A stretch of 60,621 nt of DNA from a virus. Below the pieces are notes generated by a model. That model searched no databases and had not been told where the DNA came from. It saw nothing but the letters and a program-made list of their open reading frames with translations. The stretch covers positions 1 to 60,621 of the IMG/VR virus record IMGVR_UViG_3300029985_000047; one strand, written 5' to 3'. This document shows, piece after piece, positions 1 to 60,621 of the stretch (positions are counted from its first letter, which is position 1; every line of letters begins with the position of its first letter). Made by a program: the position numbers and the translations under genes.

Positions 1-1
1 T

Positions 2-94
2 AAACTGCAGGGCGGTGAGTTCCGGGCTTGCACATGCACCGCCAAGGAACTGGAAACAGAAGCCGCTAGTATAGCAGAACCAGCAAAGGAGTAG
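2..94 (+). CDS. 3' end of an upstream gene (partial)
   Basis: An open frame enters from the left edge and ends at TAG 92-94, giving about 30 residues with a Cys-x-Cys (ACTCTAKELETEA) and an Ala/Glu-rich end. The next gene's ribosome-binding site (AAGGAG) overlaps this stop, as expected for adjacent genes in one operon. Too little is visible for a function. Confidence 0.45.
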   Translation, partial: KLQGGEFRACTCTAKELETEAASIAEPAKE

Positions 95-99
95 TTGAA

Positions 100-477
100 A
101 TGGCAGAATTCAAGGATTTGGTGGGAGTAACACTCGCGTCCATAGTGGGCGGTGAAGTGGGAAGCGATCGGATCACCTTTGAGGCTCAAGATGGTCGCAC
201 TTGGTGCATGTACCACAGCCAGGATTGCTGCGAAGTAGTTCAGGTTGAGGATATAGCTGGTGATCTGAATGATTTGATTGGAGTGCCAATTACGCAGGCA
301 GAGGAGTCCAGTAATTCAGAAGACCGGAAGCAAGGAGAATCCATGGTGGGTGAGGAGTCATTCACATGGACCTTCTACCGTATAGCTACGGCCAAAGGAC
401 TAGTGGTTATCCGTTGGCTTGGAGAATCCAACGGATACTATTCTGAAAGTGTGGACTTTAAGTCGGTGCATGGATGA
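100..477 (+). CDS. DUF7448-like small phage protein
   Basis: A 125-residue protein. It carries the layout I associate with the phage DUF7448 family: a MYHSQDCCE block near residue 45, then EDIAGDLNDLIG, then WTFYRIAT and IRWLGESNGYYSESVDF at the C-terminus. The family has no established function. The start ATG follows AAGGAG at 8-9 nt. The last 8 nt overlap the next gene, which implies translational coupling. The paired cysteines (CC) with a nearby histidine could bind metal, but this is only inference. Confidence 0.6.
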   Translation: MAEFKDLVGVTLASIVGGEVGSDRITFEAQDGRTWCMYHSQDCCEVVQVEDIAGDLNDLIGVPITQAEESSNSEDRKQGESMVGEESFTWTFYRIATAKGLVVIRWLGESNGYYSESVDFKSVHG

Positions 478-640
478 CCCCTACGCCGTTCTGCTCGTGC
501 GCATGACAGACACCGACACCACCATCCGCAAGCGGTTCCATCAGCTTGCCGAACACCAACACCCGGACCGTGACGGGGCCAACGGCAAGCCCGGCCCGCA
601 GTGGTTCGCCATCGCACAGGAAAGGATTAAGAAGGCGTGA
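470..640 (+). CDS. Truncated J-domain (DnaJ-like) protein
   Basis: About 56 residues starting at ATG 470, which overlaps the previous stop. It begins DDPYAVLLV and holds a degenerate J-domain core, IRKRFHQLAEHQHPDRDG, with the HPD tripeptide needed to stimulate Hsp70 (DnaK) ATPase. The same N-terminal pattern recurs in the longer gene at 9409-9729, which adds an interhelical segment and a DnaJ-type zinc finger; this copy stops right after helix III. It is either a minimal J-protein or a 3'-truncated paralogue. A longer upstream frame exists (ATG 419) but lies within the preceding gene and has no RBS. Confidence 0.6.
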   Translation: MDDPYAVLLVRMTDTDTTIRKRFHQLAEHQHPDRDGANGKPGPQWFAIAQERIKKA

Positions 641-990
641 TTAACCAAGCAGCCGCCCGTCAGTGGGCAGAGGACACATTCGGCATGATGTGCATGGACA
701 AGCATGAGCGGGCCATGCGGTTCTTGGAGGAGGCGTTTGAGGCGGCACAGGCGGCGGGTGTTACCGACAAAGACGCCGTGTGCCTGTGGCGCGTGGTGTA
801 CGACAAGCCTGTGGGCGAGTTGGCGCAGGAGATCGGCGGCGCTCTGCTGACGCTGGCCCTGCTGTCTGAAGGCGCTGGGCTGGACATGGAATGGGCTGGC
901 GACACTGAGTTCCTGCGTGCGCGCACCATGCCGCGCGACTACATAAAGGCCCGCCACGCGGTAAAAGTGGCTGCCGGGGTGGCCCGGTAG
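637..990 (+). CDS. MazG-like nucleotide pyrophosphohydrolase
   Basis: A 117-residue all-alpha protein with GTG start, overlapping the previous stop as GTGA. The segment ERAMRFLEEAFEAAQAAG supplies the EExxE metal-binding motif of the MazG/NTP-PPase superfamily, followed by the typical VYDKPVGELAQEIGG block. These enzymes hydrolyse (d)NTPs to (d)NMP plus PPi; phage versions shape the dNTP pool or lower ppGpp-type signals. Substrate cannot be read from sequence. A second, unrelated-looking member is at 30718-31296. Confidence 0.65.
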   Translation: MINQAAARQWAEDTFGMMCMDKHERAMRFLEEAFEAAQAAGVTDKDAVCLWRVVYDKPVGELAQEIGGALLTLALLSEGAGLDMEWAGDTEFLRARTMPRDYIKARHAVKVAAGVAR

Positions 991-1000
991 GCAAACTTGC

Positions 1001-1034
1001 TATAATGGTGTAGCAGCACTACAAGGAGATGTGC
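1001..1034 (+). promoter_or_regulatory. Promoter and SD-hairpin leader of the beta-helix gene
   Basis: Extended -10 element TGCTATAAT (TATAAT 1001-1006) without a good -35. The leader folds as GCAC (1016-1019) / GTGC (1031-1034) with the Shine-Dalgarno AAGGAG in the 11-nt loop, 5 nt before ATG 1039. It is one of at least nine leaders of this design in the window. Confidence 0.6.
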
Positions 1035-1038
1035 ACAA

Positions 1039-1677
1039 ATGAAAATTGAAGAGATCTACGCAATCCCAGTAGATGGAGACGGATGGCGAATTCTGCCAAA
1101 CGGACACAGACTGAAACTCTCCCACAACGTTTCCGCACCCTATGGAATCAACGAGGCCAGGATCGGCGACGGGGCCAGCATCGGCGACGGGGCCAGGATC
1201 GGCAACGGGGCCAGCATCGGCAACGGGGCCAGCATCGGCAACGGGGCCAGCATCGGCAACTGGGCCAGTATCGGCGACGAGGCCATCATCGGCAGCGGGG
1301 CCAGCATCGGCGACGAGGCCATCATCGGCAGCGGGGCCAGCATCGGCGCCTGGGCCAGCATCGGCAACTGGGCCAGCATCGGCGACGAGGCCATCGTCGG
1401 CAGCGGGGCCAGCATCGGCAACGGGGCCAGCATACCGGTAGACGTGGAATTGAAATTCACACCGCTTGCCGTGCAAGGCACGCGCCATCTTGTAACCAAC
1501 TGCGCGCCGGGTCAAATTAGTATCGGGTGCCAGTTCTTTACCTTTGCTGAGTTTCTTGCCGCCAGCCCAGAGCAGCGCGCTGCGTACCAGACTGCAGCGG
1601 GATACACTCCCACCCAATGCGCAGAATATATCAAAATCGTGGAGTTTGTAATAGCAAATGGTAGTCAGCTGATCTAA
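1039..1677 (+). CDS. Left-handed beta-helix (hexapeptide-repeat) protein
   Basis: A 212-residue protein: residues 1-40 form a small N-terminal region (GDGWRILPNGHRL), residues 41-130 are fifteen perfect hexapeptides of type (S/R/I)IGxGA, which build a five-turn left-handed beta-helix, and residues 131-212 are a helical C-terminal cap (FFTFAEFLAASPEQRAAY, near-end TPTQCAEYIKIVEFV). Classical hexapeptide enzymes are acyltransferases, but no catalytic His or acyl-CoA site stands out, so a structural or ice-binding-like or regulatory role is just as possible. It has its own promoter. Similar proteins occur as unknowns in phages; function is not known. Confidence 0.6.
   Translation: MKIEEIYAIPVDGDGWRILPNGHRLKLSHNVSAPYGINEARIGDGASIGDGARIGNGASIGNGASIGNGASIGNWASIGDEAIIGSGASIGDEAIIGSGASIGAWASIGNWASIGDEAIVGSGASIGNGASIPVDVELKFTPLAVQGTRHLVTNCAPGQISIGCQFFTFAEFLAASPEQRAAYQTAAGYTPTQCAEYIKIVEFVIANGSQLI
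1159..1428 (+). repeat. 18-bp tandem repeat array encoding hexapeptides
   Basis: Fifteen contiguous 18-nt units such as GGGGCCAGCATCGGCAAC, very GC-rich compared with neighbouring genes. Units differ mainly at codons 4-5 of the hexapeptide (NG, DG, DE, SG, NW, AW). The order DE-SG recurs three times, which points to expansion by unequal exchange or slippage in blocks of two or more units. Confidence 0.9.
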
Positions 1678-1810
1678 GGAGTCTACCATGATCACAGGGA
1701 TGCTGTGATAAGCTTACTGAGCCCGGAAAGGCGTTTGATTGGTATGCTTTCTGGACGTGAGCTACTACTACACACGGAGTACGGGCCGTACGTACACAGG
1801 AGAATGAAAC

Positions 1811-2689
1811 ATGACTGAATTGACAGTGGACGAGCTACATGTTAGAGTACAAGACCTCGAGATGGTCTACAAAAGTCATCAGGAGCACTTGGCGGACGAC
1901 GCGAAAGTCATAGACAGTCTCCGGCAGAAGGTAAAAGCTCTCGAACGCCAGGTGGCAAATGAGAAACACATCAATGATGTGCTATCTAGGCAGTATGCTA
2001 AAAAGTCTGAAGAAGTACAGCATATTGCAGCAATTATGCCCTGCACTGTTGTGCAGCCATACAGGGAACTAGTAGAAAATGTTAAGGCGCTTATAAACTC
2101 ACATGAAGAGCTCCGCCAAACTGCAGTAGAGGCCATAGCTGAGCGCGACATGTGGAAGAACTACGCCTTCGATGGCGACTGCGGCGGCGGTAGTGATGGC
2201 AGTGTTCTACCCTATCCAGAGCGCTCAATGCCTAATAGACGGAAGACAGCTATTGAGAGAGGCTTTGAGAAGATTGAGAAACTGCAAGCTAAGCTAGACC
2301 ATGCAAATGCGCACAATGAGTTTCTCACTAGCAGCCTTCAAGCTACAAAGGCAAAGCTGAGCATAGCCGATGGCGTGCTTAACTGGCCGCCAGCCGGCAA
2401 GGCAGGCCTGACAGCTACGCGTGAACAAGTGGACGAGGCTATTTTGAAGACGTTTCGTGAGCATTACTGGCGTGGCGCAGTCGGGACCTTTGAAGAATTT
2501 CGGCGGCACGTAAGCGACTTGCTATTCCCGCCTGCTGTCCCGGTAGACGATGAGGACGTCGCCATTACAGGCAATGGGTTTGATACTGTGATTCTGGTGG
2601 ACCACAAAGAATTTTGCCGTACTCATAGTACGGACAATGCTGTAGAGATTCGTAATGCGCTCAAGGCTGTGAGAAAGGCAAAGAAGTGA
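1811..2689 (+). CDS. Coiled-coil protein of unknown function
   Basis: A 292-residue protein, rich in heptad-like Leu/Val/Ile in residues 5-65 (VDELHVRVQDLEMVY through VKALERQVANEKH) and again at about 155-190 (FEKIEKLQAKLDHAN). The C-terminal third is globular, with FREHYWRGAVGTFEEFRRHV. The start ATG follows AGGAG at about 8 nt. The 133-nt gap before it has no convincing gene. The next gene overlaps by GTGA. No family recognised. Confidence 0.55.
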   Translation: MTELTVDELHVRVQDLEMVYKSHQEHLADDAKVIDSLRQKVKALERQVANEKHINDVLSRQYAKKSEEVQHIAAIMPCTVVQPYRELVENVKALINSHEELRQTAVEAIAERDMWKNYAFDGDCGGGSDGSVLPYPERSMPNRRKTAIERGFEKIEKLQAKLDHANAHNEFLTSSLQATKAKLSIADGVLNWPPAGKAGLTATREQVDEAILKTFREHYWRGAVGTFEEFRRHVSDLLFPPAVPVDDEDVAITGNGFDTVILVDHKEFCRTHSTDNAVEIRNALKAVRKAKK

Positions 2690-3006
2690 TTCCAGATGAT
2701 CTGAAAGCTATTTACGCACAGTCTCAGTTAGACACCAGTATTGGGCAGCTCAATTTAGTGGGAGAGCTTATTGAGCGCGTAGGGAAGGCCGAGCAGTGTC
2801 TAGCTACGCAGAACGCAAAACTTGCTGCAGTTACGCAGTGGCTAAAAGATAACCAACAGGACGTGTTTAGGCGTGGGATTTGGGACGTTATTGTCAAAGC
2901 AGAGAATTCTGTAAAGAAGCAAAGACGCCAGACGGAGCATTGCTGCGCACAAGTGACCGATTGTGACTGCATTTGGCGTGAACCCGAGTTAGGGATGCCA
3001 CGATGA
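2686..3006 (+). CDS. Unknown protein with C-terminal Cys cluster
   Basis: A 106-residue protein with a GTG start overlapping the previous stop. The N-terminal 80 residues look helical; the end carries HCCAQVTDCDCIW, a compact set of five Cys/His residues that could bind a metal. No recognised family. It overlaps the following 48-residue frame by ATGA. Confidence 0.5.
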   Translation: MIPDDLKAIYAQSQLDTSIGQLNLVGELIERVGKAEQCLATQNAKLAAVTQWLKDNQQDVFRRGIWDVIVKAENSVKKQRRQTEHCCAQVTDCDCIWREPELGMPR

Positions 3007-3149
3007 CATTTCTTATAATGACCTTGGCAGCTGTGTGGGAGCAGATTAAGCACCCATGGTGGTCATCTACTCGCTGTGTAGATGCGGTAGAGTTGCGGCG
3101 TGTGTACCGGATGATGCCACCAAAGAAGGAGCGTACAAAGTGCGATTGA
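3003..3149 (+). CDS. Small ORF, 48 residues, unknown
   Basis: Starts ATG at 3003 in an ATGA overlap with the preceding stop and ends TGA 3147-3149. The N-terminus is hydrophobic (MTFLIMTLAAVW) and the C-terminus basic (PPKKERTK). It fills the space between two genes exactly and ends before the rtcB promoter. Function unknown; support is positional only. Confidence 0.4.
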   Translation: MTFLIMTLAAVWEQIKHPWWSSTRCVDAVELRRVYRMMPPKKERTKCD

Positions 3150-3171
3150 TGGCTTTGCAGTCGTGATGAGG

Positions 3172-3177
3172 TATAAT
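3172..3177 (+). promoter_or_regulatory. -10 box placing transcription start at the rtcB GTG
   Basis: TATAAT lies 7 nt before the GTG start codon at 3185. A normal initiation distance (6-8 nt) would start the mRNA at the GTG itself, so the message would be leaderless. No SD sequence is present between the two. A -35 candidate, TTGATG at 3146-3151, has a long 20-nt spacer. Confidence 0.5.
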
Positions 3178-3184
3178 TAAGCTC

Positions 3185-4372
3185 GTGAACATTCTAAGTG
3201 AAAAGGTAGTTGCCTTTGGCGAGCATGATGAGAACACTCGCCAGCAGATTCTCACAGCGGCGCAGGACAAGCGTGTAGTTCGCGCTGCACTTATGCCTGA
3301 TGGGCACTACGGCTACAATGTGCCCATCGGAGGAGTGCTCGCCTACAAAGACGCTATCAGTCCTTCTGGAGTTGGGTTTGATATTGCCTGCGGCAATAAG
3401 GCAGTACGGCTTGATGTGCACGGGTTCGAAACACGCCCGCATATTGCTGCCATTATGGATGAGGTATTCAAGGTCATCAGCTTTGGTGTAGGCCGCAAGA
3501 ATAATGAGAAAGTTGATGCGGCGGTGCTGGACAAGAGCGGCCTGGGGTGGTATCTCGAGTCTACAAAGCCACTTTATGACAAAGCAGCTGCGCAACTTGG
3601 AACAGTGGGCTCAGGCAATCATTATGTGGATATATTCACCGATGAAGCTGACCGTGTTTGGATCGGTGTACACTTTGGCTCGCGTGGATTTGGGCATGGT
3701 ATTGCCACTTGGTTTCTGAAAGCTGCAGGTGCAAGTCAAGATATGGCCGCAGCACCATGCGTACTCGACATCAACAGCGATCTTGGCCAGCAGTACATTC
3801 ATGCTATGAGTCTTGCTGGGCAGTATGCCTATGCTGGGCGTGATTGGGTGTGTGAACGTGTGGCCAAGATTATTGGCGGTAAAGTACTAGAGAGTATCCA
3901 CAACCACCACAACTATGCATGGCTTGAAGAGCACAATGGCGAAGACTTGTGGGTCGTGCGCAAGGGTGCCACACCGGCATATCCTGGGCAGAAGTGCTTT
4001 GTTGGTGGATCACTTGGTGAGCAGTCTGTGATACTTGCGGGCATTGAAAGCACGGAGTCTAGCCTGACGCTCAGTTCGACTGTCCATGGTGCGGGCCGGG
4101 CAATGGGCCGCAAAGAGGCCACTGGTACGTTCGACCGTAAGACCGGAGAATGTAAGCGTCCTGGCAAGGTTACCCAAGAGATGCTGCAAGGCTGGGTAGA
4201 CCGCTCAGGCATTGAGTTGCGGGGAGCAGGCCTGGACGAGAGCACTGACTGCTATAAGCGGCTCGACAGTGTACTAGGCTACGTGTCCAACCAAGTGCGT
4301 ATTTTGCATAGACTGACTCCCATTGGTGTGGCCATGGCTGGAAAAGACACTTTTGACCCGTACAAGGACTGA
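3185..4372 (+). CDS. rtcB: RtcB-type 3'-phosphate RNA ligase
   Basis: A 395-residue protein with the RtcB signature blocks in order: MPDGHYGYNVPIGGV (from residue 37), GVGFDIACGN with the Mn-binding Asp/Cys (about 63-71), GTVGSGNHYVDIF (about 139), VHFGSRGFGHG (about 162), HNHHNYAW and VRKGATPAYPGQ (mid), and STVHGAGRAMGRKEA (about 300). RtcB joins 2',3'-cyclic-phosphate ends to 5'-OH ends using GTP and Mn. In phages it can heal tRNAs cut by host anticodon nucleases. Length fits compact RtcB forms. The GTG start is the only one before residue 37 that keeps the full fold. It is apparently expressed from a leaderless message. Confidence 0.9.
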   Translation: MNILSEKVVAFGEHDENTRQQILTAAQDKRVVRAALMPDGHYGYNVPIGGVLAYKDAISPSGVGFDIACGNKAVRLDVHGFETRPHIAAIMDEVFKVISFGVGRKNNEKVDAAVLDKSGLGWYLESTKPLYDKAAAQLGTVGSGNHYVDIFTDEADRVWIGVHFGSRGFGHGIATWFLKAAGASQDMAAAPCVLDINSDLGQQYIHAMSLAGQYAYAGRDWVCERVAKIIGGKVLESIHNHHNYAWLEEHNGEDLWVVRKGATPAYPGQKCFVGGSLGEQSVILAGIESTESSLTLSSTVHGAGRAMGRKEATGTFDRKTGECKRPGKVTQEMLQGWVDRSGIELRGAGLDESTDCYKRLDSVLGYVSNQVRILHRLTPIGVAMAGKDTFDPYKD

Positions 4373-4383
4373 TGTGGTACAAT
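4353..4383 (+). promoter_or_regulatory. Promoter upstream of the 520-residue gene
   Basis: TTGACC (4353-4358), a 19-nt spacer, and TACAAT (4378-4383). Transcription would start near 4390, past the ATG at 4387, which argues that translation starts at ATG 4402 using AAGGA at 4393-4397. Confidence 0.5.
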
Positions 4384-4401
4384 TAGATGTATAAGGACAC
4401 T

Positions 4402-5964
4402 ATGAAATCCAAAATCTGCAGTACACAGCATGATGTAGACTACTCGGCATTGCTTAGCAGTGTCGTAGAGCACTTCAACACTGTCACTCGTAACCAAGCC
4501 AATCTTTTCACTACTGATATTGACGGAGACAAGCTCTGGCTCTACTACCTGAACAACTTAGACGAAGACATTCGTCAGCAGCATAACTGCCATTGCTGTA
4601 AGAGTTTCATTACTCGTTATGGTGGGCTGGTTGTTATCAATGAAGATGGCACCACTACATCAGCACTGTGGCCAAAGAATGAGACTCTCAGCATCTATGC
4701 AGATGCTTTCTGCGGGTTGAGACTTGTGGCTGAGCAGGCCAAAGTGACTGGGGTGTTCTACGGTAAGACTCCAGTGCTTGGTACGCCGCAGACTGGTACA
4801 TGGTCGCATATTGCAGTTACTGCCAGCAGGTTCCAGAATATGGACCGCTTGCTTATGGCTAGTCAGCACATGGCCGCTACTGTGCAGTCTTACCAAACTG
4901 TGCTAAGCACATTGTTCGACAAGGCCGGTAGCAAAGAGAACCTCGACCAGATGATCCGTGTGTTTGAAGCCGCAGCCTTACCGCGCTCAGAGAAGTTCAT
5001 CGAGCCCATTAAGTGGCTTCGTAAATTGCATGATCGCCCTAAAGGTAAACTAGGTGCTAATGTCCTATGGCGTGAAATGGCAGCTGTACCTGAAGGCTTC
5101 TTGCACCCGCGCGCCTCTGTTGTTTGGCCGTTGTTGGAGACACTACAAGCGGGCGGAGACTTTGAGGATATCAAGCGGCAGTTCATCAAAATGGCAGATC
5201 CGCTCCATTATCAACGTCCACAAGCAGCACCTACAGCTGGCAACATCAAGCAAGCTGAAGAAGTGATCGCCAAACTTGGCATTGCAAAGAGCCTAGAGCG
5301 CCGGTTCGCGCGCCTGGAAGACCTTACTACGAAGGTTTGGTTGCCAAAGGTTTCGGAAGCCCATGTGGAGGATCCTGGCTCCGTCTTTGGGCATCTTAAA
5401 GCTAGGGGCGCCACGCAGAAGAGCCTTCCGCTAGACCTGCCGGCTAAGACCATGACTTGGGAGAAGTTCGTCGACCGCATATTGCCTACAGTGCAGAAGC
5501 TGGAGTTCTATGCACCTAACCGTGGCAACTACTGCGCATTGCTAACGGCGGTGCATGCTGATGCGCCCAATATCATGAAGTGGAGTAATCCTGTATCGTG
5601 GTACGTCTACCACCCTAGAAGCTTCGCGCGGGACTGGGGCTTGTCCTCTATGCTCTGGAAGCAGGTGACAGCCGTAGTAGACACTCCCAACAAGTGGGAC
5701 GGAAAAGACTACCTTGCAGAAGGCATAGTGCTTGTGCTTAAGAACTGTGTAGACCGGCGAAGTGGACAAGGAAATGCATTGTTTCCAGAAAATCTGCGAG
5801 GTGATTTGTACAGTGTACGCTCGACCATCGAAGCGTACAGCAGAAGCGCTGAGATACAAGGCCGCGAAGAAGCCACAGCCTGTGGTTACATGATCCGTAA
5901 AGAGTCTTGCAGTATCGGGCTGCGTGCTGACGGGCAAGTCTACGTGGTGGACAGATGGGAGTAG
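4402..5964 (+). CDS. Conserved phage protein of unknown function, 520 residues
   Basis: A large soluble protein. Near residue 65-85 it has HNCHCCKSFITRYGGLVVI, a Cys/His cluster I have seen at the same place in unannotated phage proteins of similar size that start with a FTTDxDxxxLWxxYL block. The rest is helical with no transmembrane segment. The start is set at ATG 4402 by its RBS and by the position of the promoter; ATG 4387 in the same frame would probably not be transcribed. The last codons overlap a small membrane-protein gene. No function can be assigned. Confidence 0.55.
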   Translation: MKSKICSTQHDVDYSALLSSVVEHFNTVTRNQANLFTTDIDGDKLWLYYLNNLDEDIRQQHNCHCCKSFITRYGGLVVINEDGTTTSALWPKNETLSIYADAFCGLRLVAEQAKVTGVFYGKTPVLGTPQTGTWSHIAVTASRFQNMDRLLMASQHMAATVQSYQTVLSTLFDKAGSKENLDQMIRVFEAAALPRSEKFIEPIKWLRKLHDRPKGKLGANVLWREMAAVPEGFLHPRASVVWPLLETLQAGGDFEDIKRQFIKMADPLHYQRPQAAPTAGNIKQAEEVIAKLGIAKSLERRFARLEDLTTKVWLPKVSEAHVEDPGSVFGHLKARGATQKSLPLDLPAKTMTWEKFVDRILPTVQKLEFYAPNRGNYCALLTAVHADAPNIMKWSNPVSWYVYHPRSFARDWGLSSMLWKQVTAVVDTPNKWDGKDYLAEGIVLVLKNCVDRRSGQGNALFPENLRGDLYSVRSTIEAYSRSAEIQGREEATACGYMIRKESCSIGLRADGQVYVVDRWE

Positions 5965-6095
5965 TTGCTGAAGTTCTCATTGGCGTCTTTTGTCTACTGA
6001 GCCTAGGAGCGTTGTTTCTAGGCCCAGTAAAAGTAGACTGGCATAGTATGGACAAGGATCCTGAAATGAATCCTGGATTGGACGATGATGATTAA
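5955..6095 (+). CDS. Small single-pass membrane protein, 46 residues
   Basis: Starts inside the end of the previous gene (ATG 5955) and overlaps the start of the next. Residues 3-23 (VVAEVLIGVFCLLSLGALFLG) form one clear membrane helix cut here by no charge; the tail ends in four Asp. Function unknown. Confidence 0.45.
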   Translation: MGVVAEVLIGVFCLLSLGALFLGPVKVDWHSMDKDPEMNPGLDDDD

Positions 6096-6909
6096 GATCT
6101 ATAATGACGATTTCAAGCTAAGTCGGTTTAAGTTCTCTGGCGGCGAGTTGCAAGTGCGCGTAGCCGTGGAGGGCCTAGCGCTCGCTCCAGGCAGCGTAAC
6201 CCTCAGTGCTGACCTGCACAGCTCTGACGATATTATGGAGCTTATTCTCACAGTAGACGCTCTACGCCGGGAGCTGCCCGCAGGAACTCCTTTTCATCTT
6301 GTTTGCCCGTACTTGCCTTACGCACGGCAGGATAGAGTATGCGCACCAGGCGAGGCACTGAGCGTCAGTGTGATGACTGATCTCATCAATCTCTGCGGGT
6401 TCCACTCTGTCAAGCTATGGGATGTGCATAGCGACGTCAGCCTCGCATTGCTGCGGCGCGTCATTAATGTGCACCAGAAGGACTTTGTCAGCTTAGTGCA
6501 CTGGGACCCGGGAACTATTTTGGTAGCTCCTGACGCCGGAGCGCGTAAGAAGACGGCCGAAGTAGCGAAGCTTCTGGGACTACAGATGATCACCGCCGAT
6601 AAGACTCGCAGCGTAGAGACAGGCGCCATTACAAGCACTGTGGTGCATTTTGATGGCATACCAGTAGAAGAACTGGCCAAGAAGGACTTTCTCATTGTGG
6701 ACGATATCTGTGACGGCGGCCGGACGTTCATCGAGCTAGCAAAAGTGCTGCGTCCATGGACTACTGGCAAGATTTACCTGTATGTCACGCACGGCATTTT
6801 CAGCAATGGGCTGGACGTATTCAATAGCTTGATTGATGGTGTGTATACGGCCAATCCGTTCCCAAAAGTGGACCTCAATCACAAACTGCTGACGGTGGTG
6901 TCTGCATGA
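6085..6909 (+). CDS. PRPP-synthetase-like kinase (possible ADPR pyrophosphokinase)
   Basis: A 274-residue ribose-phosphate pyrophosphokinase fold. Visible blocks: YLPYARQDR (ATP binding), DVHS (equivalent of DLHS), TADKTR carrying the catalytic-loop Lys and Arg, and VDDICDGGRTF, the pyrophosphate/ribose-phosphate binding loop. Cellular Prs makes PRPP from ribose-5-phosphate and ATP and is usually about 310 residues. In phage NARP1 systems a Prs-like enzyme (Adps) instead pyrophosphorylates ADP-ribose and works with a NAMPT-like partner, which is exactly the partner found two genes downstream. The two activities cannot be separated by eye. It overlaps the HAD gene by ATGA. ATG 6085 has better SD spacing than ATG 6088. 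Confidence 0.8.
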   Translation: MMIKIYNDDFKLSRFKFSGGELQVRVAVEGLALAPGSVTLSADLHSSDDIMELILTVDALRRELPAGTPFHLVCPYLPYARQDRVCAPGEALSVSVMTDLINLCGFHSVKLWDVHSDVSLALLRRVINVHQKDFVSLVHWDPGTILVAPDAGARKKTAEVAKLLGLQMITADKTRSVETGAITSTVVHFDGIPVEELAKKDFLIVDDICDGGRTFIELAKVLRPWTTGKIYLYVTHGIFSNGLDVFNSLIDGVYTANPFPKVDLNHKLLTVVSA

Positions 6910-7325
6910 ATGACCCTTACCTGTATCAAGAACTGTGTTTTAACCGCTTGCTAGCTGAGTATCGCCTGCATAAGCGGCTGATCGTGGCGGTAGACTTTGA
7001 CGATACCGTGTTTGACTTTCACAAGGCTGGATACCAGTATGAAGCCGTACTGCGGTTGCTGCGTCGTTGCACGGCCCTGGGTTTCTACATCACGCTCTTT
7101 ACTTGCAGTGACCCATCAGAGTATGCCAGGCAAATAGCCTACTTGCTTGATTATGGCGTGCTGGTGACGAGCGTGAATGAGAACCCAGTCCAACTGCCAT
7201 TTGGCAATCATGGCAAGCCGTACTACAACATTCTGTTGGATGACCGCGCTGGATTGTGCGCCGCCTATCAAACCCTGGAGAGCGTAGCGACCCAGGCCGA
7301 AGCAGACAAGGAGCACGTCGAATGA
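6906..7325 (+). CDS. HAD-superfamily phosphatase-like protein
   Basis: A 139-residue protein. Motif I is VAVDFDDTVFD at about residue 30 (DxDxT/V type), motif II is the LFTCS segment, and motif IV is ILLDDRAG near residue 112. It is a small cap-less HAD form. Substrate unknown; it sits between the PRPP-synthetase-like and NAMPT-like genes with 4-nt overlaps on both sides, so a role in the same nucleotide/NAD pathway is a fair inference. Confidence 0.7.
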   Translation: MNDPYLYQELCFNRLLAEYRLHKRLIVAVDFDDTVFDFHKAGYQYEAVLRLLRRCTALGFYITLFTCSDPSEYARQIAYLLDYGVLVTSVNENPVQLPFGNHGKPYYNILLDDRAGLCAAYQTLESVATQAEADKEHVE

Positions 7326-8797
7326 ACATCTTTATGCCGCATGCAAAAGACTTCTACAAGAGTGGGCACGTCTTTCAGTATCCTAAAGGAACAGAGTACG
7401 TTTACAGCAATTGGACCTGCCGCAGTGATAAGTGGGCCAGCGTACTACCGGACTTCGCGCATAAGGTGGTGTTCTTCGGCTTGCAGGGAGTTTGCCAGTG
7501 GATGCTGATCGACGATTGGAACACTAGCTTCTTCAGCCAGCCACTTAAGGAAGTAGTAAACAAGTATCGACGTCGTATGGATAAAGCTCTTGGCACTGGC
7601 CGAGTGACCGTAGACCATATCGCTGCGCTTCACGTCTTGGGCTATTTACCTGTGCGCATCAAGGCATTGCCGGAGGGTAGCCGGGTAGATACCCGCGTGC
7701 CAATGTGGACAATCGTCAATACTTTGCCCGAGTTCTTTTGGGTCACCAACTTCTTGGAGACCCAGCTGAGTGCTGAGCTCTGGTTGCCGCTAACCAGTGC
7801 TACTACGGCGTACGAATATCGGCGCTTGTTTGATAAGTACGCCGAGCTTACCGGGGCCGTCAAGGCATTTGTGCCGTGGCAGGGACACGACTTCAGTATG
7901 CGTGGTATGACTGGTATCACTAGCGCGACACAGTCTGGTGCCGCACATTTGCTCAGTTTCACAGGCACAGATACTATCACTGCCATTGACTACTTGGAAG
8001 ACTACTACCACGGAGAGGCGACATTCGTAGGCGGCAGTGTACCTGCCACAGAGCACTCAGTAATGTGCATGGGAGGCGCGGCAGACGAGTTGGAGACATA
8101 CCGACGGCTCATTACTGAGGTCTATCCAGATGGTGTAGTCAGCATCGTCAGTGATACATGGGACTTTTGGCGCGTGCTTACTATCACGCTTAGAAAGCTA
8201 AAGGCGGAGATACTGGAGCGTGACGGCAAAGTGGTTATCAGACCAGATTCAGGTGACCCAGTCAAGATTATCTGTGGTGATCAAGATGCAAAGCCAGGCA
8301 CACCAGAGTACAAAGGCGCTGTACAATGTCTCTGGGAGATTTTTGGCGGTACAGTAACCCACAAGTGCTACGATACACTGGACTCTCACATTGGGCTGAT
8401 CTACGGCGACAGTATAAGTCTTGAACGTGCTCAGGAGATTCTCGCGCGTTTAGAGGCGAAGGGTTTTTCTAGTGATAATATCGTATTCGGTATTGGAAGC
8501 TACACTTACCAACATGTAACGCGCGATACGTTCGGAACGGCTATCAAAGCGACCTGGGGCGCAGTGAACGGAGAACCACGTGAGTTGTTCAAAGATCCTA
8601 AGACTGACAATGGTGTAAAGAAGTCTTTGTGCGGCCTCATTCGTGTAGAATATGAGGATGGACACTATATGGCATATGACCGTCAGGCTCCAGACCAAGA
8701 GCAGGGCGGCCTGCTAGAGCCGGTATTTGAAGACGGCCTACTAGTTAGAAGCCAGTCTTTGCAGGAGATTCGTATGAGGCTACATAGTGCTGGGTAA
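7322..8797 (+). CDS. nadV: Nicotinamide phosphoribosyltransferase-like enzyme (NAMPT / possible Namat)
   Basis: A 491-residue type II phosphoribosyltransferase. It shows the NAMPT layout: DFYKSGHVFQYPKGTEYVYSN cut here to its core at residues 9-28, FFGLQGVCQW, the HDFSMRGMTG stretch, GTDTITAIDY, VPATEHSVMC, SDTWDFWRV and RPDSGDPV. NAMPT makes NMN from nicotinamide and PRPP. In NARP1, the homologous Namat joins nicotinamide to ADPR-PP and gives NAD+ directly. No NMN adenylyltransferase is visible in the window, which slightly favours NARP1. ATG 7322 overlaps the HAD stop; an in-frame upstream extension is inside the HAD gene. Confidence 0.85.
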   Translation: MNIFMPHAKDFYKSGHVFQYPKGTEYVYSNWTCRSDKWASVLPDFAHKVVFFGLQGVCQWMLIDDWNTSFFSQPLKEVVNKYRRRMDKALGTGRVTVDHIAALHVLGYLPVRIKALPEGSRVDTRVPMWTIVNTLPEFFWVTNFLETQLSAELWLPLTSATTAYEYRRLFDKYAELTGAVKAFVPWQGHDFSMRGMTGITSATQSGAAHLLSFTGTDTITAIDYLEDYYHGEATFVGGSVPATEHSVMCMGGAADELETYRRLITEVYPDGVVSIVSDTWDFWRVLTITLRKLKAEILERDGKVVIRPDSGDPVKIICGDQDAKPGTPEYKGAVQCLWEIFGGTVTHKCYDTLDSHIGLIYGDSISLERAQEILARLEAKGFSSDNIVFGIGSYTYQHVTRDTFGTAIKATWGAVNGEPRELFKDPKTDNGVKKSLCGLIRVEYEDGHYMAYDRQAPDQEQGGLLEPVFEDGLLVRSQSLQEIRMRLHSAG

Positions 8798-8993
8798 TGA
8801 AGTTCCTTGCGCTACGCGCGCAGTGACCATAGTAGAGATGACGCCGTGTGCTGAGGCTGAACTGCGTCCGGCTAAATCTCATCGGATGCTTTGCGATGCT
8901 CACGCTAGCAAGTTAGTAGAAGAAGATGGCGACTGGGTGCGCGGGCAAAAGCTACCACTTACTACAACCATACTTTGTCAGTGGGGAAGGTGA
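8787..8993 (+). CDS. Small Cys-containing unknown protein
   Basis: A 68-residue protein with GTG start and GAGG 7 nt upstream, overlapping the NAMPT-like gene by 11 nt. Cysteines at VPCATR, TPCAE and MLCDAH, with the following His, could form a treble-clef or ribbon metal site. No family recognised. Confidence 0.45.
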   Translation: MLGNEVPCATRAVTIVEMTPCAEAELRPAKSHRMLCDAHASKLVEEDGDWVRGQKLPLTTTILCQWGR

Positions 8994-8994
8994 T

Positions 8995-9240
8995 ATGATC
9001 ACGCAGCAAGTAGAGTGTGATATTTGTAAAGCTTTAAAGAAAGAAGTAAACCACTGGTATGTAGTGTGCCCTGTTGGTTCTAGTGTCCGATTACATACAT
9101 GGAGCTCGGCGGATACTATGGGACTGCTGCGAAAGCCTCGTGTAATACACTGCTGTGGCCAGGCGTGTTTGCACAAAGCGTTAGATCAGTGGGTAAACAG
9201 GAAAGCGGAGGTAGTAGATGTTTTTGAAGAAAAAGCGTAG
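8995..9240 (+). CDS. Zinc-ribbon-like small protein
   Basis: An 81-residue protein starting at ATG 8995 behind GGAAGG. It has CDIC near the N-terminus, a central NHWYVV segment, and HCCGQACLHKALD near the C-terminus. This CxxC ... CGQxCxHK arrangement is common in short phage and actinobacterial unknowns and predicts one zinc site. Function unknown. Confidence 0.55.
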   Translation: MITQQVECDICKALKKEVNHWYVVCPVGSSVRLHTWSSADTMGLLRKPRVIHCCGQACLHKALDQWVNRKAEVVDVFEEKA

Positions 9241-9409
9241 TATGCGCATTTACACAATCAGTTTTACAGACAGCAATGACGCAGTTAATCATGCTGCCGA
9301 AGATGTCATGCTAGGTAAAGAGTGGACACTTTTACTAGTCGGTAAGAGAACAGTAGCTGCTATACGCACAGATACAATCGATACAGTTCTTTCGGAGCCT
9401 GTTGACTAA
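9218..9409 (+). CDS. Small unknown protein, 63 residues
   Basis: ATG 9218 follows GGAGG (9207-9211) by 6 nt and overlaps the preceding gene by 23 nt; a later ATG (9242) has no SD. Basic N-terminus, then a likely alpha/beta fold. Its TAA shares one base with the next ATG (TAATG). Confidence 0.5.
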   Translation: MFLKKKRSMRIYTISFTDSNDAVNHAAEDVMLGKEWTLLLVGKRTVAAIRTDTIDTVLSEPVD

Positions 9410-9729
9410 TGACACCCTATGCAGTTATGCTTGTAAAGCCGAATGATGGAGATGTGGCTATTAGAAAACGGTTTCAGATGCAGAGTAAGAAGCAGCATCC
9501 AGATCGTGACGGGGCTAATGGCCAACCAGGGTCGGAGTGGTTTAGTTTGGCAGCAGCTTATAGCCAGATAAAAACAGAAGGTCTACGTACTGCTTGGGCC
9601 GCCAAGAACAACCTACTAAGTAGGCTATGCAAGCCGTGCAGTGGTCTTGGTGTGCGTGGAACACGCATTGGTGGTGGCAAGATTATAGTCTGCGATAAGT
9701 GTAACGGCGAAGGGCGGTTAGTAAAGTGA
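9409..9729 (+). CDS. J-domain protein with DnaJ-type zinc finger
   Basis: A 106-residue protein. The N-terminal half is a J-domain (PYAVMLVKPNDGDVAIRKRF, then KQHPDRDG with HPD), and the C-terminal half has two CxxCxGxG elements, CKPCSGLGV and CDKCNGEGR, as in the DnaJ cysteine-rich domain. Such a protein could recruit host DnaK to phage replication or assembly. It is the full-length counterpart of the 56-residue gene at 470-640. Confidence 0.75.
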   Translation: MTPYAVMLVKPNDGDVAIRKRFQMQSKKQHPDRDGANGQPGSEWFSLAAAYSQIKTEGLRTAWAAKNNLLSRLCKPCSGLGVRGTRIGGGKIIVCDKCNGEGRLVK

Positions 9730-9896
9730 CGGGCGTGGATAGTGCCATAAGCAGGTTTGAGACTAGGCTTGAAGCTCTGCTAGACGAGCTAAACGAGATT
9801 GAGAAGCGAATCTTTTTGGTAGCAGCTAAGCGGTCATTCGATGCAATTTACGAGCAGTACAATGCGGATGTGATGGCGAAGCCAATTGGTGTATAA
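9726..9896 (+). CDS. Small helical protein, 56 residues
   Basis: GTG start in a GTGA overlap with the previous stop; TAA at 9894-9896 lies inside the -10 box of the next promoter. The whole chain looks like one coiled helix (RFETRLEALLDELNEIEKR). Function unknown. Confidence 0.45.
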   Translation: MTGVDSAISRFETRLEALLDELNEIEKRIFLVAAKRSFDAIYEQYNADVMAKPIGV

Positions 9897-9916
9897 TAGA
9901 CATAAGGAGGCTTGTC
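9892..9916 (+). promoter_or_regulatory. Promoter and SD-hairpin leader
   Basis: TATAAT at 9892-9897, then GACA (9899-9902) / TGTC (9913-9916) enclosing a loop with AAGGAGG, directly before ATG 9918. No clear -35. Confidence 0.5.
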
Positions 9917-9917
9917 A

Positions 9918-10424
9918 ATGGCCGCCAAAAAGAAGAGTGAGGCTCTAGCACCAGAAAGAGCTTCAGATGTGGTCTACAAACCAAACACAGTTCTATGCTG
10001 GGAATCATTTTTTCAGTGCCAGCGTCACCCAATGCTGCGGTCACAATTGCTTACGGCGCTTATGGCTGGCACACCTCTCAGCCTAGAGTGGCTGCCTACA
10101 CCAATGCTGCTTGATGTTGTGCTAGTCTGTACTGCTGCGCGTAATCACTGCGATGCAGAAATCATTGATGATTATCGTGGGCTGCTTGACAAAGTGAATG
10201 AGCTATGGAGCCAGCCTAATTGGAGCTGCAAAGTATTTAGCAGTATTCACGGCAGTAGAGCTAATAGCATACTGCAAGGGTCGGCAGAGTTTACTTGCAC
10301 AGAAGAGCTCTATATACCTGCGATGGTAGACTGGTACTTGACGCATGAGCCACCACAGTATCTAGCTGTAGAGTTTGAGACCGATGCGCAGGAAAAAGCG
10401 TGGCGGAAGAAGTATAAAAAGTAG
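9918..10424 (+). CDS. Unknown protein, 168 residues
   Basis: A soluble, mostly helical protein with a basic start (MAAKKKSE) and basic end (KAWRKKYKK). A central hydrophobic segment, MLLDVVLVCTAARNHCD, is amphipathic rather than membrane-spanning. First gene of an operon from its own promoter. No family recognised. Confidence 0.5.
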   Translation: MAAKKKSEALAPERASDVVYKPNTVLCWESFFQCQRHPMLRSQLLTALMAGTPLSLEWLPTPMLLDVVLVCTAARNHCDAEIIDDYRGLLDKVNELWSQPNWSCKVFSSIHGSRANSILQGSAEFTCTEELYIPAMVDWYLTHEPPQYLAVEFETDAQEKAWRKKYKK

Positions 10425-10442
10425 CTCCAAAGGAGAGTTTAC

Positions 10443-10703
10443 GTGTTTACATCCATGAATTGCCTGTCTAAGAAGCAGTTACGCCTGGCCGTCCAGCAAG
10501 GCATGCCCATCATTGCTTACTCGCCCGTTATGACTATGCCGGCAGTAACTGGCCGAGTGCGCGTAGAAGGCCCTTGGCCCGGTACGCACGTGCCTGTGGA
10601 AGAGATTCGCGGCAAGCATGGGCGTATGAAGCCGCGTGAGATCGTCAAGCCTTGGCACGCTGACGTTATAGTATGCGACATGGCAATTGTGGAGGTGTGC
10701 TGA
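10443..10703 (+). CDS. Unknown protein, 86 residues
   Basis: GTG start 7 nt after AGGAG (10431-10435); an ATG at 10455 lies too far from it. Predicted beta-rich with VTGRVRVEGPWPGTHVPVEEIRG. Its TGA shares a base with the next ATG (TGATG). Function unknown. Confidence 0.45.
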   Translation: MFTSMNCLSKKQLRLAVQQGMPIIAYSPVMTMPAVTGRVRVEGPWPGTHVPVEEIRGKHGRMKPREIVKPWHADVIVCDMAIVEVC

Positions 10704-10861
10704 TGCCACAGATTATCGTGCAGCTTTTGGTGAGCACAAATGTGCCAGCACTAGTAGACTCTGACGACAAGATGTGGCTAGATACGGCGTATAAGTCTCT
10801 TGAGATGGCAAAGTCAGACTGGCCATTAGAAACGTATCGTGTGGTGGAGGTGAAGGAGTGA
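10703..10861 (+). CDS. Small unknown protein, 52 residues
   Basis: ATG 10703 follows GGAGG (10691-10695) and overlaps the previous stop by one base. Sequence begins MPQIIVQLLVSTN and ends ETYRVVEVKE, suggesting a small alpha/beta fold. Function unknown. Confidence 0.45.
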   Translation: MPQIIVQLLVSTNVPALVDSDDKMWLDTAYKSLEMAKSDWPLETYRVVEVKE

Positions 10862-11787
10862 GTTTACTTTGGCTTCCTTTGTTGGCGGCTAGCTTGCCCA
10901 TGAAAGACGGAGACTTTGACTATTCCTTAGTACCGTTTCCAGTTTACGCAAGCCCCAAGATCGACGGGTTTCGTGCCATGGGGCAGAACAACACTTTGAT
11001 GAGTCGTGGCGGCCTTGCGCTACGCAATGCGCAGTTGCAAGCTCGTGTACGGACAATTCACTTTGAAGGCCTAGATATTGAGTTGACTGATGGTCCAGCA
11101 AATGGTGTAGATGTGTTTAATCGCACTAGTCATATTGTGAATAACGCAAAGGCTGATGCAAGCAATATTTTTTTGAATGTATTTGACCGGGCGGCATATC
11201 GTAGTGTAGACTTCCGACAGCGATACGAAGACCTGCTAGACGGCTATAGTAGCAAAAAGGCTATGAAAGCAGGTGTGCGCATTGTTGAGCAGACACTTGT
11301 CGATAACATAGCGCAGCTGAAAGAGTACGAGACAGCTCGTTTAGCCGAGTGCTATGAAGGGACAATGCTACGTCGTGCAGACCAAGGGCCTTACCCACAG
11401 AAGACCGGTAAAGCGAATCGGTCTACGCTCAGAGAGTTTAACTTAATACGCATGAAGCGGTTTGAATACGAGTTTGCTACACTGACTGCTGTGCATCCAT
11501 TAGAGCACAATATTAATGAAGAGCGTACTGCTACAGGCAAGCGTAGCACTAAGAAGTCAGGGCGTGTAGTAGATGCTGGCGGTTTGAAAGGCAGTGCTAC
11601 ACTGCGTGACGTAAAGACTGGTGTAGAGTTCAATACTACAATTGGTCGAGCTGCATTGCGTGCTTGGGCTGGTTGGGCCGATGAAAAGAAGTGGAAGGGC
11701 ATTAAAGTCCGCTATAAGTATCAAGTCTGTGGCACAGTTGACAAACCACGAATTAATACTGCAGACTTGAAGGAGCTACTGCCATGA
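10858..11787 (+). CDS. ATP-dependent DNA ligase
   Basis: A 309-residue nucleotidyltransferase. Motif I KIDGFRA (adenylated Lys at about residue 34), motif III FEGLDIEL, motif IV EGTMLRR and a motif V-like stretch around IRMKRFEYEF are in the expected order, followed by a C-terminal OB-like domain. Size and layout match compact T7-like phage ligases that seal nicks during replication. GTG start in a GTGA overlap with the preceding gene, SD AAGGAG. Confidence 0.85.
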   Translation: MSLLWLPLLAASLPMKDGDFDYSLVPFPVYASPKIDGFRAMGQNNTLMSRGGLALRNAQLQARVRTIHFEGLDIELTDGPANGVDVFNRTSHIVNNAKADASNIFLNVFDRAAYRSVDFRQRYEDLLDGYSSKKAMKAGVRIVEQTLVDNIAQLKEYETARLAECYEGTMLRRADQGPYPQKTGKANRSTLREFNLIRMKRFEYEFATLTAVHPLEHNINEERTATGKRSTKKSGRVVDAGGLKGSATLRDVKTGVEFNTTIGRAALRAWAGWADEKKWKGIKVRYKYQVCGTVDKPRINTADLKELLP

Positions 11788-12050
11788 GAATGTGCAGGTT
11801 TATGGTCGAGGTTCTGGTTCCAGAAAGCGAAGATACTTTTGACGAATCAGCTACTTTGGAAAAGGCTATCGAGTTCGGAATTGAGCAACAGGCACTATAT
11901 ATTAATGCTGCGCACATTGATGCTTTAGTACTGAGTTGCAAAGTAGTTGATCTAGATATGCAAGAAGTGAAGCGATTAAAGAAACTTGATATTGAGCACC
12001 GAAAGTATGGCTGTGATGATTCTAAGTGTGGCGTGAAAGGCTGTCTATGA
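11784..12050 (+). CDS. Unknown protein with terminal Cys motif
   Basis: An 88-residue protein in ATGA overlap with the ligase stop. The C-terminus, YGCDDSKCGVKGC, has three closely spaced Cys and may bind zinc. Function unknown. Confidence 0.45.
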   Translation: MRMCRFMVEVLVPESEDTFDESATLEKAIEFGIEQQALYINAAHIDALVLSCKVVDLDMQEVKRLKKLDIEHRKYGCDDSKCGVKGCL

Positions 12051-12268
12051 AAGTTCTGCGTATCAGCATTGAAGTGGAAGTTCCTTATGGCGATGATCTG
12101 CCACTAATTCGCAGCCTGAACGAAACTGTAAAAGCTTGTCTCACTAGTAATCTTCCGACTTTTGTACCTAGGCAGCACCAGATATGGGAGAGCATTAGTC
12201 CTAACAATCACATTGGAGTTGTGACAGAATGGCCACCAAGAAGTGCTGCAAGTGTAGAAAAGTCTTAG
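12047..12268 (+). CDS. Unknown protein, 73 residues
   Basis: ATG 12047 overlaps the previous TGA (ATGA) with AAAGG upstream. It begins with a beta strand pattern (KVLRISIEVEVPYG), similar in feel to the N-terminus of the preceding gene (RMCRFMVEVLVPES), so the two may be distant paralogues. Function unknown. Confidence 0.45.
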   Translation: MKVLRISIEVEVPYGDDLPLIRSLNETVKACLTSNLPTFVPRQHQIWESISPNNHIGVVTEWPPRSAASVEKS

Positions 12269-12378
12269 AAACTGCTGTAGTATGCCGCAGTTGTGGGCAC
12301 CTTGTTTGTGGGTGTAAAGTCTGCAGAGATTGCGCCCACGAACGATGTGTGAGCGCTACTTGTACTAAGAAGAGGTGA
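12229..12378 (+). CDS. Cys-rich RING/B-box-like mini-protein, 49 residues
   Basis: Starts ATG 12229 inside the previous gene and ends TGA 12376. It holds eleven Cys and two His in 49 residues, arranged as KCCKC, CRSCGHLVCGC, CRDCAHERC and a final C. The spacing resembles a cross-braced two-zinc fold (RING, B-box or FYVE-like). Such a protein could bind protein or nucleic acid. The dense periodic Cys pattern makes a chance frame unlikely. Confidence 0.6.
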   Translation: MATKKCCKCRKVLETAVVCRSCGHLVCGCKVCRDCAHERCVSATCTKKR

Positions 12379-12381
12379 ACT

Positions 12382-12642
12382 ATGATCATTCGATGGAAGA
12401 TGGTCGGAGCTACAGAGTACGTAGCTGTGTGGCAAGCGAAGTCCTTGTCGGTTCGATATACTGTCGAAGCAAAATGGCGCGTGTATGTTGATGAAGAGCG
12501 AGTCAAGGGCACATGGTTCACGCCACAGTCAGCTATGGAAGCTGTGGACGTTGCAGCTTGCAAGGTCATCAAGGTACTGGGCAGGTCAGTACAGGCGACA
12601 CAGCGCGCTTACGCAATGAGAAGGGTGGTATCCAATGCCTAA
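12382..12642 (+). CDS. Unknown protein, 86 residues
   Basis: ATG 12382 follows AGAGGTG by 4-5 nt. The sequence has the pattern W-x-V-Y-V-D-E-E-R-V-x-G-T-W-F (beta hairpin) followed by a helix. Overlaps the next gene by 8 nt. Function unknown. Confidence 0.45.
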   Translation: MIIRWKMVGATEYVAVWQAKSLSVRYTVEAKWRVYVDEERVKGTWFTPQSAMEAVDVAACKVIKVLGRSVQATQRAYAMRRVVSNA

Positions 12643-12862
12643 GATCGCGGCAAGTATTCACATCACTATAGATGATGTAGGTACAATCGCAACGTCGATT
12701 GATGGGTCTCAGATGCTGGTGGCGGGGCTTATACGCTGGCTAGATACTTATGATCGCATGCTAGTCACACGGCAGATCGACATGGAGCAAGTACAGAATA
12801 CAGTGGCCACAGACGGATGCGTGACAGCTCACTACAGAGAGGCTGACAGTGCCTCCAACTAA
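12635..12862 (+). CDS. Unknown protein, 75 residues
   Basis: Starts ATG 12635 inside the previous gene behind AAGGGTGG. Short alpha/beta protein, no motif. Overlaps the following GTG start by 14 nt. Confidence 0.4.
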   Translation: MPKIAASIHITIDDVGTIATSIDGSQMLVAGLIRWLDTYDRMLVTRQIDMEQVQNTVATDGCVTAHYREADSASN

Positions 12863-13358
12863 ATCTGGGCCTAGTGTTGATATGCTTGCAGAGTATCAGG
12901 CTGCTGCTAAGGCTCTAGCGCCTGCAGTTAAACGGCTAGAAAAGGCTTTGAAGAACTTGGATCCTTCAAAGATTCCAATTGGTGCCGTGTCAGATACTTT
13001 GTACGCATTACGCGCAGCGGCAAAGCTGCCTAAGTTGCTTAATGATCCATTTGAGGATATCTTTGTGCCTGCGATTAAAGCTCTTGAAGACTACTTTATT
13101 GAGACACTTAAAGTGGGCGAGTCAAGTGGTGTGCAGGGGCATCTGAGTCGTGTGCAGGTTACAGACAGTACTGTGCCTGTTGTGTCCGACTGGCCAAAGT
13201 TCTATGCATATATCAAAAAGAACAGCGCATTTGAGCTGCTCAATCGTGCAGTCAACAAGGCGGCCGTAAGTGAACGCTGGGAGCAAAAGAAACAGATTCC
13301 TGGCGTTAGTGCATTTAAAGCAAAAAAAGTCAGCTGCACAAAGTTAGGAGGTAAGTGA
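12849..13358 (+). CDS. Conserved phage protein of unknown function
   Basis: A 169-residue protein with GTG start. The first half is helical. The C-terminal half has a pattern that I recognise from several phage unknowns: DWPKFYAYIKK, then FELLNRAVNKAAVSERW, then PGV and KVSCTK. The family appears in replication neighbourhoods but has no known role. Overlaps the next gene as GTGA. Confidence 0.5.
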   Translation: MPPTKSGPSVDMLAEYQAAAKALAPAVKRLEKALKNLDPSKIPIGAVSDTLYALRAAAKLPKLLNDPFEDIFVPAIKALEDYFIETLKVGESSGVQGHLSRVQVTDSTVPVVSDWPKFYAYIKKNSAFELLNRAVNKAAVSERWEQKKQIPGVSAFKAKKVSCTKLGGK

Positions 13359-13879
13359 TAGGCTACTATGTGGCAGGTTGTCTCGGCGTGATAGTAGGCC
13401 TTTTGTTTGTCATTTCTATGCTTGCAGTCGACAAGTCTAAGCTGCTAGGAGAGCTAGAGGAGGAGCGTAAGTGCTACCAGGCCGCACGTTGGTTGGCACA
13501 GTATAACTACGCCTATATGGCAGCTGTGCGTAATGTAGCTGCACGTGATCTCCATTTAACTTACAATGCATTAACCTGTATGGTAGATGACGATCTGCGA
13601 AGACATGCTTACTATGGGATGGCCGGACAGGTAATACCATTGATGTATGTACCCAAGGAACTACGAGGCGCAGCTGCTGCGTTCAATAGGCGTGTGTTTG
13701 CCAATTGGCCTGCTCGGTATACAGAGAAAGTAGACCGTGGTGAGACTGTTGAGCAGGCACGTATCCGTCAGCTGCAGGATGCAGTAGTACTATTGCGAAA
13801 GGCAGACTTACCACGCCGTGTGCGCGATGAGCTCGAAAAAGTTTTAGGGCCTCTGAAAAACGATACACCGCACATTTGA
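13355..13879 (+). CDS. Membrane-anchored unknown protein
   Basis: A 174-residue protein with GTG start. Residues 3-27 (GYYVAGCLGVIVGLLFVISM and on) form one N-terminal membrane helix; the rest is soluble and helical, ending with a VEQARIRQLQDAVVLLRKA coiled stretch. An anchored cytoplasmic or periplasmic protein; orientation unclear. Function unknown. Confidence 0.5.
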   Translation: MIGYYVAGCLGVIVGLLFVISMLAVDKSKLLGELEEERKCYQAARWLAQYNYAYMAAVRNVAARDLHLTYNALTCMVDDDLRRHAYYGMAGQVIPLMYVPKELRGAAAAFNRRVFANWPARYTEKVDRGETVEQARIRQLQDAVVLLRKADLPRRVRDELEKVLGPLKNDTPHI

Positions 13880-13931
13880 TAAAGTGCGACAATACTGACT
13901 AGTAGAACAAACCGCTAAGGAGAAACAGCAA

Positions 13932-14756
13932 ATGGCAGTAGCTAAGAAAACAGCAAGCAAGACGACTACCACCACCATCGTGCCATGGAGCGAGCGATTC
14001 GCAAAGCATGCACAAGCAGCAAAGGAGCAGGAAAAGGGCGTAGGTGGATTCGGTCAGCGCGTAAAGTTTGGACCAGGTGTCATGACAGTGGCAGGCGGGT
14101 CTTTGCCCGGTGGAAAGCTCGAGTGTGTGGTAATTGGATCATGCGCAGCTAATGCTCTGTACGAGGGTGCGTATGACCCAGATGCACCTGAGACACCTGT
14201 GTGCTATGCGTTCAATGTGCTAACGGAGGATATGGCTCCGCACGAAGATGCTCCACAGAAGCAAGCCGGCAATTGTGCAGAGTGTGAGCAGAACCAGTTT
14301 GGTAGCGCAGCTACTGGCAAAGGCAAAGCCTGTGCTAACACGCGCCTTTTGGGTCTGCTCACATCAAAAGACTGTGAGGATGCAGCAGCTATTAGTACAG
14401 TAGAGCTTGCTGTTGCGCGTATCAGTCCTACCAACCTGAAGGCTTGGGCTGGATATGTGCGCGCAGTTGCTGATGAGCATGGTCGTCCACCGTGGGGCGT
14501 AGTGACAGAGATCAGCTCACACCCCGATCCTAAGACACAGATTCGTCTCGAGTTCAGGATGGTAGAACTGATTGACGACGGCGATACTCTTGAGGCACTT
14601 GAGAAGCGGGCAGGCGATAAGGTGCAGGAAGTTCTGCAGCAGCCGTACACAGCGCTGCCTGAGCGGCCTGCTAAGCCTGCAAAGGCTGTTAAGCCCGCAA
14701 TCAAGGGTGTGAAGACGACAGTCGCAAAGTCGTCGAAGTTTGCAGTGAAGCGGTAG
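13932..14756 (+). CDS. ssDNA-binding-like phage protein (putative)
   Basis: A 274-residue protein immediately before the DNA polymerase. The central part has the pattern VIGSCAANALYEGAYDP, CYAF, DMAPHE, CAECEQNQFGSA and GKGKACANTR; this Cys-bearing OB-fold-like layout is shared by many phage proteins placed next to replication genes and sometimes annotated as single-strand binding. The C-terminal 40 residues are Lys/Ala/Pro-rich rather than the acidic tip of bacterial SSB, so the assignment is tentative. SD AAGGAG. Confidence 0.45.
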   Translation: MAVAKKTASKTTTTTIVPWSERFAKHAQAAKEQEKGVGGFGQRVKFGPGVMTVAGGSLPGGKLECVVIGSCAANALYEGAYDPDAPETPVCYAFNVLTEDMAPHEDAPQKQAGNCAECEQNQFGSAATGKGKACANTRLLGLLTSKDCEDAAAISTVELAVARISPTNLKAWAGYVRAVADEHGRPPWGVVTEISSHPDPKTQIRLEFRMVELIDDGDTLEALEKRAGDKVQEVLQQPYTALPERPAKPAKAVKPAIKGVKTTVAKSSKFAVKR

Positions 14757-14763
14757 TAGTTAC

Positions 14764-14791
14764 AGGGCGTGCTTTGAAATAGGCACGCCCT
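14764..14791 (+). terminator. Intrinsic terminator after the SSB-like gene
   Basis: Stem AGGGCGTGC (14764-14772) / GCACGCCCT (14783-14791), 10-nt loop, followed by AAGTTTATTTT. It separates the SSB-like and polymerase genes. Confidence 0.7.
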
Positions 14792-14815
14792 AAGTTTATT
14801 TTAAGAGGGCAATGC

Positions 14816-16729
14816 ATGGCGACGAAAGTACCTCCAGTTATTGTTGCAGATTTTGAAACACATGGGATAGAGGCACGGCCTAAGTATCCGCCAAAACCGG
14901 TTAGCCTAGCACTAAAGTGGCCAGATCAGCGCGAGTACAGGCTAATGGCTTGGGGCCATGGAGATGGCTCGAAGGCTGCTGGCAATAACTGCACAGAGAA
15001 GGAGGCACGGGGAGAGTATAAGAAAGCACGCGATAGCCGATATCGTATGCTCTTCCAAAATGGTTCATTTGACCAGGATGTCGCCGAGACTCACTGGGAA
15101 ATTCCGCTATTGCCCTGGGAGCGCTACGATGAGACTATGTATTTGGCGTTCCTCAACAATCCACACTCGCCTACTTTAGCTTTAAAGCCTTTGTGTGAAT
15201 TGCTGTTAGGTATACCACCTGAAGAACAAGATTCTATGTACGCGTGGATTATTGAAAATGTATCAGAGGCAAAGAAAAAGCCGAGCACAGCTGGTGCATA
15301 CATTAGTCAATGTCCTTACCAGATTGTTAAGCCTTATCATAAAGGCGATCTGACGCGCACTCTGGCATTGTTCAATTATCTTTATCCACGTGTAATCGAT
15401 GCAGGTATGTCTGAGGCATATGATGTAGAGCGCCAACTGATGCCTGTGCTGCTAGAGAATGCGCGCATAGGTATGCGAGTGGATGTTGAAGGCCTTGGGC
15501 GTGATCTGCCAGTTATGAAGGCTGGTATTGAGAAGGCCGATGTTTGGCTGCGCAAGCGGCTAGGCGATATAAACTTCAATAGCGACCGTCAACTAGCTGA
15601 TGCTCTGCTAAGTAAAGGCGTAGTTAGCGAATTATCAAGGACGCCTAAAGGCCAGTTATCTGTCAGTAAGAAGTCACTTACTGTTGATAAGTTCATTGAC
15701 AAACGTGTGTGGCAAGTAATGTCTTACCGCAGTAAAATGAGTACTTGCGTTAGTATGTTTGCCGAAGCTTGGCTAGAGCTGGCCGACAGTAATAACTATC
15801 TGCATCCACAATGGATGCAGGTTCGTAGTCCCAAAGGTGGAGCTGATGATACTAACGGAGCACGCTCAGGCAGGATTATTTGCACAAGACCTAATTTCTT
15901 AAATGTTAGTAAGTCGTTCTCAAAGGATATATCAGCAGGCTATTCGCACCCAAGTTTTTTGAAGGCAATGGAACTGCCTAAGATGCGCACTTACTGTTTG
16001 CCAGATAAAGGTCAGACTTGGATTAAGCGTGACTTTTCTAGCCAGGAGATTAGACTAGTAGCACACGCTGAGGATGGGCCTATGATGCAGGCCTTTCTGG
16101 ATAATCCAAAGCATGATATCCATGAGATAGCACGAGTGGAAATTGAGCGAGCACTCATAAATGCAGGATTGCGAGATAGCTTTGATCGCGACACTGCAAA
16201 GACTGTAGTATTTGGCAGGATTTACGGCATGGGCGTTAGTGGCCTGATGATAGCGCTAAGGCTAGCTGATAATGAGCGGGCAGTTGCTAAAATTATTCAA
16301 CGTGCAATTAATGATGCACTGCCAACACTGAAAGCACTTGATGATGCTATGAAGGCTCTCTTTAAAGCGGGTCAGCCTATTAGAACAATCGGGGGCCGCA
16401 TATACTACTGTGAACCGCCTACATATAATGCAAAGTTTGGGCGCGATATGCACTATGAGTTTCGCGCTCTAAATTACTATGCACAGTCAAGTGGAGCTGA
16501 CGTTATGAAGCGTACACTTGTAAAGTACAATGCACATCCTAAGCGGCGTGGCAGACTTACAACATCTGTGTATGATGAGGTCGACGCATCTTGCCCTGCA
16601 AAAGCGCAGAAAGAGGAGATGGCAGTACTGAACGACTGTATGCTGAATAGTGTTCAATGCGATGTGCCATTACTGTCAGAGGGAGCTACTGGGCCTAACT
16701 GGGGCGCACTAGTTAAGTGGGTAGATTGA
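14816..16729 (+). CDS. polA-like: Family A DNA polymerase with 3'-5' exonuclease
   Basis: A 637-residue replicative polymerase. Exonuclease: ExoI DFETHG (residues 12-17), ExoII QNGSFD (about 81-86), ExoIII YHKGDL (about 175). Polymerase: motif A RDFSSQEIRL (about 404), motif B RDTAKTVVFGRIYG (about 458, with the fingers Arg, Lys, and a Phe/Tyr pair), motif C VYDEVD (about 584). Motif C has Tyr where most family A enzymes have His (HDE). Length is typical for phage Pol A lacking the 5'-3' nuclease domain. A homing endonuclease gene is attached directly to its stop (TGATG). Confidence 0.92.
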   Translation: MATKVPPVIVADFETHGIEARPKYPPKPVSLALKWPDQREYRLMAWGHGDGSKAAGNNCTEKEARGEYKKARDSRYRMLFQNGSFDQDVAETHWEIPLLPWERYDETMYLAFLNNPHSPTLALKPLCELLLGIPPEEQDSMYAWIIENVSEAKKKPSTAGAYISQCPYQIVKPYHKGDLTRTLALFNYLYPRVIDAGMSEAYDVERQLMPVLLENARIGMRVDVEGLGRDLPVMKAGIEKADVWLRKRLGDINFNSDRQLADALLSKGVVSELSRTPKGQLSVSKKSLTVDKFIDKRVWQVMSYRSKMSTCVSMFAEAWLELADSNNYLHPQWMQVRSPKGGADDTNGARSGRIICTRPNFLNVSKSFSKDISAGYSHPSFLKAMELPKMRTYCLPDKGQTWIKRDFSSQEIRLVAHAEDGPMMQAFLDNPKHDIHEIARVEIERALINAGLRDSFDRDTAKTVVFGRIYGMGVSGLMIALRLADNERAVAKIIQRAINDALPTLKALDDAMKALFKAGQPIRTIGGRIYYCEPPTYNAKFGRDMHYEFRALNYYAQSSGADVMKRTLVKYNAHPKRRGRLTTSVYDEVDASCPAKAQKEEMAVLNDCMLNSVQCDVPLLSEGATGPNWGALVKWVD

Positions 16730-17416
16730 TGAAACCTTTGTACGTATACTGGTTACGCGCACCAATGCTTGATAATCAAATAGTGTATGTGGGATGTGGG
16801 GATAACCCAGAAGCGCGCAGAAAGGCTGCTCAGCGGCGTTACCATATGCAACTAACTATGGTGCACTCTGAAGCTTACACTGACTACACCGAGGCAGGAG
16901 CGCATGAGACTTTAGAGATTGGTAAGCATTGGTCAACTGTATTTAACATAGTGCGTAAATCAGCTATCTCGGTAAAGTTTGCTGAACGCAGTGTAAAGAT
17001 TAGGGTATCACTTACTGGTATTGTGAGAAGCTCTGAAACTCGGGCGAAGATAAGTGCTTTTAGAACAGGTCAGTCTAATGGGCCACATTCTATGGAAGCC
17101 CGTAAAAAGATTGGCGATGGAAATCGAGGCAAAGTAGTTACAGAAGCAACTCGTGAACTAATACGCCGGGCAACTACTGGTAAAAAAACAATCGGCAGAG
17201 ACTATTGCGAAACGCACGGCTAAGACAACTGACCAGAGAAGAACTGAGGAACAGCGTAAGTGGCTTTCCAAGGCTATGACAGGCAAATCGTGGTCGCCAG
17301 CTATGATTGCGGCAAAGGCTAGGCAGTATGAACGACACAAGCTTAATCAGTCCGGCTACGGCCATCCGTGGCGCGTAAAGAATCTTAGTAAGGAGATACA
17401 GGAGGCAATTGGATGA
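16729..17416 (+). pseudogene. GIY-YIG homing endonuclease interrupted by an A7 frameshift
   Basis: ATG 16729 shares a base with the polymerase stop. Frame 0 runs to TAA 17221-17223 and encodes a GIY-YIG-like N-terminus (YVYWLR ... IVYVGCGDNPEARR) followed by NUMOD3-like repeats (SSETRAKIS, SMEARKKIG). Frame +1 continues, from the homopolymer A7 at 17182-17188, with another repeat (KKQSAETIAKR) and a long basic C-terminus, ending TGA 17414-17416. That stop overlaps the next gene's ATG (ATGA), as everywhere else in this operon. Removing one A restores a 228-residue protein. This is a frameshift mutation, a sequencing error, or slippage on the A run. Confidence 0.75.
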
Positions 17417-17604
17417 CCGACAAGCCACCAAGATACCGCTTTGGTAATGTTGATGGAGCTATGAAGAATGGCACTGCTGTATCAATTGGCTTCGACAGTG
17501 CAGACCAAGTAACTATTGAGTTTAACTATACCGACCAGCAAGACGGCCAGCTTTACCACGTCTATGCTAGAGGACACCGTACCAAGATCAATAAGGAGAC
17601 ATAG
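17413..17604 (+). CDS. Unknown protein, 63 residues
   Basis: ATG 17413 overlaps the frame +1 stop of the homing endonuclease; SD is ACAGGAGG. Beta-rich (TAVSIGFDSADQVTIEF). Ends right at the next gene's TTG. Function unknown. Confidence 0.5.
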   Translation: MTDKPPRYRFGNVDGAMKNGTAVSIGFDSADQVTIEFNYTDQQDGQLYHVYARGHRTKINKET

Positions 17605-18345
17605 TTGGCGATCACATCAGGAATCAGAAAGACCTACGCACAGCTCAAGAGCTGGAGCTACAGTACTTACACGCAATATCTTGGATGCCCGTATTCTGTG
17701 TGCCTTGAAAAGATACAGAAGGTTCGAGTAGTAGAACCAGAGAATCCACACTTTGTCAAAGGCAACAGAGTCCACGGTTCTGCCGAGCAGTATATCAGCG
17801 CGCCTGGACGGGCGCCTGGAGCACTTGAGCCTGAGTTGACGAAACTCAAACCATTGCTCACTCGTCTGCGCAAAGCAAAGGCGCGCGTAGAGCAGGAGTG
17901 GGCATTTGATAAGCTGTACAATCCAGTCGCATGGTTCTCGCCACAGGCATGGCTGCGTGTTAAGACCGATGTGTGTGCTGATACACTTGCGCCGCCCGCC
18001 GTAGAGATCGTTGATTGGAAGACTGGCCGTCCGCATGATGAGCATAGACAGCAACGTAGTCTCTATGCACTTGGTGGTTTGCAGCTAGTCCAGCTAGGTG
18101 CACTAGCAGGTGGCAGTAAAGATACAACACTGACTGCGCAGCATGTCTACGTCGATTGGCCTGACTCCACAGCTACCGAGTCTTACGCCATGAAGCACCT
18201 GCCGGCATTGAAGCGTGAATGGGCGGCGCGTATCAAGCCGATGATGGAGGATACACGCTTTCTGGTTAAGCCTGGATCTGCATGCCGCTGGTGCAAGTTC
18301 AATGCCAAGAACGGCCTTGGAGGCCCGTGCCAAGATGGACGTTAA
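17605..18345 (+). CDS. PD-(D/E)XK (RecB/Cas4-like) exonuclease
   Basis: A 246-residue nuclease. N-terminal SYSTYTQYLGCPYSV (Cys at the iron-sulfur position of Cas4-like enzymes), GNRVHGSAEQYI, then the catalytic core KTDVCAD ... VEIVDWKTG and the QxxxY motif (QQRSLYALG). The end, CRWCKFNAKNGLGGPC, supplies three more Cys, so a 4Fe-4S cluster is likely. Such enzymes process DNA ends in phage recombination and replication. Start TTG 17605 after AAGGAG, immediately behind the previous TAG. Confidence 0.8.
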   Translation: MAITSGIRKTYAQLKSWSYSTYTQYLGCPYSVCLEKIQKVRVVEPENPHFVKGNRVHGSAEQYISAPGRAPGALEPELTKLKPLLTRLRKAKARVEQEWAFDKLYNPVAWFSPQAWLRVKTDVCADTLAPPAVEIVDWKTGRPHDEHRQQRSLYALGGLQLVQLGALAGGSKDTTLTAQHVYVDWPDSTATESYAMKHLPALKREWAARIKPMMEDTRFLVKPGSACRWCKFNAKNGLGGPCQDGR

Positions 18346-18505
18346 GCCTGTAACTGAAAAAGAGTTACGCAGCTGTCATGTACGAGGAGCTTTAGGTGTC
18401 TGCCTAGAGCTCCAGCTGCCAATTGAGACTGTAACTATGGTCTGTGCAGCATTGAAGATTACACAAGAAGAACTGCAAGAGGTGATCAATGGCAAGAAAG
18501 CTTAA
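18335..18505 (+). CDS. Small unknown protein, 56 residues
   Basis: ATG 18335 overlaps the end of the nuclease gene; GGAGG at 18319-18323. Helical, with ETVTMVCAALKITQEELQEV resembling a helix-turn-helix-like pair of helices. Overlaps the next gene by 17 nt. Function unknown. Confidence 0.45.
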   Translation: MDVKPVTEKELRSCHVRGALGVCLELQLPIETVTMVCAALKITQEELQEVINGKKA

Positions 18506-18782
18506 GATTGTAAAAGAGACCGACCGTGATGTAGAGTTGCGCAACAAGGTCCGGGTTCTACTCGAGGAAGTTTGCTTTGAGCATGGGCCCCAGTATGATG
18601 TCAGTGTCAAGACGCTTAAACCTGGGCATGTGCGATGCTGCTTTAGAGACACCACAGGCCACTATATGTACATAGAGCTACGTGAGGCAGTGCTGAGTCG
18701 GCCTAAACAAATTGCGCAGGCAGTCAACAGAGAGTGGAGTAGGTGGTTCTTTGGCGAGGCGCGAAACTGTCCTAGAAGCTAG
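18489..18782 (+). CDS. Unknown protein, 97 residues
   Basis: ATG 18489 with GAGG upstream. Basic, alpha/beta; a Cys pair in HVRCCFRD. Its 3' end overlaps the VRR-NUC gene. Function unknown. Confidence 0.45.
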   Translation: MARKLKIVKETDRDVELRNKVRVLLEEVCFEHGPQYDVSVKTLKPGHVRCCFRDTTGHYMYIELREAVLSRPKQIAQAVNREWSRWFFGEARNCPRS

Positions 18783-19122
18783 AGCTTGCAAGTGGGCCCG
18801 CTTGAAAGGCTGTGTAGTAGCTAAGATGACGGAGTGTGACGGCGTCCCGGACAGAGTCTTCTTTGTGCCGGGTGGCCGTCCAATTGTCATTGAGTTTAAA
18901 CGGAAGGGCGAGGTGCCTGAGGGTCTTCAGCACTGGTACCTTGACAAGCTTCGTGAGCTCGGCTACTACGCTCGTTGGTGCGATACATGGGAAGGCTTCT
19001 TGGAGATAGTCAATGGATTTAGTTCCAAAGTCAGTAGCACTAAAAATGGAAGAAAGCAAACGGACGGCAAAGGCTTGGACACCGTGGCCATACCAAGAGC
19101 GCGCTCTAAAGGCCTTGCTTGA
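18751..19122 (+). CDS. VRR-NUC nuclease
   Basis: About 123 residues from TTG 18751 (a second in-frame TTG lies at 18712). Core: ETVLEARACKWARLKG, GVPDRVFFVPGG and IVIEFKRKGEVPEGLQ, with the PD...ExK catalytic set, then a QHWYLDKLRELGY helix. These are the features of standalone VRR-NUC (Holliday-junction-resolvase-like) phage nucleases. The domain is complete by about 19020; the final 33 residues read over the helicase gene, an unusually long overlap of 110 nt here. Confidence 0.75.
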   Translation: MARRETVLEARACKWARLKGCVVAKMTECDGVPDRVFFVPGGRPIVIEFKRKGEVPEGLQHWYLDKLRELGYYARWCDTWEGFLEIVNGFSSKVSSTKNGRKQTDGKGLDTVAIPRARSKGLA

Positions 19123-20521
19123 GAACGGCCAGTATGGCCTGTTACTTCAGCCCGGACTTGGGAAAACGTCTGTAACATTGGCTGCAGTAAAGATTCTACT
19201 CGCTAAGAAACTAGTTAAGCGTGTCTTGGTTATAGCACCATTGCGACCTGCCTACGAGGTGTGGCCAGTAGAGGTTGCTGATTGGAAAGACTTCAATGCT
19301 TTTGGTGTGGCGCTATTGCACGGGCTTGCCAAGGACAAAGTCCTGCGCAGCTTACAGCTAGAGCATCAGGTTGTGATTATCAACCCAGAAGGGCTAAATT
19401 GGCTGTTCAAAGACAAAAAGCGGGCGAAGCTTCTAGGCGCCGACATGCTTGTTATCGATGAGTCAAGCCTGTTTAAGTCTGGCACTTCAGTCCGCTTCAG
19501 AAGACTGCGGTCTGTGCTTGGCCAGTTCAAGCGCCGAGTTATTTTGACTGGATCGCCGCGGCCTAAGAACTATGAAGACCTATGGGCGCAAGTCTACTTG
19601 CTCGATCAAGGTGCCTCTTTGGGCAACTACATCACGCACTATCGCAATCAGTACTTCTTTCCAACAGGATTTCAAATGCGCGAGTGGTCGCTGCTGCCGG
19701 GCGCAGATGAGACGATCAACAAAAAGATTGCGCCGCTTGTTCTGCGAATGGACGCGGAAGACTATCTCAAGTTGCCGAAGCTGACTGATCAGACCCACTT
19801 TATTGAGCTGCCGCCTAAAGCACGTGAGCTTTATGAACAAGTAGAGTCGGGGCTTATGAGCACTTTGTTCACTGCTCCTATGGTGAACAGTACAGCCGCG
19901 CGAAGTCGCTGTGCACAGATAGCTAACGGCTCAGTGTACTTAGACCCTACTGATCCGGACGACATTGAGTCTTGGAAGTCGTCTAGACGTCCAGTTCAGG
20001 TTGTACACACAGCAAAGGTAGAAGCTTTAATGGAGCTTGTGGGCGAGCTTCAAGGCGAACCACTTCTTTGCTCTATTGGGTACCATCATGATGTAACAGC
20101 TATTCGTGTGGCGGCTGGCAAGGACACACCTTGTATCAATGGAGCTACTACGCGAACACAGCTGTCAGACTATATCACGCGATGGAACAAAGGATTGCTT
20201 CCATTGCTGATGATTCATCCAGCTGCGGCCGGCCATGGCCTGAATATGCAAAAGTGTAATGGGCGACACATTGCCATATTTGACCTGCCAGACAACTATG
20301 ATACCTACTTTCAGATGTTTCAGAGAGTCTGGCGTCAAGGCAATAAGGCTGACTTCTGTATCCGGCACCATTTCGTGGTCCGGAATACAGTAGACGTAGC
20401 TAAACTACGCAATCTCAGAAAGAAGGGTGACGGCCAGAAGGCTTTTCTCGATGCAATGAAGCAATATGCAGAGGAAAAAGGCCTGAAAATAAATGCGCCA
20501 AAGCCTAGAAAAGCGGTATAA
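19013..20521 (+). CDS. SNF2-family helicase/translocase
   Basis: A 502-residue superfamily 2 enzyme. Walker A PGLGKTS (about residue 46), Walker B VIDESS (about 150), motif III LTGSPRP, and the C-terminal domain with motif V HGLNMQKCNG and motif VI FQRVWRQGN. VRR-NUC plus SNF2 helicase pairs are frequent in phages and probably act together on branched or recombining DNA. Start ATG 19013 has GGAG at 7 nt. Confidence 0.87.
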   Translation: MDLVPKSVALKMEESKRTAKAWTPWPYQERALKALLENGQYGLLLQPGLGKTSVTLAAVKILLAKKLVKRVLVIAPLRPAYEVWPVEVADWKDFNAFGVALLHGLAKDKVLRSLQLEHQVVIINPEGLNWLFKDKKRAKLLGADMLVIDESSLFKSGTSVRFRRLRSVLGQFKRRVILTGSPRPKNYEDLWAQVYLLDQGASLGNYITHYRNQYFFPTGFQMREWSLLPGADETINKKIAPLVLRMDAEDYLKLPKLTDQTHFIELPPKARELYEQVESGLMSTLFTAPMVNSTAARSRCAQIANGSVYLDPTDPDDIESWKSSRRPVQVVHTAKVEALMELVGELQGEPLLCSIGYHHDVTAIRVAAGKDTPCINGATTRTQLSDYITRWNKGLLPLLMIHPAAAGHGLNMQKCNGRHIAIFDLPDNYDTYFQMFQRVWRQGNKADFCIRHHFVVRNTVDVAKLRNLRKKGDGQKAFLDAMKQYAEEKGLKINAPKPRKAV

Positions 20522-20549
20522 TCATTTCAGCGCACTGGAAAGGGGCGCT
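20517..20549 (+). promoter_or_regulatory. Promoter and SD-hairpin leader
   Basis: TATAAT 20517-20522 overlaps the helicase stop. Leader hairpin AGCGC (20529-20533) / GCGCT (20545-20549), 5 bp perfect, with GGAAAGG in the loop; ATG follows at 20555. Confidence 0.6.
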
Positions 20550-20554
20550 AGAAA

Positions 20555-20866
20555 ATGAAGAGAATTGAACAAGGTACTTTGTTTCCAGCTGACGGTTCAC
20601 CTGCCAAGATAGTCACTCCAGCAGATGGAAAAAAGTTTTCACTCGATGAGCTTCAGAAGTTTGTTGGTGGGTATATTGAATCCATTGTCTGCGTGAAGCC
20701 TTACGTCCGCGCTTTTGTCAATGAGGAGGGCGCTATCAAAGGCGATTTGCAAGATAACCCACATACCTGGTCAGTACTAAATCGCAAGGTGTACGCCTTA
20801 AACGGCTACGCAGAAGGCTTTCGTGTATCAGGCGACATCATTGCAGTACAGCTGGTGCAAGCATGA
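20555..20866 (+). CDS. DUF3846-like protein
   Basis: A 103-residue protein with FSLDELQKFVGGYIE, then VNEEGAIKGDLQDNPHT and a C-terminal GDIIAVQL strand, matching the DUF3846 pattern found in many phages and plasmids. The family often sits near anti-restriction or early genes; no activity is established. First gene of its operon. Confidence 0.7.
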   Translation: MKRIEQGTLFPADGSPAKIVTPADGKKFSLDELQKFVGGYIESIVCVKPYVRAFVNEEGAIKGDLQDNPHTWSVLNRKVYALNGYAEGFRVSGDIIAVQLVQA

Positions 20867-21156
20867 CCAACAAAGCCACAGAGTACCTAAGCATACCGGA
20901 GGGCGACCGCAATGTCGCCCTCCCAATGACGCTTGCAGAAGCTGATGCCAAGGCCAAGGAGCTGTACGGACCGAAAGCTTATGCCTTTGATCGGTTATCA
21001 CTGCTACCGGGCCTTTTAGACGCTAAGCCACTGCATACCTACATTGATGAAATAGGGCGGTACTACATCGGTGTAGGTGAGGCTCTGTACGGCAACGGCG
21101 CCACATGGAAAGAAGCATTCGCGGCGGCTGCAAAGATGGCAGAGGCGAGGCTATGA
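20863..21156 (+). CDS. Unknown protein, 97 residues
   Basis: ATGA overlap with the preceding gene. Helical, Ala-rich C-terminus (WKEAFAAAAKMAEARL). Function unknown. Confidence 0.45.
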   Translation: MTNKATEYLSIPEGDRNVALPMTLAEADAKAKELYGPKAYAFDRLSLLPGLLDAKPLHTYIDEIGRYYIGVGEALYGNGATWKEAFAAAAKMAEARL

Positions 21157-21239
21157 CCCACCTTATTGATGTCTTACTTGGAGCAGTAGTGGGCATGGCT
21201 GCTATGCTTTATTTGCAGCGGCCTGGAGGTGGCCGGTGA
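21153..21239 (+). CDS. Membrane micropeptide, 28 residues
   Basis: ATG 21153 overlaps the previous TGA; the stop overlaps the next GTG (GTGA). One hydrophobic helix (LIDVLLGAVVGMAAMLYL) with a short Gly/Arg tail. The double overlap supports translation. Confidence 0.4.
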   Translation: MTHLIDVLLGAVVGMAAMLYLQRPGGGR

Positions 21240-21442
21240 CTGACTTGCAGAAGGGTAGTACGTGTGAGTACACGGACTTGGGCGGCCAGACATGGGTTGG
21301 CACAGTTGAGTCTGTAGGCCGTAAGTACTGCGAAGTACCCCGCTGCGCAGACAACAGAGTGGAGCGTATGCTTCTGACTTCTGTGCGAGAGTTCACGTAC
21401 TCTATCTTTCATGCTCGTGATTTTCTCAGAGGCGGACGATGA
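21236..21442 (+). CDS. Unknown protein, 68 residues
   Basis: GTG start in a GTGA overlap, SD GGAGG. Predicted SH3-like beta barrel (YTDLGGQTWVGTVESVG), two Cys. Function unknown. Confidence 0.45.
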   Translation: MTDLQKGSTCEYTDLGGQTWVGTVESVGRKYCEVPRCADNRVERMLLTSVREFTYSIFHARDFLRGGR

Positions 21443-21537
21443 TTCAAATCTGTGTTTATGTCTTTGTGGCCCTGGCTTTGGTACGCCAGATCTGTGTTGC
21501 TGTTTACGTCATGCGCGGGAAAGGCGGCTTGAAATGA
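21439..21537 (+). CDS. Membrane micropeptide, 32 residues
   Basis: ATG 21439 overlaps the previous TGA, and its TGA overlaps the next ATG. One hydrophobic helix (ICVYVFVALALVRQICVAVYV) interrupted by Arg/Gln, then a basic tail. Function unknown. Confidence 0.4.
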   Translation: MIQICVYVFVALALVRQICVAVYVMRGKGGLK

Positions 21538-21827
21538 AGATCATCAAGATCTACGAGCCGTCGCCATTTCACAACACAAGAGCACTGAATATGCGTCAGC
21601 TTCTCAACCCTATCTTCTTTTCAGTAGACTGCCGGCACCCAGACCAGAAGCGACAGCGCTCCTCAAGACGTAGGACGCGAGCGCTACATAATGCGCGTAA
21701 TTTGAAGGCACAGCAGCTTACTTGGGTTCCAGACCTACCGACGACTGATGCTTGGGAGAAGTGGTTTGCGGCCCGTGGCTGGACTAGAATGGCTAGCGTA
21801 CTGGGGAGGACTTTCGATGAGTACTAA
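21534..21827 (+). CDS. Unknown basic protein, 97 residues
   Basis: ATG 21534 in ATGA overlap, SD AAGG. Strongly basic middle (QKRQRSSRRRTRALHN) and a Trp-rich end (AWEKWFAARGW). Nucleic-acid binding is plausible but not shown. A longer upstream frame covers the micropeptide gene and is less likely. Confidence 0.45.
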   Translation: MKIIKIYEPSPFHNTRALNMRQLLNPIFFSVDCRHPDQKRQRSSRRRTRALHNARNLKAQQLTWVPDLPTTDAWEKWFAARGWTRMASVLGRTFDEY

Positions 21828-21945
21828 GAGTCCCACTGGGCGGCTCAAGGGTATTAACGAGTCTGAACTGCAAAGTACTTCACTGTCTGTCGAGCACAGT
21901 GTTTGCGCGCATAAGTACTGGGCGACTGCAGACTTTCAATGCTAG
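21817..21945 (+). CDS. Small unknown protein, 42 residues
   Basis: ATG 21817 sits behind GGGGAGGA and overlaps the preceding gene by 11 nt. Polar, with two Cys and two His. Function unknown. Confidence 0.4.
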   Translation: MSTKSPTGRLKGINESELQSTSLSVEHSVCAHKYWATADFQC

Positions 21946-22136
21946 AACAACGCATACTAGCTGGTCCATTAGCAGCACAGGAGCCAAAGAAAGCTTCATT
22001 TCCTTATCGCTTTGGGTCAGCTAGTCTCATTGCAGCTTGTTCAGTAGAAGCACGCAGTGAGGACCGTATTCACCGGCTTCTTCTTGAGCTAGGTTATATC
22101 TACGACGTGAACACAGGAGAGTATCATGAAGCCTGA
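21939..22136 (+). CDS. Unknown protein, 65 residues
   Basis: ATG 21939 overlaps the previous stop by 7 nt. No motif beyond a C-terminal helix (SEDRIHRLLLELGYIYD). Function unknown. Confidence 0.4.
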   Translation: MLEQRILAGPLAAQEPKKASFPYRFGSASLIAACSVEARSEDRIHRLLLELGYIYDVNTGEYHEA

Positions 22137-22293
22137 AGATCTTACCAAGAAGCAGATGAAAGCATTGTTCAAAGCTCTGCACATGCTGGATATCGTCAAC
22201 TTGTACGCCACGGGTGATCGGTTACGTAGAGCCTTTGGTGTAGAGCTGGAAGTAGTGAAGGCGCACAAGAAAGACGGGCTGGGCGATGACTGA
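22126..22293 (+). CDS. Small helical protein, 55 residues
   Basis: ATG 22126 with AGGAGAG upstream, overlapping both neighbours. Two basic amphipathic helices (LTKKQMKALFKALHM; DRLRRAFGVE). Function unknown. Confidence 0.45.
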   Translation: MKPEDLTKKQMKALFKALHMLDIVNLYATGDRLRRAFGVELEVVKAHKKDGLGDD

Positions 22294-22462
22294 GCTTAGT
22301 GAAGAGCAGCTTAGCAGAATGCGGCGGAATTTGCGTTTAATGGCTGAGTATGCAGCATGGTTTGCCATGAATGCACGTGCACCACAGCCCACTACAAAGG
22401 TTGAGCAAGGGCACATAGGGTGCAAGAAGTCAAACTTACTGCCGCGTAAGGAGCAGCCATGA
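22286..22462 (+). CDS. Small basic protein, 58 residues
   Basis: ATG 22286 overlaps the previous gene; its TGA overlaps the next ATG. Helical N-terminus (EEQLSRMRRNLRLMAEYAAW) and basic tail. Function unknown. Confidence 0.45.
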   Translation: MTELSEEQLSRMRRNLRLMAEYAAWFAMNARAPQPTTKVEQGHIGCKKSNLLPRKEQP

Positions 22463-23145
22463 CGACTGATCTACGCCTGTTCGGTCACCTGTTTGGTGTA
22501 GGCAAAGAAGAAGCGGATATGCTCAGTCGTCTGGCGGGGCCATGTCCTGCGCTCCACCAGCCTACAGCGCCTTTCATGGGCGGAGCAGCAGAGGCATTCC
22601 AAGCGCTCAATCGGCGGGGCAGAGAATCACTTGCCAAGATAGAAGTACTGACTGCCACCACTGTGAAGCTCCCTAAAGACAAACGGCGGGGCAAGCTCGA
22701 TACCTGGCAGACTATTCATGAGTTCATCTATGCTGGCAATGCGCGCTTTACTTTGCTCAGTTTGAAGACTGGCCAGCGCTACACGTACAAGGTGCAGGTC
22801 AAGAAAGCCGACTTGGTACTGCATCCTGAAGATCCGGTGTACTTTGTCAACTTACTACGTGGTCCAGACAATACTGCAGACTATGCCTATATGGGAGTAA
22901 CAAGACGCAATGGGCAGTTCAATCGTACTAGTGCAAGCAAAGTAAGTGACCTTGCACAGAGCTATAAGTCTTGGGTTTGGTTCTTAGAGCGAATGCGATC
23001 AGAGCGCGCTGACGTACTTGGCGCCTTAGTAGAGTTTTGGCACGAGGGCCGGTGCTGCTGCTGTGGCAGAGTGCTAACTGTCCCAAGCTCAGTGCTAAGC
23101 GGCTATGGCGAAGTTTGTAGAAAGGCACGAAATACAGGTGCCTAA
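22459..23145 (+). CDS. DUF6011-containing zinc protein
   Basis: A 228-residue protein. The N-terminal 150 residues form a beta-rich domain seen in many phage unknowns (FIYAGNARFTLLS, TYKVQ, PEDPVYFVNLLRGPDNTADY, YMGV). The C-terminus, EGRCCCCGRVLTVPSSVLSG followed by YGEVC, is a DUF6011-type zinc finger. The combination is frequent in phages and is probably nucleic-acid related, but no role is established. Confidence 0.65.
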   Translation: MTTDLRLFGHLFGVGKEEADMLSRLAGPCPALHQPTAPFMGGAAEAFQALNRRGRESLAKIEVLTATTVKLPKDKRRGKLDTWQTIHEFIYAGNARFTLLSLKTGQRYTYKVQVKKADLVLHPEDPVYFVNLLRGPDNTADYAYMGVTRRNGQFNRTSASKVSDLAQSYKSWVWFLERMRSERADVLGALVEFWHEGRCCCCGRVLTVPSSVLSGYGEVCRKARNTGA

Positions 23146-23151
23146 CTGCAG

Positions 23152-23157
23152 TATAAT
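23152..23157 (+). promoter_or_regulatory. -10 box placing transcription start at the glycosylase ATG
   Basis: CTGCAGTATAATTAA with TATAAT 7 nt (edge to edge 6 nt) before ATG 23164. The mRNA would begin at or next to the start codon, with no SD possible. Second likely leaderless gene, after rtcB. Confidence 0.5.
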
Positions 23158-23163
23158 TAATCT

Positions 23164-23493
23164 ATGCGAATGTGGATGATTGACCCAAAGATCCTGTGTC
23201 GTAAGCACCTGCTAGGTGAGCACGTTGAAATACATATGCTTGTCGGTAGCCTGCAGCGAAAGCGCTCCATAGCCGGCTTCTTAAACCAAGGTATTCTCGA
23301 GCCTCAAAACGCGCTTAAGCGCCATGCTGCTTTAGTTGCCGAGATGCAATTGCGTGGCTACAAGCATGCTTCGAAGCTCCAGGACGTCCCACATGGAGCT
23401 CCTAGTGGCCATGTTGACCAGGTAAGCTCACTTACTGCTCTGCTGGCGCGCTGTGAGGCTTGTTCTACGCGCTATAATGATCTTAGGAGCTAA
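23164..23493 (+). CDS. Pyrimidine-dimer glycosylase (endonuclease V / Pyr_excise)-like protein
   Basis: A 109-residue helical protein beginning MRMWMIDPKILCRKHLLGEH, then VEIHMLVGSL, a GFLNQGILEP turn and RHAALVAEMQLRGYKH. The HLLGEHxExH block and the later AEMxxRGY helix mirror T4 endonuclease V (ADQHLMAEYRE; AECLKRGF), which excises UV photoproducts. T4 uses an N-terminal Thr as nucleophile; here residue 2 is Arg, so catalysis, if present, must differ. Seen in phages under this or a hypothetical label. Confidence 0.55.
   Translation: MRMWMIDPKILCRKHLLGEHVEIHMLVGSLQRKRSIAGFLNQGILEPQNALKRHAALVAEMQLRGYKHASKLQDVPHGAPSGHVDQVSSLTALLARCEACSTRYNDLRS
23473..23493 (+). promoter_or_regulatory. Promoter and SD-hairpin leader
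   Basis: TATAAT 23473-23478 lies inside the end of the glycosylase-like gene. TTAG (23483-23486) / CTAA (23490-23493) flank GAG of the SD GGAG in a tight loop; ATG 23498 follows. Confidence 0.45.
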
Positions 23494-23497
23494 TTGT

Positions 23498-23743
23498 ATG
23501 CGAACCTTTGAAGTTGAAGACGCTGTAGTACCAATGCTTGCACTTGCAGTAGCTATGGCTGTTCATGAACGACGGCTTGTTGCAATGGAGAATGTTGATT
23601 CTTCTAGTCTAGCTTCTCAGCAGGTTCGCAGAGAGATTGCTCAGTTAGAGGACTTTCTCTCGAAGCTGAATGCGCCATTACCGGCTTTGCACACCTTATT
23701 GGCGCAAGAAGAGCAACGGGCCGTTAGCTCAATTGGTCAGTAG
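23498..23743 (+). CDS. Unknown protein whose 3' end overlaps a tRNA
   Basis: An 81-residue protein starting ATG 23498. N-terminal hydrophobic helix (VVPMLALAVAMAV) and a charged second helix (QVRREIAQLEDFLSKL). The last 26 nt lie in the 5' half of tRNA-Met, so one transcript cannot yield both an intact mRNA and the tRNA without processing. Function unknown. Confidence 0.5.
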   Translation: MRTFEVEDAVVPMLALAVAMAVHERRLVAMENVDSSSLASQQVRREIAQLEDFLSKLNAPLPALHTLLAQEEQRAVSSIGQ

Positions 23744-23795
23744 CACACGACTCATAATCGTTAGGCTGCAGGTTCAAGTCCTGCACGGCCCACCA
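23718..23795 (+). tRNA. tRNA with CAU anticodon (Met-elongator or Ile2)
   Basis: A 78-nt cloverleaf. Acceptor GGGCCGT (23718-23724) pairs perfectly with ACGGCCC (23785-23791); T-arm GCAGG-TTCAAGT-CCTGC; anticodon loop CTCATAA with CAT; encoded ACCA end (23792-23795). The G1-C72 pair rules out a bacterial initiator. Position 37 region and D-arm do not settle Met versus lysidine-modified Ile2. The D-stem has only three pairs and the top anticodon-stem pair is C-U, so it is slightly degenerate. It is the only tRNA seen in the window. Confidence 0.88.
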
Positions 23796-23852
23796 AGTTT
23801 AGTACTTTCATGGATGCATTAATATGGCGATCCAGCAACCTAAACCCTAACC

Positions 23853-23874
23853 GTAGCAAGGAGACTTAAACTAC
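23853..23874 (+). promoter_or_regulatory. SD-hairpin leader
   Basis: GTAG (23853-23856) / CTAC (23871-23874) with AAGGAG in the 14-nt loop, directly before ATG 23876. No -10 box was found in the 57 nt after the tRNA, so the gene may be read with the tRNA and released by tRNA 3' processing. Confidence 0.45.
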
Positions 23875-23875
23875 C

Positions 23876-24145
23876 ATGGCTAAAATCAATATCGTCCTCA
23901 GTCCGAAGCAGCTCGCCAATCTCGTCACTGCTTTGCAGGGCGCACCCAAGCAAAGCAAGACTGTCGAAGTACTCACGGCGAAGTTCACGGCTGTAGAAGT
24001 GCCTGAAAATGCGAAGAAAGTTACACTGACAATCAGTGGCGCAGAGGCACAGAACACAGTCAAGGCTCTCGGAACACTGCCCAAGCAGACTGCTACTGTG
24101 ATCGCGCTCTTCGGCAAGATCAGCGCCGCCCTGGGTGCCGAGTAG
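23876..24145 (+). CDS. Unknown protein, 89 residues
   Basis: Strong SD AAGGAG inside a leader hairpin. Two similar halves are visible: an alpha/beta unit SPKQLANLVTALQGAPKQSKT and a later unit AQNTVKALGTLPKQTATVI, suggesting an internal duplication. No Cys, no Trp. Function unknown. Confidence 0.55.
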   Translation: MAKINIVLSPKQLANLVTALQGAPKQSKTVEVLTAKFTAVEVPENAKKVTLTISGAEAQNTVKALGTLPKQTATVIALFGKISAALGAE

Positions 24146-24204
24146 CACTTGTAATTTAGTGTATTATGGTCCATTCACTCCGTGGATGGACCACATTTGT
24201 GTGT

Positions 24205-24238
24205 TATAATATGCTCAGTAGTTTGAAAGGACTGCTGA
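24205..24238 (+). promoter_or_regulatory. Promoter and SD-hairpin leader
   Basis: TATAAT 24205-24210. Stem TCAGTAG (24215-24221) / CTGCTGA (24232-24238), 7 bp with one G-U, loop TTTGAAAGGA containing the SD; ATG 24241. This is the longest of the leader stems. Confidence 0.65.
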
Positions 24239-24240
24239 CT

Positions 24241-24558
24241 ATGAAAAACCTGGATCCTGTAGAGCGGCTTCGGAAAGACTTTGCTCGCATCCTGGACGCG
24301 ATAAGTACGTTGCACGGCGTTCACACTCCAGCGCAAAAGAACCGACGCATTTCCCCCAATGATTCGCGTCAAGTAAAACTTCTGGTGCGCAAAAACCCTC
24401 ACAAACCGAAGACAAAAGCTTGGGCAGCATTTGAGATTCTGAAGCATTGTCGTACTGCACGCGACTATGTGCGTACTGTGCACAAGACTGCAGGCGACAA
24501 AGTAATTATGGGCTACCTCAACTGGGCCGTTAATCGTGGGTACGCACGACTCATGTGA
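24241..24558 (+). CDS. Paralogous early protein A (NPH..TKxW family)
   Basis: A 105-residue basic protein. The C-terminal 65 residues (VKLLVRKNPHKPKTKAW, FEILKHCRTARDYV, GYLNWAVNRGYARL) match the gene at 24686-25057 almost position by position. The NPxRxxTKSWxxFExxRxCxTVxEY pattern recurs in phage proteins of unknown function, often as a C-terminal module. Followed at once by a terminator, so it is a one-gene transcript. Confidence 0.6.
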   Translation: MKNLDPVERLRKDFARILDAISTLHGVHTPAQKNRRISPNDSRQVKLLVRKNPHKPKTKAWAAFEILKHCRTARDYVRTVHKTAGDKVIMGYLNWAVNRGYARLM

Positions 24559-24562
24559 GTGC

Positions 24563-24599
24563 TTATTGGGCCGTATGTGCTTTGCGTACGGCCCAATAA
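24563..24599 (+). terminator. Hairpin terminator
   Basis: A 13-bp perfect stem TTATTGGGCCGTA (24563-24575) / TACGGCCCAATAA (24587-24599) with 11-nt loop. A/T ends on both sides would allow action in either direction. Confidence 0.7.
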
Positions 24600-24662
24600 A
24601 TACGACGTCAGTGAGCAAAAGTGAACGCACTTGAAAGACCACTCCGGTAGACAATGTAACTA

Positions 24663-24679
24663 GCGGTCTAAGGAGCCGC
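24663..24679 (+). promoter_or_regulatory. SD-hairpin leader
   Basis: GCGG (24663-24666) / CCGC (24676-24679) with AAGGAG in a 9-nt loop, 6 nt before ATG 24686. A TTGAAA at 24631-24636 could be a -35, but no good -10 follows it. Confidence 0.5.
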
Positions 24680-24685
24680 CACTCA

Positions 24686-25057
24686 ATGCCAAATATTCTT
24701 GCGAAGATCGGATCGAAGTCAGTACTTCCGCCGTACATGCGCATCAAGGTACTACCAGCTACAAAGGCTTCGTTCAGTAGGCGTGCAAATAACCCGCCAC
24801 AAATATTGCTCAACCGTCGTGCAGACGATATGCAGGCTCATCGTGTGTCTGTTTGTGATACTCGTAATGTGCGTCTTCTGACTCAGACCAATCCACACAG
24901 AGCGCACACTAAGTCTTGGGTAGCTTTCGAAATCCTGCGTCAATGCAGGACCATGAAAGAATATGTAAAGTCGGTTCGTGCTGTGACAAGTGACAAGTCG
25001 ACTATGGGCTACCTCAATTGGGCTGTGAATCACCAATATGCCAAGTTGACTGCTTAG
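24686..25057 (+). CDS. Paralogous early protein B (NPH..TKxW family)
   Basis: A 123-residue basic protein. Residues from about 60 on (VRLLTQTNPHRAHTKSW, FEILRQCRTMKEYV, GYLNWAVNHQYAKL) are a close copy of the upstream gene, while the N-terminal 55 residues differ. This suggests a conserved C-terminal module with exchangeable N-termini. Ends before a terminator. Function unknown. Confidence 0.6.
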   Translation: MPNILAKIGSKSVLPPYMRIKVLPATKASFSRRANNPPQILLNRRADDMQAHRVSVCDTRNVRLLTQTNPHRAHTKSWVAFEILRQCRTMKEYVKSVRAVTSDKSTMGYLNWAVNHQYAKLTA

Positions 25058-25071
25058 GCAGCAAGTAAAGC

Positions 25072-25097
25072 GCGCCGGCTATCAAGTTTGCCGGCGC
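25072..25097 (+). terminator. Hairpin terminator
   Basis: Stem GCGCCGGC (25072-25079) / GCCGGCGC (25090-25097), 10-nt loop, followed by CTAAAATAAACTTT. Confidence 0.6.
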
Positions 25098-25132
25098 CTA
25101 AAATAAACTTTAAAAATGTAGTATTTCCACTG

Positions 25133-25138
25133 TATAAT
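25133..25138 (+). promoter_or_regulatory. -10 box of a small-gene promoter
   Basis: CTGTATAATTATT with TATAAT 25133-25138; TTAAAA around 25110 is a weak -35. SD GAGGAA precedes ATG 25160. Confidence 0.5.
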
Positions 25139-25159
25139 TATTGAAGTGAGGAAATTTAC

Positions 25160-25291
25160 ATGACTGGACACCAGCTCTTCTGGCTGTGCGCTCTCGTAAT
25201 TCAGACGATTCCCTTGGCAGTATTCCCGCATGTATTTGCATGGTGGAGAGAATTTGCCGCTGAGAACTTTGTTCAGGAGCGTGACAAATGA
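25160..25291 (+). CDS. Small membrane protein, 43 residues
   Basis: Starts ATG 25160 after GAGGAA. One hydrophobic helix (FWLCALVIQTIPLAVFPHVF) followed by an acidic/basic amphipathic tail. Its stop overlaps the next ATG (ATGA). Function unknown. Confidence 0.5.
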   Translation: MTGHQLFWLCALVIQTIPLAVFPHVFAWWREFAAENFVQERDK

Positions 25292-25488
25292 ACTACGGAA
25301 TCTTGATTGCGATCAGTAAATCTGGTTTTCAGATCGTGGGCGCTGTGGACACCTTGAACGAGGCGCATGAGTTAGCCGGCGAGTATGTCAGGTTTGGGCC
25401 AGACAGTGGCTACCTTGCGCCTGAGTATTTCGAAGTCCATAGTCGTGGGCAATATGGTGGGTACACCATTGTGCAACGCCTGAAATAG
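25288..25488 (+). CDS. Unknown protein, 66 residues
   Basis: ATGA overlap with the membrane protein gene, AGGAG upstream. Alpha/beta sequence (GILIAISKSGFQIVGAVDTL). The TAG lies in a 33-bp repeat that recurs at 26150. Function unknown. Confidence 0.5.
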   Translation: MNYGILIAISKSGFQIVGAVDTLNEAHELAGEYVRFGPDSGYLAPEYFEVHSRGQYGGYTIVQRLK

Positions 25489-25515
25489 TCTGAATTTTGT
25501 CGTTGCAAACTCTAG
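25483..25515 (+). repeat. 33-bp direct repeat, copy 1
   Basis: AAATAGTCTGAATTTTGTCG followed by TTGCAAACTCTAG; identical to 26150-26182. It spans the stop codon of one gene and the -35 of the next promoter, so it marks duplication of a promoter cassette. Confidence 0.9.
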
Positions 25516-25530
25516 TTTCTGTAGTATGAT
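25503..25530 (+). promoter_or_regulatory. Sigma70-like promoter
   Basis: TTGCAA (25503-25508), 16-nt spacer, TATGAT (25525-25530). Drives the gene at 25547, whose SD is AGGAG. Confidence 0.65.
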
Positions 25531-25546
25531 TTCAGGAGCACAGACA

Positions 25547-25777
25547 ATGACTGAATGCGAGTTTCACACCACTTTCTACGGCCCGCGTAATACGCCCAAT
25601 CGTGAAAAGCTGTGCAAGCATCTTGGAATTACTGGCTTTGCTGGTTTGAGTTTGAAGCGCATGGGCTGGACCGGTTTTGTCAATGCTCTTGGCGACTACC
25701 ACGGGCTTGATGTGCGCAATTTTAGCTGCCAAGCAACCTTTATGGATGCCATCGCAGAAAAAATAAAACTGCTATAA
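25547..25777 (+). CDS. Unknown protein, 76 residues
   Basis: ATG 25547 after GGAGCACAGACA, the same leader end as two following genes. Contains CEFHTTFYGPRN and a helical C-terminus with one more Cys. Own promoter; likely early. Function unknown. Confidence 0.5.
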   Translation: MTECEFHTTFYGPRNTPNREKLCKHLGITGFAGLSLKRMGWTGFVNALGDYHGLDVRNFSCQATFMDAIAEKIKLL

Positions 25778-25793
25778 AGCGCAGAATCTGCAG

Positions 25794-25820
25794 TATGATT
25801 ATTTCAGTGCAGAGGAGCAC
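25794..25820 (+). promoter_or_regulatory. Promoter and SD-hairpin leader
   Basis: CTGCAGTATGATTATTTCAG with TATGAT 25794-25799; hairpin GTGC (25807-25810) / GCAC (25817-25820) with AGAGGA in the loop; ATG 25826. Confidence 0.55.
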
Positions 25821-25825
25821 AGACA

Positions 25826-26155
25826 ATGATTGCCAAAATCGAGTGGAAAGTGGCCGAAGCGCCTACCGGAAAGTATCGTTCATTTCAGCGCCGTGGATGG
25901 CCCACTGGCACCATCAATGGTTGTGCTGCTGTGTCGCTCTATGCTGACAATGACTACTCAAAGCAGGCCGCAGAAGGCGGCTCGGTCATTACTGTGTGCG
26001 TGGCTGACTGGACTGTCGGTCAGACTGCTGAAGGTAAGGCTAAGTATGGCGCATTTACATGGCGCACACTGAAGGCACGCGCAGCCACCCTGAAGGAGGC
26101 TAAAGATCTTGCGGTACGCTTCCACGCAGCTCATCCAGAGTACACCTCAAAATAG
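25826..26155 (+). CDS. Unknown protein, 109 residues
   Basis: An alpha/beta protein with Trp-rich strands (IEWKVAEAPTGKYRSFQ, VCVADWTVGQTAEG, GAFTWRTLKAR) and a C-terminal helix. The pattern suggests a small single-domain ligand-binding fold, but no family is recognised. Own promoter. Confidence 0.5.
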   Translation: MIAKIEWKVAEAPTGKYRSFQRRGWPTGTINGCAAVSLYADNDYSKQAAEGGSVITVCVADWTVGQTAEGKAKYGAFTWRTLKARAATLKEAKDLAVRFHAAHPEYTSK

Positions 26156-26182
26156 TCTGAATTTTGTCGTTGCAAACTCTAG
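26150..26182 (+). repeat. 33-bp direct repeat, copy 2
   Basis: Identical to 25483-25515, again covering the upstream TAG and the -35 TTGCAA. Confidence 0.9.
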
Positions 26183-26197
26183 AAACTGCAGTATGGT
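26170..26197 (+). promoter_or_regulatory. Sigma70-like promoter
   Basis: TTGCAA (26170-26175), 16-nt spacer, TATGGT (26192-26197). The leader TGCAGAGGAGCA (26206-26217) is the partner of the 25807 hairpin with one stem pair lost (ATGC against GCAC). Confidence 0.6.
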
Positions 26198-26223
26198 TAT
26201 TTCAATGCAGAGGAGCACAGACA

Positions 26224-26391
26224 ATGATTTTTACCTGGGCTGATGTTGAAGATTTTCTTACGTATAGGCCTTGGATTTTGGCTCATGTGCGAGCTATTTA
26301 TGGCGAGTACGTACTAATTTGTGGCGGCGCAGTAGCGACTGATGATGCTACAGTTGCTATGCGCATGTTGTATGATGCCGCTGGAATTTAG
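26224..26391 (+). CDS. Small unknown protein, 55 residues
   Basis: ATG 26224 after GAGGAGCACAGACA. Begins IFTWADVEDFLTYRPW and ends in a helix. Own promoter of the repeated type. Function unknown. Confidence 0.45.
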   Translation: MIFTWADVEDFLTYRPWILAHVRAIYGEYVLICGGAVATDDATVAMRMLYDAAGI

Positions 26392-26416
26392 CAATTACGT
26401 AGTGCAATTGATTGTA

Positions 26417-26435
26417 GCGGCTCAGAAAGGACCGC
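26417..26435 (+). promoter_or_regulatory. SD-hairpin leader
   Basis: GCGG (26417-26420) / CCGC (26432-26435) with AAAGGA in the 11-nt loop, before ATG 26443. Upstream TTACGT/TTGATT elements are too weak to call a promoter. Confidence 0.5.
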
Positions 26436-26442
26436 CACTCAC

Positions 26443-28317
26443 ATGACCAAAGCAAAGGCCACGACGACAGCGCCTCTCAAAGGCAAGACGAAGGCCGCCT
26501 CCAAGGCTGTCAAAGCAGCTCCAGTGAAGAAGGCCACAGCGGTTCCAGTGAAGAAACCTGTGCCGGCCAAGAAGACCGCTCCCAAGACTGTACCGGCTAA
26601 GAAGGCTACAGTCTCCCCAATGTCGGCTAAAAAATCACCGTCTAAGGCCGCCAAGAAGACCAGCGAAAAGACGTCGGCCGCGCCCAAGGGTGCTGCTTTG
26701 ACAGCGCCAGTGGCGAAGGCCATGCCTACAGCAGCCGACGCCTGTGTGGCTGCTATTCTTGCCTCTGGTTTTGCCCTGCAGCGCAGTGACACTGTCGACA
26801 AAGTGGCCGCGTATGGTTATGGTGACGCAAATGGTCGAGCTGTTCTGCTGACTGTGAAGACTGATGGTGATACTACTTGGACACTTGTAGCTGCAGATGG
26901 AGGCAGTAGATGCGGTGGCAAGGACGCTGAAACACTGAAAGTTGCCCTTGAGCGCCGTGCACCAAAAGCAGAGGCGCCCCCGCCTTTGCCCCATGTGATT
27001 CGTGCTATTGAGCAGCTGCGAGTGGCTACCAAGGGCACATATGCAGCGCATGAACTGCGTGGTGACGATAATTACCCTGTACGTCTGCGGATCCTTAAAA
27101 GTGCTCTCAAAACTGACAAGGTTCTGGTCGAGCAGAGTGGCATCAATGCAGTTGTTAAGACACTATATGGGCTGCTTGATGTGCCGCCGGCTTCGATTGC
27201 TGCGCAGCGTACATGGTTTGCAGCGGCCTGCACCAAGGTTCTTGCGGCATCGCGCAAGGCTGATCGTGAGCACGACAAGGCTGAGAAAGCTCTCATTGAG
27301 AAAGAATTACGCCGTACAGTTTTTGAGCGTATGGTCCCTGGAACTATTTTGCCGCCGCCAACAAAGCACTTGGGCAAGAAAGCCCAGGCCGAGAAGGACG
27401 CTGCCGATAAGCTGGCAATTTACCAGGAAGCTCAGATTGCTGCTATGTGTCCTGAGAGGCCAGCGGAGCAGGTCGCGAAACCCAAGAAATCTACTGAAAA
27501 GGAGGACTACCAGGCCGACCTTGCAGTCATCGATGACGGGTCAGAAGAGCGTGCAGGTGCTCCCCTAGCGGGTTCTACGGCCTACCGTGCAGAGGACATC
27601 TGGCTTATGGAGCACACGATGACTGGTCTGGTGCTGCTAAAGCTCGAAAAAAGTAACTCGCAGGGCGCCATTTGTGTGTATAATAATGGTAATAGAGTTG
27701 CTTGTGGCGTTGTGCCAATCGAGACACTCTTAAAGTTCAAGCGGATAGAGGATGTGGACATTCTTGAGTCCGTTCGCCAATTATTGAAGCCGGCTATTCC
27801 CGGCGTGATAATCACCCCCGTGGCAGAACGCCACTTAAACGCAGTCTTGCACTGTAAGGAGCTAGCAGCCATGACCTTTGCCAAGAAGTCTTCCGCCAAG
27901 AAGTCCACCGATGTTGTTGAAACCGCCAAGACCAAGAAGTTTGCCGCACCTGAAAAGGCGTCCAAGAAGCCCATCGTCGCCAAGAAGCCTGTTGTTGTCG
28001 AGACTGAAGCAACTGCAAAGCCTTCCAAGGCCAAGAAGGCCGCGAAGGAAACCGCTGAGCCCTCCGCTCGTAAGAGCTCTTTGTTCCGCCTGAAGAACGA
28101 CTCAAAGGCCACCTGGAGTGCGTTCAAGGGCCAGAAGGCTGAGCTTGTGCAGGCTTTCATTGACCTCAGTGCAGTGGGCGCAAAAGCTGCCGGCGTGACG
28201 CGTGGCGCTTTGATCGATGCTCTGCCGAACATCGGGCCAAAAAACATAAGCTTTTATTTGAGCACCTGGCAGTCCGGGGACGCCCCGATCGTCGAGAAGT
28301 TGGCAGCTGCAGAGTAA
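26443..28317 (+). CDS. Lys/Ala/Pro-rich (histone-H1-like) two-tailed protein
   Basis: A 624-residue ORF. Residues 1-95 are a Lys/Ala/Pro-rich tail (many AKK, PVKK, PAKK units) like bacterial H1-like and AlgP-type DNA-binding tails. Residues 96-470 are a mixed alpha/beta region with one coiled part. Residues 477-560 are a second Lys/Ala-rich tail, and the last 60 residues (ELVQAFIDLSAVGAKAAGV, ALIDALPNIGPKNISFYL) look like a small winged-helix-like domain. The repeated design tail+domain, tail+domain, plus an internal promoter and RBS, suggests a fusion of two genes or a nested gene. Possible nucleoid or DNA-compaction protein (inference). Confidence 0.5.
   Translation: MTKAKATTTAPLKGKTKAASKAVKAAPVKKATAVPVKKPVPAKKTAPKTVPAKKATVSPMSAKKSPSKAAKKTSEKTSAAPKGAALTAPVAKAMPTAADACVAAILASGFALQRSDTVDKVAAYGYGDANGRAVLLTVKTDGDTTWTLVAADGGSRCGGKDAETLKVALERRAPKAEAPPPLPHVIRAIEQLRVATKGTYAAHELRGDDNYPVRLRILKSALKTDKVLVEQSGINAVVKTLYGLLDVPPASIAAQRTWFAAACTKVLAASRKADREHDKAEKALIEKELRRTVFERMVPGTILPPPTKHLGKKAQAEKDAADKLAIYQEAQIAAMCPERPAEQVAKPKKSTEKEDYQADLAVIDDGSEERAGAPLAGSTAYRAEDIWLMEHTMTGLVLLKLEKSNSQGAICVYNNGNRVACGVVPIETLLKFKRIEDVDILESVRQLLKPAIPGVIITPVAERHLNAVLHCKELAAMTFAKKSSAKKSTDVVETAKTKKFAAPEKASKKPIVAKKPVVVETEATAKPSKAKKAAKETAEPSARKSSLFRLKNDSKATWSAFKGQKAELVQAFIDLSAVGAKAAGVTRGALIDALPNIGPKNISFYLSTWQSGDAPIVEKLAAAE
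27784..27861 (+). promoter_or_regulatory. Internal promoter and RBS inside the long ORF
   Basis: TTGAAG (27784-27789), 17-nt spacer, GATAAT (27807-27812), a small inverted repeat GTGGC/GCCAC (about 27820-27834) and TAAGGAG (27855-27861), 9 nt before an in-frame ATG at 27871. An extra TATAAT lies at 27679-27684. All this is inside a coding frame. Confidence 0.55.
27871..28317 (+). CDS. Nested C-terminal product, 148 residues (alternative start)
   Basis: ATG 27871 in frame with the 624-residue ORF, with strong SD and promoter of its own. The product would be a Lys/Ala-rich tail (MTFAKKSSAKKSTDVVE) plus the C-terminal winged-helix-like domain: a complete small DNA-binding-type protein. Offered as an alternative or additional product of the same locus, not a separate frame. 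Confidence 0.45.
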   Translation: MTFAKKSSAKKSTDVVETAKTKKFAAPEKASKKPIVAKKPVVVETEATAKPSKAKKAAKETAEPSARKSSLFRLKNDSKATWSAFKGQKAELVQAFIDLSAVGAKAAGVTRGALIDALPNIGPKNISFYLSTWQSGDAPIVEKLAAAE

Positions 28318-28340
28318 GCAACTACACAATTTGTTTTAAG

Positions 28341-28366
28341 ATGACCCACAGACCATCGTGGGTCAT
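28341..28366 (+). terminator. Intrinsic terminator
   Basis: Stem ATGACCCAC (28341-28349) / GTGGGTCAT (28358-28366), 8-nt loop, then TTTCT. It lies between the Lys-rich gene and thyX; an ATG in its 5' arm is in frame with thyX but has no RBS. Confidence 0.7.
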
Positions 28367-28403
28367 TTCTACGCCTCTAAAACCAAACAATACGAAGGAG
28401 CTT

Positions 28404-29192
28404 ATGGAGTTTATTCAACCACAGGTATTCCATGTTGCGCAGACCACACTTGATCCTGGCGGGCTTCACGACTATCTTACTGCTGTAGGTGTGCCAACTT
28501 GGACCAGCGATGCCCCGAGTCATGCTGAGGCGCTTCAAGAGGTTATGGGGCGAACTTGCTACAATTCTTTCAAGGTCGGTCTCAATCCTAATGTGACACG
28601 TATTAGGGAAGGTAACTCCACTTATTTAAAGAGTATCGTAGAGTCAGGGCACGGCTCAGTGCTCGAGCATGCGTGTGACTCTTGGATGCTGTTCAATATT
28701 AGTCGTGTTGTTACACACCAAATTGTTCGGGCCCGCGCTGGTACTAGTTTCAGCCAAGCCAGTGGCCACTACATCCGGGTTGACGGCATTAAGAGCTGGT
28801 TCCCACAAGTACTAGAAGACCATCCACGACGTGCTGAATTGTTTGACTTCTATCGTACGCGATTTAAGAGCCTCGAGCAGGCCCAGATTGAGCTAGCCCA
28901 GCTTCTTGATGTGGACAATCAGCCATTCAAGATGAAGAAGAAACTAACGACCGCAATGCGCAGGTTAGTTCCTGACGGCATCGCCACGGTTCTTGGCTTT
29001 ACAGTTAATCACCGCCAGCTTCGCTTTATGATCGAGCAACGTACATCAGCAGCCAACGATGAAGAAATCAGAATTGTGTTTTTTAAGATCTTCGAGCAAG
29101 CTATAAAACTTTACCCTAATATGATGTTTGATGCTGATGTAACTATAGTCGAAGGCCTTGAAGAAGTCACATTTGCCAATAAGAAAATCTGA
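28404..29192 (+). CDS. thyX: Flavin-dependent thymidylate synthase ThyX
   Basis: A 262-residue protein from ATG 28404 (SD AAGGAG). Family blocks: SGHGSVLEHA, the region around VTHQIVRARAGTSFSQASGHY that carries the flavin/dUMP motif, and the end MRRLVPDGIATVLGFTVNHR, then QLRFMIEQRTS. The usual RHRxxSxNxxSxR signature is altered to RARAGTSFSQASGH, one residue longer, as in some phage ThyX forms. ThyX methylates dUMP to dTMP with methylene-THF, FAD and NADPH. dCMP deaminase 1 kb downstream can supply dUMP. Confidence 0.88.
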   Translation: MEFIQPQVFHVAQTTLDPGGLHDYLTAVGVPTWTSDAPSHAEALQEVMGRTCYNSFKVGLNPNVTRIREGNSTYLKSIVESGHGSVLEHACDSWMLFNISRVVTHQIVRARAGTSFSQASGHYIRVDGIKSWFPQVLEDHPRRAELFDFYRTRFKSLEQAQIELAQLLDVDNQPFKMKKKLTTAMRRLVPDGIATVLGFTVNHRQLRFMIEQRTSAANDEEIRIVFFKIFEQAIKLYPNMMFDADVTIVEGLEEVTFANKKI

Positions 29193-29228
29193 TGCGTGGC
29201 AAGAAAGATTAAAACCCAAAGGAGAAAC

Positions 29229-29546
29229 ATGGCAACGAAAAAATCTAGCGTACCTACAGCAGATACAATTGACAGTATACTGAAGGCTCGGCAAACAACC
29301 CATGGAACCTTTGCTGTACATGCGGCCATTGCACAGGCACTTAAGCATGCTATGCGCTTTGATAGTGAAGACCAATTACGTGAGTCTTGGCTGGCGCTTG
29401 ATGACGACATGGCCGAGGCGCTAGAAATGAACCAGCATAAAGTAGCGCGGATCTTAGCAGGTGACCCAACCGTGATCGATCATTGGGACGATATCTGTGG
29501 GTATTCTAAGCTTGTGGCTGACCGCCTAAGAAAGGCTGCAAAATGA
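29229..29546 (+). CDS. DUF6378 protein
   Basis: A 105-residue protein from ATG 29229 (SD AAAGGAG). It has RQTTHGTFAVHAAIAQALKH, then ALEMNQHKVARILAGDP and IDHWDDICGYSKLVADRL, the pattern of DUF6378, an all-helical family of phage proteins with conserved His/Asp pairs that may be related to MazG-type or HD-like folds. Function not established. Confidence 0.75.
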   Translation: MATKKSSVPTADTIDSILKARQTTHGTFAVHAAIAQALKHAMRFDSEDQLRESWLALDDDMAEALEMNQHKVARILAGDPTVIDHWDDICGYSKLVADRLRKAAK

Positions 29547-29635
29547 TAGTAGCAAGGGTTTTAATTCTACTGATGGCATGGGCTATTCTGTTTGCAATTT
29601 GCCTACGTCATGCACTGAAGGCATCCCATGAGTAG
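29543..29635 (+). CDS. Membrane micropeptide, 30 residues
   Basis: ATG 29543 overlaps the DUF6378 stop. Hydrophobic helix VLILLMAWAILFAICL with basic flank. Its end overlaps the dCMP deaminase start. Function unknown. Confidence 0.4.
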   Translation: MIVARVLILLMAWAILFAICLRHALKASHE

Positions 29636-30092
29636 ACCCTCTCTCGATGAATACTGGCTCTCGATGCTGCCCCTAGTAGCGTCGAGAGCCACTTGCCCGC
29701 GACGATCTGTCGGTGCCATTCTGATTGACAAAGATGGACGGCTAGTCTCAACTGGTTACAATGGAACTGCATCAGGACTGCCGCACTGCTCTAACACACC
29801 GTGCCCTGGTTCGCCGGCTATTGGAGGCACGCGGGATGAGTGCCAGGCCCTTCATGCGGAGTCCAATGCTCTTATGCAGGCGTTCGGCAGTCGAAGAGCT
29901 CCGTGGACTCTCTACTGTGGCCTGACGCCTTGTTTTGCGTGTTCTAAGTTGCTACTTGCGGCCGGAGTACGTGAGGTGGTAGCAGCAGAAGCGTATGCCC
30001 ATGATGACAGAGGCCCGAAGCTTTTAAATAAGGCCGGCGTCCTCGTGTGGGTATGGCGAAACGATGAACGAACGCCTTGGAGTACTGCATGA
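29628..30092 (+). CDS. dCMP/deoxycytidylate deaminase
   Basis: A 154-residue zinc deaminase. HAES (catalytic Glu, zinc His) within CQALHAESNAL, and TPCFACSKLL with the PCxxC zinc ligands, plus SVGAILIDKDGRLVSTGYNG at the front of the family fold. Converts dCMP to dUMP, the substrate of ThyX. In the middle, CSNTPCPG adds two Cys found in phage dCMP deaminases with a second zinc. Starts ATG 29628. Confidence 0.88.
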   Translation: MSRPSLDEYWLSMLPLVASRATCPRRSVGAILIDKDGRLVSTGYNGTASGLPHCSNTPCPGSPAIGGTRDECQALHAESNALMQAFGSRRAPWTLYCGLTPCFACSKLLLAAGVREVVAAEAYAHDDRGPKLLNKAGVLVWVWRNDERTPWSTA

Positions 30093-30721
30093 GACATCTG
30101 AAGGAAGATGTTAGAACGGCTCTTCAGAAGCTGCCTACTGGCCAATACAAAACACTGTATGCCGATCCACCTTGGAAGTGGATGAAAGGTGGAACTAAGC
30201 GCTATACACCTACACAAGGCGCCAATGTCGGGCGTGAATTTTCTGCAGTTGGCGATACTCCATATGGCGGTCTAAGCACGAAGGAGCTGGTTACACTTGG
30301 CGATCAGGTCAAACGTGTGGTTGCACCAAATGCACATCTTTACCTGTGGACTGTGAACAAGACTGTACCAGATGCCGTAGAGATTATTGCAGCCTGGGGT
30401 TTTAGGTGGGTAACCATGATTACATGGGATAAGGGTCGGCCTGGTATAGCCAAGTATTTCCAAGGTATCACAGAGCACTGTGTATTTGCAGTTCGCGGAG
30501 GTCTGCCGTATAAATTCGTCGATGGTAAGATGGCGCAGGGTCGGACTTTAATCTCAGAAAGAATGACAGCCCACTCACGCAAACCGGCCGCAATGCGCGA
30601 GATGATTGAGCGAGTGTCTTACCCGCCTTATCTAGAACTGTTCGGAAGGACGGTTCCCAAAACATGGGATGCAGTAGGTTTGCAACTCGGTGAAGATATG
30701 AAGGAGATTCCAAAAAGATGA
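30089..30721 (+). CDS. MT-A70 family adenine methyltransferase
   Basis: A 210-residue protein in ATGA overlap with the deaminase gene. Catalytic DPPW motif in LYADPPWKWMKGG (about residue 24), then YGGLSTKEL, the LYLWTVNK strand, and a C-terminal HSRKPAAMREMIERVSYPPY block with LELFGR, the standard MT-A70 C-end. Probably N6-methylates adenine in phage DNA. No restriction partner is nearby, so it is an orphan enzyme, likely protective. Confidence 0.87.
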   Translation: MRHLKEDVRTALQKLPTGQYKTLYADPPWKWMKGGTKRYTPTQGANVGREFSAVGDTPYGGLSTKELVTLGDQVKRVVAPNAHLYLWTVNKTVPDAVEIIAAWGFRWVTMITWDKGRPGIAKYFQGITEHCVFAVRGGLPYKFVDGKMAQGRTLISERMTAHSRKPAAMREMIERVSYPPYLELFGRTVPKTWDAVGLQLGEDMKEIPKR

Positions 30722-31296
30722 CCTGTAAACAGATGGTGGCCGAATTCCATAAGTTGAACGGTTCAGTAATCAACGGCTTCAACAATGGCCCTGAAGTGGC
30801 TGTTCTTCGCACTAGGTTGATCCTAGAGGAGTTCGCAGAGACGTACGCGGCACTGCATGAGAACAATGTCGTGGAGGCTGCTGATGGACTTGCAGACTTG
30901 CTTTATGTAGTTGTAGGTACAGCAGTTTCATATGGCGTGCCATGCCCTGATGCCTTTGAAGATCCGCAGGGCCAGCCGGCGCTAGAATTTGAGCGCAATG
31001 ACATTGTGCGCTTTGCTCGGCTGATGCTACCGCGGCTCCAACGGACTTACTTAGCAATTACTCTAACACCTGCATACTGCGGGGCAGCTTTGACTGACTT
31101 AGCGGCTGAAATTTGTGCCACTGGCTCTAGGACATGGGGCTTCCCAATGAAAGAGCTTTTTGCTGAGGTGCATCGCAGTAATATGACTAAGACATTTGCG
31201 TCTAATACATCAGGTGGCAAGTATGGCGCAGTCAGTCCCAAGGGTCCTGGATACACGCCACCGGATATTATTGGCGTATTGACAGCAGCGGCCTAG
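30718..31296 (+). CDS. MazG-like NTP pyrophosphohydrolase (phosphoribosyl-ATP-PPase type)
   Basis: A 192-residue all-alpha protein. LILEEFAET provides EExxE, and AADGLADLLYVVVGTAVSYG provides the second metal motif (DxxAD). The C-terminal segment FAEVHRSNMTK ... GPGYTPPDI is typical of the phage subgroup. It would hydrolyse a (d)NTP or related nucleotide to the monophosphate and PPi; in this block with ThyX and dCMP deaminase it probably feeds dNMP pools. Confidence 0.8.
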   Translation: MTCKQMVAEFHKLNGSVINGFNNGPEVAVLRTRLILEEFAETYAALHENNVVEAADGLADLLYVVVGTAVSYGVPCPDAFEDPQGQPALEFERNDIVRFARLMLPRLQRTYLAITLTPAYCGAALTDLAAEICATGSRTWGFPMKELFAEVHRSNMTKTFASNTSGGKYGAVSPKGPGYTPPDIIGVLTAAA

Positions 31297-31424
31297 TGCA
31301 GGCACCAATACTTATTCGTCCAGTAGTGCCCAAGGACGATAATGCACGTAAGGCTGGGTGCTCTTGCAATTATCGTAGCTCACAACGAAGTAGCCAACAT
31401 CATACAAAAATGTCTGCTGTATAG
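31296..31424 (+). CDS. Possible last small ORF of the + arm, 42 residues
   Basis: GTG 31296 shares a base with the previous stop (TAGTG); ends TAG 31422-31424, just before the terminator. Polar, two Cys (CSCNY). No SD is evident; support is weak. Confidence 0.25.
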   Translation: MQAPILIRPVVPKDDNARKAGCSCNYRSSQRSSQHHTKMSAV

Positions 31425-31434
31425 CAAATAAAAT

Positions 31435-31479
31435 AAGCCCCGTTGCTCAAGCCTGCTATAGGCTTGAGCAACGGGGCTT
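31435..31479. terminator. Bidirectional terminator between convergent arms
   Basis: A perfect 19-bp stem, AAGCCCCGTTGCTCAAGCC (31435-31453) and its complement (31461-31479), with loop TGCTATA. A-rich left side and TTTG right side give U tracts for both directions. It stops + strand early genes and - strand lysis genes. Confidence 0.92.
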
Positions 31480-31485
31480 TGTACT

Positions 31486-32166
31486 TTAGAACAGCGATGG
31501 CGTAACGTGACTATGGATCCACAATACTACAGCGCTTACTACGCCTAGCTTAGTCAGCTTCTTTTTGTCAGGATGCAGCAGCTCGTGCTCTTTCTGCTGC
31601 CCCTCAGCAAGCATCTTATCGCCACTAGTGCTCATGCCGTTCAGGTGGCTTACAAGCTGTATTATTTGTTGGTCTGACACACGGTCGTCTATATGGTGGA
31701 GAATGGCTGTGCTTGCATCTAGCATTGGTGCTACCGTATCTAGTGTAGTATCTACCTTGCTAATAGTGCCTTGTGCCAACTGCATTGTATTGTGCACGTC
31801 ATTAAACAGTACAAGCTCTTGTGCATCTAAGGCTGTAAGGTTCTTGTCTTCATGTCTCGCAGCGACCTCCACAGCTCCTACAGTGCCTCGTACAGTAGCC
31901 AAGGTACGATTGACATCAGCCAGTGTTCCGCACGCCTTATGGGGCACGCAAGGCGCATTAATGGCCGCTAAAGTTGCAACCAGTTGGTCTGCTACGCTTG
32001 CAAACTTATCGGTAAGCACCTGGCTGTCAGTAGCAACCTGCACTGTAAGCTTACCAGACTCCAGTCGCAAGTCATGACTAGCTAGGCCTACTTCCCAGAC
32101 AGCCCAACTTGCTATCAATACAAAAAGGACCCCCGCCGAAGCGAGGGCCCCTAGTATGTAGCGCAT
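31486..32166 (-). CDS. Membrane-anchored coiled-coil protein
   Basis: A 226-residue protein from ATG 32166: N-terminal membrane helix (ILGALASAGVLFVLIASWAVW), then about 170 residues of polar helix, and a second hydrophobic stretch at the C-terminus (LGVVSAVVLWIHSHV). Being last in the lysis end, it could be an inner-membrane spanin-like or lysis-regulating protein, but the order does not prove it. Contains a Cys pair (PCVPHKAC). Confidence 0.5.
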   Translation of the reverse strand: MRYILGALASAGVLFVLIASWAVWEVGLASHDLRLESGKLTVQVATDSQVLTDKFASVADQLVATLAAINAPCVPHKACGTLADVNRTLATVRGTVGAVEVAARHEDKNLTALDAQELVLFNDVHNTMQLAQGTISKVDTTLDTVAPMLDASTAILHHIDDRVSDQQIIQLVSHLNGMSTSGDKMLAEGQQKEHELLHPDKKKLTKLGVVSAVVLWIHSHVTPSLF

Positions 32167-32170
32167 AGAT

Positions 32171-32596
32171 CTAGGCTGCCACAGTCGGCACAGCCTCAAG
32201 AGCCGTAGCCAGCAATTGTGTATTGGCGAGGGCCCTGGTAACAGCTGCTACACTGGCAGGATTAGTGACATGACCAGCTGCAAGCACAGCGCTCAGATTG
32301 GTAGTGGCACTAGTCAGTACGCTGGCGACAGATGGATGGGCTCCAAAGTCGTAGAGCAAAGAACCCGCGGCAATTACGCCCGCCTGGGCTTCAGAGATGG
32401 CGGCAGAGACGACAGACCCTGCCGCAGCTCCACCTTCAATAGTGGCCGCGATAGTCAGTGCACCGCCGGCGTACTTGAGAATCGCAGTAGCGGTCTGCTC
32501 GATCTTAGGCTCGGCCTTGACAGCGGCGGCAAGTTCCTTTTCAACCCAGGCGGCAAAAGTGTGCTCAGCATTAGCGAGCGAGGCGAAGATAGACAT
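32171..32596 (-). CDS. Nested product from internal start, 141 residues
   Basis: In-frame ATG at 32596 follows AAGGAGAATACCACA, a better SD than the one at 32764. It yields the Ala-rich domain without the Pro-rich head (MSIFASLANAEHTFAAW). Two products of one gene, as in holin/antiholin pairs, are possible; this is inference. Confidence 0.45.
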   Translation of the reverse strand: MSIFASLANAEHTFAAWVEKELAAAVKAEPKIEQTATAILKYAGGALTIAATIEGGAAAGSVVSAAISEAQAGVIAAGSLLYDFGAHPSVASVLTSATTNLSAVLAAGHVTNPASVAAVTRALANTQLLATALEAVPTVAA

Positions 32597-32764
32597 TGTG
32601 GTATTCTCCTTGGCTTGTACGGCAACGACAGGCGCTGCGGGTTTTACTGCTTGTTCTACTACAATTACGGCTGTAGTAGGTGGTGGTGGTGGTGGTGGCC
32701 AGGGTGCGGGGGCTGTGAGCCTCGAAGCGCCTAGTGGCGGAATCTTCGACCACGGCCAGTTCAT
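32171..32764 (-). CDS. Proline-rich membrane-type protein with nested start
   Basis: A 197-residue ORF starting in ATGA overlap with the holin stop. Residues 1-33 contain a poly-Pro run of seven, from a CCA/CCG repeat; residues 57-197 are Ala-rich, with hydrophobic GGALTIAATIEGGAAAGSVV and QAGVIAAGSLLY. It follows the holin and endolysin genes, so a lysis or envelope role is plausible. Function unknown. Confidence 0.45.
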   Translation of the reverse strand: MNWPWSKIPPLGASRLTAPAPWPPPPPPPTTAVIVVEQAVKPAAPVVAVQAKENTTMSIFASLANAEHTFAAWVEKELAAAVKAEPKIEQTATAILKYAGGALTIAATIEGGAAAGSVVSAAISEAQAGVIAAGSLLYDFGAHPSVASVLTSATTNLSAVLAAGHVTNPASVAAVTRALANTQLLATALEAVPTVAA

Positions 32765-32958
32765 TGCTGATCCGTAGGCTTGCTACTGCCGCGTACTGGC
32801 TGCAAAGCCCCGATACCCCCAGCAACAATGGTGCCGGCAATAGCAAGCGCAGACATAGCCACAGTATCTGGCAGTGGATGAAAGATGATTACACCTAGCA
32901 CTGTAAGCACCAGCAAGGCACCAACAATTACCAGGACAGTAGGCTCGTTTATTTTCAT
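32761..32958 (-). CDS. Holin-like protein
   Basis: A 65-residue protein from ATG 32958 (SD GGAGGAG). Two membrane helices (VLVIVGALLVLTVLGVIIF and AMSALAIAGTIVAGGIGAL) separated by a short HPLPDTV turn, with polar C-tail. Size, two-helix topology and position directly after the endolysin fit a class II holin that releases the endolysin. Confidence 0.65.
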   Translation of the reverse strand: MKINEPTVLVIVGALLVLTVLGVIIFHPLPDTVAMSALAIAGTIVAGGIGALQPVRGSSKPTDQQ

Positions 32959-33416
32959 ACGCTCCTCCAAATAGCTTGCTCAGCCTGACGGCGCTTGACT
33001 AGGCCAGGCTCGATGACTCCGCCAGCAAATATCCAGCCATGTTGGGCACCTTGCGAGTCAGTGTAGTAAAGCTGAGCGCATGCGGCGTCGAAGTTGCCTG
33101 CATTCACCAGCTGCATCAAGGACGACGCGACTACACGATGCACGCCGTTGTTATACGCCAAGGACACGAGAGCATCGAACACGCCCTGCTTCACTGGCGC
33201 CTTAAGCGCGTGGTTCACGCCCTCTACAGCGTCTTGGGTGTCGTCGGCTAGAAGCACAGTTGCTTGCCCATCTGTAACTCCGTTTGGAAAAGTATCGCCA
33301 GGCATTAGCTTGTGCCCGTAGCCGATAGTGGGCAGTCCGATTCCATCCTTGTACACATGGCTGCGAAAGCCTTCAAACTCCTTGATAAGAGCGAGGCCTT
33401 TTTCTGACAGGTTCAT
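32955..33416 (-). CDS. GH24 lysozyme (endolysin)
   Basis: A 153-residue T4-type lysozyme. Catalytic Glu in KEFEG (about residue 13), then TIGYGHKL with the family Gly-Tyr-Gly-His, Thr following, and the FDALVSLAYNNG helix, ending in RRQAEQAIW. Cleaves the MurNAc-GlcNAc bond of peptidoglycan. No signal or membrane anchor. Overlaps neighbours on both sides. Confidence 0.92.
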   Translation of the reverse strand: MNLSEKGLALIKEFEGFRSHVYKDGIGLPTIGYGHKLMPGDTFPNGVTDGQATVLLADDTQDAVEGVNHALKAPVKQGVFDALVSLAYNNGVHRVVASSLMQLVNAGNFDAACAQLYYTDSQGAQHGWIFAGGVIEPGLVKRRQAEQAIWRSV

Positions 33417-33535
33417 TCGGCCTCTTCTTCTACCGGCTCTTCAGCAGTGTCAAAAGGAAGCTCGGGCTGCTCTTCATCAATGCAAGGAATTATGGGCTGT
33501 GGCATGGGGTGCCCTGGACGTGGTATTGTCGACAT
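33413..33535 (-). CDS. Small acidic proline-rich protein, 40 residues
   Basis: ATG at 33535 after AAGGAGAC; TGA 33415-33413 overlaps the endolysin ATG. Pro-rich head (IPRPGHPMPQPIIP), Glu-rich tail (EEPVEEEAE). Unknown; its good SD and ATGA coupling support translation. Confidence 0.45.
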   Translation of the reverse strand: MSTIPRPGHPMPQPIIPCIDEEQPELPFDTAEEPVEEEAE

Positions 33536-33546
33536 TGAAAGTCTCC

Positions 33547-33990
33547 TTAGTGCAATGGCGGCATGGATCCGCCGGCATCTTGCTGGTGAGAGTTAGAAGC
33601 ATGGGCTGAGCCATCTGAGCTAGAAACCTTAGCCGGAATTTCTGACTTATGCACTGACTCCCATTCTTGCAGCATTTGGTACATATCATCCGCTGACTTT
33701 GCCACCTTTGCGCCTAGCCAACCTGATAGGGCCAGGACAAGCGGAGCCAGGATACTGGCTATGGCAATGCGGTTGGAGCGCGTCTCTCTGCGTCGTGCAA
33801 GACATTTTAGCTCGACTTCTTCTGCGAGTTTTATGGCCTTCTTCTCAGCCTCTTCGCGTTCTTTCCGTACGGCTCTGTACTCGGAAAAGAACTCACGTGC
33901 TTCCACTTGAAAGTCGCGAAAGTTTGACACGCCCTTCTCTACTATCCTCAGGCGCTCATCGTGGCGGGCTATTTCTGAATCTTGGGACAT
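33547..33990 (-). CDS. Coiled-coil protein with one membrane helix
   Basis: A 147-residue protein. Residues 1-65 form a charged coiled coil (EKGVSNFRDFQVEAREFF, KEREEAEKKAIKL), residues 72-92 one membrane helix (IAIASILAPLVLALSGWLGA), then a polar C-tail. Found upstream of the endolysin; could be an i-spanin-like or holin-related protein, or a hemolysin-XhlA-like lysis helper. Not certain. Confidence 0.5.
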   Translation of the reverse strand: MSQDSEIARHDERLRIVEKGVSNFRDFQVEAREFFSEYRAVRKEREEAEKKAIKLAEEVELKCLARRRETRSNRIAIASILAPLVLALSGWLGAKVAKSADDMYQMLQEWESVHKSEIPAKVSSSDGSAHASNSHQQDAGGSMPPLH

Positions 33991-34000
33991 GGGGCCTTTC

Positions 34001-34096
34001 CTATTGGGCCGTGCGAAAGTTAGAGACGCCCTGCATGAGTTCTTTGATTTGCTCTGTGTGCGTTGCGAGCTGCTCTGCCATCTGTCCGGGCGTCAT
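34001..34096 (-). CDS. Mini-ORF, 31 residues, related to the next gene
   Basis: ATG at 34096 behind AAAGGAAT; ends TAG 34003-34001, 10 nt before the next ATG. It reads MAEQLATHTEQIKELMQGVS and NFRTAQ; the GVSNFR part is repeated in the following coiled-coil gene (EKGVSNFRDFQ). Likely a partial duplicate or a small helper. Confidence 0.45.
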   Translation of the reverse strand: MTPGQMAEQLATHTEQIKELMQGVSNFRTAQ

Positions 34097-34158
34097 GCGA
34101 TTCCTTTCATTTGCGTCCTTCGCGTTCAGGTAACGTAGCGGTTATCTAGCTCCGGAGT

Positions 34159-35910
34159 CTATTGCATCCCCGTCATTTTGTACTGGCCCATCATGCTTAC
34201 GGTTGGGTATGTAGTTGTGCAAGATGCGCCGGGAGAATTAATGGCAAGTTTGATGGTGTGCCCAGCCGCAACCACATACGGAGTTGTGGAGATAACCTGA
34301 GAAGCAACCGAGTTCGAGATGGTTCCAATCGCGGTATACGATCCATTATCAATAACACCGACTGTGACAGCGGTACACCCGACAGCCTGCACGTTAAAGC
34401 CAACATCTATGCTGAGTATTGTGATGCTCGATGTTGGAGTAAATTGAAAAAATGCAGATTGGGTGCTGGTTGAGTTAGCTGTCGGTGATCCTCCCCAAAG
34501 TGCTAGTCGGACGGGCGTACCAACAGACCCAAAATTGACATTCAATGGGCCGTCGATGGTAAAAGGCTCTACGGAATTTGTAGGTCCTTGTGTGTAGTAG
34601 TAGGCTGGCTCTATGTAGTTCCCCGATGTAGTAGCGTATCCTGTTACATCGTTCTTAACCGCCGGATTTCCTGCGGAGGCACTACACCGTGCATTCTCCA
34701 CGGTGATTCCCCTCAACTGACCCGATACGGTTTGACTCAGTTCTATACAAGGCTGGTTTGCAGAAGCTGTGTGGTAAGAAAAGTTTGGATTATAAAACGC
34801 GACGTTTGCGGCATCTTTAACAAGAATCTCCCCAGTAGTATTACCAGAAAAACCCTCAAATTGAGTCCCAAAAAAAGCGATATTGTACATCTTGTCACTG
34901 TTTCCGGACCCATTGACGTACAGTTCGTTATTACCCGATCCAGCGTGCTCTATCGCCCCTCCGAACCAGCTTACCGCGCTTATTTGACCCGTACCTGTGT
35001 AGTCGATAACTACAGGCTGCGCTCCGGTATTTCCTAATCCGTTCACCCATACGTTGTCAAAAGAAAGAAGGTTTAAGCCACCAACTGCGAATGCGTCCGA
35101 GCGAATATGAAGTCCGACAGATGAGGCGAACCCATAAATAAGATCGTAGCGGAGAGCAGATGGTACATACAGATTATCAAGATCTACGCATCCGTTGGTA
35201 GGAGAATAACCGTTGCAGTTTATGTTCCACCCTTGCACAAGGAAAAACTCTTGCCCTGTACTGTGTGAAAGATTTGTGAGTAGAGAAACAGGAGACCCAA
35301 CTTGAGCTGATACCAAGTTACATCCTCCCGCGGAAGACGCATTCCCGACCGAACCAAGACAAATCATGGAAGACCCGCTAGCAATCGTAACCCCTGAGTT
35401 GCCAGTAACCGTAATAGTAGTTCCAGTACTAGCGAGTAGCGTTACTGCTTGGGTAGGGGAGCCTATAGCCAAGGTGGTCAGCGTCTCTGTGTAGTTTGGG
35501 GGAGTCATGACGGTTCCCCCAGATGCCGGGAGGGCCACGATTGCAGATGCGATATTAGGATGCACAACACCATCTACGTAAACTGTAGAATTTATACTTG
35601 GCCCGCTAAGTGGCCCGCTAAGAGCACCCCCAGGACTCACGATGTTCGTAAAGGCCCCTGCTTGCGAGTTCGCCCCGGTTCCGCCACTCGATACCGGAAC
35701 CGGAGTCGTTGAGGCGATAGCGCCAGCCGCGACGGTGCCTGAGACGTTGAGGTTGCCGGTGATCGTGCAATTCCCGGGACCCGCGCCGCAGCCGTTGATG
35801 GTAGTGTTAGCGCCAATCTGCACCGAGCCTCCGCTGCCGATCTGCACCTGCGCGGTTAGGGATGTTGCTGCGATCAAAAGTAGAGCAAATGCGCAAATTC
35901 GAAGTTTCAT
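34159..35910 (-). CDS. Tailspike-like beta-helix protein with Sec signal peptide
   Basis: A 583-residue protein with SD AGGTGG. Residues 1-21 are a clear signal peptide (MKLRICAFALLLIAATSLTA, then Q). The body has a pectate-lyase-type right-handed beta-helix look: GTVMTPPNYTET, VTLLASTGTTITVTG, LYDLIYGF-type and repeated strands with Asn/Gly turns, and a jelly-roll-like end (SSITILSIDVGFNVQA). In a virion gene order this would be a receptor-binding or depolymerase tailspike, but an exported precursor is unusual. Catalytic residues not evident. Confidence 0.6.
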   Translation of the reverse strand: MKLRICAFALLLIAATSLTAQVQIGSGGSVQIGANTTINGCGAGPGNCTITGNLNVSGTVAAGAIASTTPVPVSSGGTGANSQAGAFTNIVSPGGALSGPLSGPSINSTVYVDGVVHPNIASAIVALPASGGTVMTPPNYTETLTTLAIGSPTQAVTLLASTGTTITVTGNSGVTIASGSSMICLGSVGNASSAGGCNLVSAQVGSPVSLLTNLSHSTGQEFFLVQGWNINCNGYSPTNGCVDLDNLYVPSALRYDLIYGFASSVGLHIRSDAFAVGGLNLLSFDNVWVNGLGNTGAQPVVIDYTGTGQISAVSWFGGAIEHAGSGNNELYVNGSGNSDKMYNIAFFGTQFEGFSGNTTGEILVKDAANVAFYNPNFSYHTASANQPCIELSQTVSGQLRGITVENARCSASAGNPAVKNDVTGYATTSGNYIEPAYYYTQGPTNSVEPFTIDGPLNVNFGSVGTPVRLALWGGSPTANSTSTQSAFFQFTPTSSITILSIDVGFNVQAVGCTAVTVGVIDNGSYTAIGTISNSVASQVISTTPYVVAAGHTIKLAINSPGASCTTTYPTVSMMGQYKMTGMQ

Positions 35911-35920
35911 TTTTCCACCT

Positions 35921-36847
35921 TTACTGATAAATGACTTGAATAGTAAGCGTTGAATTTACAACGATCCCCGCTCCAGTCGGATTGTAAATGGTAGCGTAAG
36001 GGCCTCCTAGCGCGGAGATGTATGCGTTGATGATCAACGGGGCATATGTGGCCGAATATCCCTGCCAAGTTGTAATTACAGCCGATGTAGATTGCCCCGT
36101 GGCGCTTCCGGCACATACTTCAGTACCGGCGGCCGGTATTGTTACCGAAATAGAGCAAGCGTAAAAGGCGGGGAATTGTGCTGAGACAAACGCTGTCGTA
36201 GCGACCTGTGTGTTGTTGGTGCCAGGCGATGCTGTCGGCGCTGTGGGCGTTCCGGTAAGCGCCGGCGAAGCCGTGAGCGCCAAAACAGTCCCCGCGCCAG
36301 ACGTGCTGTAACTCGTGCCCCATGCACTGCCCGTTGAATTCGGAACTCCTGCTCCTGGATACACCATTGATCCGGAAACTGTGCAAGTGCTTCCTAGTGC
36401 GCACGTCTGCCCGTTTACCGTAGTCGAGGGATTCGCTAGTGCGCTGTTCGGTATGGACGATGCCGCAACCGCAAGTGACGGCGCAGTGGTCGAGTTCGTC
36501 ACGGTCGGCACCAACCAGGCAGGCCACGAACCGGACGGCGCGGCGAAGGTGGTAACCGTTCCGCCTCCGGTTGAGCACCCAATGCTTGCGCAGGCGCTAG
36601 CCGCTGTCGTGGTGTCAAAGTTCCATGAGGCTGTCATGGTGCTGAGCGGACCGATATGCACCGAGTACGCAGGAGTGGGGCCTACCAAAAGTCCGCCTGA
36701 ACCGCTGCTAGAAATACCCGGTAGCATGAGATTAGTAGTAAGAAGAGGGCCGCCGATCTGTGCGTTAGGATTGATCTTGGTGGCCGTTTGTGCCCATCCC
36801 AAGGTGACACACATGAACAAAAGGCTAGCCGTGAAAGTACGTGACAT
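35921..36847 (-). CDS. Tail-fibre-like protein with Sec signal peptide
   Basis: A 308-residue protein from ATG 36847 (SD GGAG). Signal peptide SLLFMCVTLGWA, then Q. The mature N-terminus, INPNAQIGGPLLTTNLMLPG, is shared with the fibre at 40529-43168. It contains the fibre motif ALTGTPTAPTASPGTNNTQ followed by VATTAFV, common in tail fibres. Paralogue of that fibre. Two Cys pairs (CASIGC, CALGSTC) would suit an oxidising periplasm or exterior. Confidence 0.6.
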   Translation of the reverse strand: MSRTFTASLLFMCVTLGWAQTATKINPNAQIGGPLLTTNLMLPGISSSGSGGLLVGPTPAYSVHIGPLSTMTASWNFDTTTAASACASIGCSTGGGTVTTFAAPSGSWPAWLVPTVTNSTTAPSLAVAASSIPNSALANPSTTVNGQTCALGSTCTVSGSMVYPGAGVPNSTGSAWGTSYSTSGAGTVLALTASPALTGTPTAPTASPGTNNTQVATTAFVSAQFPAFYACSISVTIPAAGTEVCAGSATGQSTSAVITTWQGYSATYAPLIINAYISALGGPYATIYNPTGAGIVVNSTLTIQVIYQ

Positions 36848-37235
36848 AGATTTGATCTCCTACCACAGTGGGCGTGTTGAAATTGATGCTGTTCACTACT
36901 AGTCGATAATCGGCTGCTGGACCGGGAGTTTGAAACACGCCGTTCTTATACACGCCCAAAACTATAAGTGGGACGTGGCTGGTAATGTATGCTGATGTGG
37001 GAGCCGTGCCTGCGGGTGCCTCCGCGATGTAGGCATTCGCCAGCAGAGCCACAAAGTTAGATACGGCGAAATTACCCACCGTCAGGTTGGTAACCGATAG
37101 GCCGGGAATGGTGAAACTGCCACCGAAGATTAAGTCCAGCAGGCCCAGATCGTATTGAATGGGCACCTGCCAGTTGAATTGTCCATAGCCCGGGATCTGC
37201 AGGCCCACATTGGGTGTTACTGTCTCACTGGCCAT
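36825..37235 (-). CDS. Tail protein with NGVFQ beta-module
   Basis: A 136-residue protein sharing one base with the upstream stop (TAATG). N-terminal half (NVGLQIPGYGQFNWQVPIQY, LLDLIFGG) is a pattern seen in phage baseplate-attached proteins; the C-terminal half carries KNGVFQTPGPAADYRL ... GDQIYVTY, the same module found in the neck and DUF4054 proteins. Probably a virion protein at the fibre network. Confidence 0.5.
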   Translation of the reverse strand: MASETVTPNVGLQIPGYGQFNWQVPIQYDLGLLDLIFGGSFTIPGLSVTNLTVGNFAVSNFVALLANAYIAEAPAGTAPTSAYITSHVPLIVLGVYKNGVFQTPGPAADYRLVVNSINFNTPTVVGDQIYVTYFHG

Positions 37236-37804
37236 TAGCTCACCACCATGGGGCCGGTTGCATGCAGGGCCAGGTCAGACAGCACCATAAATGTCTGCTG
37301 ACTGTGCCCGGTGGCACCACCATCTACAGCGCCTAAGCCGTGTAGTGTATTAGTGAACGTCACAGAGTGGCCACCCACGCCATCCTGAGAAAATGCAAGC
37401 GTAATAGGTTGGTAGGCTACAATGCTTATTATCGTAATGGAGGTGTTGGCCGTCAGTACTATCTCCCAACCATTGGCGAGCGAGGCGTCCAGAATAATGG
37501 ACGGGCTGAATGGTGCATATGCCATAGCAGGCTTAATGTCTGCTGTAGTCAGCAGACAAGACAGCGCACCAGCCAGCACGGCTAGATTGCTGTCATTAGT
37601 ACTGAACCCTTTATTGGCTAACATCTGCATCAGTGCTGCCACACCTGTGGAAGTCTGATAGAACAGCTTGTTAGCACAGTTAGACGGGAAGATGGCCCCC
37701 ACACCTGCACCATTGGACCGGGTACTGTCCGCCGTGTACGCTGCGTCAGACTCTTGATTGGCCTGCGTAGGGTTGAATTGCTGAAAGTTTGTTGTGCCAG
37801 CCAT
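37235..37804 (-). CDS. Phage tail fibre N-terminal-type protein
   Basis: A 189-residue protein starting NFQQFNPTQANQESDAAYTA, with ANKLFYQTSTGVAALMQML and the LAGALSCLLTTADIKP helix, a pattern typical of phage tail proteins just after the DUF2612 baseplate gene. C-terminal beta domain (ITLAFSQDGVGGHSVTF). Likely links fibres to the baseplate or forms a short fibre. Confidence 0.6.
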   Translation of the reverse strand: MAGTTNFQQFNPTQANQESDAAYTADSTRSNGAGVGAIFPSNCANKLFYQTSTGVAALMQMLANKGFSTNDSNLAVLAGALSCLLTTADIKPAMAYAPFSPSIILDASLANGWEIVLTANTSITIISIVAYQPITLAFSQDGVGGHSVTFTNTLHGLGAVDGGATGHSQQTFMVLSDLALHATGPMVVS

Positions 37805-37807
37805 AGC

Positions 37808-38440
37808 CTAAACCCACTTTCCTGTATCAAAGCCTGCGATGAATACATTGTCGAGATCAAAGCCAAACATAGGCAGGGCTCCGAAGAGGTATGTGTACTG
37901 CACGCCTTCAGGTCTGGGAACTATGTAACCGTTCCTAATCAGGTCCTGCATGATGGAAGTAAACGTACCCGTCATGAAAATGTTGGCTGACATGTTTTGG
38001 TTGTCAGCAATGATGATGTTACCAGCCGGAAACAGCTGCTGCCATAGCGGGTACAGACTGTCTAAAGTGCCCGTCCATTGGTTCTGCGCAATCTTTGCTT
38101 TGATGAGAATACGAAACGTGGTGTCGTCCAACACTGGGCTGACGCCGCCGCTGGGCTGAAACCCAACTGTGCGGTACGCTTGTACTGTTTGTCCGAGCAT
38201 GTCAAGCTGTACGCCAGAGGCAGAGTCTAAATCAAAGGCGGTGTCCATCAGCATGATTACGTTCGTCACGTCATCAAACTTGCGTAACAGCACATACAGA
38301 AGCTTGTTTAGCTTCGGTGAATTGACATACTCACTGGACAGCAGCCCGATGTAGTATCCAAGTGGCAGGGCCTCAAGTGGTTGGTTGCCGTAGCCACCGA
38401 AGCCGAAACCACTAGTGCCAAAATAGGGATTAGTGCTCAT
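37808..38440 (-). CDS. Baseplate protein, DUF2612
   Basis: A 210-residue protein. ASGVQLDMLGQTV (mid) and a repeated hydrophobic strand pattern (FRILIKAKIAQNQWTGTLDS, IIIADNQNMSANI) match DUF2612, the family equivalent of tail protein I / gp48-like baseplate components. Overlaps gpJ by ATGA. Virion baseplate, connects wedge to fibres. Confidence 0.8.
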   Translation of the reverse strand: MSTNPYFGTSGFGFGGYGNQPLEALPLGYYIGLLSSEYVNSPKLNKLLYVLLRKFDDVTNVIMLMDTAFDLDSASGVQLDMLGQTVQAYRTVGFQPSGGVSPVLDDTTFRILIKAKIAQNQWTGTLDSLYPLWQQLFPAGNIIIADNQNMSANIFMTGTFTSIMQDLIRNGYIVPRPEGVQYTYLFGALPMFGFDLDNVFIAGFDTGKWV

Positions 38441-39669
38441 ACTGTAGTCACCACCACGTTAGCTGCCACACCTTGCGACACATTATAGTAATGCGCCATG
38501 GCCAGATCCACTGCGCCGGTCGGGCTAGCTGTGAGGCCCATAGTGAGAGCCTGCACACCAAAGGCAGGGCCTAGCAGGCTGGCATTCACAGCCATGGCCT
38601 CGTAATTGATGGCCGAGATAGCCACTGTCTCTCCAATGGCCAATGCGTTCAGGTAGTTGACGATGGCAGTCTGCACAGCAGCCACGACAGCTGTAGTAGG
38701 CGTACCAGTGTAACCGTGGATGCTTACACTGATATAGATGGGGACATACGTAGGCCTGAAGAAACTGATGTTCATGGTGAAACTAGTATTCGCATCGGTG
38801 ACCGTTACCGTAGTGGTTCCGTTGGTGAAGCAGCCTATACTCCGTGCACCATAGATGGCCTGCGCCACAGCGGCATCAGTGCCGTTCTCTACCACCATGC
38901 TGATAGAGTGTGCGGGATTGCCCCAGCTATCAGTAACGCCGGTAGGGTTCTCAATAGAGCTTCCTGGGCCACCTGGAGTTGGTACGCCAGGATTGACGCG
39001 TGTAACACCCGGCACGGCCAGACATGCGGCCACTGTAGAGGCCAGCGCAGTGACGGATGGTAAGGCCACACTGACGGCCTGCCGTGCACGGGCTTTGCTG
39101 TCTGTTTCAATAGGACTGCCTGGTACGGCTGCCGCTGCATTAGTCACAGTAAACCAGCCGTTAACAGGCGTGTTAATGATCGTAATGCTTCCCGCAGCTG
39201 CCGTTATGCTGCCCGGAGTTGTGCATGAAGCAGCAACGTTGATACTGCCGGTGATGGGTATGATCACAGTGGATGGAAGTACCCACAGATTACCGTTGAT
39301 GTCCTGAGCCGCACCACCTGTTACAGTGGTGGGCGTGATGGTAGAACCGCCCAGTGTCAGTACTGTGGTGGAGTATGTAAACGCGGCGCGCGCTAGCCCA
39401 TTCATCTTCAATTGACGGTCTAGCCCTGCACCCACCGCTGTAGCAGGCGAACTCTGGTTGTACACAAGCTGCAAACCAAGGTTACAGTCCGCGGCTTTCA
39501 GTGACAGGATTGAGAGCAGCTGATAGACAGCTGCATTAGGAGTGACGACTTGTGTAGGGCCGTAGATGTTCAAAAATGCCTGTAAGTTATCGGCCAGAAT
39601 GGACTGATATGAGGCTACTGTCAGTCCTGCAGGGCCTATAGAAGGAGGGGCGTATGCTGGCACTGACAT
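38437..39669 (-). CDS. Baseplate J-like (gp47/gpJ) wedge protein
   Basis: A 410-residue protein. The N-terminus (ILADNLQAFLNIYG, PNAAVYQLLSILSLKAAD), AGLDRQLKMNGLAR, and the middle SKARARQAVSVALPSV with PGVTRVNPG are the normal baseplate J layout; the end has a VQTAIVNYLNALAIGETV block. Wedge component of contractile tails. Start shares a base with the gp25 stop. Confidence 0.88.
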   Translation of the reverse strand: MSVPAYAPPSIGPAGLTVASYQSILADNLQAFLNIYGPTQVVTPNAAVYQLLSILSLKAADCNLGLQLVYNQSSPATAVGAGLDRQLKMNGLARAAFTYSTTVLTLGGSTITPTTVTGGAAQDINGNLWVLPSTVIIPITGSINVAASCTTPGSITAAAGSITIINTPVNGWFTVTNAAAAVPGSPIETDSKARARQAVSVALPSVTALASTVAACLAVPGVTRVNPGVPTPGGPGSSIENPTGVTDSWGNPAHSISMVVENGTDAAVAQAIYGARSIGCFTNGTTTVTVTDANTSFTMNISFFRPTYVPIYISVSIHGYTGTPTTAVVAAVQTAIVNYLNALAIGETVAISAINYEAMAVNASLLGPAFGVQALTMGLTASPTGAVDLAMAHYYNVSQGVAANVVVTTV

Positions 39670-40052
39670 TAGTTCCCCAGACTCGCCGAGTCACCCGGCG
39701 CACTAGAAACGGTTACCTGACCAAAGGTCGTAGTAAATGTGGCTGTAAAAGAAAACTGGCCGTTGGAGAATGACGATTGAATACCGGTGACAGATACAAC
39801 GTAGGGTGTAGCTAGAATGGTCTGCTGGATAATCAGTCGCACGGCATTCTGTGTCTTAGAACTCGCCAGCTGACCGAGCATGCTCTGGAACACAGGCACC
39901 CCCAAGTTGAGGTCTTCCCACCACTCGCCCAGAAACAGCTTGAGTCTGGTCAGCACATCTTGAGCCACCGCCTGCGAGTCTGCTAATGCGTAGGCGGGGT
40001 CAAAGATGGGGTCGTAACTAGCATCAAGCTGTAAGTACGTCACGCTGGGCAT
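39669..40052 (-). CDS. gp25/gpW-like baseplate wedge protein
   Basis: A 127-residue protein with DVLTRLKLFLGEWWEDLNLG and VPVFQSMLGQ followed by AVRLIIQQTILATPYVV, the normal gp25-like lysozyme-fold layout of phage and type VI baseplates. Acts at the sheath start. Confidence 0.85.
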   Translation of the reverse strand: MPSVTYLQLDASYDPIFDPAYALADSQAVAQDVLTRLKLFLGEWWEDLNLGVPVFQSMLGQLASSKTQNAVRLIIQQTILATPYVVSVTGIQSSFSNGQFSFTATFTTTFGQVTVSSAPGDSASLGN

Positions 40053-40064
40053 TATGGATGTCCT

Positions 40065-40514
40065 TTACCAAGTGTCATTGATGGCGCCGGGCAGGAATGT
40101 GCTGGCTGCAAAGCTGTCGGTAGCATTACGTAGTGCCGTTAGTGGTCCTGTGTACACCGTATTAGCATTGACTAGTCCTGCCCCTGCAAGCGTGCCCGAT
40201 GACACGCTATAGCCACCAGAAGTAATCCAGTATCCAGAAGTAAGATTAAGACATAGAACTAAGTTGGGCGCGCCCTGCAGCACGGTGAAGCCGGTATCCT
40301 GGGAGGCACTCTTTAGTACGGTTCCAAAGCTGTACGTCATACACGCGGTGTTGGCTGTCCAGTCATACATCTTACCTGTAGCTGTGGCATACGCCGCCGA
40401 GCCACCTGGAGCCACGGCACTCGCTGGCCCCGCGACTCCGTACGCAGTGGTTAGAGTGATTGAAGCGAAGGCCGTGGTGCCGACCAATAAAACAGCAATC
40501 GCGATCCACTTCAT
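40065..40514 (-). CDS. Secreted-type small protein in the tail operon
   Basis: A 149-residue protein from ATG 40514 (SD AGGAG). Residues 1-17 are a signal peptide (MKWIAIAVLLVGTTAFA), then SITLTTAYG. Mature chain is beta-rich with two Cys (TACMTY, LVLCLN) that could form a disulfide. Lies between the fibre and gp25 genes. Function unknown; possibly exported to the envelope, or a fibre partner. Confidence 0.5.
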   Translation of the reverse strand: MKWIAIAVLLVGTTAFASITLTTAYGVAGPASAVAPGGSAAYATATGKMYDWTANTACMTYSFGTVLKSASQDTGFTVLQGAPNLVLCLNLTSGYWITSGGYSVSSGTLAGAGLVNANTVYTGPLTALRNATDSFAASTFLPGAINDTW

Positions 40515-40528
40515 GTAGTTCTCCTTAG

Positions 40529-43168
40529 TTACGGAAGCCACGTGCACTCAGTTCCGGGCTCGATCAGAAGGGCGTCAGAAACATTGCTGGTCTGCCCATA
40601 CAGTGTCACTGTGTTTGCCGCTGCTGTAAAGCTGGCTGTTACGTAGATGTCGGTCACGTAGGCCGTCGCGGCCGCTCCGGGAGTCAGGAACGCCGTGGCG
40701 TCCGTTGTGGTGATCGTTGTGATGTCAGTAGTGCCTGTCCCGAATGGGACTGCCGTCGTTCCCACGTAACTGACCGAAGTCAGCGACATGTGCGTCGGCG
40801 CGACACTCGTGCCGACGCCAAACTTTACTGTGGCGACGCCTATGGCTTGCTCCCAAGAAACATGACACAGACCGCGATAGGTTCGCGCCGTGGTTGCGTA
40901 GGTGGCCGGGAAAGCTATTCCAGTCGTGGTGTACGTTGTTGTTGCAATAGAGGTCGCCGTGGTTCCGGTGAGTTGGTTTCCGTTCGTGGAGTATAGTGGT
41001 TCTGTGGTTACCATGACGGCTGTATTGTCGAGCAGACTAGAAGCTGCTGGCGTAGTTCCATTTATCCTAATTAGTGCGTTTGGTGTGATAGCAGCAGTAA
41101 CGCTGAGCGCAGTAGAAGAACTTCCATAGGTTATGCCGCCCGCCGAGGATGATACCGGAAAAGAGATAGCAGACCAGACAGGTGCTGCGGCGGTCTGGCC
41201 AAGCAAAGGACCGTTGTTGAGCGTCGGCGCGGCGTTGTGGTCCATAGTGGTGGTAGCGCTGAAGTACGGCACTGCCCACGCTACGCCGCCAGTCACCGTC
41301 TGCGGGAAGGTTATAGATCCGCCCGATATTGTGTTGCATCCCAAAGCGTGGGTAGTGGTGTTGTAGGTGAGAGCGTTGGTAGCGCCCGCGCAACCGTTAG
41401 TTCCTGTGGTGGGCATGGCCACGGCCGATGGGGCTGCTGTGGAGGCAGTGAAGTTTGCAACCACGGTGTCTGAGGCTTGAGTGGAAATGCCGGACAGAGG
41501 AATGGAGGCTGAGTAAGTGGCCTGCGCAGATCCGCCCGGCGAGAATACGTAGCCAGTTCCAGGCAGGATCGGAGAAGAGGCGAAAGTGAAGATTCCGGTC
41601 GCATCAAAGCCTCCGAAGTCTACCGACGGTAGGCCGCCCGCTGTCAAGTTGCCGTTGCCGAAGTGCAGCGTGTCGGATGCGCCACTGGCCAGCCAGCCCG
41701 CGCCCGTGGTGTACAGGATCTTAGTTCCATCGGTAGCATCCAGTGATGGCCCTACACCGTTAGCCTGCAGCAGACCGCCGCTGAACTGATGCGTTGTCCA
41801 TACGTTCTGCGTGGACAGTAGCGGTACGTTAGCGCCGCTGGTACCTATGTTCTGCGTGGATGCCGTACCAAGTCCACTGATCTGAGTGTTGGGAATGGTG
41901 GCAATGAAATTGGCTGGGATGGTGCTGCCTGAGCTATAGCTAGTTCCCCACGCGCTAGAACCGTTATAGTTCGGTATGCCAGCGCCACCCGCAGGCCAAG
42001 TCATTGATCCACCGGATCCGAGTGGTCCGGTAGTGGCCCCATTGATTCTGGCAAACACACCCGCCGTGGTAGTCCACAGGTCGCCATTAACAGGCGCTGT
42101 GGGAGCCGCGCCGTGTGGCAGATTGAACCCGGCAGTGCCGACGGCAGAGGCCAGTGTAATCACCTCGCCCGTGAACGTGCCGCCGCTCTTAGGCATCGCG
42201 CCAGTCACTCGCGTGTCGTTGCCTACGGTGGCGCTAGCTGCTGTGGTCCCGTACGTGACGGAGATAGCGCCGCTGGTGTTGGTGATGGTGGTTCCGTCCG
42301 GCTTTACAAGACCCAGCGTGCCTGCTGAAGCTATACCGGGAGGCGCGCCGCCGTCAGACAACAGAGTGCCGGAAGTATTATTCAACAGTGCGACGTGGCC
42401 TACAGTGGCCGCGCCCGGTCCAGTCACCGGATTGGTCAGCGTGGCTTGCTTGCCGTTCAACTGCGTCTGCACACTGCTGGTGGCGTCCATGAACGCCATG
42501 GTAGCAGGTGTGACACCGTCAACGGTCTTGTTAGTCAGCGTCTGCGTGTCAGTGGTGCCTATGATAGTACCAGCCGGAGCGGTTAGAGAAGTCCCCCACG
42601 TACTAGCGCCTGCGTACACTACGATACCAGCCGCAGCGGGCCACGTCATCGATCCGCCTGACGGCGCGTGGCACTGCGCGTCTTGTGGACTGAGTAACCA
42701 CGTGGCGGTGGTGCAGCCTGTAAGGCCCTGCAGCAGCGCGTTCACTTGAGCCGCTGTGGCTATGGTAGGTGCACCCGTGGCTGTGGTGTTGTACAGCACG
42801 CCCGTGGCCAGCCCGGACAGCAGCACACCGTTCAGGCCCTTGACCATGGTGGCCCCGCCGGAGCTAGTGCTTACAGCGTCGCCAGTAAGCGCCGTGAAGC
42901 TGCCACTGCCACTAGCGCACCCAGCGGTGGTCAGTGCGCCATTCAAGCCATTAGGGCAGATGGGCGAAGTGCTTTGCGGTATGCCGCTGACCAGCAGTCC
43001 ACCTGTAATAGCCACTCCATTAGCACCATCTGCAGCTACCCCAGGTAGCATTAAATTAGTAGACAGCAAAGGCCCGCCGATCTGATTATTGGGATCAATC
43101 TGCGTCGTAGCTTGCGCCAGAGCGCCTATGCACCCGCAGCAGAATAGAACAACAGCTAAAAATTTCAT
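40529..43168 (-). CDS. Long tail fibre with Sec signal peptide
   Basis: An 879-residue protein whose ATG (43168) shares a base with the spike stop, so the start is well fixed. Residues 1-19 are a signal peptide (MKFLAVVLFCCGCIGALA), then Q. Mature start IDPNNQIGGPLLSTNLMLPG. The shaft has fibre repeats: TQTLTNKTVDGVTPAT, TQLNGKQATL, repeated MTWPA.. strands and GTSY/GTSL elements. C-terminal beta domain with FLTPGAAATAYVTDIYVTAS. Clearly a tail-fibre type sequence, yet built as a secretory precursor. Confidence 0.72.
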   Translation of the reverse strand: MKFLAVVLFCCGCIGALAQATTQIDPNNQIGGPLLSTNLMLPGVAADGANGVAITGGLLVSGIPQSTSPICPNGLNGALTTAGCASGSGSFTALTGDAVSTSSGGATMVKGLNGVLLSGLATGVLYNTTATGAPTIATAAQVNALLQGLTGCTTATWLLSPQDAQCHAPSGGSMTWPAAAGIVVYAGASTWGTSLTAPAGTIIGTTDTQTLTNKTVDGVTPATMAFMDATSSVQTQLNGKQATLTNPVTGPGAATVGHVALLNNTSGTLLSDGGAPPGIASAGTLGLVKPDGTTITNTSGAISVTYGTTAASATVGNDTRVTGAMPKSGGTFTGEVITLASAVGTAGFNLPHGAAPTAPVNGDLWTTTAGVFARINGATTGPLGSGGSMTWPAGGAGIPNYNGSSAWGTSYSSGSTIPANFIATIPNTQISGLGTASTQNIGTSGANVPLLSTQNVWTTHQFSGGLLQANGVGPSLDATDGTKILYTTGAGWLASGASDTLHFGNGNLTAGGLPSVDFGGFDATGIFTFASSPILPGTGYVFSPGGSAQATYSASIPLSGISTQASDTVVANFTASTAAPSAVAMPTTGTNGCAGATNALTYNTTTHALGCNTISGGSITFPQTVTGGVAWAVPYFSATTTMDHNAAPTLNNGPLLGQTAAAPVWSAISFPVSSSAGGITYGSSSTALSVTAAITPNALIRINGTTPAASSLLDNTAVMVTTEPLYSTNGNQLTGTTATSIATTTYTTTGIAFPATYATTARTYRGLCHVSWEQAIGVATVKFGVGTSVAPTHMSLTSVSYVGTTAVPFGTGTTDITTITTTDATAFLTPGAAATAYVTDIYVTASFTAAANTVTLYGQTSNVSDALLIEPGTECTWLP

Positions 43169-43908
43169 CACTGGCCTTTCAATACGGTGGTTTCCGCCAA
43201 GCTGGCAATAGGAGGAGCAGGCCCGAGGTAGCCTTTGGACACTAGGAATGGCTGGACATTTATAACGTACCACTGGTAGAATGTGTCATTCATCAGTGCT
43301 TGTGCCGTACCGCCGTTAGTGGCATGTATGGAAGGTGATGTTATAGTCACACTGGAGGGGGCTGATATAGACACCGCATTACTGCTGACCGTCACGGCTA
43401 CTGTGCCGTCGTCTGTTCTAAGCTGCATAGCCGTAGTGGAGTAGCTAGGCAGCAATCGTGTCTGGTTCCACATGCCTGGTATGAATCCGCAGTCATGTAT
43501 ATGATGACGGCGTACCACGCGCTGTTGATTGGTGCCTGTGGGTGAGCTGGACTGACCACTGGCCCACCAAGTGTCGAAGCAGGTATCGCAGAATACGAGC
43601 AGGCCCTCATCGCCGGGGTTGATGGGCATGGTCAGGCAATAGCCACCAGCGCGCGGCAGTATAAGCGGTACGCGGTTAATCGGCACAATAGGTATCCACT
43701 TCGGGCCCGCCGTGGTGCGCACGCGCTCTTGAAGAGCTATCTGCACGCTGACGGTCTGCGTAGCAGCGTCAAACCCATTAGGTGCGACGAACGCCACGGT
43801 AGCACATCGGGTGTCGTTCAGTGCGTCCTTCACGGCCTGCCGCCACTGCGAGAATTCTATCTGATTGACTTGTGCAGGGCTTAGTAGCGGACTACTTACG
43901 GTGCTCAT
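43168..43908 (-). CDS. Gp138-family membrane-puncturing spike
   Basis: A 246-residue protein from ATG 43908 (ATGA with the hub stop). N-terminal OB-fold-like region with TVSVQIALQERVRTTAGPKW, LPRAGGYCLTMPINPGDEGL and FCDTCFDTWW, then RHHIHDCGFIPG, as in Gp138/gpV-type spikes; the C-terminal part is a short beta-helical needle with repeated VT/SI strands (VSISAPSSVTITSPSIHA). It pierces the outer membrane during contraction. Confidence 0.82.
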   Translation of the reverse strand: MSTVSSPLLSPAQVNQIEFSQWRQAVKDALNDTRCATVAFVAPNGFDAATQTVSVQIALQERVRTTAGPKWIPIVPINRVPLILPRAGGYCLTMPINPGDEGLLVFCDTCFDTWWASGQSSSPTGTNQQRVVRRHHIHDCGFIPGMWNQTRLLPSYSTTAMQLRTDDGTVAVTVSSNAVSISAPSSVTITSPSIHATNGGTAQALMNDTFYQWYVINVQPFLVSKGYLGPAPPIASLAETTVLKGQ

Positions 43909-44939
43909 GCATTGACTCCCCAAATTCCGTATGAAAGACCCTTGGCGTACGTTGTGCTGTAGCCAATCACTTCTGTCTGCCAGTCGTTCCCGCGCGTGTC
44001 GCCCGTATGACGAAGCTGTGCGACGAAAAACGAAAGATCATCGCTCAACGGCGATACAAGCTGGCTATTTGGGTTAGGCCTGATTACTGTCTGTGAGATC
44101 AGCGCCGACCTATCAATCTGGATCATCATAGGTGGCACTTTGACTAACAAGCGGGGGTCCAAAAGAACCGTGAAGATGCAGCCTTGCGGTATCTGCCGTG
44201 GCGTGCCTATCAAGCTGGCTGTGACACTAGCCGGAAGACTGGGCGCATTAGTGCCAGGTCCTGGCTGCGGTGCGTACACAAAGCTGGGCGTGGTGTTGGG
44301 ATTAACCATGTCAGACATGTAGGCGCTGTTTCCGTCAGTGAAGAACTGTGCGTAGTTGTCATCAGCAATACGGCCCAGAAGCTGGCTGGGCTTTCCGAAC
44401 AATGTGTCGCCACGTGGTAGTACTTTAGAAGTCATGCTGGTCTGTATAGTCTGACTCTGTGTACCCGTAGCCTGGGACAGCGGTGGCAGCCCGATAGCCT
44501 GTAGCATGCTTGCGACCACCTGCTGCTGAGTCACCAACGGACCCATGGGCATGTTTACCACATCGTCCATAGCATATGGATTGGCAATACAGTGCAGTGT
44601 AGTGACTTGATCGACCACTCCGTCCCGTGTGAGTGTAACTTGAAACACACGCCCGTTCCAAATAGTGGCCATCTGTGTAGGTCCGTACTGAAACCCGGCC
44701 TTTAGCTGGGCCCATGTGGCATTGAATAGAGCGTTTTGAATATCCGGCCGGTCTAGATTGTAAATGCTGATATCAGCATACCACCAGCATTCTGATATAC
44801 TGCTCTGTACCACGTCAAATGTAATGCGTAGTGCCTCCGGCTCCCAGGAACTAGAGCTGAATACTTGTTGCGTATTATCCCCAAACCCAACTGTGAGTTC
44901 ATACGCCTGTCCCCACAGTGGAATGGTAGATGTGCTCAT
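43905..44939 (-). CDS. Baseplate hub protein (gpD/gp27-like)
   Basis: A 344-residue protein from ATG 44939. ITFDVVQSSISECWWYADISI with YNL near residue 40, TIWNGRVFQVTLTRDG, and LLGRIADDNYAQFF mid-protein are hub features; the C-terminal part has LVKVPPMMIQIDRS and QLVSPLSDDLSFFVAQLRHT. Sits between the plug and the spike, as in myophage hubs. Confidence 0.72.
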   Translation of the reverse strand: MSTSTIPLWGQAYELTVGFGDNTQQVFSSSSWEPEALRITFDVVQSSISECWWYADISIYNLDRPDIQNALFNATWAQLKAGFQYGPTQMATIWNGRVFQVTLTRDGVVDQVTTLHCIANPYAMDDVVNMPMGPLVTQQQVVASMLQAIGLPPLSQATGTQSQTIQTSMTSKVLPRGDTLFGKPSQLLGRIADDNYAQFFTDGNSAYMSDMVNPNTTPSFVYAPQPGPGTNAPSLPASVTASLIGTPRQIPQGCIFTVLLDPRLLVKVPPMMIQIDRSALISQTVIRPNPNSQLVSPLSDDLSFFVAQLRHTGDTRGNDWQTEVIGYSTTYAKGLSYGIWGVNA

Positions 44940-45271
44940 GGTGTGTCGCTCCATACAAGACTGAACTGCCCAAGGTTGTCACGGCCGGGATAGTCGGCTG
45001 CAATGTTGCCCGTGTTGAGCAACGCGGCGCTACCAATGGCGAGGTAAACATACTGGGCTAGCAGATTGGCTGCTGGGTACCAGCCAGTGATCAGCGGCAC
45101 AGATGCAATCAAAGCATTTCCATTCACATCCGCGACACTCATCTGCCAGTAGCCAGCCGTGGAACTGTAGCTGAGTGAAAGATTGAGCGTCAAGGCATTA
45201 CCGTCTACAATCAGCTGGGCAGAGAATACTTGATTGGCAGCTGACGTCAGAGGAATAATCTGATCAGCCAT
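44936..45271 (-). CDS. Baseplate plug protein (DUF6983)
   Basis: A 111-residue beta protein: IIPLTSAANQVFSAQLIVDG, LTLNLSLSYSSTAGYWQMSV, VPLITGWYPAANLLAQY and LGQFSLVW. The pattern is that of baseplate plug (DUF6983) proteins, which close the tail tube at the baseplate. Start shares a base with the upstream stop. Confidence 0.8.
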   Translation of the reverse strand: MADQIIPLTSAANQVFSAQLIVDGNALTLNLSLSYSSTAGYWQMSVADVNGNALIASVPLITGWYPAANLLAQYVYLAIGSAALLNTGNIAADYPGRDNLGQFSLVWSDTP

Positions 45272-46131
45272 TAATACACCCCGGGAGCAGAACTGAGCGC
45301 ATTAGTTATGGAGCTGGTGACAAGCGTATTGGAGCTAGAGTAATTGCCTGCGCCTTGCACTTGACTCTGCTTTACAGGCACTACACCGCCATAGTTATTG
45401 ATATTGAACTGCTGTGTGGTGGCGGCTGGCACAGGTATGGGAGTGACTGAGCCTAGCGGCGTATTATCTGTGTCCTGCGTGCGGGCACTGACCACTGGCT
45501 GAGACTGCGAAATAGTAGCTGTGCGAATCTGACCAAACGACAGCCGCATGCGCACACCACCATAAGAGCGATAGTCTTCCGGGGCCTGCACATTGGTCAC
45601 CATCATGTTGTAGTAAGTGCGTAGCCGAGTAGAAATTATTAGTGGCACGCGAGCCGCCTGCAAAGCTATCATCTGCTGATAGGCAGAAACGCTCTTGCTT
45701 GGGCTGCCAGTCCATGGCGTGGCTTTGGTTGCGGTAGAAGCGCCGACAGTGGTGGTGTTCGTAGATGTATTGGCATACTGGTCTACAGAATCACTCATCA
45801 GGATAGACATTGAAAGCGTGGCAGGCATCAGGTATGCATGACTGGAAATGTCCGCACCAGTCTGCACTGGATGCTCTGTCATGCGTAGCTGCTGATCATG
45901 GTCTAGCTCCATCACAGCATCAAATACGTACACCACAGGAACTGAGGCCGTAGTATTAGAGGCGACATGAATGGTAGCTTCGTCGCCGGACACTACAGAA
46001 CCCAGCGTGGCTGTGCTGTTCAAACTGGCAGGCGAATTGTTGGCTGCAGGAACATAGTTGGCAGGCACCGTGATGGTGATAGGCGTAGTGTTCAGACCCC
46101 ACTGCGGAGGTCTGTATATGGCAGTGCCCAT
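45271..46131 (-). CDS. Dit-like baseplate protein
   Basis: A 286-residue protein. The core, FDAVMELDHDQQLRMTEHPV, then GADISSHAYLMPATLSMSI and LMSDSV, matches the Dit-like N-terminal domain of phage baseplate proteins. A Ser/Thr-rich linker follows, and the C-terminal quarter is low-complexity. Expected at the tube-baseplate junction. Confidence 0.72.
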   Translation of the reverse strand: MGTAIYRPPQWGLNTTPITITVPANYVPAANNSPASLNSTATLGSVVSGDEATIHVASNTTASVPVVYVFDAVMELDHDQQLRMTEHPVQTGADISSHAYLMPATLSMSILMSDSVDQYANTSTNTTTVGASTATKATPWTGSPSKSVSAYQQMIALQAARVPLIISTRLRTYYNMMVTNVQAPEDYRSYGGVRMRLSFGQIRTATISQSQPVVSARTQDTDNTPLGSVTPIPVPAATTQQFNINNYGGVVPVKQSQVQGAGNYSSSNTLVTSSITNALSSAPGVY

Positions 46132-47678
46132 TATGCGCTCCAGCCTAGGTTCTGCGCCTGCGCTATGTTACGTTGAACTGCCTTGGCCTGTGCCTGGCGC
46201 ACGGTGTCGACTACTACACGACCTACGTCCTCATTAACAGCGTTAGGCTTGGCTACGTGAATGGTGATGCTGCCTACAGTAACGTCACCTGTACCACCGG
46301 CACGTCCAAGTACACTGGAGATGTAGTTCTGAGTCTCTGCTGGAAGCGTGGCTTTGCCTGCCAGGAACTTGTCCATGCGACCCGGACCGGCATTGTATGC
46401 ACCCACAGCGTCGGCCACATTGTTCCCGTAGTGGGCTAATAGCTGATTGAAGTATCGTTCGCCACCTTGCATATTTTCGGTGGGATTGTAAGGATTTACG
46501 CCCAGCCCCGCAGCCGTGTTGGGCATCAACTGCATAAGACCGATAGCGCCCTTAGGTGACACTGCGCTCTGATTGCCACCGCTTTCCTGCATCATTATAG
46601 CGTGCAGCAGACTATCAAGGCTGCTAACTCCTGCCGCGCTACCAGCGGTCCCGTTGCCATGCCCTGCGCGCCAGAAGTCCCAGGCACCGCCCGTAACTGC
46701 GCCTGCACCTGCGCCTATAGCACTACCGGCAGCTCCACCGCTAACGATGCCAGCTAGTATGCCGGCGGGTCCTAGTGGCAGTCCCGCGATTCCGCCTATG
46801 ATGGAGCCTACTACACCACCCACGCCGCCGCCTGCCAGCAAGCCGGTAAACGTGCCGGTAAACTTCAGCATGTTTTCAACCAACACAGCGAACCAGTGGG
46901 CCACCATTTGTACGGCTGTAGCAAACTTCTCCATGTTGAATGTGCTGCCCTCTATGGCCTTGTCACCTGAAAGCATGCCGACAACATTAGTGAACATGGT
47001 GCCAAAGTCCGCCAGCACTGCGCCCGCAGCTTTACCTACTTCAGTGATGTCTTTCCAAATGGGAAGGAACCACTTAGCGATGCTGTGCGCAATGTCAGGC
47101 ATCTTTTCAATGACCCACTTGTTGAACTCTTTCAGCTTGGTCAGCAGTGTGTCCGGTCCGAGACCGAGTCCTTTCATAAACTCCGTGACGACGTTCATCC
47201 CGAGGTACTCAAGTTCCACGTGCATACGCGTGAACTCGAACCTGACGTCACGAATCTTGCGCATCTGCTCATCGTAGTCTTTGCCTGGAGCCATAGCCTT
47301 TTGATCAAGCAGAAGCTGATGTGCACGCCCCCGTAGTTCTGGGTCCCAGGCCATATCTTCCATACTGACGCCGAGAGCATCAGTAGCTACTTTGAGCCCC
47401 CGTGCAGCATCCTTCGACATATACATGTGGAGCGCAAATAATCGAAATGACTGATCTGCCATTGCGGTCTTGTCAATAAGCCCGATAGCTGCGCCACCAA
47501 TTGCCACGAACCCTGCGACTATTTCTGACTGAGCCTTGAGAAAAGATCCAGCCATTCGCATGGACTGGGTCTCCGCAACAAAGGCTGCCTCACGCAGAGC
47601 ATTATGGAATCGTGCCAGACCAGCCTGGTCTACCACTGTCCCAAGTTTTATTAAGTATTCATCAATCACGTTGGGCAT
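46131..47678 (-). CDS. Tape-measure protein with lytic transglycosylase domain
   Basis: A 515-residue protein. N-terminal helical part, a central Gly/Ala hydrophobic region (LLAGGGVGGVVGSIIGGIAG), and at about 365-460 an SLT domain: MQESGGNQSAVSPKGAIGLM, QLMPNTAAGLG, then AVGAYNAGPGRMDK with the catalytic Glu in ESGG. The SLT domain would cut peptidoglycan during DNA entry. Short for a tape measure, which implies a short tail if length scaling holds. Its ATG lies 17 nt before the end of the chaperone -1 frame. Confidence 0.85.
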   Translation of the reverse strand: MPNVIDEYLIKLGTVVDQAGLARFHNALREAAFVAETQSMRMAGSFLKAQSEIVAGFVAIGGAAIGLIDKTAMADQSFRLFALHMYMSKDAARGLKVATDALGVSMEDMAWDPELRGRAHQLLLDQKAMAPGKDYDEQMRKIRDVRFEFTRMHVELEYLGMNVVTEFMKGLGLGPDTLLTKLKEFNKWVIEKMPDIAHSIAKWFLPIWKDITEVGKAAGAVLADFGTMFTNVVGMLSGDKAIEGSTFNMEKFATAVQMVAHWFAVLVENMLKFTGTFTGLLAGGGVGGVVGSIIGGIAGLPLGPAGILAGIVSGGAAGSAIGAGAGAVTGGAWDFWRAGHGNGTAGSAAGVSSLDSLLHAIMMQESGGNQSAVSPKGAIGLMQLMPNTAAGLGVNPYNPTENMQGGERYFNQLLAHYGNNVADAVGAYNAGPGRMDKFLAGKATLPAETQNYISSVLGRAGGTGDVTVGSITIHVAKPNAVNEDVGRVVVDTVRQAQAKAVQRNIAQAQNLGWSA

Positions 47679-47901
47679 TGTGGACCTCTCGGCTTCGGCG
47701 CTCGTTTTCTTCTTTAACGTCCAGGAACTCTAGCACATCGGCAAGGTCGCCCACGTCGTAAGTGCCGTCCGTTAATTCATGCTGACGCCACAGCCCAGCA
47801 GCTACCGGCCGCCACGCAATGGGGTTTATGGTAGGAAAGGCTACAGGCTCAAATCCTAGCCTGCCGTTGGAGTGGCCGCCAACGGGCGATCGGAGAAAAA
47901 A
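47662..47901 (-). CDS. Tail-assembly chaperone, -1 frame extension (G/T-type)
   Basis: A second frame, read after a -1 shift at the T_TTT_TTC site, runs 77 residues from 47895 to TGA 47664-47662: LRSPVGGHSNGRLGFEPVAF, then WRPVAAGLWRQHELTDGTYD and VLEFLDVKEENERRSRE. It has no start codon or RBS of its own and fills the whole gap between the chaperone and the tape measure. The predicted fusion is 217 residues. This corresponds to the frameshifted pair found upstream of tape-measure genes in most tailed phages. Confidence 0.8.
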   Translation of the reverse strand, partial: FFLRSPVGGHSNGRLGFEPVAFPTINPIAWRPVAAGLWRQHELTDGTYDVGDLADVLEFLDVKEENERRSREVHNAQRD

Positions 47902-48314
47902 CTGGACAAGCTGAACACCAGTGATTCCGTGGTGATGTTGTTGACCAACGAAATATCGTCAGCAATCTCCGGAATGGCCCAACGCCCAAAGTCATTCATG
48001 ATGGGTATGGTGATATCTGTGCCTGTAGGTGACGCTTCAATGCGTGATGTGGCCTGCATACACTGGCGCTGCGCAAACTTCAAGTCCTCGTAACTGAGGC
48101 CGCGCATAAAGGCCAATGTGCACAGCATCCGCGCCTTGTCCTGCTCCGTGGGCTTGGGCGCATTTTCGTCCGCGTCAGGCGTGGCCTGCGCATCTGCTGA
48201 AGCTGTCAACAGCACGCCCATCATCTTCATGTAGATGTAGCTGCCTACATCAGGCAGCAGCTTACGTAGCTGGTACCGTTGCCCGTTTATTTCTACCACT
48301 GTTGTTTTTGCCAT
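47856..48314 (-). CDS. Tail-assembly chaperone (short form)
   Basis: A 152-residue protein, SD AAGGA. N-terminus EINGQRYQLRKLLPDVGSYI; helical middle with EQDKARMLCTLAFMRGLSYE; end of frame 0 is ATPTAG. Placed between tube and tape measure as expected for the chaperone that coats the tape measure during tail assembly. Confidence 0.8.
   Translation of the reverse strand: MAKTTVVEINGQRYQLRKLLPDVGSYIYMKMMGVLLTASADAQATPDADENAPKPTEQDKARMLCTLAFMRGLSYEDLKFAQRQCMQATSRIEASPTGTDITIPIMNDFGRWAIPEIADDISLVNNITTESLVFSLSSFFSDRPLAATPTAG
47895..47901 (-). other. Programmed -1 frameshift slippery site
   Basis: On the - strand the heptamer is T_TTT_TTC, in frame with codons 139-140 of the chaperone gene (AGT TTT TTC). 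It is a canonical X_XXY_YYZ sequence. A run of GC-rich bases follows within 10 nt (CGATCGCCCG), which could form a pausing structure. Confidence 0.8.
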
Positions 48315-48331
48315 TGTTCTGTGTCCTTCAG

Positions 48332-48796
48332 CTACAAGTTAACGATGTTGGCTGCCATAAGATTCCAAGTGACATTGGAGCCTGTAGCATGATACGGCTT
48401 GTCAGGTACTTTCTCGAAACTGACGCCGTCGCACAGATGTGTGGAACCGTCAAGTAACGTGCGAAAGCTGATGCTGGTGCTCGCCCAGCCACTGACATCA
48501 TCACCATCAGCAGCTAGTGTGGCCAAGTTGTACAGGTCCAATAGCGCGTGATGGAGCGAAGACGTCTGCTGCACTTCAATAGCGATGGCGCCGTTATTGC
48601 CTGGGATATAGTTGGGCATGACGGTACCATCTGAGGCTACTTGGTGAGCCGTGCGACTGGTAGTCATGGAGATGGTAATCTGGCCCAGGCCTACGTTCCC
48701 ACCCGTTAGCGGAAATGCCACAGCGAACGCACTGTTAGTCAGCGCGCCCACCAAGTCTTTGAATGAATACGTTACGCCAACATTGCCGACGGCCAT
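48332..48796 (-). CDS. Tail tube protein (DUF3277)
   Basis: A 154-residue beta protein with a strong AGGAGGA SD. Pattern TYSFKDLVGALTNSAFAVAF, ISMTTSRTAHQVASDGTVMP and then PGNNGAIAIEVQQTS, matching DUF3277/KPP10-type tube proteins. It lies right after the sheath gene. Confidence 0.85.
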   Translation of the reverse strand: MAVGNVGVTYSFKDLVGALTNSAFAVAFPLTGGNVGLGQITISMTTSRTAHQVASDGTVMPNYIPGNNGAIAIEVQQTSSLHHALLDLYNLATLAADGDDVSGWASTSISFRTLLDGSTHLCDGVSFEKVPDKPYHATGSNVTWNLMAANIVNL

Positions 48797-48808
48797 TGGT
48801 TCCTCCTG

Positions 48809-50206
48809 TTAAAGCTGCACATAGACGCCGATAAGCAGACTGACAACTGCTCCCGCCGTGGTAATGGCCGAAATAATCGGCATAGCCTGCCCGGCGGCAC
48901 GTGCGCCAGAGGACTGCTGTGAGTACGGCTGCGACTGGTTCAAGTAACCGAGCGGAATGGCTTGTCCCGAGGTAAGCGAGATACCTGGCACATTAACAGC
49001 GGGCCCAGCCCAGTTAGCACCCGACAAGAAACCGATGCCTGCAAAAGTAGCTCCAACGGCATTAGCCGCCTGGATAAACAAGTGCTGGCCACCGTTAGTC
49101 TGTGGCACGGCGGGCAAGCTAGCTAGTACATTCAGCTCTGCAATCTGCAACTGTGCGACATACATAGCCAAGTAAAGCCACAAGAATGATGGAACACCGC
49201 TGCTCATGAAGCCCGGCTCAAATAGTTGGTATGGGTTGTAGTTGCCGTAGAAGTTGAAGTTAGCTGCCTTAATATTGGTAGCCTGTGTCTCTGTTAGTGG
49301 CTCTGCAGCTATGCCAACTAAGTCTTTATGCGCTACAGTGAAGAAGCTACCAGGTAGGCCAGTATTAAGCCCCATCTCCATACCCATCAATGCCGCGGCG
49401 GCATAGACATTGTTAGGGTACAGACCACTTTGCGTGGTAGAGTAGACCCCAAGCACACGGTACTGCAGTGTCCGCAACTGAAGCGCAATGTTGGCCGCCG
49501 TGCCGTTGGGAATGCCGACAGACGAGGACCATGCATAGTAGCGTGTAGTCTGCCAGTTAGGGTCGGCCCATGCAGCCAGCGCCAAGTTGTCGGCATCAGC
49601 CGGGTTGTTGACTGCGAGCCCATACCACAGTGAACTCGCAGCACGACATGCCTGTGAGGCCTGCAGCAAAGTCTCGCCTACAGCTGTAATGTCTACTGTG
49701 AGGCCTGTACCACTGCCGCCTGTGGTAGCCAGCGCCGTGGCCACAGTGTACGCAGTACCCTGTGTGCCTGCCACAACGCCCAGTGTGAGCACTGCGCCCG
49801 TACCAACGTTGATGGTAAGCACCGTAAGGAAACCATTGGATGCACCGCCTTGCGTGACGCCTACTATATCACCAACCTTGTAATTAGTGCCTGCTGAGCC
49901 TGCGTGTGGAATGGCTGTGGCAATAGCTGTCAGGTCTTGACAACCGATCCAGATGTAGCCAGGTGCTGGTGTCTGTGCGAGGTAGATGTTGGCGGCGATA
50001 TACTCCGGCTGAACGGCCGTGAATCCGTCAGAAAGCATGGCCGCTGTAGTGGCGTACTTGCGCAACCGGGAATTAGCCCCGTAAGAAGGAATGACGGCGC
50101 TAGGGCCGACGAACAGTCCTTGGTTGAAAGAATTGGCCGTTGCGGCCGTCGGAGCTACTGTAACAGAAATGTTTACTATGTCCGACAAAGGAAGTGGAAT
50201 ACTCAT
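48809..50206 (-). CDS. Tail sheath protein (DUF3383)
   Basis: A 465-residue protein. N-terminal SDIVNISVTVAPTAATANSF with LFVGPSAVIP, then YATTAAMLSDGF and EYIAANIYLAQ; C-terminal region with MGMEMGLNTGLPGSFFTVAH, ADNLALAAW mid, and LGYLNQSQPY. DUF3383 sheaths contract to drive the tube. Residues about 100-182 hold an inserted Gly-rich beta module (GTNYKVGDIVGVTQGGASNG, TTGGSGTGLTV), probably exposed on the sheath surface. Confidence 0.9.
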   Translation of the reverse strand: MSIPLPLSDIVNISVTVAPTAATANSFNQGLFVGPSAVIPSYGANSRLRKYATTAAMLSDGFTAVQPEYIAANIYLAQTPAPGYIWIGCQDLTAIATAIPHAGSAGTNYKVGDIVGVTQGGASNGFLTVLTINVGTGAVLTLGVVAGTQGTAYTVATALATTGGSGTGLTVDITAVGETLLQASQACRAASSLWYGLAVNNPADADNLALAAWADPNWQTTRYYAWSSSVGIPNGTAANIALQLRTLQYRVLGVYSTTQSGLYPNNVYAAAALMGMEMGLNTGLPGSFFTVAHKDLVGIAAEPLTETQATNIKAANFNFYGNYNPYQLFEPGFMSSGVPSFLWLYLAMYVAQLQIAELNVLASLPAVPQTNGGQHLFIQAANAVGATFAGIGFLSGANWAGPAVNVPGISLTSGQAIPLGYLNQSQPYSQQSSGARAAGQAMPIISAITTAGAVVSLLIGVYVQL

Positions 50207-50216
50207 TTTCTAGCTC

Positions 50217-50813
50217 CTAGCCTACGGTGATATCGGCCACTTGGCCTTCGTTGGTATCCACCTTGATCTCCACGCTAGTGGCAATGCCGGGTGAAATAGT
50301 TTCTGTGACGGCTTCATACATGTTGCAGTAGAAGTCAGCTCGCTCCCACCACTGGGCGTTGAGCAGCTCAGGCACGCGCCTCGGAAGTGGCATGTTAGGC
50401 AATGGGAACAGGCTGCTTTCTGACAGGCTATCTGTGAAGGCGTCCATGAACAGCGCACTGTGAATAGCCCGTGCACGGTCGAATGAGTTGGGGCCGTATA
50501 GCGTCCAGCTAACTCGCCACGCCCGTGTGTACGTCCATGATTGAGTCAGTACACCGCCAGTCTGTGAAAGATACTGGTCACGAATCAGGGTGTATGGATC
50601 GTCTGTCAGTAGGCATCCCAGATAACACACATCTGCATTGACGTCCTCGAATGGCTGCCCTGCCGTGGCCCAGTCGATGCGTACTTGGCTATAGTCAGGC
50701 GCGGGCATTCCTAGCACACTGCATGTGAGCGGCTGTAATGCTGCATTTATAGCGGCTATAGTAAGTGCTGTGCTAGTGAGCACTTGTCCATTTGGGTAGG
50801 CAATAGTTGTCAT
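50217..50813 (-). CDS. Neck/tail-terminator protein (LIC_12616-like)
   Basis: A 198-residue protein with SQVRIDWATAGQPF, then RAWRVSWTLYGPNSFDRARA and ERADFYCNMYEAVTE, the order seen in the phage LIC_12616-like neck family that caps the tail tube. ATGA overlap with the preceding gene. Confidence 0.72.
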   Translation of the reverse strand: MTTIAYPNGQVLTSTALTIAAINAALQPLTCSVLGMPAPDYSQVRIDWATAGQPFEDVNADVCYLGCLLTDDPYTLIRDQYLSQTGGVLTQSWTYTRAWRVSWTLYGPNSFDRARAIHSALFMDAFTDSLSESSLFPLPNMPLPRRVPELLNAQWWERADFYCNMYEAVTETISPGIATSVEIKVDTNEGQVADITVG

Positions 50814-51400
50814 GAGGCACTCATCCTAGTTCCTAGTGCTTTCCAGTAGCCACTGCCGGGGTAGTGCCTGACTGACAGCACTCTGTACTGTTCTCCTACG
50901 TACACAAGTATGTCGCTCGCATCTGTTCCGCTGGCAGAGTTGACAGTCTGCACAGCATAGAGATTGCCACCTACTTTAGTGGACCAGCCGAGCAAACTGA
51001 TGGTGCTTCCTATGAGAGCGTAGTCTATTCCTGGAGTAAGCATCAGTCCGTTGTAGAATAGAGCTACGCCACTAGGATTTACAGGCCCTGTAAGTGTGTA
51101 CGTGTTGCCTGGGTGCGCGCCCTGCGGCACTTGGCCCTTTGCACTTGGTGTCTTCGCTTTAGCTTGCGTAGTGTTTATCGGAATGGTAGACCAAAAAGCC
51201 ATGATACCTGCTATACGGTCTGCTTCAGGCATCATGTTTACTTCTTTATCACTGGCGCGCTGCACGGGACCGACAGTATTAATGGGCGTAACTGATGATT
51301 GAAATCCGCCCAGCACAAACTGCCCTGCAGACCGCAGGATGATGAATGGCTGCGGCGCGGCTAGTTCGGCGTCTGCGACTATGTCAGCTACGCTTATCAT
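50810..51400 (-). CDS. Neck/head-tail protein with beta-module insert
   Basis: A 196-residue protein. Ends PFIILRSAGQFVLGGFQ (N-terminal) and EQYRVLSVRHYPGSGYWKAL (C-terminal) are a split domain of a phage head-tail joining protein; between them lies PGNTYTLTGPV ... FYNGLMLTPGIDYALIGSTI, the same inserted NG-LxxPGxDY module found in the DUF4054 and 36825 proteins. Confidence 0.6.
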   Translation of the reverse strand: MISVADIVADAELAAPQPFIILRSAGQFVLGGFQSSVTPINTVGPVQRASDKEVNMMPEADRIAGIMAFWSTIPINTTQAKAKTPSAKGQVPQGAHPGNTYTLTGPVNPSGVALFYNGLMLTPGIDYALIGSTISLLGWSTKVGGNLYAVQTVNSASGTDASDILVYVGEQYRVLSVRHYPGSGYWKALGTRMSAS

Positions 51401-51401
51401 G

Positions 51402-51833
51402 TCAGTTTCCTATCGCGATCCAACTGAATGTAGAGCCACTACCATTACAGCCCACATTGAAGCCGCCCGCGTCAAATCCGGACATATACCCAACACGATC
51501 GTTATTTCCATTTATAGTTCCCACTACCGTGAAGCAATTGCTCGGGAATGATGCGGGAAAACTCACACGCATACCTGTACCGCTACCACTAGTAGCTGTG
51601 ATGGTAGACGACACACCCCACTTTATGACAAGTCCGCCCGGCAAGGGCAGTGAGCCCGACCCAGACTGCGTCCCCGCTAGAGCGGCCGTAACCCAGGCAG
51701 TAGTCGCTGCATTCTGGCTGTTGTCCCCGGCACCGGGCGTAATGAACTGTGCAGTGCTGGGAGAGGAGCTGCCTATGGGCGAGCTGTCAATTGTAGAACT
51801 GACCACCTGCAAGCTGTTTACTTTTGTTGACAC
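51402..51833 (-). CDS. gp53-like tail-fibre-tip domain protein
   Basis: A 143-residue protein with GTG start and GAGGA SD. N-terminal AATTAWVTAALAGTQSG is the fibre linker; the C-terminal half, LVIKWGVSST, FPASFPSNCFTVVG, GFNVGCNGSGSTFSWIAIG, is a gp53-like fibre C-terminal domain. It is placed among neck genes, so it may decorate the neck/collar (whisker-like) rather than the baseplate. Confidence 0.65.
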   Translation of the reverse strand: MSTKVNSLQVVSSTIDSSPIGSSSPSTAQFITPGAGDNSQNAATTAWVTAALAGTQSGSGSLPLPGGLVIKWGVSSTITATSGSGTGMRVSFPASFPSNCFTVVGTINGNNDRVGYMSGFDAGGFNVGCNGSGSTFSWIAIGN

Positions 51834-52388
51834 TTAGTCCTCCCGTACAAGTCCGATGATGGAGGCGCGCAAAGCGCCGGTGTCGATTAATGGCCGATCA
51901 CTGCCCTTAGCTGCGATGGTAGCAGGCTTATTCGACTCCCAGCCATTGCGGTCGTCCGTAAACCACCCGCGTGCTGCGTTTTGGCCGGCTAGCGCCGCCC
52001 TCATCATCTTTGCTTCAGCGCCTGGCTTATCGCCAGCTAAGTTTGCCTTGACGGAAGCAGCTAGCTCTCTGGCAATGATGTGCTTATTAGGCTCGGCCTC
52101 CGTTGCAGGCTCAAGTACCGGGCGTGCAGGAATATGCTTTAATGGTGAGCCTTTGGTGTGGATATATAGCAGCTCGGCATTGCTTACATCAGACTCCGCG
52201 ATGCTTGTCAGCCTAGCTCGCTTCTTTTTGCTCTTTGTCTTGCCGGCCATTTCAAGCAGTTGAGATGATCGCTCCGTTGCATCAGATGGAATCCCTACAT
52301 ATGCTGCAAGCTTGCCGAGTCCAGCCAACCTCTTAGCGAGCGCAGCTACGCCAGACTTACGTCCTAGTGTAATCTCGGGACGGGTCAT
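51834..52388 (-). CDS. HK97-gp10-like head-tail connector / tail completion protein
   Basis: A 184-residue protein: ALAKRLAGLGKLAAYVGIPS, EMAGKTK, YIHTKGSPLKHIPARPVLEP (the IPARPFL block of gp10-like proteins) and a C-terminal DTGALRASIIG. ATGA overlap with the GIY-YIG gene. Confidence 0.75.
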   Translation of the reverse strand: MTRPEITLGRKSGVAALAKRLAGLGKLAAYVGIPSDATERSSQLLEMAGKTKSKKKRARLTSIAESDVSNAELLYIHTKGSPLKHIPARPVLEPATEAEPNKHIIARELAASVKANLAGDKPGAEAKMMRAALAGQNAARGWFTDDRNGWESNKPATIAAKGSDRPLIDTGALRASIIGLVRED

Positions 52389-53335
52389 ATAGCACCGCTT
52401 AGCTGCGCAGACTTTTCTTTACGAATAGCCCAGGCTTTCTTAGCCGCTTCGCTGCATCTAGCACGTGCAGCTGGATTTTCGTACGCTTTCCGTACACCAT
52501 TTGATATACTAGTACGGCATGCTTCAGTTCTATGGGCCTCTAGCATGCGTAGTTTTACTTCCGGGTCTGCTAGGCGCTTTTTCTGTGCCGCCGATATCTG
52601 GGCCTTTTGGGCCTGAGTTCTTGTCGCGCCCTTTGGTCCCAGTATCTTACCTAGAGCTTTATACTGGGCCCAAGTATTTTTTGCAGTACGTGAACTGAGC
52701 TCGGCTGCTACAGGATTCTCTGCAAAATACTTCGAAACAGCTACAGAAGTCTTAATGTGTTCTTCTTTGTGCTGATATCGCTGCATAGTAGCTCGCGAAG
52801 TTTTAGCACGCTCTTCCACACTAGCGTATCTTTTATAGGCACTTTTTGACGCTTTTTCGCGCGCATCTGCGGTAGTATGAGTTTCTAAGTGAGCCTGCCT
52901 ATTTGCGGGATCGCTGAACCATAGGCGTTTATTAGCCGAGTTTCTTGCGCGAGCTTCTGGAGAGCCTAGCAGTAGCTTCAAAAGTTTCCTTGTCTGCTCT
53001 GACACTCCAGTACCTTGTCGCCCACCAGTTGTAAGGTTATAGCCGCCACCTTTAGGGCCGTCTACAAATGATCTAAACTTCTTGATATAAAAAATTTCTT
53101 TGCTATTAAGAAGCTTAACTGGTCCACTCCAAAGTACCTCTGCTGTAAAACCACTTACTCCATACTTGTTAATTGCGCGATGAATATACAGCTTAGAAGA
53201 TTTTTCAGAGTCGTATATATGGCTGCTCCATCTGGTCTCTACAGTTAGAAAGTTTTTATGCTGCCCAATGTACCACTTATCAGTAGCCAGACAATGCAGC
53301 CCGTAAATGCAGCCGTGCTGAGCCTCGATTGCCAC
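52385..53335 (-). CDS. GIY-YIG homing endonuclease
   Basis: A 316-residue protein starting at GTG 53335 after AAAGGAGG. GIY-YIG core CIYGLHCLATDKWYIGQH (about residues 8-25), Arg in VETRWSSH, Glu in NSKEIFYI; NUMOD-like C-terminal repeats (LADPEVKLRMLEAHR, NPAARARCSEAAKKAW). It sits between the DUF4054 and HK97-gp10 genes and is translationally coupled on both sides. The reading frame continues 13 codons upstream into the previous gene, but the SD favours the GTG. Confidence 0.85.
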   Translation of the reverse strand: MAIEAQHGCIYGLHCLATDKWYIGQHKNFLTVETRWSSHIYDSEKSSKLYIHRAINKYGVSGFTAEVLWSGPVKLLNSKEIFYIKKFRSFVDGPKGGGYNLTTGGRQGTGVSEQTRKLLKLLLGSPEARARNSANKRLWFSDPANRQAHLETHTTADAREKASKSAYKRYASVEERAKTSRATMQRYQHKEEHIKTSVAVSKYFAENPVAAELSSRTAKNTWAQYKALGKILGPKGATRTQAQKAQISAAQKKRLADPEVKLRMLEAHRTEACRTSISNGVRKAYENPAARARCSEAAKKAWAIRKEKSAQLSGAI

Positions 53336-53345
53336 CGGACCTCCT

Positions 53346-54311
53346 TTACCAAATAAGTGCCGGACCACTCCCAATCACTTTTGCCATGCTAGCCAGCTGA
53401 ACACCGTACACCGTCAAATTCCACTGGCCCCAAGCTTCAAGCGAGGTAAGCTGAGCATAGCTGACGCTTACGTCGCCTACGCTCTTGCTTACCTCGATGC
53501 CCGTGGCAATTCCTTGTGCCGCCACTTGTGCTGCACCGTAGACGACAGGTGTACTAGATGTGACTGGTGTGGGCCACACTGCATATAAATGGTCAGTCGT
53601 CTTAGTGGCTAGACTCAACGTGACGGTGATACCAGACAGACTGTAGTCTACTCCAGGCGTCTGGAACACACCATTGCGTGTCAAGGACTGCAGCTGCCCA
53701 CCTGGTGGAACTGCACTAATGGTATACACTGTACCTGGCTGGACACCTACTGGAATTTCGCCGTGGATACCCGTCTGCGTGTTGCTTAGCACCTCTGCTA
53801 CGTCACTCTTGACGTAGAGTGTGAGGTAGTGCGCAATGAACCACGACATGGCGAGATACCACGCGTCCTGCCAGCGAGCTTGAACTAGTGAAGCTTGCGC
53901 CAAGTTTAGGTAAAGCTGGATTACCATGATAGGCACTATGGGCGCCTCATACACTTGCAGCGTAACAGTCCCAGAAGCTGTAGCAGGCTTGTTCACTGTA
54001 ATGGAGCTAACACCTAGCACTGTAATTACCGTACCAGGTTGGAGTCCTACGCCTTGTATGAACTGCCCGTAGCCCAGGCCTGCTAGAGAAGCCAACGCGA
54101 CTTGATTAGAGCCGGCAACCGTTGTAGCATTTCCTACGAGAGTAGCCGCTCCAAAGAACTTCGGATTCACAGCTAGAAAATCATCAAGGTAATACGGTGG
54201 GTTGGTGCCGAACACAAAGCCGACATTACCTACGCCCGGCTGCGCACACCAGAACTCCGCTCCGGAGCCCCACGCAGTTTGCAGCCATCCGTTGAAATTA
54301 GGTGTACTCAC
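53346..54311 (-). CDS. DUF4054 head-completion protein with two beta inserts
   Basis: A 321-residue protein. DUF4054 parts: DDFLAVNPKFFG, QARWQDAWYLAMSWFIAHYL with LTLYV, and the end SVGDVSVSYAQLTSLEAWGQ, WNLTVYGVQLA. Insert 1 (about 63-120): SNQVALASLAGLGYGQFIQG, VGLQPGTVI. Insert 2 (about 190-255): SLTRNGVFQTPGVDYSLSG with HLYAVW. The family is usually about 130-150 residues, so the inserts double its size. Confidence 0.78.
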   Translation of the reverse strand: MSTPNFNGWLQTAWGSGAEFWCAQPGVGNVGFVFGTNPPYYLDDFLAVNPKFFGAATLVGNATTVAGSNQVALASLAGLGYGQFIQGVGLQPGTVITVLGVSSITVNKPATASGTVTLQVYEAPIVPIMVIQLYLNLAQASLVQARWQDAWYLAMSWFIAHYLTLYVKSDVAEVLSNTQTGIHGEIPVGVQPGTVYTISAVPPGGQLQSLTRNGVFQTPGVDYSLSGITVTLSLATKTTDHLYAVWPTPVTSSTPVVYGAAQVAAQGIATGIEVSKSVGDVSVSYAQLTSLEAWGQWNLTVYGVQLASMAKVIGSGPALIW

Positions 54312-54329
54312 CGTATTACCTCGCTTTGC

Positions 54330-54746
54330 TTAACGCCGGGTGTTGATCAAGCCCTTGGCGGCCTTAGGCGCTTTTGCTGCAGCCTTAGGCGCGGCAAACT
54401 CCAGCTCGTCGTCCTCATTGATCTCCTCAGCACCCGCGCTGGGAGGCACTACTGGAGCAGGGCCCATCTCCTCGTCGCCTTCATCAAGCTCAATGGCCTC
54501 AGATGCCGTACTGATCTTGTCAAGTGGCGGAATGACGACAGGAGCTTCAACTGGTATAGCTGCTGTAGGTGGCGTCAAGTCCACAATGCTGCCGTCAGCA
54601 ACACCCAACTTATAGCCAATAGTCTTACGTACCCAGTTGGGAGCAGGCACTGGGACATTGCCGGCCGGGGCCTGGAACCTGAGCTCACGATCGCCGTGGT
54701 TGGCGAGAAAGATTTTTGAACGCTTGAAAAACAATTGCAATGCCAT
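54330..54746 (-). CDS. Unknown capsid-region protein, acidic/Pro-Ala-rich tail
   Basis: A 138-residue protein with SD AAGGAGAGG. The first 55 residues form a small beta domain (LRFQAPAGNVPVPAPNWVRK, TIGYKLGV); the rest is disordered, first acidic (ELDEGDEEMG, EINEDDELEF) and then Ala/Lys-rich. Position after the major capsid gene suggests a head-associated protein. Confidence 0.45.
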   Translation of the reverse strand: MALQLFFKRSKIFLANHGDRELRFQAPAGNVPVPAPNWVRKTIGYKLGVADGSIVDLTPPTAAIPVEAPVVIPPLDKISTASEAIELDEGDEEMGPAPVVPPSAGAEEINEDDELEFAAPKAAAKAPKAAKGLINTRR

Positions 54747-54932
54747 GTAGTTATCCTCTCCTTGCGGAAGATTGGTTGAAGTGCTGCACGGATGTCAAGT
54801 TGTCACCCGAAGGCGGCAAGGAGCACCCGAGTGCCGTTTGGCACCCGTGCAACCCGGTTAAAGGCATCCATCGCGGCAATGGGACGACCGTGGCGGAGTT
54901 TGCGGCCTTAAAGACGAGTAATTGGGCATGGA
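54747..54932. other. Unexplained 186-bp interval between capsid genes
   Basis: In an otherwise gapless operon this stretch has no convincing - strand gene. It carries a hairpin GAGTGCC/GGCACCC (54829-54846), a TTGACA on the - strand (about 54793-54798) without a matching -10, and a 74-codon + strand frame (54740-54964) with several Cys but no RBS. It may be a leader, a decayed insertion, or a structured RNA. Confidence 0.4.
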
Positions 54933-54960
54933 AAAGCCCACGGTGTGATCCGTGGGCTTT
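54933..54960 (-). terminator. Intrinsic terminator after the major capsid gene
   Basis: Perfect 11-bp stem AAAGCCCACGG / CCGTGGGCTTT with 6-nt loop, 7 nt after the capsid stop; the - strand continues CTTTTCC. It would trim expression of downstream genes relative to the capsid gene. Confidence 0.75.
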
Positions 54961-54967
54961 CTAGAGT

Positions 54968-56008
54968 TTAGATTCCGTCCTGATAAACTGCAGTTTGGGT
55001 GCGCTTGAAGATGACCTGCGAGATACAGCCCGCAAACATAGTTTCATAAGCCCCGCCTGCCCGTGTAGTTGGCACGGACAGTGCTTGCATCATAGGCTGT
55101 GGGACTTTGAGATACAAACTTTTCTTGGAGTTCTTATAGTACGTGCCACGATCAAGACCATTGCCCTGCTGACCGACTGGAGCAGTGTTGCCTACACCTT
55201 GGCCGCTGATCCACGGATTCGGCAAGAAGTTGATCTTGAACTGGACGCCGTGGTGCGCTGCAACACAGTTCTCTTCAATGTACTTGATGGTGCTCATGGT
55301 CACCGCAGAACCGCCGATGGTCATAGGCTGGGTCAAGTAAGCGAACTGAGTATAGGGGATAAGCAGACGATCGGCCATGCCCTCTTCGCTAGAGTAGCCG
55401 CTGTTCTGGACAGTCTGATTGAGCGCCGTATTGACGTCCGCCAGAATCTCCTGAGGTGACTTGCCAGACCAAGTGGTTTTGCCGCTTGCGCCCGCCGGAA
55501 CTGTGTACTCATACACATTGGGGTTGTTGATGAGACCGGGATCGCCCAGGAAACCGGCGTAGACAACAAAGTCAAGCGCCTTGCCCCAGTTGGCCTCGAC
55601 AGACTCCTCATAAAGCTCCTGCAAGCTAAACGGCGGAGCCTGCCCAGTGTGGAGAGCAGTCTCCATGCGGCGCAAGTCTACCCAGGTGATGGTCATGCCC
55701 ATCGCCCAGATATACGTTTTCCAGATGCCCTTCTGGATGTCAGCCTGTGCTTCGGGAATCTCCGTGTTGTTAGTTCCCTGGAGACCGAAGTACTGCGAGC
55801 CGGTGGTGGCGTAGTTGGAGGCAAACGCCGAGATGAACTCAGGGAAGCCGCCGCCTACTTCAACATGGATGTCACGCTTGTGCGTAACAGCCTGCAACGG
55901 ACGTACAAGGTCCGTGTCGATGATTTCCAGTTGGCTCTGAAGGAACGCCAGACCAGAAGCGCCTGCAGTGTCGAATGCCTGAGCGCGATTGCCGGATTTG
56001 CGAATCAT
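54968..56008 (-). CDS. Major capsid protein (DUF2184)
   Basis: A 346-residue protein, SD AGGAG. GLAFLQSQLEIIDTDLVRPL, VEVGGGFPEFISAFASNYAT, IWAMGMTITWVDLRRMETAL, NWGKALDFVVYAGFLG and a C-terminal GAYETMFAGCISQVIFKRTQ follow the DUF2184 capsid layout. It is preceded by the cement and protease genes, and has its own terminator, both consistent with the main shell protein. Confidence 0.88.
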   Translation of the reverse strand: MIRKSGNRAQAFDTAGASGLAFLQSQLEIIDTDLVRPLQAVTHKRDIHVEVGGGFPEFISAFASNYATTGSQYFGLQGTNNTEIPEAQADIQKGIWKTYIWAMGMTITWVDLRRMETALHTGQAPPFSLQELYEESVEANWGKALDFVVYAGFLGDPGLINNPNVYEYTVPAGASGKTTWSGKSPQEILADVNTALNQTVQNSGYSSEEGMADRLLIPYTQFAYLTQPMTIGGSAVTMSTIKYIEENCVAAHHGVQFKINFLPNPWISGQGVGNTAPVGQQGNGLDRGTYYKNSKKSLYLKVPQPMMQALSVPTTRAGGAYETMFAGCISQVIFKRTQTAVYQDGI

Positions 56009-56032
56009 GTAATCTCCTGTGGTCTAGGTTGC

Positions 56033-56845
56033 TTAGGCCGCGTTGCGGATCTTGATGGTGATTTCCAGAACGTTGTTGCTGTCCACGTAGCCGGTACGAG
56101 CGACCATGTTGGGCAGTGCAACCAAGTTACTGAAAGTGAGAGGTGAGGTGGCAGTGATAGCGGTGGTCAGGGCCTGACTCAGCACGATAGCGGTATAAGC
56201 GCCGGCCGTGCCCGTGCCGCTGACTACATACGTACCAGGCTGGACACCAGGACCACTAACGGGCTGGCCAACGAAGACATTAGTGCCGGTCAACGTGATG
56301 GCAGTAGCACCTGCAGCAGCCGCAGTAGCGCCCGTCAGAGTGAACAGGTCAGTCGCGGCCGGATTGGTCTCGTAGTCACCAATAGTACCAGCGGTGACGG
56401 CCGTGTTCAGTACAACACGAGTGTAGATCTGAGCGCCCGCATTCGGCGTGCCGACGGCAAGGTTGATAGTGCCCGAACCACGCTCCATAACCTCAGCGAT
56501 CTGCAAGTTGTTGTAGTTACCCAGCTGCTGAACACCAGGAGTGACAGCGTTGGGGTAGACAAGCTGAGTCTTGACCTCACGCACTGCCATGCCGGCGAAG
56601 TAAGCGGCGACGTTAGCGATGTTCGCAGTAGCAGCCGCAACGTAGTCAGCAACGGAAGTATAGACTCCGCCCTGTGCATTAGGAATCTGAACCGCTGGAT
56701 CACCAAAGTTCAGGACATTGGTGACGTTGGTCGGCATGAACTGACGCGCTACAATGACGCGCTCACCGAATCGAGAGACCGCGCCCGGGAACCCAATATT
56801 GGGGCCGGTTACGGGAATAGTCTGCCCAAAAGCATACTGGGTCAT
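56033..56845 (-). CDS. Capsid cement/decoration protein (gp24-like)
   Basis: A 270-residue protein, SD AAAGGAG. Opening GQTIPVTGPNIGFPGAVSRF is that of phage structural cement proteins, followed by a beta body. At about 165-245 it has a second module, ATAITLTGTNVFVGQPVSG with PGVQPGTYVVSG, similar to insert 1 of the DUF4054 protein. Lies directly before the capsid gene. Confidence 0.68.
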   Translation of the reverse strand: MTQYAFGQTIPVTGPNIGFPGAVSRFGERVIVARQFMPTNVTNVLNFGDPAVQIPNAQGGVYTSVADYVAAATANIANVAAYFAGMAVREVKTQLVYPNAVTPGVQQLGNYNNLQIAEVMERGSGTINLAVGTPNAGAQIYTRVVLNTAVTAGTIGDYETNPAATDLFTLTGATAAAAGATAITLTGTNVFVGQPVSGPGVQPGTYVVSGTGTAGAYTAIVLSQALTTAITATSPLTFSNLVALPNMVARTGYVDSNNVLEITIKIRNAA

Positions 56846-56847
56846 GG

Positions 56848-58404
56848 TTACTTATCTCCTTTGGCAGCGTTATCATAGAACGCTTGCAGTTTGGCAACGG
56901 CATCTGCACCGCTGTCGTTCGCCTTGCCAGTTTTAGAGTCATGCGCACGCGCGCTACCCGCAAACTTGCCATAGCTACCAGTACTAGCCTTGCTGCTACG
57001 CTTCACACTACCCAAGGCAGCGTTGAACGCATTGACCACGGCAGCGTCATTGCTGCGTGCAACGACAGGGCGCAGAAGCTTAAGCACGGCAGCAGCACCA
57101 TCCTTGGCATCACGCGCGCGGCCTTTCTTCTTGTCGTCAGCAGGCTCGAGCTCCTCCTCGCCAGACTCGACAACCTCCATACCAGGCTCGCCCTCGTCGT
57201 CCTCGGCCTCTTCCTCTTCTTCCTCAGAGTCGTCGGCTTCTTCCTCAGAGTCGTCGGCTTCTTCCTCTTCTTCAGGATCAAGCCCAAGGATATCGTCAAG
57301 CTTCTTTACTTCTGCGTCCTCAACTTCGACAGGCAGCTCTTCCTGCTTGGCGTGCGCGGGCTCTTCCTCTTCTTCAGAGAAAAACTCACTGAGCAGTGAC
57401 TTCAGCTCTTCGAGGTCAGTGTCGCGCCCACGCTTATCCTCTGCGTCGAGCTTACGATCAAGGGCGTCATGCATACGCTTACGATGGCTGTCCTCAACCT
57501 CTTCTTCCTCTTCTTCGGGCTCGACATCGCGGGACTTCTTCTTGTCCTTGCCGCGCTTCTTGTCGTCAGCCGGATTTACCTCGACTTCGCTGCCTTCATC
57601 AGGCCACTCATCGCGACTCTTTTTCTTATCGTCAGCCTCATCAGGTGGTGCGAGTTCTGCCAACTGTTCCGGCTGGATATCAGCGTCTTGCGCCGCCGCC
57701 CTCAGCCCGAGGCCCCAGATGTGCTTCCGTAGATTCTTCATCACGGGTTTGCTCTCCTTAGTGGTTAGTAATGCGCTAAGTTTAGATACCACAAGTCCGT
57801 TCCCGGACCTAGGCGGCGTGGCCGCAGGTTCGGACGGAGCAGCATCATTTATACGAGCCTCGTGGCCAGCTCTTCCACGTGGCACCACAGCTTCATGGTT
57901 GCCCCTGATACTGGCCATACAAATCTTTTTGCCGCGCGCTTTAAGCGCATAGTCATATCCTGCAGAAAGCTCCTCAACTTCTTTGCGCTTGACTTTTCCA
58001 AGCAGAGGCTCTGCAGTGATAATGACATCAGCAAGCAATGGCCATTCACCGTCGTCCAGAGGCTCATCACCTTTGCGCACATTTTGAATATGGCCACATG
58101 CATACTTTTTAAAATTCTCTGGGTTAATAAAATCGGGCGGATGCTCGTCTGTTACGGGTTTGCCCTCGAAGCTCGCAATGGTCGCAGGGTCGAACACATC
58201 ATCAGGATGCCGATAGATGTCGATGCTAGCGCTTGGGTTTGAAAGATCAACTCCCAAGTCTCCGGCAGCTTCTTGTGGAAGGTCCTTTACTTGATAGGAC
58301 TGGAAGCCGGTCCTAGCAATGACGCACCCGGGCACAATGAGAAACCCTTCCGGAGTCTCGCTGCGCCCTGCGCTGAGTCGGCTTGCGTAGTAGCCGCGCG
58401 CCAT
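56848..58404 (-). CDS. Prohead protease (DUF2213) fused to scaffold-like region
   Basis: A 518-residue protein. Residues 1-165 are DUF2213: GFLIVPGCVIARTGFQSY, FEGKPVTDEHPP with the His, and KRKEVEELSAGYDYAL with a Ser. Residues about 225-420 are a long, highly charged region (runs of five to seven Glu alternating with Lys/Asp), and the end is a helical AAVLKLLRPVVARSNDAAVV segment. The layout fits a protease that also supplies the scaffold core and is removed on maturation. A GHEARINDAAPSEP stretch near residue 180 may be the boundary. Confidence 0.82.
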   Translation of the reverse strand: MARGYYASRLSAGRSETPEGFLIVPGCVIARTGFQSYQVKDLPQEAAGDLGVDLSNPSASIDIYRHPDDVFDPATIASFEGKPVTDEHPPDFINPENFKKYACGHIQNVRKGDEPLDDGEWPLLADVIITAEPLLGKVKRKEVEELSAGYDYALKARGKKICMASIRGNHEAVVPRGRAGHEARINDAAPSEPAATPPRSGNGLVVSKLSALLTTKESKPVMKNLRKHIWGLGLRAAAQDADIQPEQLAELAPPDEADDKKKSRDEWPDEGSEVEVNPADDKKRGKDKKKSRDVEPEEEEEEVEDSHRKRMHDALDRKLDAEDKRGRDTDLEELKSLLSEFFSEEEEEPAHAKQEELPVEVEDAEVKKLDDILGLDPEEEEEADDSEEEADDSEEEEEEAEDDEGEPGMEVVESGEEELEPADDKKKGRARDAKDGAAAVLKLLRPVVARSNDAAVVNAFNAALGSVKRSSKASTGSYGKFAGSARAHDSKTGKANDSGADAVAKLQAFYDNAAKGDK

Positions 58405-60621
58405 TTACTTGGCCTCACTGTGAAAGTGCTTAAGGAATGCTCCACGTATATGATCCGGCAATTTCATCCAGCTTTCGCCGGCCCAATTATGCGCTTGACC
58501 CGCCGTAATACCGTTTGCAATAAGAATCTTTTCTTGAGCAGCAAATGGCAAAGACGCCCATGCAGTGCTTGCGGCGCCATCCTTCGCCCTCTTGGTACCG
58601 GCGGGAATCACCTCAAACCCACTATCAGTAATCCGAACAGACTCGCCCGCCCGCGTCCGCTGCAAAGCAGAAGTCAGTGCTCTGTCAGCGGAGTCGAATG
58701 CCTGATGCTTGCCCTTAGATGGATGGTCGTACAGACCCTCGTGCCCGCCGACAAGGCGCCGCTGACACTCTACGATGCCATCTCTGGCGCTATCCTCACC
58801 TTGGTGGTTGCCAAGTCTACGGTAGCCAGTCGCAGCAGCGCGGTAGCTGTCTAGAGCACGCGCACGGTCGCCTGCAATCTCGTACTGGTTAGCACGAGCT
58901 AAGTGATCTTGCGGCTCAGAACCGGAAATTTGGGCGGAGTCCTTGGCCTTACCTTCCACAGCCTCTTTTGCAGCCGTTACAGATGGGTAGAGGCCTCCTG
59001 AAAGATGCGGCATGTAGCGAATCTCTCCACCCGCCGTCTTCACCTTCCAGATGCTCTCGCCCTTAGCCGTGCCTACTATCTCCAACCGTTCTGGACCGGC
59101 GTCCTTGGCCTTCTTCTTCTGCCGCTCTGCGTGTTCACGAGCATTTGCTTCACGCAGTTCTGCTCGCCGGCGCTCCCATTCTGCCTGGCGAAACTCTGGA
59201 GACTTGCCCGCTGCAAAACCAATCGGTACTTCGGAGTCTTTTGCTGGCTTTTTCTTTGGCGTACCAGCCGGCTCGATCTTTACACGGCCGCTGCCGGCAC
59301 AAGTTACACAAGTACTGCCTTTCGTACGTTCACCGGCACCACTACAAGTTGGGCACCAAGCATTGTCAGCATCCTTCCCCGGCACTGGAATAGGCTCCAT
59401 GTCAAGCGCCTTTGCTCTTGCGTCTCTCAGCTTCTTCAAGTCGTCGCCCTTTCCAAGTGCATAAGGTACAACCTTCTCGCCCATTTCTTTCATGGCAGAC
59501 TCATGCGCACGCAACCGGTTGCTCGACTCGCCAGGATTCTTTGCTTCAAGCTTGGCCTGATGCTTCTTGCGCAGGTCGAAGTACTTCTGCTCTTCGGCGC
59601 TGGACCATTTGTCGGTAGCTTTATGTAGCAGGCTTGTCTTGCCAACTTCCCAAGATTCAGTAGTAGACTTTAGCCTATCAGGAACGACAATAACTCTGCC
59701 GCCTTTTTGCTCCACTACTGTACCAGTCTCACCACTAGAGCGCTTAGCCGCCTCACCTTTGTAGAAAGGCCCATCATTGTCCTGACTCTTCGTAATACCA
59801 GTAGCATGCTTGGCAAGCGCCAGCTTCTTCTCGGCTGGTGTGGGGATGGGCTCCAAAGAGTCATCTTTTGCTTTGGCGGCTTTCCGCGCGGCATAGTACG
59901 CAGATTGCAGTTCCTCGTATTTATTACGCAATTTAGCTTCACGCTCAGGCGTGCTCGACTTACTACGCCGTGCGGACTCGTACGCAGCTAGAGCCTTGCC
60001 AGCCGCTCGTTTAGCTGTGTACTCTGCCTCGTCTATATCTACGTCTTTCCCCTCGCCCTTAACAGGGATGGGCTCAAGGTCGCTGTCTTTTGCTGGCGCA
60101 GGCGCTTGCCCCCCATTCTGCAGCATACTAGTCTGTGCCTTCCAAGCCTGGGCTTTCGTCGCACCTGGAAACTTCTTTACGTAGTTCTGATAGAAGCCGG
60201 CAAACATGTACGCGCCTTCTTCTGATGCATTCGCAAAGTTACAGGCCCACTCAAATGCAGGACGTTGTGCTGATGTGATTTTAAAAGCATCCTCGCCCCT
60301 CTTGCTGTAAGCAGGCGCTTGCCCCCCATTCTGCAGCATACTAGTCTGTGCCTTCCAAGCCTGGGCTTTCGTCGCACCTGGAAACTTCTTTACGTAGTTC
60401 TGATAGAAGCCGGCAAACATGTACGCGCCTTCTTCTGATGCATTCGCAAAGTTACAGGCCCACTCAAATGCAGGACGTTGTGCTGATGTGATTTTAAAAG
60501 CATCCTCGCCCCTCTTGCTGTAAGCAATCGCAACGGCTTGTTTCTCGGGCTTGCCTGCTTTGCGCTCAATGGCGATGTTCTTCTCAAGTGCAGCTCTGCT
60601 CTTACCAGGAACTAACGGCAT
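58405..60621 (-). CDS. Large virion-associated protein with internal duplication
   Basis: A 738-residue protein; its ATG is the last codon of the window (60621-60619). It opens with MPLVPGKSRAALEKNIAIER and KQAVAIAYSK, a short N-terminal element common in phage morphogenesis proteins. Residues about 34-104 and 105-175 are a perfect repeat. Then three LEPIPV-type linkers, a DnaJ-like zinc pair (CPTCSGAGER and CVTCAGSGRV), a TPR-like part (ANQYEIAGDRARALDSYRAA) and a C-terminal helical part. Probably an internal head or portal-associated protein; function unproven. Confidence 0.5.
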   Translation of the reverse strand: MPLVPGKSRAALEKNIAIERKAGKPEKQAVAIAYSKRGEDAFKITSAQRPAFEWACNFANASEEGAYMFAGFYQNYVKKFPGATKAQAWKAQTSMLQNGGQAPAYSKRGEDAFKITSAQRPAFEWACNFANASEEGAYMFAGFYQNYVKKFPGATKAQAWKAQTSMLQNGGQAPAPAKDSDLEPIPVKGEGKDVDIDEAEYTAKRAAGKALAAYESARRSKSSTPEREAKLRNKYEELQSAYYAARKAAKAKDDSLEPIPTPAEKKLALAKHATGITKSQDNDGPFYKGEAAKRSSGETGTVVEQKGGRVIVVPDRLKSTTESWEVGKTSLLHKATDKWSSAEEQKYFDLRKKHQAKLEAKNPGESSNRLRAHESAMKEMGEKVVPYALGKGDDLKKLRDARAKALDMEPIPVPGKDADNAWCPTCSGAGERTKGSTCVTCAGSGRVKIEPAGTPKKKPAKDSEVPIGFAAGKSPEFRQAEWERRRAELREANAREHAERQKKKAKDAGPERLEIVGTAKGESIWKVKTAGGEIRYMPHLSGGLYPSVTAAKEAVEGKAKDSAQISGSEPQDHLARANQYEIAGDRARALDSYRAAATGYRRLGNHQGEDSARDGIVECQRRLVGGHEGLYDHPSKGKHQAFDSADRALTSALQRTRAGESVRITDSGFEVIPAGTKRAKDGAASTAWASLPFAAQEKILIANGITAGQAHNWAGESWMKLPDHIRGAFLKHFHSEAK
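60098..60523 (-). repeat. Perfect 213-bp tandem duplication
   Basis: Copy A 60098-60310 and copy B 60311-60523 appear identical at all positions I compared, with identity reaching 3 nt further. The unit is 71 codons, in frame, so the protein repeats exactly. Either a very recent duplication or an assembly artefact. Confidence 0.92.

What the first reader, a model, noticed from the sequence alone, without database searches (positions are those of the whole stretch)
6085..8797. PRPP-synthetase-like, HAD and NAMPT-like operon: likely NAD+ reconstitution (NARP1-like) against NAD-depleting defence
Three genes overlap by 4 nt each: a Prs-like kinase, a HAD phosphatase and a NAMPT-like transferase. 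Published phage NARP1 pairs a Prs-like Adps with a NAMPT-like Namat to rebuild NAD+ from ADP-ribose and nicotinamide; NARP2 uses NAMPT with an NMN adenylyltransferase. No adenylyltransferase is seen in the window, so NARP1 is the better match. The HAD in the middle is not part of the described two-enzyme pathway and may be a new accessory.
Basis: partly seen in the sequence, partly recalled or inferred. Interest (0 to 1): 0.75.

Follow-up and report, generated by a model that had tools for sequence, protein, structure and literature searches.

The report
Phage NAD+ repair operon, added phosphatase
This phage carries the two-enzyme pathway (NARP1) that is known to rebuild NAD+ after bacterial immunity destroys it, plus a small phosphatase gene that travels with that pathway in many unrelated phages and bacteria and seems to be an undescribed third part.

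Summary
In detail: three genes (6085-6909, 6906-7325, 7322-8797, + strand) overlap by 4 nt (ATGA) at both joints. The outer pair is NARP1, not ordinary Prs/NAMPT. The NAMPT-like protein's best solved match is the verified SPbetaL1 Namat. It has the Namat adenine clamp (GSYTYQHVTRD; Lys37-Trp38) and the whole catalytic core, and it falls on the Namat side of a fully supported split. The kinase likewise falls with Adps, apart from Prs. No NMN adenylyltransferase or Nudix domain is in the 60.6-kb record, so NARP2 does not fit.

The middle gene is a capless HAD phosphatase with intact catalytic residues (model pLDDT 95, nearest fold BT_0820). Searched on its own, this HAD family lies within 6 kb of NARP1 genes in 42 of 55 non-redundant viral clusters and 45 of 55 bacterial loci. 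In 103 of 103 called loci it is on the same strand, mostly touching or overlapping, in four gene orders. It is therefore a recurrent accessory, and I found no description of it in the papers I could read. Its substrate is inferred: most likely a phosphorylated ADP-ribose turned back into ADPR for Adps, with pyrophosphate or AMP next.

In passing: a predicted nicotinic-acid version of NARP1 in about 50 phage loci.

The parts
6085..6909 (+). Adps-type kinase (ADP-ribose pyrophosphate synthetase), 274 aa; motifs ARQDR, HSDV, PDAGARKK, KTRSVETGAI, DDICDGGRTF
   Evidence: motifs shared with verified SPbetaL1 Adps, not with Prs; tree
6906..6909 (+). ATGA overlap of Adps stop and HAD start
6906..7325 (+). 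capless HAD-type phosphatase, 139 aa, recurrent NARP1 accessory
   Evidence: association
6993..7007 (+). HAD motif I DFDDT (nucleophile D30, general acid D32)
7215..7244 (+). HAD motif III/IV region: K104 to D112-D113 (KPYYNILLDD)
7322..7325 (+). ATGA overlap of HAD stop and Namat start
7322..8797 (+). Namat (nicotinamide ADP-ribose transferase), about 490 aa
7430..7435 (+). selectivity-clamp loop residues K37-W38 (SPbetaL1 R40 position; Lys followed by an aromatic)
   Evidence: rule from PMC12774641
8495..8527 (+). selectivity-clamp helix signature GSYTYQHVTRD (residues 392-402)
   Evidence: consensus from PMC12774641

Best explanation
The three genes are one translationally coupled NARP1 operon with a dedicated accessory phosphatase. 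Step 1 (inferred by homology to verified enzymes): the 6085-6909 protein (Adps) moves pyrophosphate from ATP to the free ribose of ADP-ribose (ADPR), the product left when immune NADases cleave NAD+, giving ADPR-PP. Step 2 (same basis): the 7322-8797 protein (Namat) joins ADPR-PP and nicotinamide into NAD+, so no NMN adenylyltransferase is needed. Shown here: sequence, signature, phylogeny and operon structure of both enzymes. Step 3 (association shown, chemistry inferred): the HAD protein is an active phosphatase working in the same pathway. My leading reading, about 35-40% on its own, is that it removes the phosphate from phosphorylated ADPR (ADPR-1''-phosphate made by NAD+ phosphorylases or by loss of phosphate from ADPR-PP; ADPR-2'-phosphate from NADP+ cleavage) and so returns ADPR that Adps can use.
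For: Namat: best PDB match 9W5X/9W5W (SPbetaL1 Namat, E 1e-166, 558 bits) against about 200 bits for human and Xanthomonas Nampt (identity of 9W5X from PMC12774641). Clamp helix GSYTYQHVTRD; Nampt references have GGALLQK. Loop K37-W38 fits the published rule that after Lys the next residue stacks. Core residues D10, Y12, F191, R194, D217, A242, R307, D309 kept; Ser at the two positions where Nampt has Gly (S192, S393). Tree: Namat with window against seven Nampt, support 100. Adps: motifs of verified Adps, tree split from Prs 100. 76 of the 80 closest Namat loci have an Adps homologue beside Namat; in the other four the contig starts at or just upstream of Namat. HAD: 42/55 viral clusters and 45/55 bacterial loci have NARP1-type genes within 6 kb; 103/103 same strand, 68 overlapping, 89 within 50 nt; orders A-H-N, N-H-A, A-N-H, H-A-N; presence needs at least 7 and order at least 16 changes on the Namat tree. 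Precedent: RyDEP inside a NARP1 operon makes ADPR for Adps (PMC13232231). NARP1 loci also carry Macro, NADAR and ADP-ribosylglycohydrolase genes, which release ADPR. RES toxins make ADPR-1''-P (PMC9503650).
Against: Clamp position 7 is His, not the usual Tyr/Phe (14 of 189 Namat rows share His). No activity was tested. HAD substrate: the same HAD family also occurs with NadM-Nudix/NAMPT/Prs in Mucilaginibacter, with NadD-NadE and in a few radical-SAM contexts, so a substrate common to NAD synthesis in general (PPi, AMP, NADP) fits as well. The window's nearest Namat relatives lack the HAD, so it is not required for NARP1.
Confidence: 0.8

Rival explanations
1. NARP1 with the HAD as a pulling enzyme: it hydrolyses pyrophosphate released by Namat, or AMP released by Adps, and so drives reversible steps forward.
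For: PPi and AMP are made by every pathway seen beside this HAD family: NARP1, NAMPT/Prs/NadM, NadD-NadE. One member has a weak hit to HAD-IG 5'-nucleotidase.
Against: Hosts have abundant inorganic pyrophosphatase (general knowledge), so the gain is unclear; no family-level similarity to a known HAD pyrophosphatase was found.
Confidence: 0.25
2. The HAD is a NADP(H) or dinucleotide phosphatase, or a metabolite-repair enzyme for break-down products of ADPR-PP/PRPP, that tops up NAD+ or clears dead-end products.
For: Would fit all NAD contexts. A weak profile and fold relative, 9IQW, is titled a phage D-arabinose 1,5-diphosphate phosphatase, a pentose-1-phosphate substrate.
Against: 9IQW match is weak (E 0.03, Z 6.2) and tied with unrelated HADs; nothing shows NADP preference.
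Confidence: 0.2
3. The HAD is an RNA or DNA end-repair phosphatase that belongs with the upstream RtcB ligase (3185-4372), and its place between the NARP1 genes is incidental.
For: RtcB lies 1.7 kb upstream. Stand-alone HAD phosphatases act in phage RNA repair (PMC7824862, PMC9503650). T4 Pnkp phosphatase is among the fold matches at Z 7.
Against: Recurrence with NARP1, not with RtcB, in unrelated phages and bacteria.
Confidence: 0.1
4. Ordinary PRPP synthetase plus NAMPT: ribose 5-phosphate to PRPP to NMN, finished by a host adenylyltransferase (NARP2-like).
For: Namat keeps PRPP-dependent NMN synthesis in vitro (PMC12774641); family models name the proteins ribose-phosphate diphosphokinase and nicotinate phosphoribosyltransferase.
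Against: Clamp signature, Namat-specific residues and both trees; no NMNAT in the record.
Confidence: 0.05

Closest known systems
NARP1 (Adps + Namat), verified in Bacillus phage SPbetaL1 (9W5X/9W5W), described in PMC12774641; ICP1 NrsAB in PMC11559045
   Same: Same two enzymes, same order (Adps upstream), clamp signature, catalytic residues, clade
   Different: A HAD gene sits between them with ATGA overlaps; SPbetaL1 and ICP1 have none; clamp position 7 is His
NARP1 plus RyDEP, mycobacteriophage DyoEdafos (PMC13232231)
   Same: A third gene inserted in the NARP1 operon; there it feeds ADPR to Adps
   Different: RyDEP is an RyR-domain glycosidase of cyclic ADPR; here the third gene is a HAD phosphatase with no sequence similarity found
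NARP2 / NadV-NadM salvage (NAMPT + NMN adenylyltransferase)
   Same: NAMPT-like fold and nicotinamide as substrate
   Different: No NMNAT or Nudix in the record; protein is Namat-type, not Nampt-type
BT0820-family HAD phosphatase (2OBB; NCBIfam NF046079)
   Same: Capless HAD fold, DxD and DDR motifs; 36 of 48 family members hit NF046079
   Different: The window protein itself gives no NF046079 hit at E 0.01; activity of BT_0820 is not known to me

Membership tests
NARP1 | Namat homologue with clamp-helix signature GSX-T/S-X-Q/N-X-N/V-TRD (aromatic at 3 and 7) | tested here: met
   GSYTYQHVTRD; position 7 is His, shared by 14 of 189 rows; Nampt has GGALLQK
NARP1 | clamp-loop stacking residue (Arg, or Lys/Tyr followed by a stacking residue) | tested here: met
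   K37 then W38 aligned to SPbetaL1 R40
NARP1 | conserved transferase core (SPbetaL1 F189, R192, D215, R306, D308, catalytic His) | tested here: met
   all identical
NARP1 | phylogenetic placement with Namat, not Nampt | tested here: met
   support 100 split, 67-row tree
NARP1 | Adps partner, distinct from Prs, beside namat | tested here: met
   motifs and tree split from Prs 100; adjacent in the window
NARP1 | ADPR + ATP to ADPR-PP, then NAD+ in vitro; rescue from NAD-depleting defence | not testable with these tools
   needs enzyme and plaque assays
NARP2 | Nampt-type transferase plus NMN adenylyltransferase | tested here: not met
   Namat clade; no PF01467 in the record, although the record may be a fragment
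Canonical ribose-phosphate pyrophosphokinase | DLHAxQIQ, DKRRP and DTGGT motifs and placement with Prs | tested here: not met
   window has DVHSDV, DKTRSVETG, DGGRT; Adps side of split
HAD phosphatase, capless | motifs DxDxT, K, DD and Rossmannoid HAD fold | tested here: met
   2OBB Z 11.8 over 110 residues
BT0820 family (NF046079) | match to the family model | tested here: inconclusive
   36/48 relatives match with best E 7e-10, window member none at E 0.01
RyDEP-type NARP1 accessory | RyR domain PF02026 | tested here: not met
   no Pfam hit for P0002

The most novel reading that the evidence does not exclude
The HAD is a phospho-ADP-ribose phosphatase that widens NARP1 from hydrolytic NADases to NAD+ phosphorylases and NADP+ cleavage. 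It would define a three-gene NARP1 type spread across crAss-like phages, jumbo phages and chromosomes of Bacillota and Bacteroidota, next to a predicted nicotinic-acid branch of the same pathway (nicotinamidase-Adps-Namat-like-NadE).
Probability: 0.3. Interest if true: 0.75.

Novelty: new variant of a known kind. Interest (0 to 1): 0.6.

Why it matters
NARP1 is a recent counter-immunity pathway. A third enzyme that keeps rejoining it in unrelated genomes points to an NAD+ break-down product, or a by-product, that two enzymes cannot deal with. Finding the HAD substrate would show which form of NAD+ damage phages meet in nature, and would add a usable genomic marker (phrog_1238, now named phosphoheptose isomerase) for this branch.

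Tried and rejected
Osterman et al. 2024, the original NARP1 paper, is not held, so I cannot exclude that it shows this HAD. Searches for HAD with NARP1 found no description; the Namat paper has no occurrence of HAD or phosphatase. Papers on BT0820 and on AfhF/9IQW were not found. A viral scan with P0001 alone returned only the same phage. Megablast of 25 kb of the window against named phages gave nothing, so host and taxon stay unknown. Promoter and terminator scans were at or below shuffle background. NARP2 and plain Prs/NAMPT were considered and rejected. Foldseek gave one hit with E below 0.001 (2OBB); the other fold rows (Z about 7) are common HAD architecture and say nothing about substrate.

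Full report
What is there. Three ORFs on the + strand, 6085-6909, 6906-7325 and 7322-8797, overlap by ATGA at both joints. The window is a complete IMG/VR record of 60,621 bp. It has a tail sheath (48809-50206, -), head maturation protease, family-A DNA polymerase and helicase, so it is a contractile-tailed phage; no near relative was found among named phages. Two other IMG/VR contigs carry the same three genes at 100% identity.

The transferase is Namat. The best solved match of P0003 is 9W5X/9W5W at 558 bits. PMC12774641 deposits these as SPbetaL1 Namat with nicotinamide and NAD+. A second phage entry, 9KE8, scores 450 bits, and human and Xanthomonas Nampt about 200. That paper defines Namat by a selectivity clamp: a helix with consensus GSX-T/S-X-Q/N-X-N/V-TRD and a loop residue that stacks on adenine. 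The window reads GSYTYQHVTRD, while Nampt references read GGALLQK. Position 3 is aromatic; position 7 is His, a minority state found in 14 of 189 homologues. In the loop, SPbetaL1 Arg40 aligns with Lys37 followed by Trp38, the published Lys-then-stacker pattern. All named core residues are kept, and two positions that are Gly in Nampt are Ser as in Namat. In a 67-row tree the seven Nampt rows (human type, Xanthomonas, three phages, two Mucilaginibacter) separate from all Namat rows, window included, with support 100.

The kinase is Adps. Its active-site motifs match verified SPbetaL1 Adps and other Adps (HSDV, PDAGAxK, KxRxxxTGxI, GGxTF) and not E. coli Prs (DLHAEQIQ, PDIGGVVR, DKRRP, DTGGTL). 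A 42-row tree separates Prs from Adps plus window with support 100. Among the 80 closest Namat loci 76 have an Adps homologue beside Namat; in the remaining four the contig starts at or just upstream of Namat. The record has no CTP_transf_like/NMNAT and no Nudix domain. So NARP1 is the right filing; NARP2 and plain Prs/NAMPT are not. What cannot be tested here is the chemistry and the anti-defence effect; for homologues both are published (PMC12774641, PMC11559045).

The HAD. P0002 has D30, D32, T34, K104 and D112-D113. Most are at least 90% conserved in 48 relatives and K104 and D113 are invariant, so it should be catalytically active. AlphaFold2 gives pLDDT 95.3. The best fold match is BT_0820 (2OBB, Z 11.8, 110 residues); everything else is near Z 7, the common HAD background. 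Two relatives in HAD-only contexts have lost a catalytic Asp (L143, L140).

Is the HAD part of NARP1? I searched the HAD family on its own. tblastn of P0002 in named phages returned 26 records. The seven NARP1-linked ones inspected are: cr126_1, cr111_1 and DAC15 (Namat-HAD-Adps), Phass-1 (Adps-Namat-HAD), VPT02 (Adps-HAD-Namat) and two Lak jumbo phages (HAD next to Adps, Namat elsewhere in the genome); an eighth, LR756501, has no adjacent pair. In IMG/VR, 58 of 80 HAD loci have both Adps and Namat within 6 kb and 4 have one. After clustering at 80% identity this is 42 of 55 clusters; two of the 13 negatives are cut by contig ends. In bacterial genomes 45 of 55 HAD loci have such genes (Cohnella, Paenibacillus, Flavobacteriaceae, Saprospiraceae and others); three of these, in Mucilaginibacter, are Nampt-type. 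For scale, only 1,939 of 50,697 phage records carry any P0003-like gene anywhere. Where both were called, HAD and NARP1 gene are on the same strand in 103 of 103 loci, with 68 overlapping and 89 within 50 nt. Gene order varies. On the Namat tree HAD presence needs at least 7 changes and order at least 16 (sampling not random). The window's own nearest Namat relatives lack HAD, also elsewhere in their contigs. The association is therefore asymmetric: NARP1 often lacks the HAD, but the HAD is seldom found without NAD-synthesis genes. One bias to note: the IMG/VR query alignment was seeded mostly with NARP1-linked HADs; the tblastn search was not.

How it may work. Enzymes that recur beside NARP1 include Macro (16 loci), NADAR (13) and ADP-ribosylglycohydrolase (6), with the ADPR-sensing regulator NrtR in bacteria. 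All turn on free ADPR. RyDEP, another insert in a NARP1 operon, was shown to make ADPR for Adps (PMC13232231). RES-family toxins split NAD+ with phosphate and give ADPR-1''-phosphate (PMC9503650), which should not be usable by Adps because its 1''-OH is blocked (inference). A phosphatase would restore it. The same HAD family also sits with NadM-Nudix, NAMPT and Prs in Mucilaginibacter and with NadD-NadE. So substrates common to all NAD routes, such as PPi, AMP or NADP, remain possible. I give the ADPR-phosphate reading about 35-40%.

Side result. In the two HAD loci with Namat-like proteins that lack the nicotinamide-binding Asp (L084 Phass-1, L160), the operon also has nicotinamidase and NadE. 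A scan with these two found about 50 loci with Ala or Ser at that position and Ser at the A242 position. Of non-redundant clusters 26 of 27 have nicotinamidase and/or NadE nearby, against 0 of 32 clusters with Asp/Glu (Fisher p 7e-16; Pfam Isochorismatase and NAD_synthase). This predicts a deamidated NARP1: nicotinamide to nicotinic acid, then ADPR-PP plus nicotinic acid to NaAD, then NadE to NAD+. The window keeps Asp217 and belongs to the nicotinamide branch.

Verdict. I call it a new variant of a known kind. The main limit on the novelty claim is that the original NARP1 paper could not be read here.

Noticed in passing
L084 (Phass-1) 10-4340; L160 2771-7175; L242-L285, L288, L289, L295, L298, L303, L306, L309: Predicted nicotinic-acid NARP1: nicotinamidase, Adps, Namat-like protein with the nicotinamide-binding Asp changed to Ala/Ser, and NadE. 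Co-segregation 26/27 against 0/32 non-redundant clusters, p 7e-16.
   Followed up: partly
L202 312-6384; L211; L216 (Mucilaginibacter chromosomes): The same HAD family near a NadM-Nudix, NAMPT (Nampt-type GGALLQK) and Prs cluster; L202 has a SIR2-TPR gene read as two ORFs (3693-4025, 4032-5372) between Prs and HAD.
   Followed up: partly
NARP1 loci, e.g. L019, L060, L187, L192, L203: NARP1 neighbourhoods often hold Macro, NADAR, ADP-ribosylglycohydrolase or nucleoside deoxyribosyltransferase-like genes, and NrtR in bacteria.
   Followed up: partly
window 3185-4372: RtcB-type RNA ligase (PF01139, 7e-68) upstream of the operon, suggesting an RNA-repair and counter-defence region; a similar RtcB lies near NARP1 in L044, L061, L111 and L234.
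   Followed up: no
window 4387-5964: 525-aa protein of unknown function (phrog_1735, 3e-97) directly upstream of Adps; a homologue lies near NARP1 in Aeromonas phage phiA8-29 (L072).
   Followed up: no
L143 5953-6393; L140 6001-6411: HAD relatives in HAD-only contexts with a lost catalytic Asp (NFDST, DFNNT), possibly inactive or changed in function.
   Followed up: no
L102, L110, L113, L114, L181: A HAD subgroup sits between two radical-SAM genes instead of NARP1 genes.
   Followed up: no
L204 1763-4073; L126 5935-9047: HAD next to NadD and NadE in a Clostridia MAG, and near NadE in a viral contig.
   Followed up: partly
L089 (CAKLQF020000015.1): A record named Acinetobacter phage looks partly bacterial (AraC regulator, TauE) and holds a NARP1 pair followed by a NadM-Nudix gene.
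   Followed up: no

Follow-up and report, generated by a model that had tools for sequence, protein, structure and literature searches.

Tail-fibre-type proteins of soil phages that begin with export signals and follow a separate signal-less anchor

Results

Four tail-operon genes begin with Sec signal peptides

The window analysed here is the whole 60,621-nucleotide stretch of the IMG/VR virus record IMGVR_UViG_3300029985_000047, which has no terminal repeats, and all tail genes described below lie on its minus strand. Four genes in this region begin with a charged n-region, a hydrophobic core, and an A-x-A cleavage site: g1 (34159–35910, 583 aa, cleavage SLTA-Q), g2 (35921–36847, 308 aa, LGWA-Q), g3 (40065–40514, 149 aa, TAFA-S), and g4 (40529–43168, 879 aa, GALA-Q). 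The signal peptide (SP) of g1 (residues 1–20; 35851–35910) is MKLRICAFALLLIAATSLTA, followed by Q; that of g2 (36791–36847) is MSRTFTASLLFMCVTLGWA, followed by Q; that of g3 is MKWIAIAVLLVGTTAFA, followed by S; and that of g4 (43115–43168) is MKFLAVVLFCCGCIGALA, followed by Q. The starts are well supported, as AGGTGG lies just before the ATG of g1, AGGAG (36857–36861), inside the 3' end of the upstream gene in codons of its conserved GD motif, precedes g2, which overlaps that gene by 23 nt, AAGGAG precedes g3, and g4 overlaps the upstream stop codon (TGATG). Thus, the original prediction, that four tail-operon genes carry SPs at starts fixed by ribosome-binding sites (RBSs) and stop/start overlaps, was correct as an observation.

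To test how strongly these starts resemble SPs, we used a simple score of our own, as SignalP was not run. Four exported Escherichia coli proteins used as positive controls (OmpA, MalE, Bla, and PhoA) scored 11.8–17.2, whereas g1, g3, and g4 scored 15.7–16.5, the best among the real genes of the window, and g2 scored 12.5. Shuffling of residues 2–45 reached the observed score in 30, 94, 1, and 2 of 5000 trials for g1, g2, g3, and g4, respectively. Taken alone, g2 is therefore the weakest case, but its homologues are strong. The sequence criteria for Sec-exported proteins are satisfied, although export and cleavage themselves were not measured. The mature chains contain 10, 6, 2, and 8 cysteines for g1, g2, g3, and g4, respectively, mostly in close pairs, and no TM-like segment; neither the even cysteine counts nor the absence of such segments had been part of the original prediction. 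Of twelve other structural proteins of the window that were counted, six have no cysteine and the rest have 2 to 5.

As had been predicted, the mature chains of g2 and g4 share an N-terminal block, I-x-PN-x-QIGGPLL-x-TNLMLPG (INPNAQIGGPLLTTNLMLPG in g2), which resembles the start of a wider block, Q-T-x-INPxxQINWPxITGxGxP, seen behind SPs in other phages. The g2 protein matches tail-fibre PHROGs over residues ~175–228, whereas g1, g3, and g4 gave no significant PHROG or Pfam hit, so sequence similarity alone leaves it undecided whether the four proteins as a group belong to known fibre families. A PDB sequence search with g1, which is probably tailspike-like with a β-helix as inferred from its sequence, was also negative, and a whole-protein scan with g4 found only near-identical contigs. 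The g3 protein is a small companion protein.

The position of these genes in the tail operon, after baseplate or anchor genes, is that expected of tail fibres or tailspikes. Directly upstream of g2 is a gene for an SP-less 136-aa protein without cysteines, which we call the anchor, or Ad (36825–37235). It is preceded by F (37235–37804), an SP-less 189-aa short fibre or linker homologous to the F genes of related contigs, a baseplate protein in the gpI position (37808–38440; phrog_587, phrog_4056), a gpJ-type baseplate wedge subunit (38437–39669), and a gp25/W-type baseplate wedge subunit (39669–40052). The g3 and g4 genes lie upstream of these, with g4 inserted in the baseplate operon and not next to an Ad-type anchor. 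Downstream of the fibre genes are an endolysin (32955–33416; phage lysozyme, PF00959) without an SP and, near it, a minus-strand gene (31486–32166) with an N-terminal TM segment, a long helical middle, and a hydrophobic C-terminus, which could encode a spanin-like or other lysis protein. Outside this region, an RtcB RNA ligase gene (3185–4372; PF01139) lies in the early region of the phage, and a tRNA-Met gene lies at 23718–23795.

The signal peptides are conserved in related viral contigs

To find relatives, we searched with the gpJ-type protein, which found 24 viral contigs, and with Ad, which found 50; neither query takes account of SPs. Related contigs are designated below by L numbers. 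In nearly every locus, Ad is followed directly by one to three fibre-sized genes with SPs (SP+), including proteins of 1586 aa in L030, at least 2354 aa in L034, 1505 and 937 aa in L016/L053, 749 and 1520 aa in L038, and 1115 aa in L023/L061. Most of these genes start at the same point, overlapping the end of Ad by about 20 nt, with a GGAG site and start codon that lie in the codons of the conserved GD..Y motif of Ad, so the SP start and the end of the anchor have been tied together for a long time. The loci come from one collection, and some share ancestry.

A mature N-terminal block of about 55 aa, with two cysteines invariant in 23 of 23 aligned copies, follows the SP. A search for other phages with this block, which had been named in advance as a check, found 38 loci, including some whose neighbouring genes point to other tail types: L093, after a 1365-aa tail-tip-type gene; L101, after a gene with an N-terminus like those of fibre/spike PHROGs; and L081, on a 231-kb contig. 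The block thus occurs across contractile-tailed and apparently other tail types. Homologues that start downstream of the hydrophobic segment had been specified beforehand as evidence against export, and we looked for them among block-bearing proteins; all of those examined carry an SP or SP-like start. Over all gene models, with repeats of the same contig included, the block follows an SP in 75 of 78. Of the remaining three, L077 is SP+ with the block further in, and L009/L043, which are one record, had a mis-called start, the true start of which scores 17.5. The median pairwise identity was 35% for the SPs and 57% for the block, yet all of the diverged sequences still score as SPs, indicating selection on SP function.

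The g1 gene, with an identical SP, also occurs in contigs with a different tail gene set, namely L104 (1479–3230; 98%) and L107 (6001–7758; 48% over the first 150 aa), suggesting recent exchange of a whole SP+ spike gene between phage types.

SP+ proteins are rich in cysteines, in even numbers

In a non-redundant set of complete genes of 200 aa or more, SP+ proteins contained 2.0 cysteines per 100 aa compared to 0.64 in SP-less (SP–) genes, a three-fold difference, and the cysteine count was even in 41 of 50 SP+ proteins (p = 5.6e-6) compared to 46 of 97 SP– proteins. This result is independent of the SP call and fits disulfides made outside the cytoplasm.

The anchor and the fibre body are encoded separately

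Ad consists of an N-terminal motif (TPNxGLQIPxxxQxNWQVP) and a C-terminal docking-type domain (NGxxQRPGxDYT...GDxVYAxY). We ran profiles for these two elements and for the block over all gene models, again with repeats of the same contig included. The C-terminal domain was found only on SP– proteins, and the block only on SP+ proteins. The N-terminal motif is SP– when followed by the C-terminal domain (53 models) but SP+ when fused directly to a fibre without that domain (L063–L068). In L068, an 805-aa SP+ protein (7302–9719) carries an internal copy of this motif (residues 236–276) and lies next to another SP+ protein that starts with it. Genes with the C-terminal domain are followed within 60 nt by an RBS-supported SP start in 33 of 49 cases, compared to 23 of 507 for other SP– genes; because the loci are related, the corresponding p-value (3e-26) is too optimistic. 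SP-less tail genes of L071 (5429–6589) and L072 (5447–6550) have three tandem copies of the docking-type domain upstream of several SP+ genes and may be a multi-fibre platform.

The C-terminal domain of Ad is like those near the N-terminus of single-chain fibres and tailspikes. It matches a K1 capsule depolymerase at residues 133–171 (E 0.006) and, weakly, a tail fibre gp47. The AF2 model of Ad is confident in this domain (pLDDT about 94) and resembles a KP1 baseplate-cup protein and the N-terminal part of CBA120 TSP4 (residues 1–335) at E values of about 0.01–0.03. In L101, the 250-aa SP-less anchor matches only residues 1–123 or so of single-chain fibre and spike PHROGs of 650–1084 aa, whose bodies run on for 500–900 aa, whereas the body in L101 is a separate SP+ gene. 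Thus, the usual single chain of anchor, docking-type domain, and body appears to be cut in two. A fold search with the block gave only non-significant matches, the best to collagen XV/XVIII trimerisation domains (E about 1.4) and to viral fibre or collagen-like proteins (E about 0.02–0.3), and these were not used as evidence.

Comparison with cultured phages and known systems

Five cultured phages with the same baseplate synteny (EKP1, Magia, Mulock, IFTN9, and SEN34) have SP-less fibres. Burkholderia gladioli phage BgManors32 (NC_070955) is an exception, as its gpJ-I-F synteny is like that of the window and is followed by a 651-aa protein, gp48, with a clear SP. This protein has an odd number of cysteines (7) and is preceded by a 76-aa gene that reads like a fibre-assembly protein rather than an Ad anchor; annotated chitinase and esterase/lipase genes (gp46 and gp42) lie close by. 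The last 100 residues of gp48 are 58% identical to the tail fibre of Burkholderia phages Bcep1 (gp51) and BcepNY3, of the Bcep781 group, which also has a clear SP, a mature chain that starts with Q, and an even number of cysteines (4). The Bcep1 fibre differs in its mature block (QFAPGQILTAAQLNAAF) and has no Ad-type anchor. Its GenBank record reads ‘possible tail fiber; possible signal peptide domain’, so SP-bearing fibres have been seen in annotation. We found no follow-up of that note and no paper on Sec-exported tail fibres in an open-licence collection, where absence of a description is not proof that none exists; papers on phiCbK, JG068, Hankyphage, and others that were checked do not describe the system.

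Single-chain T7-type fibres and the K1 depolymerase (PDB 9k4a) have the order virion anchor, docking-type domain, and body, but in one cytoplasmic chain without an SP. The N-terminal region of CBA120 TSP4, which serves as a platform for other spikes, resembles the C-terminal domain of Ad in fold, but no exported partner has been described. Lambda Lom is an SP+ protein encoded between tail-tip and fibre genes (PMC12309495), but it is an outer-membrane β-barrel and not fibre-like. The lengths of the SP+ proteins studied here, up to >2700 aa, and their fibre-like content argue against Lom-like outer-membrane morons, although barrel prediction was not run and the question is therefore left undecided.

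The host was not identified, as scans of genome contigs with the gpJ alignment and the block alignment confirmed nothing. The block was also not found in plasmids or in the cultured phages of INPHARED.

Discussion

The interpretation offered in the original prediction was partly supported. Sec targeting of tail-operon fibre-type proteins is strongly supported by conservation, cysteine content, and gene architecture. Of the roles proposed, fibres that attach after lysis in the periplasm fit the split between anchor and body best; surface display or receptor blocking without virion attachment is not excluded, and capture from host adhesins has no support, as the block was not found in the GTDB genomes, plasmids, and cultured phages searched.

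We favour a split-fibre system, with a probability of roughly 0.5. In this model, the SP-less anchor would be made in the cytoplasm and assembled onto the tail, whereas the distal receptor-binding fibre or tailspike body would be translated from a start codon that overlaps the end of the anchor gene, exported through Sec, cleaved after A-x-A, and folded and disulfide-bonded in the periplasm. When holin and endolysin open the cell, particles would meet the mature fibres, which would dock by their new N-terminal block onto the C-terminal domain of the anchor. The sequences themselves establish the SPs and their conservation, the paired and even cysteines, the division into anchor and body, the coupling of the two genes, and the mutually exclusive distribution of the domains; actual export, disulfide formation, docking, the timing of assembly, and presence in virions are our inferences. 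No virion proteomics exists for these phages, and no structure of the complex was obtained. Related phages also have an SP-less F gene, the C-terminal part of which can resemble a fibre tip (L009 and L010 compared to the SEN34 fibre), and Bcep1 and BgManors32 carry other SP-less fibre genes. SP+ proteins may therefore be additional fibres and need not be the only or main receptor-binding proteins. Also against the model are that g4 is not next to an Ad-type anchor, that docking of the block to the anchor is not shown, and that five cultured phages with the same baseplate synteny have SP-less fibres. The broader proposition, that a widespread group of soil phages finishes its virions outside the cytoplasm by a fibre-assembly route not described for tailed phages, is tentative and slightly less probable than not.

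The main alternative, which we consider less likely, is that these proteins are exported but never join the virion, and are instead fibre-like adhesins or depolymerases sent to the periplasm, surface, or medium during late infection, where they would act in superinfection exclusion or receptor masking or would digest extracellular polysaccharide around the host. The SPs and cysteines show only export, the SP-less F gene is present in the same operon, Bcep1 has extra SP-less fibres, and Lom provides a precedent for an exported protein encoded among tail genes. Moreover, one SP+ tail-operon gene (L038, 10630–15189) has a full GH10 (xylanase-type) domain plus chitobiase C-terminal (CHB_HEX_C)/Fn3-associated repeats, as might be expected of an exported plant-polymer or EPS enzyme; CHB_HEX_C also occurs in L087, and there was a weak GDSL match. 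Against this alternative are the strict pairing with a virion anchor that carries a docking-type domain, the sharing of the Ad motif between SP– anchors and SP+ fibres, the L101 split of a normally single-chain fibre, and the absence of any visible membrane anchor in the four window proteins.

Captured host adhesins, or moron genes unrelated to tails, are unlikely. The SPs are of ordinary bacterial type, but the block was not found in about 85,000 species genomes of GTDB, which were scanned with a degenerate pattern only, in plasmids, or in cultured phages, and it is present in many phage contigs, always at the tail-fibre position. It is also very unlikely that ribosomal frameshifting from the anchor into the overlapping SP+ frame makes a cytoplasmic anchor–fibre fusion for the virion while normal initiation makes an exported decoy. 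The overlap of about 20 nt and the +1 frame offset in most loci would permit such dual products, but the overlap is fully explained by the conserved GGAG site and start codon inside the GD..Y motif of the anchor, there is no conserved slippery sequence, only 4 codons are open upstream of the ATG in the window and in L041, and second SP+ fibres have their own starts. Chance hydrophobic starts or mis-called start codons are the least likely explanation, despite a home-made score and the modest case of g2, given conservation across dozens of divergent loci, RBSs at the SP starts, a bimodal score distribution, and cysteine parity.

Tail fibres are taken to fold and assemble in the cytoplasm, and an SP has been read as a sign that a protein is not phage-structural; one study took the lack of SPs in DGR target proteins as support for their phage origin (PMC6199706). 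If the SP+ proteins reach the virion, then host range in many soil phages depends on the Sec and disulfide machinery of the host, and receptor-binding proteins can be recognised by an SP and paired cysteines. If they do not, then the same phages, a large and mostly uncultured group, put large adhesins or depolymerases outside the infected cell before lysis, which is also undescribed as far as we found. In either case, the pattern gives a simple rule for annotating many unknown soil-phage genes, and cultured phages such as Bcep1 and BgManors32 make it testable.
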